Source: a virus
Length of the DNA stretch: 27,771 bases
IMG/VR virus record: IMGVR_UViG_3300020215_000123
Coordinates: 1-27,771 of that record
Reading direction: 5' to 3' (one strand)
Shown: piece by piece, positions 1-27,771 of the stretch
How the letters are laid out: each line of letters begins with the position of its first letter
Position numbering within the stretch: the first letter of the stretch is position 1
Position numbers and translations under genes: made by a program
The notes under the pieces: model-generated
Told to the model about the DNA's origin: nothing
The model's database searches: none
Seen by the model: only the letters and a program-made list of their open reading frames with translations

Positions 1-162
1 TGGAACACTCTCGCGGTAAGCGAGAGCGACTGGACTTCTTTCCTCAACTCCGTCCAGGAGTACGCAGGAGAGCAGTTCATGAGCGGCCCCGAAGGGGACA
101 GGGCGCTCTATGAGCGCCTGCTTCGCGCAAGCGGAGTGGAGTTGTCACACCAGACGGCGTAG
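1..162 (+). CDS. C-terminal end of an unidentified plus-strand protein
   Basis: Reading frame 1 is open from the window edge to a TAG at 160-162, giving 53 residues that end in SHQTA. The start lies outside the window. The fragment is acidic to neutral with a plausible helical stretch (DRALYERLLRASG), and I recognise no domain. It runs in the same direction as the small gene at 291-464 and opposite to the late operon, so it probably belongs to a converging set of small genes that ends at the terminator at 693-728. The composition looks protein-like, but the function is unknown. Confidence 0.55.
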   Translation, partial: WNTLAVSESDWTSFLNSVQEYAGEQFMSGPEGDRALYERLLRASGVELSHQTA

Positions 163-290
163 GACAACCGTCTGACGGCAAGGGTCGAGCCAACGGTAAC
201 GAGTGTTGCCTACGGGGTTGGCAAGGCGTGTGACTCTCTCCCTTCCCGCGCACGCACCGGCACACTGACCCTACTCTCGAAGCGAGGAAC

Positions 291-464
291 ATGGACGCTG
301 AAACGAGACAGCGGCTCAAGCACGAAATCAGTGAGCGTCAGAAGCAGAAGCGCAAGGAGGATCTGCGCCGGAACAGAGTCACTGACTCTGACCTCACGAA
401 GTCAAGCGCGCGGCATCGCAAGGCGCGGCCCAACAAGTACCTACGAGGTGTAGATGCCTCCTGA
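291..464 (+). CDS. Small highly charged protein of unknown function
   Basis: An ATG-initiated 57-codon frame is preceded by AGCGAGGA about 4-5 nt upstream and closes at TGA 462-464. The product is very rich in Lys, Arg, Glu and Gln (for example RQKQKRKEDLRR) and probably forms one basic helix. It could be a small nucleic-acid-binding or accessory phage protein, but no family is recognised. It is on the same strand as the partial gene at 1-162 and upstream of the terminator at 693-728. The ribosome site and strand context are in its favour, and its short length limits confidence. Confidence 0.5.
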   Translation: MDAETRQRLKHEISERQKQKRKEDLRRNRVTDSDLTKSSARHRKARPNKYLRGVDAS

Positions 465-564
465 AGCCGAGAGGGAGGGACGCGCAAGAGTCCGAGCCAC
501 CGAGGGGACGCCTTCGGAGCGGCAGCTAATGACAGACGGCGCTCCCTCCCCCTCTGCTGGCTGA
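454..564 (+). CDS. Possible 36-aa overlapping microprotein
   Basis: An ATG at 454 overlaps the end of the 291-464 frame, in the 4-to-11-nt style of translationally coupled phage genes. It has CGAGGTG a few bases upstream and runs to a TGA at 562-564. The product is Pro/Glu/Arg rich with no recognisable motif. The same DNA can also form a long-range pairing between the GAGGGAGGGA-type stretch near 472-484 and the TCCCTCCCCC-type stretch near 543-553. It may therefore be structured RNA rather than a gene. Low-confidence call. Confidence 0.25.
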   Translation: MPPEAEREGRARVRATEGTPSERQLMTDGAPSPSAG

Positions 565-692
565 CAACGCTTAGTTTCTCCGTGGTCGGAGGTTCGTGGA
601 AGCATCCAAGGCGCATGAACGCTTGTTAACGGCATCAACAGGCGTCACATCCACAGCACGGCACCAACCATGCGTACAGGTGCGGAAACGAC
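565..692 (+). other. Intergenic stretch before the plus-strand terminator
   Basis: No convincing gene is seen here. One open frame starting at GTG 596 runs straight through the terminator and lacks a good ribosome site. This is most simply the 3' untranslated end of the plus-strand transcript. Confidence 0.4.
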
Positions 693-728
693 AAAAGGCA
701 CCCCCGAAAGGGGGTGCCTTTTTTTTTT
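693..728 (+). terminator. Strong intrinsic terminator between converging transcripts
   Basis: A perfect 13-bp stem pairs 693-705 with 710-722 around a GAAA tetraloop. It is followed by a run of ten T on the plus strand (719-728). On the minus strand the same stem is followed only by TTTTGTCG, so it should terminate plus-strand transcripts efficiently and late minus-strand transcripts more weakly. It lies 8 nt past the stop of the endolysin gene and marks the convergence point of the two transcription units. Confidence 0.9.
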
Positions 729-735
729 GTCTTTT

Positions 736-1263
736 TTACGGAAGCACGGACGGCTTAGGCCGAACGCCCTTCAGTCGGACGAAGTGTACACGACTCTTAC
801 GCACAAGTCTGGTTCGCACGAACACCCCGTCACCATCGGACTGGCTACCAGCTTCACCAGAAGAGGTGTTACCCTCCACTGTTCGCAGCAACCAGCTACC
901 GGCAATACGGATGCTCAAACATCGAACTACAAACCCTGTGTGGTCGTCGTACTTTCCATCCCCATCCAAGTCGAAGAGTACAACGTCTCCCCGTAGCGGA
1001 CGGTCTACTTGTGTACCTTCAGAACGCGCCCAGGTATCGAAGTCCTCAACACCTGCGGTACGGCGAATGTCGTAGCCTGCCTGTCGGAAGCACCACACTA
1101 CGAAAGCCATACACCACGGCCAGCCGGTTCCGCTGAGCCAGGTGGCTCTCTGGTACTTCTCTACGTCAGGGCCACGGTTGTTGCCGCCCTTCTCGCGTAC
1201 ACCACGCTTTGCTTCACGGAGCGCCCAGCGAAGGGCTAGCTCTCTGTAGGAGATTAGCTTCAT
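736..1263 (-). CDS. CHAP-domain endolysin
   Basis: This 175-aa protein is read as a cysteine/histidine-dependent amidohydrolase/peptidase (CHAP) that cuts peptidoglycan at lysis. The family pattern is visible: GPDVEKY (31-37), then GWPWCMAFVVWC with the likely nucleophile Cys51, then DDHTGFV with the likely general base His108, then VEGNTS with the usual Glu/Asn around 130-132. No separate cell-wall-binding domain is seen and there is no signal peptide, so export would need the adjacent holin-like protein. The ATG lies 2 nt after that gene's stop, and its ribosome site (AAAGGAG) is embedded in the end of the upstream gene. This is the last gene of the late operon and ends at the convergent terminator. 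Confidence 0.85.
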   Translation of the reverse strand: MKLISYRELALRWALREAKRGVREKGGNNRGPDVEKYQRATWLSGTGWPWCMAFVVWCFRQAGYDIRRTAGVEDFDTWARSEGTQVDRPLRGDVVLFDLDGDGKYDDHTGFVVRCLSIRIAGSWLLRTVEGNTSSGEAGSQSDGDGVFVRTRLVRKSRVHFVRLKGVRPKPSVLP

Positions 1264-1265
1264 GC

Positions 1266-1445
1266 TTACTCCTTTTCAGCCTTACCTGACTTCTTTCCGT
1301 TGATGTAACCGAGAGCGCCACCAAGCGCCATCGTCAGGATAGGTGCCACAATAGCGCCGTCCACTACTCCGACAATCGCAAGCACCGTAATGCTCACGAT
1401 AACGGAGATAGCTAGCAGCGTCTGGTGGAGAGACAGATCACGCAT
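1266..1445 (-). CDS. 59-aa holin-like membrane protein
   Basis: The frame starts at ATG 1445 (AGGGG 5-6 nt upstream) and stops with TAA at 1266-1268. The product has two hydrophobic segments, about residues 8-28 (LLAISVIVSITVLAIVGVV) and 31-48 (AIVAPILTMALGGALGYI). They are separated by a short Asp-Gly turn and followed by a Lys-rich cytoplasmic-type tail (NGKKSGKAEKE). Size, topology and position immediately upstream of the CHAP endolysin match class II holins, which perforate the inner membrane to release the endolysin. Holin sequences are too diverse to assign a family by eye, so the call rests on topology and context. Confidence 0.75.
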   Translation of the reverse strand: MRDLSLHQTLLAISVIVSITVLAIVGVVDGAIVAPILTMALGGALGYINGKKSGKAEKE

Positions 1446-1454
1446 CGGAACCCC

Positions 1455-2057
1455 TTACATCATTCTAGGTAGTCCGCCGCCTCCGCCTCTCATTCCGCCA
1501 CCTGGTGCGCCGCCGCCCATACCTGCGCGCATCAGAAGCTGACGAAGTAGAATGCGGGGGTCGTTGACTCCCTGACCCTTAGCATAGTTAGCGAATGCGC
1601 CTGAGACGTTCTTGTATGCCTCACGCGGATCATCGCTCATACCACCAAATAGTCCTTCAAAGTCGCCACCGATCATCGCTGCGATGGCCTTGTACTTCGC
1701 CAACTGCTGCCGTGCAAATGCCTCAGCACGCCGACGCATTTCAGCGTCAACATGATCTGGCTCTAGCCCGTCCTCCTGTAGCGCTGCACGAGTGCGTGCC
1801 TGCTGTACAGTCGGAGTGATGTACGCTGCTGGTGGCTGAGAACTCTGGATACCAAGCGCCGCTGCTAGAGCAGCTGGTAGCGCTCCTGTGCCCGTACCCC
1901 CTCCTGGTACTACAGGGCCTCCGTATGTCCCGGTTCCGCGTAGCGCCCCGCTAAACACACCAGCCATCGAAGGACGCACAGGCAGACGGGCAGTATTAGG
2001 GTGCCCTAGTCCATCCTGCCACCAACGATCACGCTGCGCCCCATAAGGAATATTCAT
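1455..2057 (-). CDS. Gly-rich virion-associated protein, unknown function
   Basis: A 200-aa protein starting at ATG 2057 with GGAG upstream. The N-terminal third is Gly/Pro/Thr rich and low in complexity. Residues about 85-165 are charged and predicted helical (DAEMRRRAEAFARQQLAKYK). The C-terminus is a Gly/Met/Arg tail of GGG repeats. No family is recognised. It lies 7 nt after the gene for the transglycosylase-like protein and just upstream of the lysis genes, so it is probably another internal-virion or ejection-apparatus component. That role is inferred from position only. Confidence 0.65.
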   Translation of the reverse strand: MNIPYGAQRDRWWQDGLGHPNTARLPVRPSMAGVFSGALRGTGTYGGPVVPGGGTGTGALPAALAAALGIQSSQPPAAYITPTVQQARTRAALQEDGLEPDHVDAEMRRRAEAFARQQLAKYKAIAAMIGGDFEGLFGGMSDDPREAYKNVSGAFANYAKGQGVNDPRILLRQLLMRAGMGGGAPGGGMRGGGGGLPRMM

Positions 2058-2064
2058 ATGTCTC

Positions 2065-3156
2065 CTACCTTAGATTTGCGAGCGCCCAACGATAGTACGC
2101 CGCCATAGCTGGACTCGGGCCAGATACGTCTAGCCCCTTACCTAGCCGTCGTCCCTGGAACATACCTGGGAACAGCTGATAGTGGAACGATCCGTCTACA
2201 TGGTTACCGTCCACCGGATCAGAGAACGGATTTTCACCAGGACGCAATCCCATCTGACGAGCCTTCTGGATAGCCAGGATCATCGCCTTAGGGTTGGTCA
2301 CTGAGAGGTGAACGTGGTCGGAGTGGTTCCCGATACCTCTAGGACTGAAGCGCCCATTATCCCACTGGCCGATAGGGTCGTAGAAGGCCTCTGCCAGCGC
2401 TCCCTTGTACTTACCAGGGGTCACCGGCCCTGGGCCTCTCGGCCCTGGATCCATAGTCGGCTCTGTAGCGCCCCCTTCTGCCCCGAGACCGCTTGGAAGG
2501 TCACCAAAGGTGTCCTGGGCTGCCTTCATGTTCTGACGAGCCAGAGCGAGGCCTAGGAGCGTTCCTGGGGGCATCATCCCGCCGTTCTGAGCGGCTGAGA
2601 AGAGAGCACTCATTAGAGCCTGTCTGAACTGGCCTGAACTACTTGTTAGCTCTTCGATTGACCGAGGCTTCTGAGGCTGCTGCTGGAAGCCCGTCATAGA
2701 GGTAGGCTTGGCAGCCGGTGAGTGTGCGCCACCACCAGGAAGGACAGGCTTTAGACCTCCCAACTCCTGGTAGTACTTGGACACATTTCGCGTCCAGTTG
2801 GAGTTCAGATTAGTTGGGTCGTTACCAGCGCCAACTGGTGCCCACTTACGCTGAATCTCAGGGATCGTATCAAGTCCCTGACTGGTGTAGCCCTTGTACA
2901 GGCCCCTAGCTACGGTGTTGATTGAATCTTCCCACGAGTTGAAGGGAATGTGCGGCCCCCAACCGAATGGGTTGTGGATTCGCTGCGAAGGGCCATAGGT
3001 GCCGAAGCTGCTTTCCGCCCCGGAGATTGCGACTAGGAGGCGGGGGTCAATGTTGTACTTTCGCGCTGCGTTTACAAACACATGACCGAGGCCCGCCATA
3101 GGCGAACCCTTGCGCTTGAGATAAGCATTAAGCTGCTGCGGTGTTACAGCCAACAT
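2065..3156 (-). CDS. Virion lysin: lytic-transglycosylase-like domain plus His-rich metallopeptidase-like C-terminus
   Basis: The N-terminal part of this 363-aa protein (about 20-133) resembles lysozyme/glucosaminidase-type lytic transglycosylases: AARKYNIDPRLLVAISGAESSFGTYG-like context with likely catalytic Glu48, then NPFGW and tandem WxxS helices. A Pro/Gln linker (135-175) and a helical middle follow. The C-terminal region (255-363) carries NHSDHVHL (278-284) and GSFHYQ...GKGLDV (322-344, His325 and Asp343), which look like zinc ligands of M15-type DD-peptidases in swapped order. It sits among the internal virion genes and probably opens the cell wall during DNA injection. The first domain is fairly secure; the second is tentative. 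It starts at ATG with GGGGG-type ribosome site and overlaps nothing. Confidence 0.7.
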   Translation of the reverse strand: MLAVTPQQLNAYLKRKGSPMAGLGHVFVNAARKYNIDPRLLVAISGAESSFGTYGPSQRIHNPFGWGPHIPFNSWEDSINTVARGLYKGYTSQGLDTIPEIQRKWAPVGAGNDPTNLNSNWTRNVSKYYQELGGLKPVLPGGGAHSPAAKPTSMTGFQQQPQKPRSIEELTSSSGQFRQALMSALFSAAQNGGMMPPGTLLGLALARQNMKAAQDTFGDLPSGLGAEGGATEPTMDPGPRGPGPVTPGKYKGALAEAFYDPIGQWDNGRFSPRGIGNHSDHVHLSVTNPKAMILAIQKARQMGLRPGENPFSDPVDGNHVDGSFHYQLFPGMFQGRRLGKGLDVSGPSPAMAAYYRWALANLR

Positions 3157-3164
3157 TCACCCCC

Positions 3165-5744
3165 TTAGCCTAGATTGATCTTCGGTAGATAACGCTTCGG
3201 CTGGTAGTTCTTCCCGCTGAACCCACGACGAGGCGAAGGCTTGCGAGGTAGACCAGCCTGTGTACGGATTACTTCGTTGATGGTTCGCTCAAACGCTGTC
3301 AAACGCGGTGGCTGGTACTTACGCGGACGGGACTTCGGCGGAAGCTTGATCCCCTTCTCACGACGGTACAACTCAGCCGCCTTGTTAGGCGAGAAGCGCT
3401 TGATCGGCACACCAAGAAGAGAACTGATGTGCTGCTCATGATCGCCCTTGAATAGCAACGGCGAACGCACGCGACCCTTCTCGTCTAGCTTTGGAGCAGG
3501 TACACCCTGGACGCTCAACTGAATCAGTCGTGCCCACGGAGTATCGCCAATAGCTCGCTGAGCTACCGCTCCTGCCCAACCACCACGAGAGCGATCTACC
3601 GGCGCTCCTGAGAGAACTGACCTTCCGGTAGTCCACTCCATGAATCCGGTAAGCAGCGGGTTAACCTGACCAGCTACAGCTTCGTTAGGCCGGGTACCCG
3701 GTACGCCCGCCACTGACCCGACAGCATCGAGGATGCCAGGGATGGCAGCGTATGGGTTAAGGCCTGCTGTGCTTACAACGCCAACACGCTTGAAGGGATC
3801 CTTCGGATCCTTCTCTCCGCCCTCAATGCCGAGCACTGACAACGGAAGCGATGCCTTCATCCAGTCAGGGATATGCTCCCCTAGGAACTCTTCAGTCTCG
3901 TCGGATCCCTGCTGTCCTAGCCGAACCATGATGGCTGCCTGAACAGGTCGCTCAGAAGCCATAGTCCAAGCATGGCGCATGATCGCACGATCCCATCCAT
4001 AGAACGGCACCACACTCTTCAGAAGCTTCTCGCCCCTGGTGAAGTGGGTGTACTGTCCTAGGATGTCGTTGACCTTCTCTACTACCCAATCGCGTACCTC
4101 TGGCTCCGCGCTGATTAGGTCAGCGGTTTCCTTGTGCGCGTCCCGTCGAGAGATACCAGGGGTGTTCGCTCGAACGTAGTCGAAGAACTCCTTGTACATC
4201 GGGTGACGGGTAATCAGGTAGTTGATCGCCATTCGTCGCGGTACGGTGTCTGAGGCGAAGCCGGTAGCGCCGTACAGACCGCCCTTGGCGATGTCTGCTG
4301 CGCGGCCTGCCTTGCCGTACTTGTTACCCAACTCCTTGGCGATGTCACCACCAAAGCCCTGGGTTGCAGCTAGGTACCACTTGTCGATCCAGTCGCCGGT
4401 AACCTTCCGCATAGCGCGGTCGATTTCCCCTGCTGCCTGTCGAGCAGCCGCCTCACCGTACATATCACGGATGGCGTGGTAGAACCCCTTAGAGGTTGCT
4501 ACCGGATTAGCCGACATAGCGTAGAGGATCGAGTTACCTACTACGTTGTTGACGAAGAAGCGGGGCACGGTAGCCAGCACCAGCCACTTCCACACCTTGG
4601 TTGGCGTCTTGTATAGAGCGTTCAACGCACGGTGGGTATTAGCAGCTTCGTTCAGCCAGTCCTCAAGCGACTTGGTACGCATAACGTAGTAGTTGCCCTG
4701 ACCGTCGCGTAGTGCCTGACGTGGCTTGTCGATGGTGATGCGCTTACCGTAGCTCTTGATCCACTTAGAGAACTCTTCAGGAGAAGTGTCCTTTGGGAAC
4801 TCAAGAGGCCCTGGATTCTTCCGCATGAAGATCCAACCCTCGGCAAGCTGCGGTCTCCCGTGCTTGTCACGCTTCATGCGGTCGTAGTTAACCTTCATCG
4901 CACGCTCGTAAGCGAGCGGCCGAATGTGTGCGTCCAGCTGTGTGGCAATAAACTCAGGGGTGTGCTTAGGATCCTTGAAGAGGTGACGCGCTGCGATCAT
5001 CTGTCGGCGGAACATCGTTCCCGTCGCAACCTCACGGTCAGAACGGTTACGCGCCAGCCAACGCTCGTGACGCCCGACATCGGTTAGATCCCGGAGTGCG
5101 CTCTTCTTAGTTCCAAACAGGTTAGGTACCAGCTTAGCTAGGCCGTCACCGGCCTTCTCAAACCCCTTCTGTCGAACACGGATTGCTGGGTTTGCTGAGT
5201 AGTGCTTGTAACCCTTAGGAGCGCCCCATACTGCGTCTAGCGTGCGGGTCTTAGGCTCGAACGCCTTAACCGCGCGTGATGTCTTGCTTACCAGACCTAC
5301 AGTAGATGCGCCCTTGATCGCTAGCCCTGCGCCTCCGAACGCCATCGCTGGTACAGCAACAGCATCCAGGATCGGCGCTAGCGGGTGTTCGTAGACACGC
5401 TTACCGAACTCGCCAAGGTTACCCTTGATAAGCGGAGAGTAGGTGTACTCAAACGAGTGCCACGCATCGCCACCCATCTTCTTGAAGCCAGAGAAGTCGC
5501 CCTGTACGGCTCCGCCTACCGACTTACCAAGCTGTACACCAGCCATTGGTAGCCCATAAGCGAAGTCTCGCGCGTCCTTCAGGATGTTGACAAAGAACCC
5601 ACCTACGCCACCTGGCTTCTTAGGCTGGATAGGGGTGATTCGAGAGAGGGGACGGTACTGTGGGATGTTAAAGGATCCCGACCATCCCCCCTTCGAAGAT
5701 GTACGGGCAAATGTGTTCAGCTTAGGCGGCGTGTATGTCGCCAT
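3165..5744 (-). CDS. Large internal virion / DNA-ejection-type protein
   Basis: At 859 aa this is the longest gene in the window, starting at ATG 5744 with GGAGG upstream. The protein is basic and Gly/Lys rich at both ends. It has hydrophobic stretches at about 122-145 (LAPILDAVAVPAMAFGGAG) and 383-410 (WKWLVLATVPRFF...), and a largely helical middle. I recognise no enzyme motif. In podoviruses a very long protein in this position, after the nozzle and fibres and next to a transglycosylase, is typically ejected into the cell to build a DNA channel (compare T7 gp15/gp16). The membrane-compatible segments fit that. The role is inferred from size, topology and neighbours. No tape-measure-like repeats are seen. 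Confidence 0.65.
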   Translation of the reverse strand: MATYTPPKLNTFARTSSKGGWSGSFNIPQYRPLSRITPIQPKKPGGVGGFFVNILKDARDFAYGLPMAGVQLGKSVGGAVQGDFSGFKKMGGDAWHSFEYTYSPLIKGNLGEFGKRVYEHPLAPILDAVAVPAMAFGGAGLAIKGASTVGLVSKTSRAVKAFEPKTRTLDAVWGAPKGYKHYSANPAIRVRQKGFEKAGDGLAKLVPNLFGTKKSALRDLTDVGRHERWLARNRSDREVATGTMFRRQMIAARHLFKDPKHTPEFIATQLDAHIRPLAYERAMKVNYDRMKRDKHGRPQLAEGWIFMRKNPGPLEFPKDTSPEEFSKWIKSYGKRITIDKPRQALRDGQGNYYVMRTKSLEDWLNEAANTHRALNALYKTPTKVWKWLVLATVPRFFVNNVVGNSILYAMSANPVATSKGFYHAIRDMYGEAAARQAAGEIDRAMRKVTGDWIDKWYLAATQGFGGDIAKELGNKYGKAGRAADIAKGGLYGATGFASDTVPRRMAINYLITRHPMYKEFFDYVRANTPGISRRDAHKETADLISAEPEVRDWVVEKVNDILGQYTHFTRGEKLLKSVVPFYGWDRAIMRHAWTMASERPVQAAIMVRLGQQGSDETEEFLGEHIPDWMKASLPLSVLGIEGGEKDPKDPFKRVGVVSTAGLNPYAAIPGILDAVGSVAGVPGTRPNEAVAGQVNPLLTGFMEWTTGRSVLSGAPVDRSRGGWAGAVAQRAIGDTPWARLIQLSVQGVPAPKLDEKGRVRSPLLFKGDHEQHISSLLGVPIKRFSPNKAAELYRREKGIKLPPKSRPRKYQPPRLTAFERTINEVIRTQAGLPRKPSPRRGFSGKNYQPKRYLPKINLG

Positions 5745-5753
5745 TTGCCCTCC

Positions 5754-7199
5754 TTACTGCTGTCGCTGTTGGTTCTGCTGGTTTCGTAGCCGTAGACGAC
5801 GAAGCGCCGCCTGGATGATAGGCATAGCCATACCGCGCATAGCAGGGTTAGACCCGGCTGCGTATCCAATCGACACAAGGTACTTACGCACCGCATCCCA
5901 CGCCTTGTTAGGGTCGTTGTAGAGCGATGCACCCTCGCTGTCGAGTACGTTAGCTACCGCCTTGTCGATCAACTGTCCCTTCTGTGAAGGGTCAAGCTTC
6001 GCCCACGGAGTGAACGTCTGTGGCTTCTTGTTAGCCTGCTGCAACGAACGCATCCAGTAGTCGGCCTGCGCCTCGTTCATGCTCAGCGCTCCAAGAGTCT
6101 GAAGCATCGCCAGGTTGTTGCTGAAGCCCTGCTGACCTAGCCCCTGGTTGTACTGCATCAGGCCAAGCTTGCGTGCCAACCGCTGATCTTCGATGTCCGC
6201 ATTACGGCCCATGAAGTCGAGCTTGTACTGGTTCTCCAACGCTCCCTGCTCTCCCAGCATCTGGAGTCGCTGCATCTGGAGCATCTGAAGGAACTCATTG
6301 TTAGCAGCTTCAGCCTGTGACACCAACGAGGCCTCTTCGCGCATTAGCTCAGGGCCAAGTGCTGAGAAGTATCCTTCGTCTGCCGAACCCAACTGACGCG
6401 ACATCGCTGCCGCCGCCTGGGTTGCGTTACCGATCATTCCAGACCCTGGGTTGGCTTCGCCACCTAGAGAGCTAATGATGTCGGCTCCAGACTCAGAAAT
6501 ATCCTCCATGGTGTCCTCGGCGTTCTTCTTCGCCTTACCTTCCGCCGCTTCCGCGCTCTCACGAATTGCGCTGTAGTCACCACGAATCGAGTCTACTGTG
6601 CGGCTACCTCCACTAGAAGCGTTCGCAAGTAGCCTATTCAGTTCCGAGAGCGGCGCAGAAAACTGCTGCTGTGCCATCTGCTGCGCCATACTTAGTGGGA
6701 ACAGATCCGCACCATCGTCGTACATTCCGAGACCGATAGGCTTCATTCCTAGGCCACCTAGAAGCTGGTTCAGCAGCGTTGACATAGGATCGTTACGTCC
6801 TGGGCCACGCTGTTGCTGCTGCCTCTGGTTTCTAGGCCCTGGGCCTGTTGGCCCTGTTCGCGGCCCTGTAGGTGAATAAGGCTGCTGATTGTTTGGGCCA
6901 GTCTGCGGCTTTGGCTTAGACGGAGTGGTTCGAGTTCCCCATAGGTTAGGCCAATCAAAGCCCAACTTCGTCGGCTGGTCGAATCCCTCACGTTCACGTC
7001 GGCTGCTTCCAGGCGGGCCAGTACCTAGTGTTCTAGCCCCTCTAGGGAAGTTAGCTTCCTGGAACGCTCGGCGCTGGGCAGGAGTAGCGCGCTGCCACTT
7101 TCTACGCCATTCCTGCTGCTGCCAATAAGGAGCCTGGTTGAACTTAGGATGCCCCGGAGGGTACACGGCCCATGAGTACCCATAACGTGGTGCTGCCAT
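5754..7199 (-). CDS. Internal virion-type protein with helical core and Pro/Gln-rich N-terminus
   Basis: A 481-aa protein starting at ATG 7199 after a strong AAGGAGG. Residues 1-140 are disordered in appearance (Pro, Gln, Gly, Arg with TGP repeats). Residues about 165-390 are Ala/Gln/Glu/Leu-rich helices, for example EFLQMLQMQRLQMLGEQ. The end is Arg/Gln rich. This composition is typical of ejection proteins packaged inside the podovirus head. It is followed within 10 nt by the 859-aa gene and preceded by the 275-aa gene, so the three probably act together. No domain is recognised and the assignment is by context. Confidence 0.6.
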   Translation of the reverse strand: MAAPRYGYSWAVYPPGHPKFNQAPYWQQQEWRRKWQRATPAQRRAFQEANFPRGARTLGTGPPGSSRREREGFDQPTKLGFDWPNLWGTRTTPSKPKPQTGPNNQQPYSPTGPRTGPTGPGPRNQRQQQQRGPGRNDPMSTLLNQLLGGLGMKPIGLGMYDDGADLFPLSMAQQMAQQQFSAPLSELNRLLANASSGGSRTVDSIRGDYSAIRESAEAAEGKAKKNAEDTMEDISESGADIISSLGGEANPGSGMIGNATQAAAAMSRQLGSADEGYFSALGPELMREEASLVSQAEAANNEFLQMLQMQRLQMLGEQGALENQYKLDFMGRNADIEDQRLARKLGLMQYNQGLGQQGFSNNLAMLQTLGALSMNEAQADYWMRSLQQANKKPQTFTPWAKLDPSQKGQLIDKAVANVLDSEGASLYNDPNKAWDAVRKYLVSIGYAAGSNPAMRGMAMPIIQAALRRLRLRNQQNQQRQQ

Positions 7200-7214
7200 T
7201 AACCCTCCTTGAGA

Positions 7215-8042
7215 TTATCGGCCATACAACTGCGGGTGATTCATACGCGAGTAGTTATCCTGCTGTAGAGGATTCACGCGCTGTTGCTGCTGCGGATTAG
7301 GCTGCTGCATCTGCTGTGGAGCCTGTACAGGTGCTGGCGCAAAGACGCGCTGCTGCGGTGCAGGCTGAGGTGCCACTGTTCTAGTCTGCGGCTGGGTTGC
7401 CGCGTTTGGAACGTGATGCGTCGGCATACCCGGATCCGGCTGGACAAAGTGCGGCGGATAATCCGGCGCAGTTGTTGGCGCAGGTGATGGTGATGGGTGC
7501 GGAATGTTTGACATACTCTGAGCACGCATAGCTGCCTTCGCTCGCTCAGCATTAATCAACGCCATTTCGTAGTCGATAGCCGCACTACGCTGCTGTTCCA
7601 AGTAATCGGCTAGCTGCGTAATGAGACTCTGACCGAGGTCAGCCCTACGTCCACCATGTACGAAGTTAAGCGCGTTCTGGTTCTGTGCAGCAAGACCGCC
7701 CTTTAGCCCTCGCTCGATCATCTGCTCCTGTAGACCACCGTGTTCCATAGCGTGCTGTCGCCGCTGTAGCTGGAACAGACCGTAAGGGTTCTGAGCGTCA
7801 ACGCGGAGACCTGTGTATTCTCCGGTGCCCTGTGGTACCTTCAACTGCTTGGTTCCGGTGATCTGCCCCTTACTGTTCTTTACCTGCTTCGTCATTTGCA
7901 CGTCGAAGTCAGCTGTGTAGCCATACTGTCTAAGTAGGTCTGTTCGCATACGCTGAAGCTTGATGATCGCCTGCTTGTACGCGCGCTGCGCCAGGGCCTT
8001 ACTTGAGTAGGCTTCAATTCCACTACCGCCAACAAGTACCAT
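7215..8042 (-). CDS. Internal virion-type protein, helical N-half, Pro/Gln-rich C-half
   Basis: The gene encodes 275 aa and starts at ATG 8042 with GGAGG 5 nt upstream. Residues 1-170 are alpha-helical and charged (RAYKQAIIKLQRMRTDLLRQ near the start). Residues 175-265 are low-complexity Pro/Gln/Ala (QQMQQPNPQQQQR). It is the first of four consecutive genes of this style downstream of the fibre genes. The size roughly matches small ejection proteins such as T7 gp14, but I see no sequence evidence beyond helical propensity. The function is inferred. Confidence 0.55.
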   Translation of the reverse strand: MVLVGGSGIEAYSSKALAQRAYKQAIIKLQRMRTDLLRQYGYTADFDVQMTKQVKNSKGQITGTKQLKVPQGTGEYTGLRVDAQNPYGLFQLQRRQHAMEHGGLQEQMIERGLKGGLAAQNQNALNFVHGGRRADLGQSLITQLADYLEQQRSAAIDYEMALINAERAKAAMRAQSMSNIPHPSPSPAPTTAPDYPPHFVQPDPGMPTHHVPNAATQPQTRTVAPQPAPQQRVFAPAPVQAPQQMQQPNPQQQQRVNPLQQDNYSRMNHPQLYGR

Positions 8043-8051
8043 AGCGCCTCC

Positions 8052-9242
8052 TTACCAAGACCAGATGTAGGCTGCGCCGACACCACCAACGCCACCGGCT
8101 CCGCCAGTTGCACCAGAGCCTCCGCCGCCTCCACCGCCGCCGTGAGTACCTCCTGCACCACCAGCGCCACCAGTGCCAGCAGTTGAACCTCCACCGCCTC
8201 CACCACCAGTACCGCCCTTAGTAGAGTCACCGTTGGTACCAGCAGTACCAGCAGCGCCTGTACCAGCACTTCCCGCTCCACCGCCACCTGCGGTGTATGA
8301 GCGTGTTGCACCACCAGCGCCACCAGTAGAAGCGTTAGCGTTGTTACCCGCGCCTGCTCCACCGCCACCGCCGCCGTACATTGATGAACCACCAGCAGTA
8401 CCGTTGTTACCAGACGCACCGCCGCCACCGGCTCCACCGCCCCACTCAGCGCAACCACCAGCAGCGTTAACGTTTCCGCCAGCACCACCGCCAGAAATCA
8501 TCGCGCCGGTTGATAGGCCGGTTGGGTACGGAGCACCACCAGCAGAAGCCGCTGTAGCGCCGATTGCTCCAGCGCCCATTGAGCCGCCTCCACCGCCACC
8601 ACTGTTGTTAGCAGCAGATGAGTGCTTACCTGCGCCACCGCCAAAAGCGGTCAGCCACGAGCCGAAGGTTGTGTTACCTCCTGCACCACCATCGCCACCA
8701 GCAGCGCCCGCAGTACCGCCAGCACCGACAGTTACTGTTTCAGTAGCACCTAGGGCAGAAGCCAGGAACACCTTGAACACACAGGCTCCACCGCCGCCTC
8801 CAGAGTTACCAGAACCACCACCAGAGCGGCCTCCTGCGCCGCCTCCACCGCCACCGAACAGCTTAACTGCAACGAACTTAACGTTCGCAGGCTTAGTCCA
8901 GGTGTCAGGCCCAGCAGCTGTAAATGCTACCGCGTTGGTGTGGATTCCCGCAGATGCGGCAATAGTGATGTCAACCTCTTCGTTACCCGCATCGTCAGCG
9001 ACGGTAAGAGTAATGTTACCGCCCTCAATAAGGTTAAGCGCACGACGGGTGCCTACTAGGACTCCCGCCTTGCGGACAATGGTGCGCGCTGCTGCACCTA
9101 GGTTAGTGCTCGCAAGATTCAGCTTAGAATCTAGGTCGTCTACAAAGTTGTTGAACCCGAGACCAGAAGGAGCATCAGCCGTGGTGTCGTACTTAGGGAA
9201 CGAGAAGTTGGTACTTGGAGTACCAGTAATATCAGCAGGCAT
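8052..9242 (-). CDS. Glycine-rich tail fibre / adhesin-like protein
   Basis: This 396-aa protein starts at ATG 9242 with GGAGG upstream. Residues 1-95 look like a fibre attachment module. Residues 105-135 (TWTKPANVKFVAVKLFGG) match the common beta-strand entry to phage glycine-rich fibre domains. Roughly 135-385 is dominated by runs of GGGGG and GGAGG with small residues, ending AYIWSW. Such regions can fold as polyglycine-II helix bundles, as in T-even gp38-type adhesins, and often carry host-range determinants. Its place directly after another fibre-type gene supports a role in receptor binding. The repeats make it a likely hotspot for length variation. On the opposite strand the repeats create a long artefactual Pro-rich frame. 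Confidence 0.7.
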   Translation of the reverse strand: MPADITGTPSTNFSFPKYDTTADAPSGLGFNNFVDDLDSKLNLASTNLGAAARTIVRKAGVLVGTRRALNLIEGGNITLTVADDAGNEEVDITIAASAGIHTNAVAFTAAGPDTWTKPANVKFVAVKLFGGGGGGAGGRSGGGSGNSGGGGGACVFKVFLASALGATETVTVGAGGTAGAAGGDGGAGGNTTFGSWLTAFGGGAGKHSSAANNSGGGGGGSMGAGAIGATAASAGGAPYPTGLSTGAMISGGGAGGNVNAAGGCAEWGGGAGGGGASGNNGTAGGSSMYGGGGGGAGAGNNANASTGGAGGATRSYTAGGGGAGSAGTGAAGTAGTNGDSTKGGTGGGGGGGSTAGTGGAGGAGGTHGGGGGGGGSGATGGAGGVGGVGAAYIWSW

Positions 9243-9251
9243 TCAACCCTC

Positions 9252-9755
9252 CTATACGGCCTGGAAGTAAACGCCGTCGAGACAAACGTTGGCGTTGTTA
9301 GATGGATTCTGTGGTGTAACTGTGCCGTCAGAGTCGATGTCTAGTCGCCCAACAGCGTTGTTTGAAAGTACAACCGTGATTACGTCAGACGCAGGGCGAA
9401 AACCAGGCGGTAGTGTGAAAGCAGAGCTACCCACCGCGCCTGACTTGATTACCCCTCGAAAGTGGATGAACCCAAATGGATCCCTCCAGTATCCGGCTGC
9501 GTGATAGGGGCTACCGTAGTTAACCCACGCATTGGTATACGCAGGCGCTCCAGCAGCCCCTACCGTTACGAAATTAGGAGTCGGAACCGTAAGCTTGTCC
9601 CGGATGGTCAAGTTGTTTAGTGCTACCAGGTCGCTAACCGCTAGATACTCCAGATGCTGATTCGGAGTACCTTCGATGATGTCCCTGACGATCTTAACCA
9701 GGGTAGTCATATCCATGTTTGCAAGCGCACCTGAAGCCTGCTGACCCACAGACAT
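9252..9755 (-). CDS. Tail fibre / receptor-binding-type protein
   Basis: A 167-aa protein whose ATG follows the TAA of the 718-aa gene directly (TAAATG). Residues about 1-60 look like a fibre shaft or trimerisation segment. Residues 75-165 contain the pattern GYWRDPFGFIHFRGVIKSG ... FTLPPGFRPASDV, which is the typical C-terminal beta-jelly domain of many phage fibre tips (G-hydrophobic-RG followed by LPxGxRP). It probably forms a short trimeric fibre or spike on the nozzle. Translation is likely coupled to the upstream gene. Confidence 0.7.
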   Translation of the reverse strand: MSVGQQASGALANMDMTTLVKIVRDIIEGTPNQHLEYLAVSDLVALNNLTIRDKLTVPTPNFVTVGAAGAPAYTNAWVNYGSPYHAAGYWRDPFGFIHFRGVIKSGAVGSSAFTLPPGFRPASDVITVVLSNNAVGRLDIDSDGTVTPQNPSNNANVCLDGVYFQAV

Positions 9756-11912
9756 TTATACCCTCCCCGGACGTAGTAGCTTGTATGTGATTCCGTATGG
9801 CCCCAGCGTCAGTCGGTCAATTGCTGACGACGACTGGTACAACCTGAAGTGGATGTGCTGTGACTTCTTTGAGAAGCGTGCTCGCTTCGGAACGTACACC
9901 GCTTCCACGATGTCATCCCAGGTAGCGAACGCTGCCTTGAGAGCATCCCAGGTCGTATACGTCTGTGAGATTGTCTCCCACGTCGGTACCGAACTTACGA
10001 ACTCAGTTAGGAGCGTGCTTCCGATGTTGTTAAGTCCAAGCACAACATCACACTTGATCGAACCGCCAGCTACCAAGTAATGTACGGCCAGCTGTCTGAA
10101 TCTCTTGAGCCGCATGGCATCGCCCGCGTTGAACTTCTTAGACTCAAAGAAGAAATCAGGGCCGGTAGTACCGCCGTCACACGCGAAGGCGTCCACGCCC
10201 TCGGAGTCGAACAGGTCGTCGGTGTCACACACACGAACCTTGGTGCTGTCGTTTGCGATGTACCAAACCTGCTTACCCTCACTCGCTGGAAGCTGTACAG
10301 CCCCGCGAATGTTGAGATTGGTAGCCATGGTTACCGCCTGGGTTACCATGTTAATCAGGATTGTCCAGCGCGAAGGAGTAGACGAAACGTTACCCTTAAT
10401 CACTGGAATTGTAGGGTCAAGATCCTCGATGAAGAGGATGTAGTGGTCACGAGCAATCATTGAGTACATGCGGTATCTGTCAGGATCGAATGATCTGACT
10501 GAGTTCTTCCACACATCGCCCAACTTCGCTGCGGTCAGGTTGTGTACCTGAATACCGTCGTAGAAGTGAATACCGTCACGACCCGCCCAAATAGCTCCAC
10601 CGCCGTATGGCTGCACCGACATACCCGACAACACACCATCGTCGTGAATCTTCTTCACAGAGAAGGACTCACGGCTAGAGCCGTGGATCGCAAACGCTTC
10701 ATCTTCCTTCAACACCACAAGGGAGTTGTAGGCAGGTACAAGCGCGCGAATCGGCTGGTTGACCATGGTAGTCGAGCTAATCTCGATCCAGTCTCCATCT
10801 GCGGTAACATCAAGTGCCTCAGGGTCAGCTGGATCAGAGAACCATACGCGGAAGGTCTTTTCGTGCTGTGCGCCACAGTTGGCGTACCACTGACGCTCTG
10901 CGTACACCGCTGATAGAAACCCAACCTTGCTTGAGTTGCTAAGGTTGTTAATCGACCAGTCACCATCAGCCTTCAGTGCAACGTACTTCTCGTCCGCCAT
11001 CGCAATAGCAGCGTTAGCGGTAAGCGTCAGGCTAATTTCTGAAGTTACGGCCGATACCTTTCCAACGTAAGCCATATCGCTGGCGCGGTAAATCTGCCAG
11101 GTACCAGAGTTAAGGCCCTGCGACTGGAACTTGGTAGCACCACCTGACACAGTAGTTGAGTCAGTAGCGCAGGTGATTCGACCAGTCATTACCTTCGGGT
11201 ACAGCCCACGAATAGACTGGAACGTTCCAGAGAGCGCAGTGATCGCATACGGTGAAACGTTGGTCAGAGTTAGCTGGGTGCCTGAGTTGATCTGCTTTAC
11301 ACACCCGATCAAGGTAGAGGTGTAGCCTTCGTCAGTGTTGGCGAATAGCCACATACCTGGAGACACATTGGTATCGAAGCCAGTACCTGTAACGGTAGCC
11401 GACCCTCGGGTAACGGTTACGTTCACGGTGTAGTTGGCCTTGTTACCTCCGCGCCAATACGCGATTCCCTGCTCCACGCTGCCGATGTCGTAGACGTTGG
11501 TTACACCAACCAAGGTGCCGCCTGTTAGCGCTGCCTTCGCATCCACATAGCGGTACGCTGTCGCCTCCGCTGACGGATCGGTTGGTAGCGCATTAGGCCA
11601 CGCTAGGTCAACAATTGCACTCTTGTCGTCAGAGAGTACCGAGAAGTACCCGTTTGCGGCATTCCCGGTCAAGACCGCGTAACGTGTTGCGCCCTGGGGG
11701 TTGAGTGTAACTACGAACCCACTGCCCTTGCGTGAGAAGGTAGCTACACCCAACGCACCCTTAACAGGCCCACGTCGTCTGATACGCGCAGGATAGTCTA
11801 CAAGCCCGTCCTGAATGTACCGAGCTTCCGTATCATCCAGTTCCTGTGCGGGAAGCGCGAGATTCATGCCGCCTGGAGCACCAGGGAAAGTCTCCGTGAT
11901 GATTCCGGCCAA
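9756..11912 (-). CDS. Tail nozzle-like protein (gp10/gp12-type), beta-rich
   Basis: This 718-aa protein starts at TTG 11912, chosen because AAGGAGGT lies 5-6 nt upstream. It is almost entirely beta-strand in character, with long Thr/Ser/Val repeats. The central part (about 350-480) reads like a propeller: FRVWFSDPADPEAL, NSLVVLKEDEAFAIHGS, GGGAIWAGRDGIHFYDG. Proteins of this size immediately after a small helical adaptor form the tail tube/nozzle of podoviruses (T7 gp12, P22 gp10). That role is inferred from gene order, length and fold type. The neighbouring adaptor and fibre genes should contact it. Confidence 0.65.
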   Translation of the reverse strand: MAGIITETFPGAPGGMNLALPAQELDDTEARYIQDGLVDYPARIRRRGPVKGALGVATFSRKGSGFVVTLNPQGATRYAVLTGNAANGYFSVLSDDKSAIVDLAWPNALPTDPSAEATAYRYVDAKAALTGGTLVGVTNVYDIGSVEQGIAYWRGGNKANYTVNVTVTRGSATVTGTGFDTNVSPGMWLFANTDEGYTSTLIGCVKQINSGTQLTLTNVSPYAITALSGTFQSIRGLYPKVMTGRITCATDSTTVSGGATKFQSQGLNSGTWQIYRASDMAYVGKVSAVTSEISLTLTANAAIAMADEKYVALKADGDWSINNLSNSSKVGFLSAVYAERQWYANCGAQHEKTFRVWFSDPADPEALDVTADGDWIEISSTTMVNQPIRALVPAYNSLVVLKEDEAFAIHGSSRESFSVKKIHDDGVLSGMSVQPYGGGAIWAGRDGIHFYDGIQVHNLTAAKLGDVWKNSVRSFDPDRYRMYSMIARDHYILFIEDLDPTIPVIKGNVSSTPSRWTILINMVTQAVTMATNLNIRGAVQLPASEGKQVWYIANDSTKVRVCDTDDLFDSEGVDAFACDGGTTGPDFFFESKKFNAGDAMRLKRFRQLAVHYLVAGGSIKCDVVLGLNNIGSTLLTEFVSSVPTWETISQTYTTWDALKAAFATWDDIVEAVYVPKRARFSKKSQHIHFRLYQSSSAIDRLTLGPYGITYKLLRPGRV

Positions 11913-11923
11913 CGCGCACCTCC

Positions 11924-12562
11924 TTACAGATTATCGTCTGTATCGAAAACGTGAATGTAGTCAGGGCTGTCGTACTGACGCGCCCATAGATCCTGACGCA
12001 TATCGTTCATGCGCTTCTCGAAGTTACCCTGGAAGCGCTGCGCTAGCTCAATATCATCTTCCATGTCGTACAGCTTCCAGAGCGCCCCTAGAAGGATCGC
12101 TCGATGATGCCGTGCCGGAATGATGATGCCAGCTTCTGCTGTTCCGCTGGTTACCGCCGCAGGGGTGTGAATGTATCGCATTCGAAGCAGGCCGGTAGCC
12201 GCCGCTGGAATACGAACGAACTTCATGCTCCCTGCTAGGAAGTAGAACGCATAGGGATCGCCCGCCTCGGTCAACTCCGTAGCGAACATTTCCTCTGCGT
12301 CGTCCAGGCGCATGTATGGGATCCGAAGCCCGTTGTCGATTCTAACGACCTTCAACGCGGCCCGGAAGTCCGATGGGAAGTTAGACGGTGTGGCACTTGA
12401 GCCATCGAAGTTCAAGTCAATTGACTTCTCTAGGAACGGCCAAGGCTCACGACCACAAATCTCCCAAATTGAATCGTTGATAACGGACACCTTACGAGCA
12501 GTGCTAGTATCGGTGAAACCGTGATCCCCCAATTCGCTGATTAGGTCGCTTACTGAACTCAT
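11924..12562 (-). CDS. Head-tail adaptor (gp4/gp11-type tail tubular A-like)
   Basis: At 212 aa, its ATG overlaps the stop of the upstream gene (TAATG), so translation is coupled. The N-terminus has a helix-rich start (LISELGDHGFTDTSTARKVSVINDSIWEICGREPWPFLE). The middle is beta (about 50-120), followed by long C-terminal helices (RHHRAILLGALWKLYDMED ... ERMNDMRQDLW). The repeated-helix plus central-beta layout, with the WPFLE-type motif, is what I associate with podoviral adaptor proteins that bind the portal ring. The position between capsid and nozzle genes agrees. Family membership cannot be verified here. Confidence 0.65.
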   Translation of the reverse strand: MSSVSDLISELGDHGFTDTSTARKVSVINDSIWEICGREPWPFLEKSIDLNFDGSSATPSNFPSDFRAALKVVRIDNGLRIPYMRLDDAEEMFATELTEAGDPYAFYFLAGSMKFVRIPAAATGLLRMRYIHTPAAVTSGTAEAGIIIPARHHRAILLGALWKLYDMEDDIELAQRFQGNFEKRMNDMRQDLWARQYDSPDYIHVFDTDDNL

Positions 12563-13170
12563 TACTGAATACCTGTCCCTGTGCTAGGTACATAGATAGA
12601 TCCGGTAGTCGGATCAAGGTACATGCCCCACTGTGGTAGCGGAATGTAGCCTGAGTGAGGCAGGAAGGCGTCACTTCCACCTAGGGACTGTCCTGGAACA
12701 CCTCCTGGTGGGAGGTTAGACTGGCCTGGGATGTGGTTCTCCTGGTATGGAGGTGCAATCCCGCCTCCTGGCTGCTGCCTTGGAGTACCTGTCGGGATGC
12801 TAAGAGTTCCGCCTGGGGTGCCTCCGATGTCCCCAATACCTGGAGGTAGAATCGGACGGCCTACTGGTGCGTCAGGACGCGGAAGAGTCGGCATACCTGG
12901 GATAGGCTCACCTGGGTTATTACTATGCTCTCGTACCCCTGGTACTCCTACTCCACCTGGGCCTAGAGCCTGCATCAAGCTCTGCCCGTAGTTAGGCATC
13001 GGGCGCGTATACTGCGGCCCCTGCATTCGTCCTAGGAACCGTGCGACCGGATTACCGCCGAATCCAGCGCCTGGGCCTGGGGCCATTCCCCCGCCACCAA
13101 GGAGGCGCTGCAACAAGCGCTTCTGCCGCTCGTTACCAATCCTAGGATCGGCAAATGGTGTGCTAAGCAT
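12562..13170 (-). CDS. Pro/Gly-rich virion protein, unknown function
   Basis: A 202-aa protein starting at ATG 13170, which overlaps the TAA of the upstream gene. After a short basic helix (NERQKRLLQRLLGGG) the sequence is low-complexity Pro/Gly with PGG and PGQ motifs throughout. It ends in a compact hydrophobic segment (LPQWGMYLDPTTGSIYVP). No domain is recognised. Position between capsid and adaptor suggests a head-surface or head-completion component, but that is inference. Its stop overlaps the start of the adaptor gene. Confidence 0.55.
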   Translation of the reverse strand: MLSTPFADPRIGNERQKRLLQRLLGGGGMAPGPGAGFGGNPVARFLGRMQGPQYTRPMPNYGQSLMQALGPGGVGVPGVREHSNNPGEPIPGMPTLPRPDAPVGRPILPPGIGDIGGTPGGTLSIPTGTPRQQPGGGIAPPYQENHIPGQSNLPPGGVPGQSLGGSDAFLPHSGYIPLPQWGMYLDPTTGSIYVPSTGTGIQ

Positions 13171-13628
13171 TAATCCTTCTTTCGGTACTTACGGTTCTTA
13201 GGATGTAGGTTACGGTAGCTAGTTGGAAACGGATTGAATCCCTGATTGCGGAAGCCTGATACCAGCGCATCTGCCATCATCGCGTCCGCTTCCTCTGCCT
13301 GATGTCGTCGTTCGCGCTCTAGCGCGTCATTACGGGCCTGAATCTGCTTGAAAATCTTGACTCCGTGGCGTCGAACATCAGAGTTGTAAAGCTTGCGTGT
13401 TAGCTCGTCGGGTGCAGGGAGTCGAGTGCCTAGCCCCAAAACAGGGAACGGCTCGCCCATAGGCCCGTCCTTAAGGAACACAATCCACTCACCTGTATCC
13501 TGTCTACGTCCTAGGATCAAGTCAGGATCGTATTCATGGATTGCCTTCGCTGCGGCGCGTTCATCGGTGCCGGATACCCCTACTCCAGGTAGCCAAAGAG
13601 CGCCTGCTGGAATCTCAGGCTGAATCAT
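13170..13628 (-). CDS. Small virion-type protein downstream of capsid, unknown function
   Basis: A 152-aa protein starting at ATG 13628 with a very strong AAGGAGGGG upstream. The first half is compact and mixed alpha/beta (ILGRRQDTGEWIVFLKDGP). The second half has a charged helix (ALERERRHQAEEADAMMADA) and a basic tail (HPKNRKYRKKD). No family is recognised. It is separated from the capsid gene by a GC-rich hairpin that may lower its expression relative to the capsid gene. The next gene starts inside its stop codon. Confidence 0.55.
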   Translation of the reverse strand: MIQPEIPAGALWLPGVGVSGTDERAAAKAIHEYDPDLILGRRQDTGEWIVFLKDGPMGEPFPVLGLGTRLPAPDELTRKLYNSDVRRHGVKIFKQIQARNDALERERRHQAEEADAMMADALVSGFRNQGFNPFPTSYRNLHPKNRKYRKKD

Positions 13629-13649
13629 GCCCCTCCTTAGAAGTAAAGC

Positions 13650-13673
13650 GGGGGCAGCACTAAGGCTGCCCCC
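13650..13673 (-). terminator. Attenuator-like hairpin just after the capsid gene
   Basis: A perfect 9-bp GC-rich stem pairs 13650-13658 with 13665-13673 around a 6-nt loop. On the minus strand it is followed by GCTTTACTTCT, a weak T-rich stretch. It lies 12 nt downstream of the capsid stop. It is probably a partial terminator or an mRNA 3'-end stabiliser that sets capsid message above the downstream genes. Confidence 0.6.
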
Positions 13674-13685
13674 ACACAGTACGGC

Positions 13686-14915
13686 TTAGAAGCCAGTGTC
13701 GGTCAACCCGCTCATTACGAGCGAAGTGTTGCGACGGTCTGTTCCAAGGTTCGCGTAGCGGAATAGTACCGCCTGGAACGCATCGTAGTCTGACACCCAT
13801 CGGATAGTCAGACCATCACGGCTTAGGAAGTCCCAATCAGCCGGTGAGAACAGTCTAAAGTGCTTCTTGTGTACGAAGTGCAGCTTGCCCCACGGGTGTA
13901 GACGATCCGCAAGCAGGCGTAGGTTACCGCCACCTGCGTTGAAGGTGATCGCCTCGAAGCCACCGCGAAGAGTCTCGCTGTTCACGAAGCGTACATTGGT
14001 CTTGAAATCGTCGGTCTCGAAGAGACGACGAACTAGACCAGGAGTGGTAAGCACTGCCATCTGGTCAGAACGACCACCCGCGTTGTTAACCTTGTTCCAG
14101 TTCACCATCAGGTTGCTCAGTGAGAGCGCCCCACCAGTGGTGTCACGAAGGTTATCCCAAATGCGGTTACCTGCTGACGCCGCGTTTAGGTTTCCAACGG
14201 TGTTGGCTGCGGTTGGAAGGATCTTCTCCAGACCAGCGTCCATTTCGTAAACAGTTGCGGTGCTTACGTTACCAGATCGGTAGATACGGTGAGACGAAGA
14301 AGTTGTAACCGCAGCACCGCTAATAACGATCTGCGAGTTAGCTACGTCAACGTCGGTAACCTCACGACCAATCGCTACTGCCTGAGCATCAGCAGTGGTG
14401 CCGATGTCAATAACCATACCAACGTAGATGAAGCCCTTTGACAGAGCCTCAGCGCTGGATAGCGTTACAGTAGTAGACGCAGTGGTGGTACCACATGTAG
14501 CGATAACACCAGTGCCTGGGCCGTATAGCTGACGCGCGAAGTCAAGCATCACGTCGTCCTTAATACGGGTAAGTTCTTCCTTCAGCGCCTGAGCGAACGC
14601 ACCAGCGCTGCTCTTGGTCTTACTGATAGAAGGCCCTGATACCTGAATACGAGCGTAGTGGTACTTTAGGTCGTATTCAAGCTGCTTGTAACCCTGATTA
14701 CCCGCAGAAGGTAGCTGGATGTTCTCACCACGCGAGCCGATTCCACCGGAACGGGCCGAGTGTAGCGGGATAACCGCCTTGAGACCTTCCAGGTTTTCTG
14801 CATCCATCGGAAGAAGCTGGGTGATTAGGATTTCGTTGTTAAACTGATCCTGAATCGGCCCAATGTAAAAGTTCTTCATGATGTTAGTCAGGGTTGTTAG
14901 GTTTGCACCTGCCAT
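13686..14915 (-). CDS. Major capsid protein (HK97-fold type)
   Basis: A 409-aa protein that forms the head shell. The N-arm (1-50) leads into an E-loop-like region with SRGENIQLPSAGNQGYKQL. The P-domain helix (SAGAFAQALKEELTRIKDDV) is at about 103-122. Residues 140-215 look like an inserted Ig-like beta domain rich in Thr/Val/Ser. The C-terminal half contains VLTTPGLVRRLFETDDF and SPADWDFLSRDGLTIRWVSDYDAFQAVLF, typical of capsid proteins in many tailed actinobacteriophages. It follows the scaffold gene by about 36 nt and is followed by an attenuator-like hairpin, as expected for the most highly expressed virion gene. The ribosome site (AGGGAG) is rather far from the ATG. Confidence 0.85.
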   Translation of the reverse strand: MAGANLTTLTNIMKNFYIGPIQDQFNNEILITQLLPMDAENLEGLKAVIPLHSARSGGIGSRGENIQLPSAGNQGYKQLEYDLKYHYARIQVSGPSISKTKSSAGAFAQALKEELTRIKDDVMLDFARQLYGPGTGVIATCGTTTASTTVTLSSAEALSKGFIYVGMVIDIGTTADAQAVAIGREVTDVDVANSQIVISGAAVTTSSSHRIYRSGNVSTATVYEMDAGLEKILPTAANTVGNLNAASAGNRIWDNLRDTTGGALSLSNLMVNWNKVNNAGGRSDQMAVLTTPGLVRRLFETDDFKTNVRFVNSETLRGGFEAITFNAGGGNLRLLADRLHPWGKLHFVHKKHFRLFSPADWDFLSRDGLTIRWVSDYDAFQAVLFRYANLGTDRRNTSLVMSGLTDTGF

Positions 14916-14951
14916 GACTAGTTGCTACTCCCTGGTTGAGAGAATTACGGA

Positions 14952-16004
14952 TTAGTCAGCCAGTTCCAGCATTCGTAGGTGCTCCATAGCAGCGTCGTGA
15001 GCCGTGTCCAGATCCCCAAACTCCTGAGGCTGGGTGGTCAACGTTCCGCCACCTGGCATCGACTGAATCCCTGCTGAGCCTACCGCGCCCTGCTTCTTGT
15101 CGAAGTAACGATTCATTCTCTCATTGAAGATTTCATCGTAACGCTTCTGAGCCTGAAGCAGATTGCCTTCGTAGAAGCTGGCAAGCTCGTACACCGCGTC
15201 CATATCGGAGTCGGTGTAGTGAGGGTTGCTCTGTCGAATCATCGCATCCTGGCGCTGTAGTTCGCCTACAAGCGCCATCTGTAGCTGTTCTGCCTGCGCT
15301 GCCTGTTCCCGCTGCGAGTGGTAGCTCTTTAGCTGCTCCAGCTCCTGGCGAAGTCCAGTTAGCTCCTGGGCCACAGGTGCTAGTTCTGGATCTGCCTGAA
15401 GTGCGGCAAGAGGGTCATTCGCCATCTGCTGACGCTGAACCTCCTGAGAGGCTACGGCTTCCGCCTGCTGCGGGGTCAAGCCCAACTGCTCCAGTCCTAC
15501 GCTAAGTTCCTGGTGGAGTGCCATCCAGTTGTTAGGATCCTGAAGCGACTGGTAGAGTTCGACGGCCTCCTGGAGAGTTCCAGGGTCGCCAAACTGCTCG
15601 TAGACCCTAGCTCGCTCTGCGAGTTCCTGAGTCTTACGAGTGTAGTCGCCCTGGAAGGACTTGTAAGCGGTCTCGATTGCCTGTCGAGCATTCGGATCGG
15701 TTACACCTGCCAGGAGCGAGTTGAGGTCGGCGCGCGTAAAGGTGTCCTGCTGCGGAGTAGGCTGAAGAGCAGGCTGCTCTGAAACAGGCTGCTGCTCACG
15801 AGGGGCGAAACGGCCAGCTTCGTCCCTTGCCCAATTCCGCTCGTTGGTTGCACCATACGTCTGATCCGCTACCTCGCGGGGAGCCGGTGTCTGAGAAGTT
15901 TGAGGGCCGGTGGTCTGCTCTGCAATCAGAGTGTCAATACCGCCAGCGTTGTCAATTGCTTCTGCTGCACCTGCAACATCAATGTCGGCAATTCCGCCTG
16001 ACAT
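14952..16004 (-). CDS. Scaffolding protein
   Basis: A 350-aa acidic, Gln/Glu/Ala-rich protein starting at ATG 16004 with GGAGG upstream. Residues 1-95 are disordered in appearance. Residues about 115-270 form long amphipathic or coiled-coil helices (LTGLRQELEQLKSYHSQR). The C-terminus ends in a short helix (MEHLRMLELAD). No enzymatic motif is seen. Size, composition and position immediately upstream of the capsid gene fit an assembly scaffold that directs procapsid formation and then leaves. A ClpP-like protease lies much further upstream in the operon and could process it, but no direct evidence is seen. Confidence 0.8.
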   Translation of the reverse strand: MSGGIADIDVAGAAEAIDNAGGIDTLIAEQTTGPQTSQTPAPREVADQTYGATNERNWARDEAGRFAPREQQPVSEQPALQPTPQQDTFTRADLNSLLAGVTDPNARQAIETAYKSFQGDYTRKTQELAERARVYEQFGDPGTLQEAVELYQSLQDPNNWMALHQELSVGLEQLGLTPQQAEAVASQEVQRQQMANDPLAALQADPELAPVAQELTGLRQELEQLKSYHSQREQAAQAEQLQMALVGELQRQDAMIRQSNPHYTDSDMDAVYELASFYEGNLLQAQKRYDEIFNERMNRYFDKKQGAVGSAGIQSMPGGGTLTTQPQEFGDLDTAHDAAMEHLRMLELAD

Positions 16005-16037
16005 TTTACCTCCATGGTCGGTGGAGTCCCTAACGGG

Positions 16038-16535
16038 TTATTCCACATGGCGTGGAAGTGCTCTAGGCGCTTCCACGATTTCAGCATCAATAATCTCTTC
16101 CTGACGCATAGCACTGAGAGCCAGTGCCTGCTGCAACACCGGAGCAAGCGCCTCGCGCATTTCTTCCGGTGATGGAAGAGCTAGTCGATGCTCAGTACGA
16201 CTGGTAGCCAGCCCCTTGATTACCGATAGCTTATCGGTCAAGGTTCCAACTACTGCGTTTAGTTCACCAACCTTCGCATCCGGCAACTTCTCTTCGATCA
16301 TGAGAAGCGCCTTGTTTCGGACGCGCTCAGCGTCGTTAACGAAGGTGTCGATTGCTTCACTCACCTCTTCGTCTACCGGAGGGCCGGAACTCTTCCATTC
16401 ATCCCGCCAGCGGCGAAGGGTGTTCACAGGAATGTCTAGTTCCCGTGCAGTTCTCTTTAGGTTGTCTCCGTTCGCCTTAAGCTGAACGTAAGCGCGGGCC
16501 TTTTCTTCAGGTGTGTAGGATGGTCTACCCGCCAA
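16038..16535 (-). CDS. Helix-turn-helix protein, small-terminase-like
   Basis: I take the start as TTG 16535 (GGGAGG 8 nt upstream, giving MAGRPSYTPEEK), 165 aa. An in-frame ATG 27 nt further upstream would overlap the previous gene more. Residues 5-45 form a homeodomain-like helix-turn-helix (NGDNLKRTARELDIPVNTLR, then RWRDEW). Residues 55-115 are coiled helices suited to oligomerisation (NKALLMIEEKLPDAKVGELN). Small terminase subunits combine just these two parts to recognise packaging sites. A transcription regulator is the main alternative. The gene is unusually placed between portal and scaffold rather than before the large terminase. Confidence 0.6.
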   Translation of the reverse strand: MAGRPSYTPEEKARAYVQLKANGDNLKRTARELDIPVNTLRRWRDEWKSSGPPVDEEVSEAIDTFVNDAERVRNKALLMIEEKLPDAKVGELNAVVGTLTDKLSVIKGLATSRTEHRLALPSPEEMREALAPVLQQALALSAMRQEEIIDAEIVEAPRALPRHVE

Positions 16536-17997
16536 GGTAACCGCCTCCCGACAGACGAGCAATAAGCGTCCGCAGGATTTCCTGCATCATAGCTGCCCGA
16601 TTTTCGCCCGCCAAGCCAATGTCTGCCTTCATCAGGTCAAACGGGGACTGGTTATCTCGCCCAAACTTAGGCCCGAACATATCAGGACGGAAGTCCTGGA
16701 AGCCAACTGGTAGCTCCTGCTGGGTATTCAACCACCAGTCACGATGTTCACGAGCAGCACGACCCTGATCGTAAACTGCCCACAAGTGCCCATCCTCTAG
16801 CTTGTGCTTCATGAATGGATCACGAGACCGAGGACGCGGAGCCTTCTGGCCGGTAGGCTGTGTGCCACCTCGACCACCAGCCAACTGTCGGATCATCTCC
16901 TGAAGGATAGGCTGCGCGTGAGGTGGTGGAATCACGCCACCAGCAGAGGTTCGCGTTGGTCGCTTAGGAAGCGCGCCCCAATTCTCAATATTAGGCCCTG
17001 GGCCGTAAGCTTCCTGAAGCATATTCGGATCTACTCGCTGTACCTTAGTAGGTAGCCCCTGCTTCTGTAGCCACCGATCCATGATGCGCTGACGCATCTT
17101 GTGGGCACCCATATCGAAGCCCTGACCAGTCGCCTGATCGACAAAGACGTTCTGCTTCTGATCCCAATTAGCAACGATAGCGCCTTCGTTCATCAGCCAG
17201 TCGTTCTCTCGATGCTTGGCGATACCAATGTCGGAGAACATCTGCTCAGGCGTCTGACGGTTAGAGTTCAGCCGCATTGAAGAGCCGAAGATGTCTGAGA
17301 TAGGACTATGCCCACCAGAAGCGGCCAATGCCGCCTGGGTACTATTGCTTAGGCTTTCGCCTTCCAAGGTACGGCCATACAGACGCTTATTACGCTGCCA
17401 ATCGGAAAGTCCCTGGCGCGCCTTTCCAGCCAAGTCCACATGGTCAATAAGATTACTGTCCCCGAAATCCTTGTAGATGCCTTCATCAATTCGATCCGGG
17501 TTCTTAGCCACCACTTCAGGAATCAGGTAGTCAGGCGCTAGGGTGTCTCCCCAGCCCATCTTGGTCTGCTTGTAGTCCTGGAACCACCGCTTGGTAGCGG
17601 CGCTGATCTTCGGCTTAGGTTGTGGCCCACGACCACCCTTAGGCCCCGGTACAAAGGCTGTAGCAACGTCGTAAGGCGACATCCCTAGCAACCATGGTCG
17701 AGGCTTAAGTGCCTGCCGCTGGACACGTCGCAGACCTGAATCGTACTGATCTTCTAGCTCGTCTGGAAACGCCTGACGCGCAGCTAGCTCAAGTGCTCGC
17801 TTCTGGCGGTCACCATCGGTTAGCTTACGCTGGTAGCGTGTTCCATCCGGCCCTAGGAAACCCTGGTAGCCTCTAGGGGTGCGTGCTGGCTCAACGCGAC
17901 CGGAACTAAGTCCTCTACGTCGAGCCAGCATCGCGCTAGCTACAGTGGGAACGGGAGCGGCGCGTAGAGCCGCATTAACGAATCTACTTACCACCAC
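16525..17997 (-). CDS. 490-aa virion-region protein of unknown function
   Basis: The start is GTG 17997 (GTG 17994 also possible), overlapping the end of the portal gene with GGGAGG just upstream. The protein is Arg/Pro/Gly rich with many Trp residues and no recognisable catalytic motif. It has a basic N-terminal segment, a mixed central region (about 130-330) and a Pro/Arg linker near 380-400 (KAPRPRSRDPF). Position between portal and the small-terminase-like gene suggests a head or portal-associated protein. I cannot assign a family. Overlaps at both ends show it is translated as part of the late operon. Confidence 0.6.
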   Translation of the reverse strand: MVVSRFVNAALRAAPVPTVASAMLARRRGLSSGRVEPARTPRGYQGFLGPDGTRYQRKLTDGDRQKRALELAARQAFPDELEDQYDSGLRRVQRQALKPRPWLLGMSPYDVATAFVPGPKGGRGPQPKPKISAATKRWFQDYKQTKMGWGDTLAPDYLIPEVVAKNPDRIDEGIYKDFGDSNLIDHVDLAGKARQGLSDWQRNKRLYGRTLEGESLSNSTQAALAASGGHSPISDIFGSSMRLNSNRQTPEQMFSDIGIAKHRENDWLMNEGAIVANWDQKQNVFVDQATGQGFDMGAHKMRQRIMDRWLQKQGLPTKVQRVDPNMLQEAYGPGPNIENWGALPKRPTRTSAGGVIPPPHAQPILQEMIRQLAGGRGGTQPTGQKAPRPRSRDPFMKHKLEDGHLWAVYDQGRAAREHRDWWLNTQQELPVGFQDFRPDMFGPKFGRDNQSPFDLMKADIGLAGENRAAMMQEILRTLIARLSGGGYLGG

Positions 17998-20410
17998 TCC
18001 CTCCCGGATTAGGTCTGTTCATCTGCTTTACTCGCGCTCGATGCTGTTCGTCAGCACGACGCTCCTGGTTCTTAACGCGCTCTTCGTCCATCTTGGCACG
18101 TCGCTGAGCCAAAGTCATATCGGCTGCTGCACGAGACATCTTCTGCGCGTGCTCGGCAGATTGCATTTCCATCGCCATCAACCGCTCTTCATCTTCGAGA
18201 GGATCGTTGCCCGCCGAATCCATATCCGGCTTGTCCACAGAATCGTAGACAGCTGTCTCCAGAGGTGGCTCGGTAACCTGCTCGTCAGATACGTTAATAC
18301 CTGCGCGGCGCAGTGCCTCGCCCATAACCGGAGCGGAAGTGGTCGAACGTGCGTTAATGCTGATCTTCGGAAGTGACTTCGGATCTGGTGGGGTCTCGCC
18401 CTTAACAGCCTCAGAAGTCAAACGGTAGTGGGTCATAAACTGCTGCTGGGCTTCAGGTGGCAACTGCTGGAACTCAGGACTCTTCATGTAGAGTCCGTGA
18501 ATCTCAAGGTGTGTCGCCTTGTTCTCGTATACGAGTGGCTGTAGTGCCGCCTCCTGGAGAACCTGGTGAATCATACCTTCTGGAATTGCCATTGGATCCT
18601 GCTGAATAGCCATCTGGACAGCCTGTACAGCTTCCTGTACCGCCATCATGTTGATTGGCTCGCCCTTAACCATCTTGTCGTGTTCGCGGTATGCCTGATC
18701 CTCGTCCGCTTCGAAGTGTGCTCTCAACCCTCGCATATCAGCGATGTCGAGGTACTTCAGTGCGGTTCGTGGGTTCAGGATCTGCTTCTCTACCAAGTCG
18801 AGAATCTGCTGCTGGCGACCAGCGCGGGAACGCGGTAGACCAGAGCCGGACTCAGCGTGGAACGAGAAGCCGCCTTCCAGGTCGGAGTTCATGAACTTCT
18901 TAACCTGGATGGCCCCGCCCTCACCTCGGATCTTCAGCAGACGCGGCTCGATGTAGTAGTTCTTCGCCAGAAGAACCATCAACTTGCCTGCGCGCGCTAG
19001 CGCCTCTTCGATACGCCCAATAACAGGCGCGATCTGATCGGCCACCGCTTCCTGAATCAACTCAAGCTGGTAACCGGAGTCCGAACGCGCAGGAAGCTGA
19101 TCCCGCTGCGACGGTAGCCGGTTGAATAGCTTGTCGATTCGCTGCTGAATGTCCGCCAAGATGTTCATGGTGGACTGAGGTAGGTTAGGTGAATTACGCC
19201 ACTCAGGGGCAAGGCCCTGAATTGGCTGATACTCGAACACAGCCCCTGGCTCGTCTGTCAGTCGCTGTCGAAGCGAACCGATAGGCGCAAGCATCTGCGG
19301 CTTGATAGTCAAGTCCTTGAACTGAACCATCTGTGACAGCGTTCGGTTTAGCTCCTTCTGGAGCGGTCGAACGTGAGTAACAAGCGGTTCGTCGGTAGCA
19401 GAGTCTGGACGCTCAAGCCCAGGGAACTTGACGATAGGGAGTTCGTTGAATGGGAACTGCCACGGCTCGTCAAGTAGAATTTCATTCGGCTCTTCGATCC
19501 AGACAACGTAGCGGCCCTTAGGCATCACTGGTGTCGGACGGAAGTAACCGATGTATACGTCGCGTACCGTCTTAGGTGTGGTGTTAGCACGCTCCTTCGA
19601 GTACGCAAGAGGAATGTGTGTAAGGGCTGGAGAAGAGTTTGGCTCAACACGCTTCTTGTAACGAGCGTAGATGTCGTCAACATCCATCGCGTGCTTACAG
19701 ATCACATAGTTGGCATCCTCGTAGCGGGTAGCCGCTGGGTCGATTAGAACGTTCTCCCCAGGTAGCACCTCTACCTTGATGTCACCTACATAGATGGTCT
19801 GCTCAAACTGCTCCAGGATCGGCTTTGGATCCTGGCCTTCTGCCTTTGCCATTTCGGTAATCTGCTCGCGGAAGGCATCTGCCATATCCTCGTTGAGGAT
19901 AGGCTGCCCGTCCGGGCCAACCGTAATCCGCATTGACTTCCCAGCGAACGGATCCCAGGTGATCTTCCAGTACCCCTGGCTCAGACAACTCAGGATCAAT
20001 GCTGACTGTAGCTTGCTCTTCAGGTGGAAGTCCTCCCACCAGTAGTCGAAGAGCGAACTACCAACCTGCGCGGCACATACATCGCGGTACGCGCTTGAGT
20101 CAGGTGTAGCGGTGATTACCGGCTTGTTCTTTGTAAGCTGGGCAGCATAGTGCTGTACGCCCGGTAGGATCTGGTTCGAGGTAAGACGTACCTTCCACCG
20201 AGGCTTATCGCCTTCGGCCACCGGAAGTGTCTCAACCTCGTTGCTAACACGGTTCCAGAATACCCACTGATCGCCCTTGTAAAAGGCGCGGTTCAGCGAC
20301 CATTCGCGGACATCGGTGACCCGAAGATCCTCTAGCTCGCGCCGCTTGTCAGCGAGCGCGTCCGCAGTATGAAGCTGCGATACGCTCTTGTACTTAGGCG
20401 CGTCGGCCAC
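17984..20410 (-). CDS. Portal protein (P22-like type)
   Basis: An 808-aa protein starting at GTG 20410 with AGGGGGTGA upstream. The N-terminal part (REWSLNRAFYKGDQWVFW at about 36-53, then NQILPGVQHYAAQLTKNKP) is characteristic of P22-type portals. ENVLIDPAATRYEDANYVIC (about 240-260) is the conserved stem-clip region. The C-terminal third is a long Gln/Glu/Met/Lys-rich helical barrel (AEHAQKMSRAAADMTLAQRR). Twelve copies would form the head vertex through which DNA passes. The length fits podoviral portals with an extended barrel. The start of the 490-aa gene overlaps its 3' end. Confidence 0.85.
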   Translation of the reverse strand: MADAPKYKSVSQLHTADALADKRRELEDLRVTDVREWSLNRAFYKGDQWVFWNRVSNEVETLPVAEGDKPRWKVRLTSNQILPGVQHYAAQLTKNKPVITATPDSSAYRDVCAAQVGSSLFDYWWEDFHLKSKLQSALILSCLSQGYWKITWDPFAGKSMRITVGPDGQPILNEDMADAFREQITEMAKAEGQDPKPILEQFEQTIYVGDIKVEVLPGENVLIDPAATRYEDANYVICKHAMDVDDIYARYKKRVEPNSSPALTHIPLAYSKERANTTPKTVRDVYIGYFRPTPVMPKGRYVVWIEEPNEILLDEPWQFPFNELPIVKFPGLERPDSATDEPLVTHVRPLQKELNRTLSQMVQFKDLTIKPQMLAPIGSLRQRLTDEPGAVFEYQPIQGLAPEWRNSPNLPQSTMNILADIQQRIDKLFNRLPSQRDQLPARSDSGYQLELIQEAVADQIAPVIGRIEEALARAGKLMVLLAKNYYIEPRLLKIRGEGGAIQVKKFMNSDLEGGFSFHAESGSGLPRSRAGRQQQILDLVEKQILNPRTALKYLDIADMRGLRAHFEADEDQAYREHDKMVKGEPINMMAVQEAVQAVQMAIQQDPMAIPEGMIHQVLQEAALQPLVYENKATHLEIHGLYMKSPEFQQLPPEAQQQFMTHYRLTSEAVKGETPPDPKSLPKISINARSTTSAPVMGEALRRAGINVSDEQVTEPPLETAVYDSVDKPDMDSAGNDPLEDEERLMAMEMQSAEHAQKMSRAAADMTLAQRRAKMDEERVKNQERRADEQHRARVKQMNRPNPGGSGGK

Positions 20411-20420
20411 GAGTCACCCC

Positions 20421-20711
20421 CTAATAGGTAATGTCAGTGTTCAATGCGCCGATCTGCTCCAGGGCTAGTCTCGCCGCCTCTGCTGAAATCTGTCCGGTCT
20501 GCTCCATGTGGATAATGTCCTCTTCATCGTCCGACAGATACGGTCGGTACTCATGAGGCGCTTCACGATCATCCTCAATGTCACGGATAGGCGACGGCAT
20601 CATAGACCGTCGCTCCAGTAGAGGTGTGCCAAACTGCAATCGGAACCAATCAACCTGATCGGCCAGAACTGTAATTGTCTTGTCCTTTTCGGCGCAGCAC
20701 TTACACTTCAA
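20421..20711 (-). CDS. 96-aa protein with an N-terminal Cys cluster, unknown function
   Basis: The gene starts at TTG 20711, chosen because GAGG lies 6 nt upstream inside the end of the terminase gene. The overlapping longer frame upstream of that is a terminase shadow. The product begins MKCKCCAEKDKTITVLADQ, where the CKCC cluster could bind metal together with a partner. An acidic middle (DDEEDIIHMEQTG) and a C-terminal helix (AEAARLALEQIG) follow. It sits exactly between large terminase and portal, so a packaging or portal-assembly accessory role is possible. No family is recognised. Confidence 0.6.
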   Translation of the reverse strand: MKCKCCAEKDKTITVLADQVDWFRLQFGTPLLERRSMMPSPIRDIEDDREAPHEYRPYLSDDEEDIIHMEQTGQISAEAARLALEQIGALNTDITY

Positions 20712-20712
20712 G

Positions 20713-22224
20713 TTAAGCCTCGCTTCCAAGTTCAGAATCGAAAGGATTGTTCGCACCCGCTCGCTTGTTGACGATCTGCTCCCATGCTTCTTCATCCAAC
20801 GTCTTAACTGATGGAGTGTCAACAGGAGTGTAAGCAGGCAGTAGAACACCAGCCGCGCTAAGCGCAATCTCAACAGCGTCAAGTAGGTCGTCCTTTGGGT
20901 TCTTGAGAGTAGAGTCATAGCTAACCCACTCGTCAATGAAGTCAGTCTGCGTCTTGTGAATACGCATCTTGCCGATCTTGAAAATCGGAGCCATTGATAG
21001 CAGGCGCTCGAACTTCTTACCGCGTGAGATAACCGGCACGATAGGTGGTAGCCCTTCCATACGCTCCGCCTGCTGTGCAAGCGCACGCTGGAAAGCGTTG
21101 GATTCAATGCCGATGTACTCAGGTCGGTACTTCAGGAACCATTCCTTGATCTTGTCCACCTGATCCGGGAACGCAAGTCGATCCTTGAAGGTGTCGAGAA
21201 GGAATGCCTGTGTGTTATCCTCAGTTACGCCGATGATCGCCATAGCGAAGTAGTCAGCGCGATCTGAGAGAGACACCGCAGGGTCAACCGCCATGTACTT
21301 GCGGACAGCCACGCGGCCGTCGTCGCGTACAGGAAGCTGGATTGTGTCCGGCTCGGCTACCTTACCGACTGTGTAATACTTCAGCCAGTCGCCGTGTAGC
21401 TCCACACCCTGCATAGCGTCGAACGCAGCAAGGTATTCCTGCTTGAACATGATCGGGTGGAAGTGGGCCTTAGCCCATTCCCATTCACCCTTGTCGTTGT
21501 ACGGGTTGTCGATGAAGGTGTATTCAACGCGGAACTGCTCAGGGTCGTTCTCTTCCACTCGCTGCCAGAACTCTTCCCACAGCCAGTTCTTACCACGCGG
21601 AGTGGTAGTGGTGATAACGAGACCAACCTTGTCCGAGAGCGCCGGTCGAGCAACCTCGTAAGCTTCTACAGTTGGAACGTGCGCGGCTTCGTCAATCCAC
21701 AACATATCCAGACCCGCTCCACGAAGTGTCTGCGGATCTTCAGCGGTTCTGAAGTGGACTACTGAGCCGTTAGCAAACTCACAAATCTTGTCAGCGCGGT
21801 TGTACTTGTAGTCCTGTCCGGCTACAAGTCCCGCCTGGTCGATACACTCAAGGAAGGTCACGCGGGACGGACGCCCTAGCTCGTGATCCTTCGCCAGCAC
21901 CCACACCCACAAGCTCTTCTTGCGGTTAGGGCCTGGATAGTCGGCGTGAAACTGCTCCGGGAAGAGACAGTAGAAGAGAACTTCCCACGCCGCGCTGAGT
22001 GTCTTTCCACCTCGCCGTCCGGCTACAAGGTGCCGGTACCGACAAAGCTTTCCCTCGTGGTTAGCGCTATGGAAAGCAGCCTGCCACTCATGCGGGAAAT
22101 ACCCCTTAGAAGCAAACCAATACAGCTTCAGGGGAAACTTGTTGATGAAATCCGGGAAGGCGCGTGCCGCGACATCCTTAGACCAATCGCTACCACCGGC
22201 AGCTACGGACTTGATACCTGGCAC
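20713..22224 (-). CDS. terL: Terminase large subunit (packaging ATPase/nuclease)
   Basis: This 503-aa protein powers DNA packaging and cuts the concatemer. The ATPase domain has Walker A AGRRGGKT (68-75), Walker B LDMLWIDEA (172-180, Asp178/Glu179) and the coupling motif TTTTPRG (205-211). The RNase H-like nuclease domain shows MAVDPAVS (Asp314), IGIESNAF (Glu374) and KDDLLDAV (Asp445/446/449). Length is normal for the family. The start is GTG 22224 with GGGAGGG upstream; the gene lies downstream of the protease and decoration-like genes. The 96-aa Cys-motif gene begins within 2 nt of its stop. High-confidence call. Confidence 0.95.
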   Translation of the reverse strand: MPGIKSVAAGGSDWSKDVAARAFPDFINKFPLKLYWFASKGYFPHEWQAAFHSANHEGKLCRYRHLVAGRRGGKTLSAAWEVLFYCLFPEQFHADYPGPNRKKSLWVWVLAKDHELGRPSRVTFLECIDQAGLVAGQDYKYNRADKICEFANGSVVHFRTAEDPQTLRGAGLDMLWIDEAAHVPTVEAYEVARPALSDKVGLVITTTTPRGKNWLWEEFWQRVEENDPEQFRVEYTFIDNPYNDKGEWEWAKAHFHPIMFKQEYLAAFDAMQGVELHGDWLKYYTVGKVAEPDTIQLPVRDDGRVAVRKYMAVDPAVSLSDRADYFAMAIIGVTEDNTQAFLLDTFKDRLAFPDQVDKIKEWFLKYRPEYIGIESNAFQRALAQQAERMEGLPPIVPVISRGKKFERLLSMAPIFKIGKMRIHKTQTDFIDEWVSYDSTLKNPKDDLLDAVEIALSAAGVLLPAYTPVDTPSVKTLDEEAWEQIVNKRAGANNPFDSELGSEA

Positions 22225-22244
22225 ACGCCCTCCCTTCAGTCTAC

Positions 22245-22568
22245 TTAGACGTGTCCGCCTCCACGAGGGCCAACTACGATCACTCTAGCGGTTACCGCTG
22301 ACTGATCGGAAGCGTTTGCCGCTTCGGTTGCTACGCCTGTCCAGACAAGCAACTTGCTGTTGGTCGGATCGAAGGTGACAATTCGCCCGTTAGCAGCGGT
22401 AGCGCCGCTGAAGGTAGGAAAGATGGCGTCGATAGAGTCCAACTTGAAGTCGGACGCTGCGACAGCCTCACCACCTGTTGGGTACGAAGAGTCAAACGTC
22501 ACGTCGTAAACATGGATTCGAGAGTTCAGACCAATGCGGTGCTGAACCTTAGTTAGTGTTAGAGCCAT
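22245..22568 (-). CDS. Small decoration-type virion protein, paralogue 1
   Basis: This 107-aa protein starts at ATG 22568 after AGGAG. The sequence is beta-rich, with VTFDSSYPTGGEAVAASDF, YTNSKLL-like FDPTNSKLLVW, and DQSAVTARVIVVG. The same pattern recurs in the gene at 23518-23841, so the two are clearly paralogous. Small proteins with the FDSSYxTGGE motif occur among phage head genes and are probably capsid-surface or head-completion components; this is from memory of the pattern and not verified. The start lies inside the 3' end of the preceding Cys-rich gene. Confidence 0.65.
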   Translation of the reverse strand: MALTLTKVQHRIGLNSRIHVYDVTFDSSYPTGGEAVAASDFKLDSIDAIFPTFSGATAANGRIVTFDPTNSKLLVWTGVATEAANASDQSAVTARVIVVGPRGGGHV

Positions 22569-22746
22569 TAGTTTCTCCTGTAGTCGTAATCACGACTCTC
22601 GGAGTATGTCCACAAGTAGGACATCTTCCGCAAGTCTCACACGGACGAGGCCGTGGCACGGATGGGTATGGGTTGTATGGGAGCGCAGTTCCAGGGCGAC
22701 CATATGGCTGCCACGGAGCCGCGTTACCGGGAATATAGAAGTGCAT
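22549..22746 (-). CDS. 65-aa Pro-rich microprotein with a Cys-knuckle motif
   Basis: The ATG overlaps the TAA of the protease gene (TAATG). The first half is Pro/Tyr/Gly rich. The second half carries CETCGRCPTCG (about 36-46), four cysteines in a tight CxxC-x2-CxxC-like array suited to one zinc. A Thr/Asn-rich tail follows. The frame overlaps the next gene by 20 nt, including its ribosome site. No family is recognised. Operon-embedded overlaps on both sides support it being real. Confidence 0.6.
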   Translation of the reverse strand: MHFYIPGNAAPWQPYGRPGTALPYNPYPSVPRPRPCETCGRCPTCGHTPRVVITTTGETNGSNTN

Positions 22747-23369
22747 TAACCCTCAATTCGATCAACGAATCCAGCCTTCAACGCATCTTCCGCGTCTAGC
22801 CAGATGTCGTCCTTCCACTTGTTTCTCAAGCTGGCGCGTGTCCAATTCGACCGCGCGGCAAGGGTGTCGAGTACCTGAGACTGAAGCCGCTCATTGAACT
22901 TGATGGCGTTCTTCATTTCTGAGGTGGCACCCTCTACTACGCCCTGTACCTCATGGAGCATCAGCCAAGCCTTCGGAGAGGCGATTCGCTCTTCCCCAGC
23001 CTGGAGAATTACCGCGCCCATCGAAGCGCACAGCCCGATAGCCACAGTGGTTAGCTTGTGTCCCTTTGCGCGTAGGCGCATCAAAAAGTCAAAGAAGGCG
23101 TTACCAGACACCACCACGCCGCCCTCGCTGTTGATTTCGAGGGTGATTGGTGCGCCAGGATGCAGGTTGCTCCAAACGGTCATGTTGTCCATTAGCTCAT
23201 GCACCTTGGCGTCGTTAACAACGCCCAATAGTGTGAAGTGCCCAGCCGCAACGGGGCTGTTCTCAATCACACCACGTTCCTTCTGAAGCTTCCAAACCTT
23301 GAGTTCTAGCTCCTGACACGCAAGTTCTAGCTCGCGCTCTTGTAGCTTCGCCTTCTTAGTCTGCGACAT
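22746..23369 (-). CDS. ClpP-like serine protease (head maturation type)
   Basis: A 207-aa protein starting at ATG 23369 (overlapping the TAA of the zinc-ribbon gene). After a coiled N-terminus (1-35) it shows the ClpP/crotonase-type core. INSEGGVVVSG (80-89) matches the oxyanion-side loop. GLCASMGAVI puts the nucleophile at Ser116. WLMLHEVQG gives His139. KDDIWLDAEDALKAGFVD gives the likely Asp188. Phage members of this family cleave scaffold and capsid during head maturation. Here the gene lies upstream of terL, far from scaffold and capsid, next to decoration-like genes. The fold and triad are convincing; the substrate is inferred. Confidence 0.85.
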   Translation of the reverse strand: MSQTKKAKLQERELELACQELELKVWKLQKERGVIENSPVAAGHFTLLGVVNDAKVHELMDNMTVWSNLHPGAPITLEINSEGGVVVSGNAFFDFLMRLRAKGHKLTTVAIGLCASMGAVILQAGEERIASPKAWLMLHEVQGVVEGATSEMKNAIKFNERLQSQVLDTLAARSNWTRASLRNKWKDDIWLDAEDALKAGFVDRIEG

Positions 23370-23515
23370 TATCCCCTCTTGGTTCTACAGTCAGGGCACC
23401 TAGTCCACCATGCGCGAACTTCGTGCCTACAGTTGGGGCACTGCCAGTCCGTAGGGCGGGGGCGCAAAGGCCGCTTACGGCCCGCGCCTGTCCCGCCCTT
23501 AACGGTTGCGTACAT
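23369..23515 (-). CDS. 48-aa zinc-ribbon microprotein
   Basis: The start is ATG 23515, 2 nt after the stop of the decoration-type gene at 23518. The stop TAA overlaps the protease ATG. The product is basic, with WQCPNCRHEVRAWWTRCPDC near residues 24-43: two CPxC knuckles 13 residues apart, a classic zinc ribbon. The upstream ribosome site is weak, so translation probably depends on coupling. Function is unknown; binding nucleic acid or the protease gene product's partners are possibilities. The frame fills exactly the gap between two larger genes. Confidence 0.65.
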   Translation of the reverse strand: MYATVKGGTGAGRKRPLRPRPTDWQCPNCRHEVRAWWTRCPDCRTKRG

Positions 23516-23517
23516 CT

Positions 23518-23841
23518 TTAGGTGTCTACGCCAATCGCAAACACACGAGTTGCAACTGCGCTTAGGTCAGTGGTTGCCGCCACTTCTGGAAGCGCGATGT
23601 CTGCGCCACCTGCTGCGCCCGGATCCTTCTGACGGAATGCCTTTAGCTTCGAGTTGGTGTAGTCATAAGCAAAGACGTAGCCGTCAACCGGCTCCGCGTG
23701 TACCAGGATCAGCGAGTCCAGACGAAAGTCACCAGCAGTTAGAGACTCGCCGCCAGTAGCGTATGACGAGTCAAAGGTGAACTTAACTACGCGAGTAGTC
23801 AGACCACGCCAATCGTAAAGGTCAAGAACAGTACCTGCCAC
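23518..23841 (-). CDS. Small decoration-type virion protein, paralogue 2
   Basis: A 107-aa protein starting at GTG 23841 with GGAG 5 nt upstream. It shares length and pattern with the gene at 22245-22568: VKFTFDSSYATGGESLTAGD, YDYTNSKLKAF and TDLSAVATRVFAIG. It therefore represents a duplicated beta-rich fold. Probably a head-surface or head-completion protein. The two copies flank the zinc ribbon, protease and Cys-knuckle genes. The precise role is unknown. Confidence 0.65.
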   Translation of the reverse strand: MAGTVLDLYDWRGLTTRVVKFTFDSSYATGGESLTAGDFRLDSLILVHAEPVDGYVFAYDYTNSKLKAFRQKDPGAAGGADIALPEVAATTDLSAVATRVFAIGVDT

Positions 23842-23850
23842 GTTCGCTCC

Positions 23851-24204
23851 TTAAGTCAGATAGACTTCACACCGATAGGTAATGTTGGTGTTCAGTGTAG
23901 TTACCAACCGAAGATACTTGTACTTCCGCTTAGAGAAGTTAAGCTGCTTTCCGGTCGCTGTAGCCGTTCGCGTTGTGGTGGCGAACGTGTCGTTCGAGTC
24001 AGTAACGTATCCTAGATCAAACCAGTCACTGCCATCATCAATACGGCCCTGCACCTTCCAGGTGACTGTAGGGCCTGCCCCTGCTGCTTCCACGACAAAC
24101 TGGACGATAGCTGTCTCGTACCCACCGCCGACGTGAACTGCATCATGGGTGTTGTTTCCAGTTGTCCCGGTAGCAGCCAGTGTGTACTTCTCAAAAGTAG
24201 GCAA
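23851..24204 (-). CDS. Small beta-rich virion-type protein, first gene of the late operon
   Basis: This 117-aa protein starts at TTG 24204; GGAGG sits 4-5 nt upstream. It is beta-rich with TVTWKVQGRIDDGSDWFDLG (about 47-66) and LRLVTTLNTNITYRCEVYLT at the end, resembling small phage surface or adaptor beta-sandwich proteins. Its start lies only about 20 nt past the U-tract that closes the upstream RNA element, so the late operon effectively begins here. Family assignment is not possible by eye. Confidence 0.6.
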   Translation of the reverse strand: MPTFEKYTLAATGTTGNNTHDAVHVGGGYETAIVQFVVEAAGAGPTVTWKVQGRIDDGSDWFDLGYVTDSNDTFATTTRTATATGKQLNFSKRKYKYLRLVTTLNTNITYRCEVYLT

Positions 24205-24223
24205 CTATCCTCCAATCGTGGAC

Positions 24224-24253
24224 AAAACAAAAAAGGGTGCGATAGGTCTGCCG
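24224..24253 (-). terminator. U-tract after the closing helix of the structured RNA
   Basis: The minus-strand 3' arm of the 19-bp helix (24235-24253) runs directly into TTTTTTGTTTTG. This has the form of an intrinsic terminator at the end of the tRNA-array transcript, although the pairing arm lies about 265 nt upstream. Readthrough would feed the late operon that starts at 24204. Confidence 0.5.
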
Positions 24254-24414
24254 TCGAACCCCGGTAAGATCGAGGCAGCGCTCAGCCACGCCCTAGGACA
24301 AGGGCGGAGCAGCCACCAATCGCGCCTCCATAAGCGAGAATGCCCACTCAGCGACACGCCCCCGCCGAAGCCACCGTCCCGTCTACTACCGTAGCAACGC
24401 CGCAAGTTGCGACA

Positions 24415-24443
24415 AGACTACAGCCTCGAACGGGGCCGGTCAA
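24415..24443 (-). promoter_or_regulatory. Possible late-operon promoter
   Basis: The minus strand carries TTGACC (24438-24443), a 17-nt spacer and TAGTCT (24415-24420). The -35 matches the sigma-70-type consensus at five of six positions. The -10 fits the looser TANNNT form used by actinobacterial SigA. It would start transcription near 24408 and leave a roughly 200-nt leader. It lies inside the candidate structured RNA, so the match may be coincidental. Confidence 0.35.
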
Positions 24444-24539
24444 TGACCACGGAGAAAGCTACCGCATCCCTGACAACCTCCATCTCGGTTGACGCTTTAC
24501 CGGAGCACGATTGGGTCGGCAGACCCATCGCACCCGAGG

Positions 24540-24611
24540 CTCCAAGGGCAGGATTCGAACCTGCGACACACTGGTTAACAGCCAGTCGTTCTACCACTGA
24601 ACTACCCTGGA
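24540..24611 (-). tRNA. tRNA-Asn(GTT)
   Basis: All four arms fold: acceptor TCCAGGG/CCTTGGA (one G.U), T-arm GCAGG-TTCGAAT-CCTGC, anticodon stem ACTGG/CCAGT and loop CTGTTAA. The 3' end reads G73 then CCT, so CCA is not encoded. It is the last gene of the array and abuts the candidate structured RNA. Confidence 0.95.
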
Positions 24612-24649
24612 ACGATTGTGCGTGTTTAGATGTACGCACCCATCATAGG

Positions 24650-24722
24650 TACCCCGTGAGGGCTTCGAACCCCCGACCTTGAGATTAAGAGTCTCCTGCT
24701 CTACCAGCTGAGCTAACGAGGT
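24650..24722 (-). tRNA. tRNA-Lys(CTT)
   Basis: Acceptor ACCTCGT/ACGGGGT, D-arm GCTC/GAGC, loop CTCTTAA, T-loop TTCGAAG. Pair 27-43 of the anticodon stem is a mismatch. The 3' end is A73 then CCT. It reads AAG. Confidence 0.95.
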
Positions 24723-24723
24723 A

Positions 24724-24795
24724 TGGCACCGGCAGCAGGAATCGAACCCGCTCCTGGAGGGTTGGAGCCTCCTTGGTCACCATGACCTTACCGAT
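24724..24795 (-). tRNA. tRNA-Trp(CCA)
   Basis: Acceptor ATCGGTA/TGCCGGT (two wobbles), anticodon stem GGAGG/CCTCC with loop CTCCAAC, T-arm GCGGG-TTCGATT-CCTGC, G73 and encoded CCA. The D-arm is minimal (GGTC-ATGGT-GACC) and position 8 is A instead of the usual U, features shared with tRNA-Tyr in this array. Confidence 0.9.
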
Positions 24796-24801
24796 ACGAA
24801 A

Positions 24802-24876
24802 TGGCTGGCCTACCTGGATTCGAACCAGGATTTCTAGGTTCAGAGCCTAGCGTCCTACCGATTAGACGAAGGGCCA
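24802..24876 (-). tRNA. tRNA-Gln(CTG)
   Basis: Anticodon stem CTAGG/CCTAG with loop CTCTGAA, T-arm CCTGG-TTCGAAT-CCAGG, G73 and encoded CCA. The acceptor (TGGCCCT/TAGGCCA) has mismatches at 6-67 and 7-66. Reads CAG. Confidence 0.92.
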
Positions 24877-24883
24877 ACGAAAA

Positions 24884-24958
24884 TGGAGCATCCAGCGGGA
24901 CTTGCACCCGCACCAACAGCTTGGAAGGCTGTTGTGCTGCTGTTAACACCATAGATGC
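24884..24958 (-). tRNA. tRNA-Gly(TCC)
   Basis: Acceptor GCATCTA/TGGATGC, anticodon stem ACAGC/GCTGT with loop CTTCCAA, T73 and encoded CCA, all normal for Gly. The D-loop is TAACAGCA (no G18G19) and the T-loop is TGCAAGT instead of TTCAAAT-type, a matched change at the elbow. Reads GGA. Confidence 0.92.
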
Positions 24959-24965
24959 TCGAAGG

Positions 24966-25040
24966 GGTGAACGATGGGAATTGAACCCACGGCGAGCAGA
25001 TTCACAGTCTGCTAGAGCCACCACCGGCTCCCCGATCACC
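24966..25040 (-). tRNA. tRNA-His(GTG)
   Basis: Acceptor GTGATCG/CGTTCAC (one U.U mismatch), anticodon stem GCAGA/TCTGC with loop CTGTGAA, T-arm GTGGG-TTCAATT-CCCAT. It keeps the histidine identity pair: an extra G(-1) at 25040 opposite C73. The 3' end is CCT, not CCA. Confidence 0.94.
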
Positions 25041-25048
25041 ATGAAAGG

Positions 25049-25119
25049 ACACGCTGGGCAGAATCGAACTGCCGTGTAACGGGTTGCAACCGTTTGCCTT
25101 ACCTCTCGGCCACAGCGCG
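25049..25119 (-). tRNA. tRNA-Cys(GCA)
   Basis: Acceptor CGCGCTG/CAGCGTG, anticodon stem AACGG/CCGTT with loop TTGCAAC, T-arm GGCAG-TTCGATT-CTGCC. U73 agrees with cysteine identity. The 3' end is CCT. Reads TGC. Confidence 0.93.
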
Positions 25120-25124
25120 ATAGG

Positions 25125-25196
25125 TCTCCCGAGTAGGATTCGAACCCACGACTCGCGGGGTAGAAGCCCGCTGCTCTTCCACTGAGCTATCAGGAG
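25125..25196 (-). tRNA. tRNA-Arg(TCT)
   Basis: Acceptor CTCCTGA/TCGGGAG, anticodon stem GCGGG/CCCGC with loop CTTCTAC, T-arm GTGGG-TTCGAAT-CCTAC. A73 then CCTAT. It shares TAGCTCAGTGGAAGAGC and the GAGACCTAT tail with the two other tRNA-Arg genes of the array. Reads AGA. Confidence 0.95.
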
Positions 25197-25200
25197 AAAT

Positions 25201-25291
25201 TGGCGGATGCGGAGGGGAACGATCCCCCACAGGGTTATTAGCCCCATCACGGTTTTCAAGACCGATAAGCACGCCAGCCTTGCGCGCATCC
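25201..25291 (-). tRNA. tRNA-Ser(TGA), long variable arm
   Basis: Acceptor GGATGCG/CGCATCC is perfect, the variable arm is long (class II), G73 and encoded CCA. Anticodon loop CTTGAAA. The T-loop is ATCGTTC, so the usual T54/A58 pair is replaced by A54/T58, and position 8 is C. The D-arm pairs poorly (AAG/CTT). Reads TCA. Confidence 0.88.
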
Positions 25292-25298
25292 GTATAGG

Positions 25299-25381
25299 CG
25301 GTAGGCCAGGGAGTCGAACCCTGACAGCCGTGAAGCTGGACTGGCTAGCAACCAGTTGCGATACCGTTACGCCAGCCTACC
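25299..25381 (-). tRNA. tRNA-Ser(GCT), long variable arm
   Basis: Acceptor GGTAGGC/GCCTACC is perfect, anticodon stem ACTGG/CCAGT with loop TTGCTAG, variable arm CAGC-TTCAC-GGCTG, T-arm CAGGG-TTCGACT-CCCTG. G73 then CCT. Reads AGC. Confidence 0.94.
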
Positions 25382-25382
25382 G

Positions 25383-25459
25383 TGGTACACGACCTAGGAA
25401 TCGAACCTAGCTGAACCGCCTTATCAGAGCGGCGCATTCTACCAGTCTGCCAGTCGTGC
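25383..25459 (-). tRNA. tRNA-Ile(GAT)
   Basis: Acceptor GCACGAC/GTCGTGT (G1.U72), anticodon stem CCGCT/GGCGG with loop CTGATAA, T-arm CTAGG-TTCGATT-CCTAG, A73 and encoded CCA. One nucleotide separates it from tRNA-Ser(GCT). Reads ATC. Confidence 0.94.
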
Positions 25460-25501
25460 AAGAAGCCGGGATCAACGCGGGTACCCACTCCCCCGGACGA
25501 T
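25460..25501. other. Short spacer with a GC-rich hairpin inside the tRNA array
   Basis: The minus strand can fold CCGGG/CCCGG around a GGGTACCC palindrome. No gene is seen. It may separate precursor tRNAs or be a decayed tRNA. Confidence 0.3.
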
Positions 25502-25578
25502 TGGTGCTTCCCCTCGGATTCGAACCGAGACTGTACCGGGTTTGAACCGGCATCCTCTACCAATTGGGATAGAGAAGC
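25502..25578 (-). tRNA. tRNA-Leu(CAA) with a short variable loop
   Basis: Acceptor GCTTCTC/GGGAAGC, anticodon stem GCCGG/CCGGT with loop TTCAAAC, T-arm CTCGG-TTCGAAT-CCGAG, A73 and encoded CCA. The variable loop is only 5 nt (ACAGT), although bacterial leucine tRNAs normally carry a long variable arm, as does tRNA-Leu(TAG) next to it. The anticodon predicts TTG reading; the charged amino acid is less certain. Confidence 0.85.
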
Positions 25579-25594
25579 GTAGTGAACTTCTAGG

Positions 25595-25675
25595 TGCGCC
25601 ACGAGGGAGTCGAACCCCCACGCCTTTCGGCACTGGTTTCTAAGACCAGCGTGTCTACCGTTCCACCAGTAGCGC
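25595..25675 (-). tRNA. tRNA-Leu(TAG), long variable arm
   Basis: Acceptor GCGCTAC/GTGGCGC, anticodon stem CTGGT/ACCAG with loop CTTAGAA, variable arm TGCCGAAAGGCGT, T-arm GGGGG-TTCGACT-CCCTC. A73 then CCTAG. Reads CTA. Confidence 0.94.
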
Positions 25676-25676
25676 A

Positions 25677-25753
25677 TGGTACCCAGCGAGGGAATCGAAC
25701 CCCCAACCTTCTGCGTGTAAAGCAGCCGCTCTCCCTGATTGAGCTAGCCGGGT
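25677..25753 (-). tRNA. tRNA-Val(TAC)
   Basis: Acceptor ACCCGGC/GCTGGGT, D-arm GCTC/GAGC, anticodon loop TTTACAC with one 27-43 mismatch, T-arm GGGGG-TTCGATT-CCCTC, A73 and encoded CCA. It starts 1 nt from tRNA-Leu(TAG). Reads GTA. Confidence 0.95.
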
Positions 25754-25849
25754 AAGACGAGCGTATTTCCTGCGGCGCTCCCCGCAGAACCGAGTTTCGA
25801 GGTGAGAGGACGGTCGGCCTCCCGCTCAGTCGGACAGAGCCGACATAGG
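25754..25849. other. 96-nt spacer with two perfect hairpins
   Basis: There is no tRNA and no good ORF here. Two stems are exact: CTGCGG/CCGCAG (25770-25775 with 25782-25787) and GTCGG/CCGAC (25829-25833 with 25840-25844). It could be a precursor-RNA spacer or a tRNA remnant. Confidence 0.35.
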
Positions 25850-25921
25850 TCTCCGAGGTAGGGGTCGAACCTACGACCTTAGCCTTCGCAGGGCTACGCT
25901 CTTCCACTGAGCTACCCGGAG
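25850..25921 (-). tRNA. tRNA-Arg(GCG)
   Basis: Acceptor CTCCGGG/CTCGGAG, anticodon stem TAGCC/GGCTA with loop CTGCGAA, T-arm GTAGG-TTCGACC-CCTAC. A73 then CCTAT. The GCG anticodon is unusual in bacteria, where CGC is normally read by inosine-modified ACG. The stop codon of the small ORF at 25912-26076 lies inside its 5' end. Confidence 0.94.
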
Positions 25922-26076
25922 ATAGTCTTGTCAAACAATGGCCCCGCTGTCTGCACATGGAAATCCTTGTTGCAGTAATAGGTGCCAATCCACCTGTCTC
26001 GGTGGTCGTAAAACTTGATGAAGATAGGCGGCACGCCGCCCTCTCTGCCTAGGATTTCTTCCTTACGATAGATCAT
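25912..26076 (-). CDS. 54-aa ORF wedged between two tRNA-Arg genes
   Basis: ATG 26076 is preceded by AGGGGAG with a 5-nt gap, and that ribosome site is formed by the 3' acceptor strand of tRNA-Arg(TCG). The stop TAG at 25912-25914 lies at positions 8-10 of tRNA-Arg(GCG). The product reads like a real soluble protein (IFIKFYDHRDRWIGTYYCNK) with aromatic and charged residues well mixed, unlike the Arg/Ser-rich shadow frames elsewhere in the array. No family is recognised. Translation and tRNA maturation of the same RNA would compete, so expression may depend on unprocessed precursor. Confidence 0.6.
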   Translation of the reverse strand: MIYRKEEILGREGGVPPIFIKFYDHRDRWIGTYYCNKDFHVQTAGPLFDKTISG

Positions 26077-26079
26077 AGG

Positions 26080-26151
26080 TCTCCCCTGAGCGATTCGAAC
26101 GCCCGACCGACAGGTTCGAAGCCTGTTGCTCTTCCACTGAGCTAAGGAGAG
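26080..26151 (-). tRNA. tRNA-Arg(TCG)
   Basis: Acceptor CTCTCCT/AGGGGAG, anticodon stem ACAGG/CCTGT with loop CTTCGAA, T-arm GGGCG-TTCGAAT-CGCTC. A73 then CCTAT. Its 3' strand doubles as the ribosome site of the small ORF that follows. Reads CGA. Confidence 0.95.
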
Positions 26152-26152
26152 A

Positions 26153-26227
26153 TGGAGCCGCCGCAGGGAGTTGCACCCTGACCCCTCGCTTACAAGGCGA
26201 GTATGCTGCTGTTGACACCAAAACGGC
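26153..26227 (-). tRNA. tRNA-Thr(TGT)
   Basis: Acceptor GCCGTTT/CGGCGGC (mismatch at 7-66), anticodon stem CTCGC/GCGAG with loop CTTGTAA, T73 and encoded CCA. D-loop CAACAGCA and T-loop TGCAACT show the same matched elbow change as tRNA-Gly(TCC). Reads ACA. Confidence 0.92.
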
Positions 26228-26234
26228 GTGAAAC

Positions 26235-26309
26235 TGGAGCCTTCGCCGGGGATCGAACCCGGCCTACGGCCTTACCAAAGCCGTGTGCTGCCGCTACCAC
26301 TACAAAGGC
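26235..26309 (-). tRNA. tRNA-Thr(GGT)
   Basis: Acceptor GCCTTTG/CGAAGGC, anticodon stem CGGCT/GGCCG with loop TTGGTAA, T-arm CCGGG-TTCGATC-CCCGG, T73 and encoded CCA. D-loop TAGCGGCA keeps G18G19 and the T-loop is canonical, a useful contrast to the neighbouring tRNA-Thr(TGT). Reads ACC. Confidence 0.93.
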
Positions 26310-26316
26310 CCAAAAT

Positions 26317-26392
26317 TGGCGGTCTCGACGGGGATCGAACCCGCGATCTTTCCCGTGACAGGGGAAAATGTTTACCACTACACCACGAGACC
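26317..26392 (-). tRNA. tRNA-Asp(GTC)
   Basis: Acceptor GGTCTCG/CGAGACC is perfect, anticodon stem TTCCC/GGGAA with loop CTGTCAC, T-arm GCGGG-TTCGATC-CCCGT, G73 (Asp identity) and encoded CCA. Reads GAC. Confidence 0.96.
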
Positions 26393-26400
26393 GTGTTAGG

Positions 26401-26472
26401 TCACTCGTGCGGGAGTCGAACCCGCGTTAGAGGCTTGAAAGGCCCCCGTCCTAACCACTAGACGAACGAGTG
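26401..26472 (-). tRNA. tRNA-Glu(TTC)
   Basis: Acceptor CACTCGT/ACGAGTG is perfect, anticodon stem GGGGC/GCCTC with loop CTTTCAA, T-arm GCGGG-TTCGACT-CCCGC. A73 then CCTAA. Reads GAA. Confidence 0.95.
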
Positions 26473-26473
26473 A

Positions 26474-26548
26474 TGGTGGAGACACAGGGAGTCGAACCCT
26501 GAACTTCGGCGTGCAAAACCGACGTGTTCCCATTAGCACTATATCCCC
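26474..26548 (-). tRNA. tRNA-Ala(TGC)
   Basis: Acceptor GGGGATA/TGTCTCC, anticodon stem TCGGT/GCCGA with loop TTTGCAC, T-arm CAGGG-TTCGACT-CCCTG, A73 and encoded CCA. The G3.U70 pair required for alanine identity is present. Reads GCA. Confidence 0.95.
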
Positions 26549-26863
26549 AGGAAAGAAATGACTGTGGTGGCCGGATTTTCCATACCGACAAGGGAAGGAA
26601 ACACTGGTTGGCTCGTTTGTAAGTTAACCAGTTACGACCCTACTCAGCGTTTTCGGGTGTCCCCGACTCCTACCTCCCGCCATCGCGGTGCCAGGAGTGG
26701 AAGCCCTCACGCAGGTTGCGCCCTGGGCCACTCCCATCACGGAGCCGCTGCTGCCTTCACTACCCGGTGTTTCAACGGGTAGCCGTTCTTGCCACACCAC
26801 CCCCATCCGGTAATGCTTCCAGGCCGCTAAACCCTTCAGCCCTTCAGGGGTGTCAATTCTAGG
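26549..26863 (-). ncRNA. Structured non-coding segment inside the tRNA array
   Basis: There are 315 nt with no tRNA between tRNA-Pro and tRNA-Ala. Stems seen: ACTGGTT/AACCAGT (26603-26609 with 26626-26632), ACTCCT/AGGAGT around CCGC-CATC-GCGG (26666-26698), GGAGTGG/CCACTCC around CGCA-GGT-TGCG (26694-26734) and CTACCCG/CGGGTAG (26760-26766 with 26776-26782). The second and third share 26694-26698 and cannot form together. One long frame exists but its composition (Gly/Arg/Ser) and overlap with tRNA-Pro argue against coding. No match to tmRNA, RNase P or 6S RNA was recognised. Strand is assumed from the array. Confidence 0.4.
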
Positions 26864-26937
26864 TCTGAATGGAGGGAATCGAACCCCCGACCCCACGCTC
26901 CCAAAGCGCGTGCTCTACCAGCCTGAGCTACATTCAG
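26864..26937 (-). tRNA. tRNA-Pro(TGG)
   Basis: Acceptor CTGAATG/CATTCAG is perfect, anticodon stem CGCGC/GCGTG with loop TTTGGGA (G37 as usual for Pro), T-arm GGGGG-TTCGATT-CCCTC. A73 then CCTAG. Reads CCA. Confidence 0.95.
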
Positions 26938-27009
26938 ATGGGCTACAAAGGTGAGTATCACGCCCCCACCAACGGCGGTAGACACAGACTAGCAGCCGTG
27001 TCAAATAGG
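26938..27009. other. 72-nt spacer between tRNA-Glu(CTC) and tRNA-Pro
   Basis: It contains a GACAC/GTGTC stem but no gene that I can support. Confidence 0.3.
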
Positions 27010-27082
27010 ACGCCCTAACGGGATTCGAACCCGTGTCCCCGCCGTGAGAGGGCGGGATCCTGAACCACTAGACGATAAGGCG
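27010..27082 (-). tRNA. tRNA-Glu(CTC)
   Basis: Acceptor CGCCTTA/TAGGGCG, anticodon stem CCGCC/GGCGG with loop CTCTCAC, T-arm ACGGG-TTCGAAT-CCCGT. T73, unusual for Glu, then CCTAT. Reads GAG. Confidence 0.92.
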
Positions 27083-27083
27083 T

Positions 27084-27168
27084 TGGTGCTGCCCGTAGGA
27101 ATCGAACCTACTCCCACCACAGGTGGCACGGGGTTACAGCCCGCTTCCAGTCCATCTGGTTGAACAGC
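27084..27168 (-). tRNA. tRNA-Tyr(GTA), long variable arm
   Basis: Acceptor GCTGTTC/GGGCAGC (two G.U), anticodon stem GCGGG/CCCGT with loop CTGTAAC, variable arm CCACC-TGT-GGTGG, T-arm GTAGG-TTCGATT-CCTAC, A73 and encoded CCA. The D-arm is a minimal CCAG-ATGGA-CTGG and positions 8-9 are AA, as in tRNA-Trp. Reads TAC. Confidence 0.93.
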
Positions 27169-27214
27169 ATGGGCGGCGCACATTTCGGTGAAAGCCGTAC
27201 TCTGCGCGCCACAT

Positions 27215-27289
27215 TGGAGTCTCCACCGGGACTCAAACCCGGCCTTACGCCTTGGCAAGGCGTCGTGCTATCGCTAACACCACAGAGAC
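27215..27289 (-). tRNA. tRNA-Gly(GCC)
   Basis: Acceptor GTCTCTG/TGGAGAC, anticodon stem ACGCC/GGCGT with loop TTGCCAA, T73 and encoded CCA. D-loop TAGCGATA has A19 and T-loop TTTGAGT has T56: the normal G19-C56 tertiary pair has become A19-U56. Reads GGC. Confidence 0.94.
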
Positions 27290-27293
27290 AAGA

Positions 27294-27368
27294 TGGTAGC
27301 GGAGACGGGACTTGCACCCGTGACCTAAGGCTTATGAGGCCCCCGCGCTGCTGCTGCGCCACTCCGCG
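27294..27368 (-). tRNA. tRNA-Met(CAT), initiator-like 1:72 mismatch
   Basis: Anticodon loop CTCATAA, T-arm ACGGG-TGCAAGT-CCCGT, A73 and encoded CCA. The first acceptor pair is C1.U72, unpaired as in bacterial initiators (C1.A72), but the anticodon stem lacks the three consecutive G-C pairs of initiators. The D-loop AGCAGCA lacks G18G19. It could serve as elongator, initiator mimic, or Ile2 after lysidine modification. Confidence 0.88.
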
Positions 27369-27376
27369 TCGTTAGG

Positions 27377-27448
27377 TGGGATGGGAGGGATTCGAACCCC
27401 CGACGCGCACCGTTTCAAGGTGCCGCTCTACCGCTGAGCTACCGACCC
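27377..27448 (-). tRNA. tRNA-Phe(GAA)
   Basis: Anticodon stem GCACC/GGTGC with loop TTGAAAC, D-arm GCTC/GAGC, T-arm GGGGG-TTCGAAT-CCCTC. A73 then CCTAA. The acceptor GGGTCGG/CCATCCC has two adjacent mismatches (4-69 T.T and 5-68 C.A). First gene of the array, about 12 nt after the predicted start of transcription. Confidence 0.9.
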
Positions 27449-27466
27449 ATAAAAGAACCTACACTA

Positions 27467-27502
27467 CATATAATCACACGGTACCCCGGTTTTGTCCGGT
27501 TT
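27467..27502 (-). promoter_or_regulatory. Promoter-like bipartite element, copy proximal to tRNA-Phe
   Basis: The minus strand reads AAACCGGACAAAA, 10 nt, then GTGTGATTATA, followed by TG. TATATG (27467-27472) would serve as -10 and put the start about 12 nt before tRNA-Phe. A GGTACC/CCGG inverted repeat spans the -35 side of this copy only. The -35 (GACAAA region) does not match TTGACA, so a phage or alternative factor may be involved. Confidence 0.45.
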
Positions 27503-27589
27503 GGTACCCGTCTGCGACCCGAGCGCCGCATCGTTTGGCCCCGGTTGGGAATGGGCGGCGCGCCTATGCTTATGTAAGCTTACGAGTGC

Positions 27590-27609
27590 TTCGGGCCTAA
27601 AGGCCCGAA
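27590..27609. other. Perfect hairpin between two palindromes
   Basis: TTCGGGCC pairs with GGCCCGAA around TAAA. Neither strand has a T-run after it, so it is not a standard terminator. It lies between the two GTAAGCTTAC palindromes and in the leader of any transcript from the distal promoter-like element. Confidence 0.6.
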
Positions 27610-27674
27610 AGGAAGTGCGTTCGGTACGCTTCACCGCTTTCGTAAGCTTACTACTAGGATTTTAGGCTTCACCT

Positions 27675-27710
27675 AGTATAATCACACCGAGAGGCACTTT
27701 TGTCCGGTTT
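27675..27710 (-). promoter_or_regulatory. Promoter-like bipartite element, distal copy
   Basis: The same AAACCGGACAAAA - 10 nt - GTGTGATTATA arrangement as at 27469-27502, 208 bp further upstream and with identical spacing. Here the -10-like hexamer is TATACT (27675-27680). The conserved blocks total 24 of 34 positions, and the 10-nt spacer has diverged. Confidence 0.45.
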
Positions 27711-27771
27711 TGCTCTGAAAGGTAGGAGCAACGGCATCCCTTTTTGGGGTCGCAAATGAGATGAGATGCCA

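Follow-up and report, generated by a model that had tools for sequence, protein, structure and literature searches.

GOLLD RNA (RF02032) is a structured non-coding RNA of phages and prophages that often lies near tRNA islands, with one copy found downstream of a Met-tRNA, and ROOL RNA likewise occurs in phages and prophages, often near tRNA islands; the function of both is unknown (PMC12286853). Why phages have large tRNA arrays, and why RNAs of the GOLLD/ROOL type sit beside them, is an open question. Here, we describe an element found in such a place in an IMG/VR virus record (IMGVR_UViG_3300020215_000123, positions 1-27,771). The whole 27,771-bp stretch that was analyzed is referred to as the window. 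The element shares with GOLLD its location near phage tRNA genes, as it lies directly after tRNA-Asn, but it measures 308-340 nt across four members, whereas many GOLLD members exceed 800 nt. ROOL is also much longer, with many pseudoknots and an octameric nanocage. Since both RNAs are much longer and neither model matched the element at E-values up to 10, the element is filed under neither and would instead form a new family of this general type. The occurrence of a third family in the GOLLD/ROOL setting, related to neither and far shorter than both, suggests that tRNA arrays repeatedly require a companion RNA; moreover, an RNA of 300 nt lends itself directly to structural and deletion studies.

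Two other kinds of RNA invite comparison. Bacterial RNase P RNA of class A (RF00010) is structured, similar in size and encoded in the tRNA arrays of the relatives described below; there, however, it is a separate gene, and the window element has no RF00010 match. Attenuator and T-box leaders resemble the element in placing a terminator stem and an alternative helix, of which only one can form at a time, shortly upstream of a gene, but the element lacks any T-box or riboswitch match, follows tRNA genes and precedes a gene that varies between members.

Genomic setting of the element

The minus strand of the window carries 26 tRNA genes, from 27448 to 24538, the last of which are Gln, Trp, Lys and Asn, and it reads in the order tRNA array, element and structural gene block. 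This block encodes a ClpP-like head maturation protease, the terminase large subunit, a P22-like portal and the major capsid protein, whose nearest annotated relatives include actinobacteriophages, all at ≤30% identity. The sequence-only reading had placed the element on the minus strand right behind tRNA-Asn, and this position was recovered, with the tRNA ending at 24538 and the closing helix (P1) starting at 24535. On the other side, the gene heading the structural block is preceded by GGAGG at 24209-24213, and its start codon lies about 20 nt past the U tract, so that expression of the structural genes requires either a promoter within the element or read-through. A sigma-70-like promoter was not found in the element region by a scan that does not cover phage-type promoters. 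The coordinates of the individual features are collected in Table 1.

Table 1. Features of the window element and its immediate neighbours (window positions)
Feature	Position	Strand	Basis
tRNA-Asn(GUU), last of 26 tRNA genes, immediately upstream of the element	24538..24611	-	
Complete RNA element, beginning right behind tRNA-Asn and including the T-rich tract	24224..24537	-	fold z -6.43; full-length R2 match 24224-24539
P1 closing helix, 5' arm (GGGUGCGAUGGGUCUGCCG)	24517..24535	-	sequence, fold, inverted-repeat search
Alternative 5' hairpin, formed with the P1 5' arm and incompatible with P1	24503..24535	-	-20.6 kcal/mol, z -4.4
P2, 5' arm (CUCCGGUAA), aligns with the GGCAGAG segment of the relatives	24497..24505	-	fold; R2 alignment; A8
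3' terminal hairpin (GGC.GC ... GC..GCC), kept in 4/4 elements	24274..24314	-	R1 top window match; helices 12 + 13
Conserved GAUC between 3' hairpin and P2 (GAUCU in the window, GAUCC in the relatives)	24268..24271	-	
P2, 3' arm (UUACCGGGG), aligns with CUGUCGGGG of L044	24259..24267	-	fold; R2 alignment; A8
P1 closing helix, 3' arm (CGGCAGACCUAUCGCACCC)	24235..24253	-	sequence, fold, inverted-repeat search
U tract U6 G U4 (T6-G-T4), directly after P1, intrinsic-terminator-like	24224..24234	-	sequence
First gene downstream of the element, 117 aa, TTG start, heads the structural block	23851..24204	-	

Structure of the window element

The pairing of the two ends over 19 positions with one G.U, first noticed from the letters, proved to be the top-ranking inverted repeat of the whole window: the P1 arms show 95% complementarity, and the next long pairs reach 79-83%. 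The U tract described directly behind the 3' arm was likewise recovered. On the minus strand, the element folds at -163.9 kcal/mol (z -6.43), with 0 of 100 shuffles as good, whereas the plus-strand fold (-122.8 kcal/mol, z -5.12) is 41 kcal/mol less stable. G.U pairs account for 18 of the 113 predicted pairs. The closing helix contributes most of the fold signal, because the sequence between the P1 arms, folded by itself, shows only mild structure (z -2.59 for the minus and -1.37 for the plus strand). Inward of P1 lies a further helix, P2 (CUCCGGUAA/UUACCGGGG), which was absent from the list of the sequence-only reading. The window also has the 3' hairpin with GAUC(C/U) behind it, located between the U tract and the final tRNA; the GAACUA/CUGGGA internal loop found beside P1 in the relatives is absent from the window element.

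Related elements behind other tRNA arrays

Three uncultured IMG/VR phages found by a TerL profile search (L039, L044 and L050) carry arrays of 17-22 tRNA genes upstream of TerL. In each of them, an element lies directly behind the final tRNA, with the first structural gene beginning a few tens of bases further on. The length range of 308-340 nt refers to the distance from P1 to the U tract, which consists of T8-T9 in the relatives (U8-U9 in the RNA, versus U6 G U4 in the window). The arrays of the relatives end in Gln-Lys-Asn-(Met)-Ile, resembling the end of the window array, and their elements fold with z values of -3.8 (L039), -8.0 (L044) and -5.3 (L050). Each of the four elements sits behind a tRNA array and has its U tract immediately next to P1. 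The gene after the element varies, being the 117-aa gene in the window, a zinc ribbon in L039 and L044, and another gene in L050; therefore, the RNA goes with the array and not with one particular gene.

Several short sequences were also observed in or near the elements of the relatives. The sequence CGAACAyACGTwC is conserved just past the U tract (L044 9417-9435, L050 2341-2360 and L039 3594-3612). A LexA-like sequence, GAACnnnnGTTC, lies just past the U tract in L039, and further such sites are present in L044 (2898, 5638, 5814 and 5941); the window has none of these sequences. Inside two of the elements (L044 9183-9357 and L050 around 2092-2310), an AAGGAG resembling a ribosome-binding site precedes a start codon; the frames opened there comprise 54-69 codons, are unlike each other and represent possible small ORFs.

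Consensus structure, covariation and model searches

Alignment A5 contained the elements of the three relatives without the window. Its consensus comprises the closing helix at the U tract, the GAACUA/CUGGGA internal loop, a long P2 with GGCAGAG/CCUGUC at its inner end, a branched central arm, and a 3' hairpin (GGC.GC..GCGCC) that precedes UGAUCC. The P1 and P2 sequences of the three relatives differ widely with the pairing kept. Compensatory changes were identified in 33 of the 88 pairs, without correction for phylogeny; shuffled alignments gave 14.6 ± 3.0 such pairs, and slid controls never more than 13. Helix 1 shows these changes in 5 of 9 pairs and P2 in 6 of 17. Covariation among homologues, which the sequence-only reading had proposed as a check of its 19-bp helix, is thus observed. 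Adding the window gave 43 compensatory pairs versus 18.9 in shuffles, in an alignment fitted to the model. From a plain MAFFT alignment of the four elements (A8), RNAalifold recovered P1, P2 and the 3' hairpin, with compensatory change in 32 of 61 pairs; the changes of the window in P2 are C-G to U-A and G-C to A-U.

Two covariance models were built without the window, R1 covering the 3' hairpin and the GAUCC segment and R2 the full length; their E-values are rough owing to a short calibration. The best window match of R1 lay at 24261-24327 on the minus strand (13.3 bits, E 0.084). This score is unexceptional in 1 Mb, so R1 backs homology only since the place had been named beforehand. R2 (model positions 1-316) matched the minus strand at 24224-24539 end to end, with 14.4 bits and an E-value of 0.0018 in the window, in agreement with the previously described element in boundaries, strand and position. 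With filters off, the element reached an E-value of 0.0004 on 6.8 kb, and in 1 Mb of phage loci it was the best non-training match (E 0.064). Judged by these comparisons of sequence, the window element is a far-diverged member of the RNA family of L039, L044 and L050 (14.4 bits), its divergence being indicated by the missing GAACUA/CUGGGA loop and a longer unbroken P1. Together, the elements of the relatives, the covariation and the full-length R2 match indicate a small, diverged structured RNA family of four members, tied to phage tRNA arrays and unlisted in Rfam. With Rfam empty and three homologues at hand, these results agree with the earlier proposal of a new, smaller RNA class beside the tRNA array.

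Database searches and distribution

The Rfam covariance scan of the element returned no family by gathering score or at E-values up to 10, and cmscan of 24150-24660 at the same limit yielded only tRNA and chance matches. The models for RNase P, tmRNA, SRP and 6S RNA matched neither the window element nor those of the relatives. No informative match was obtained by blastn when the window element was compared with phage and plasmid records and two of the relatives' elements with phages. The view that the element holds no credible gene also stood, as the four elements have no ORF in common in any one frame.

The loci nearest by capsid (L003 and L005, 69-72%; also from the MCP, portal and TerL search) possess a homologous first structural gene, with no array or element seen there; in L003, other genes abut this homologue, and the L005 record starts only 81 nt before it. 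Of the remaining distinct loci, 32 extend 2.8 kb or more upstream of TerL; none of these has a tRNA array (0-1 tRNA), and R2, applied to most of them, detected no further full-length element, an absence that is weaker evidence because many contigs are fragments. The pattern GCGCCNTGATCCTGTCG was found in 74 stretches of IMG/VR, and beside tRNA arrays only in L039, L044 and L050. A TerL search of genome contigs gave one distant match.

Possible functions of the element

With modest confidence, we favour the reading that the element encodes a stable, terminator-ended and trans-acting non-coding RNA of about 300 nt, derived from the tRNA operon transcript and representing a new phage RNA family. 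An RNA with its own function is favoured because the RNA goes with the tRNA array and its inner helices covary. The tRNA operon transcript would end at the U tract of the element, with the closing helix as the terminator stem, and cleavage behind the last tRNA would free the 5' end. The long helix may protect the RNA against exonucleases at both ends, yielding a stable molecule of about 300 nt that could work alongside the tRNA array during infection as a trans-acting RNA, a role also suspected for GOLLD and ROOL. Points against this reading are that only four members were found, that the window member is far diverged and that many of the loci without an array are fragmentary; a cis-acting leader would also be compatible with the alternative 5' hairpin and with a start codon 20 nt past the U tract. 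A broader proposal, conceivable though short of probable, is that the tRNAs, the RNase P RNA of the relatives and the element form a self-sufficient tRNA module, in which a compact RNA would either act in trans on translation or serve as a 5'-hairpin/terminator switch that times the structural operon.

The main rival, a serious one although we consider it rather unlikely, is an attenuator or switch that would act in cis at the junction of the tRNA and structural operons: P1 and the U tract would stop transcription, and the 5' hairpin, by blocking P1, would permit read-through. It owes this rank to the 5' strand of P1, since that strand can also fold locally into a strong hairpin of its own (-20.6 kcal/mol and z -4.4 for the window). 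When the last 45 nt are left out, the nascent RNA folds the 5' hairpin in all four elements, and P1 replaces it once the RNA is complete. The first gene 20 nt past the U tract, with no sigma-70-like promoter found in the region, is consistent with such a switch; however, the genes downstream differ between members. The 5' hairpin of the relatives (36-44 nt) is at or weakly above shuffles (z -0.6 to -2.0), P1 is favoured by 10-18 kcal/mol in the full-length RNA, and a multi-arm RNA of 300 nt exceeds the needs of a terminator switch. The sequence-only reading had set its new RNA against a known mRNA leader: no T-box or riboswitch family of Rfam matched, but a regulatory leader of the structural operon stays among the rivals.

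Less probable still is a large terminator with a passive interior that would only insulate the tRNA operon from the structural genes. The abutment of P1 and the U tract in 4/4 elements and the mild structure of the window interior alone (z -2.59) accord with it, but the compensatory changes in the interior helices and the 3' hairpin, as well as the conservation of GGCAGAG/GAUCC in the relatives, argue against a passive interior. A DNA-level or mobile element, such as a MITE-like inverted repeat, a packaging site or an attachment site, is very improbable. Its near-perfect terminal inverted repeat, the nearby terminase gene and the close relative L003, in which the homologous first structural gene has no array before it, would suit this explanation; a MITE or DNA site is nevertheless disfavoured by the strand asymmetry, with many conserved G.U pairs that would be C.A on the other strand, and by the covarying inner helices. 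Moreover, the position is always after a tRNA array, and no further copies were found in phage or plasmid records.

RNase P RNA and other RNAs in and near the arrays

RNase P RNA (RF00010) was identified inside the tRNA arrays of the three relatives (L044 7384-7643, L050 425-705 and L039 1410-1666), with no RNase P match in the window. The matches score 50-60 bits, with E-values down to 6e-16, and do not reach the Rfam gathering score of 100, a shortfall probably due to the compactness of these RNAs; their catalytic core looks intact (GAGGAAAGUCCGG ... ACAGAAUCCGGCUUACA). No account of an RNase P RNA encoded by a phage came up in a limited literature search, a weak hint at novelty. Its presence in the arrays of the relatives further fits the notion of a self-contained tRNA module.

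A different structured element with a closing helix GGGGGAUCGUC/GACGAUCCCCC was observed at L060 8686-8951, directly after a lone tRNA-Asn and before the zinc-ribbon gene. It has no R2 or Rfam match, and its 3' part recurs in L182 1-81 at 77%, with paired changes in the hairpin. At the start of L050 (1-29), a match to the 3' end of tmRNA (E 0.0004) is cut by the locus start and may be a tRNA T-arm only. Within the window array, a 313-nt gap between tRNA-Ala and tRNA-Pro (26549-26861, minus strand; z -2.1) gave a weak full-length match to manA RNA (RF01745, 19.8 bits, E 0.045; gathering score 55). Finally, a small ORF (MIYRKEEILGREGG...) lies inside the array at 25913-26077 on the minus strand, between tRNA-Arg(UCG) and tRNA-Arg(GCG).
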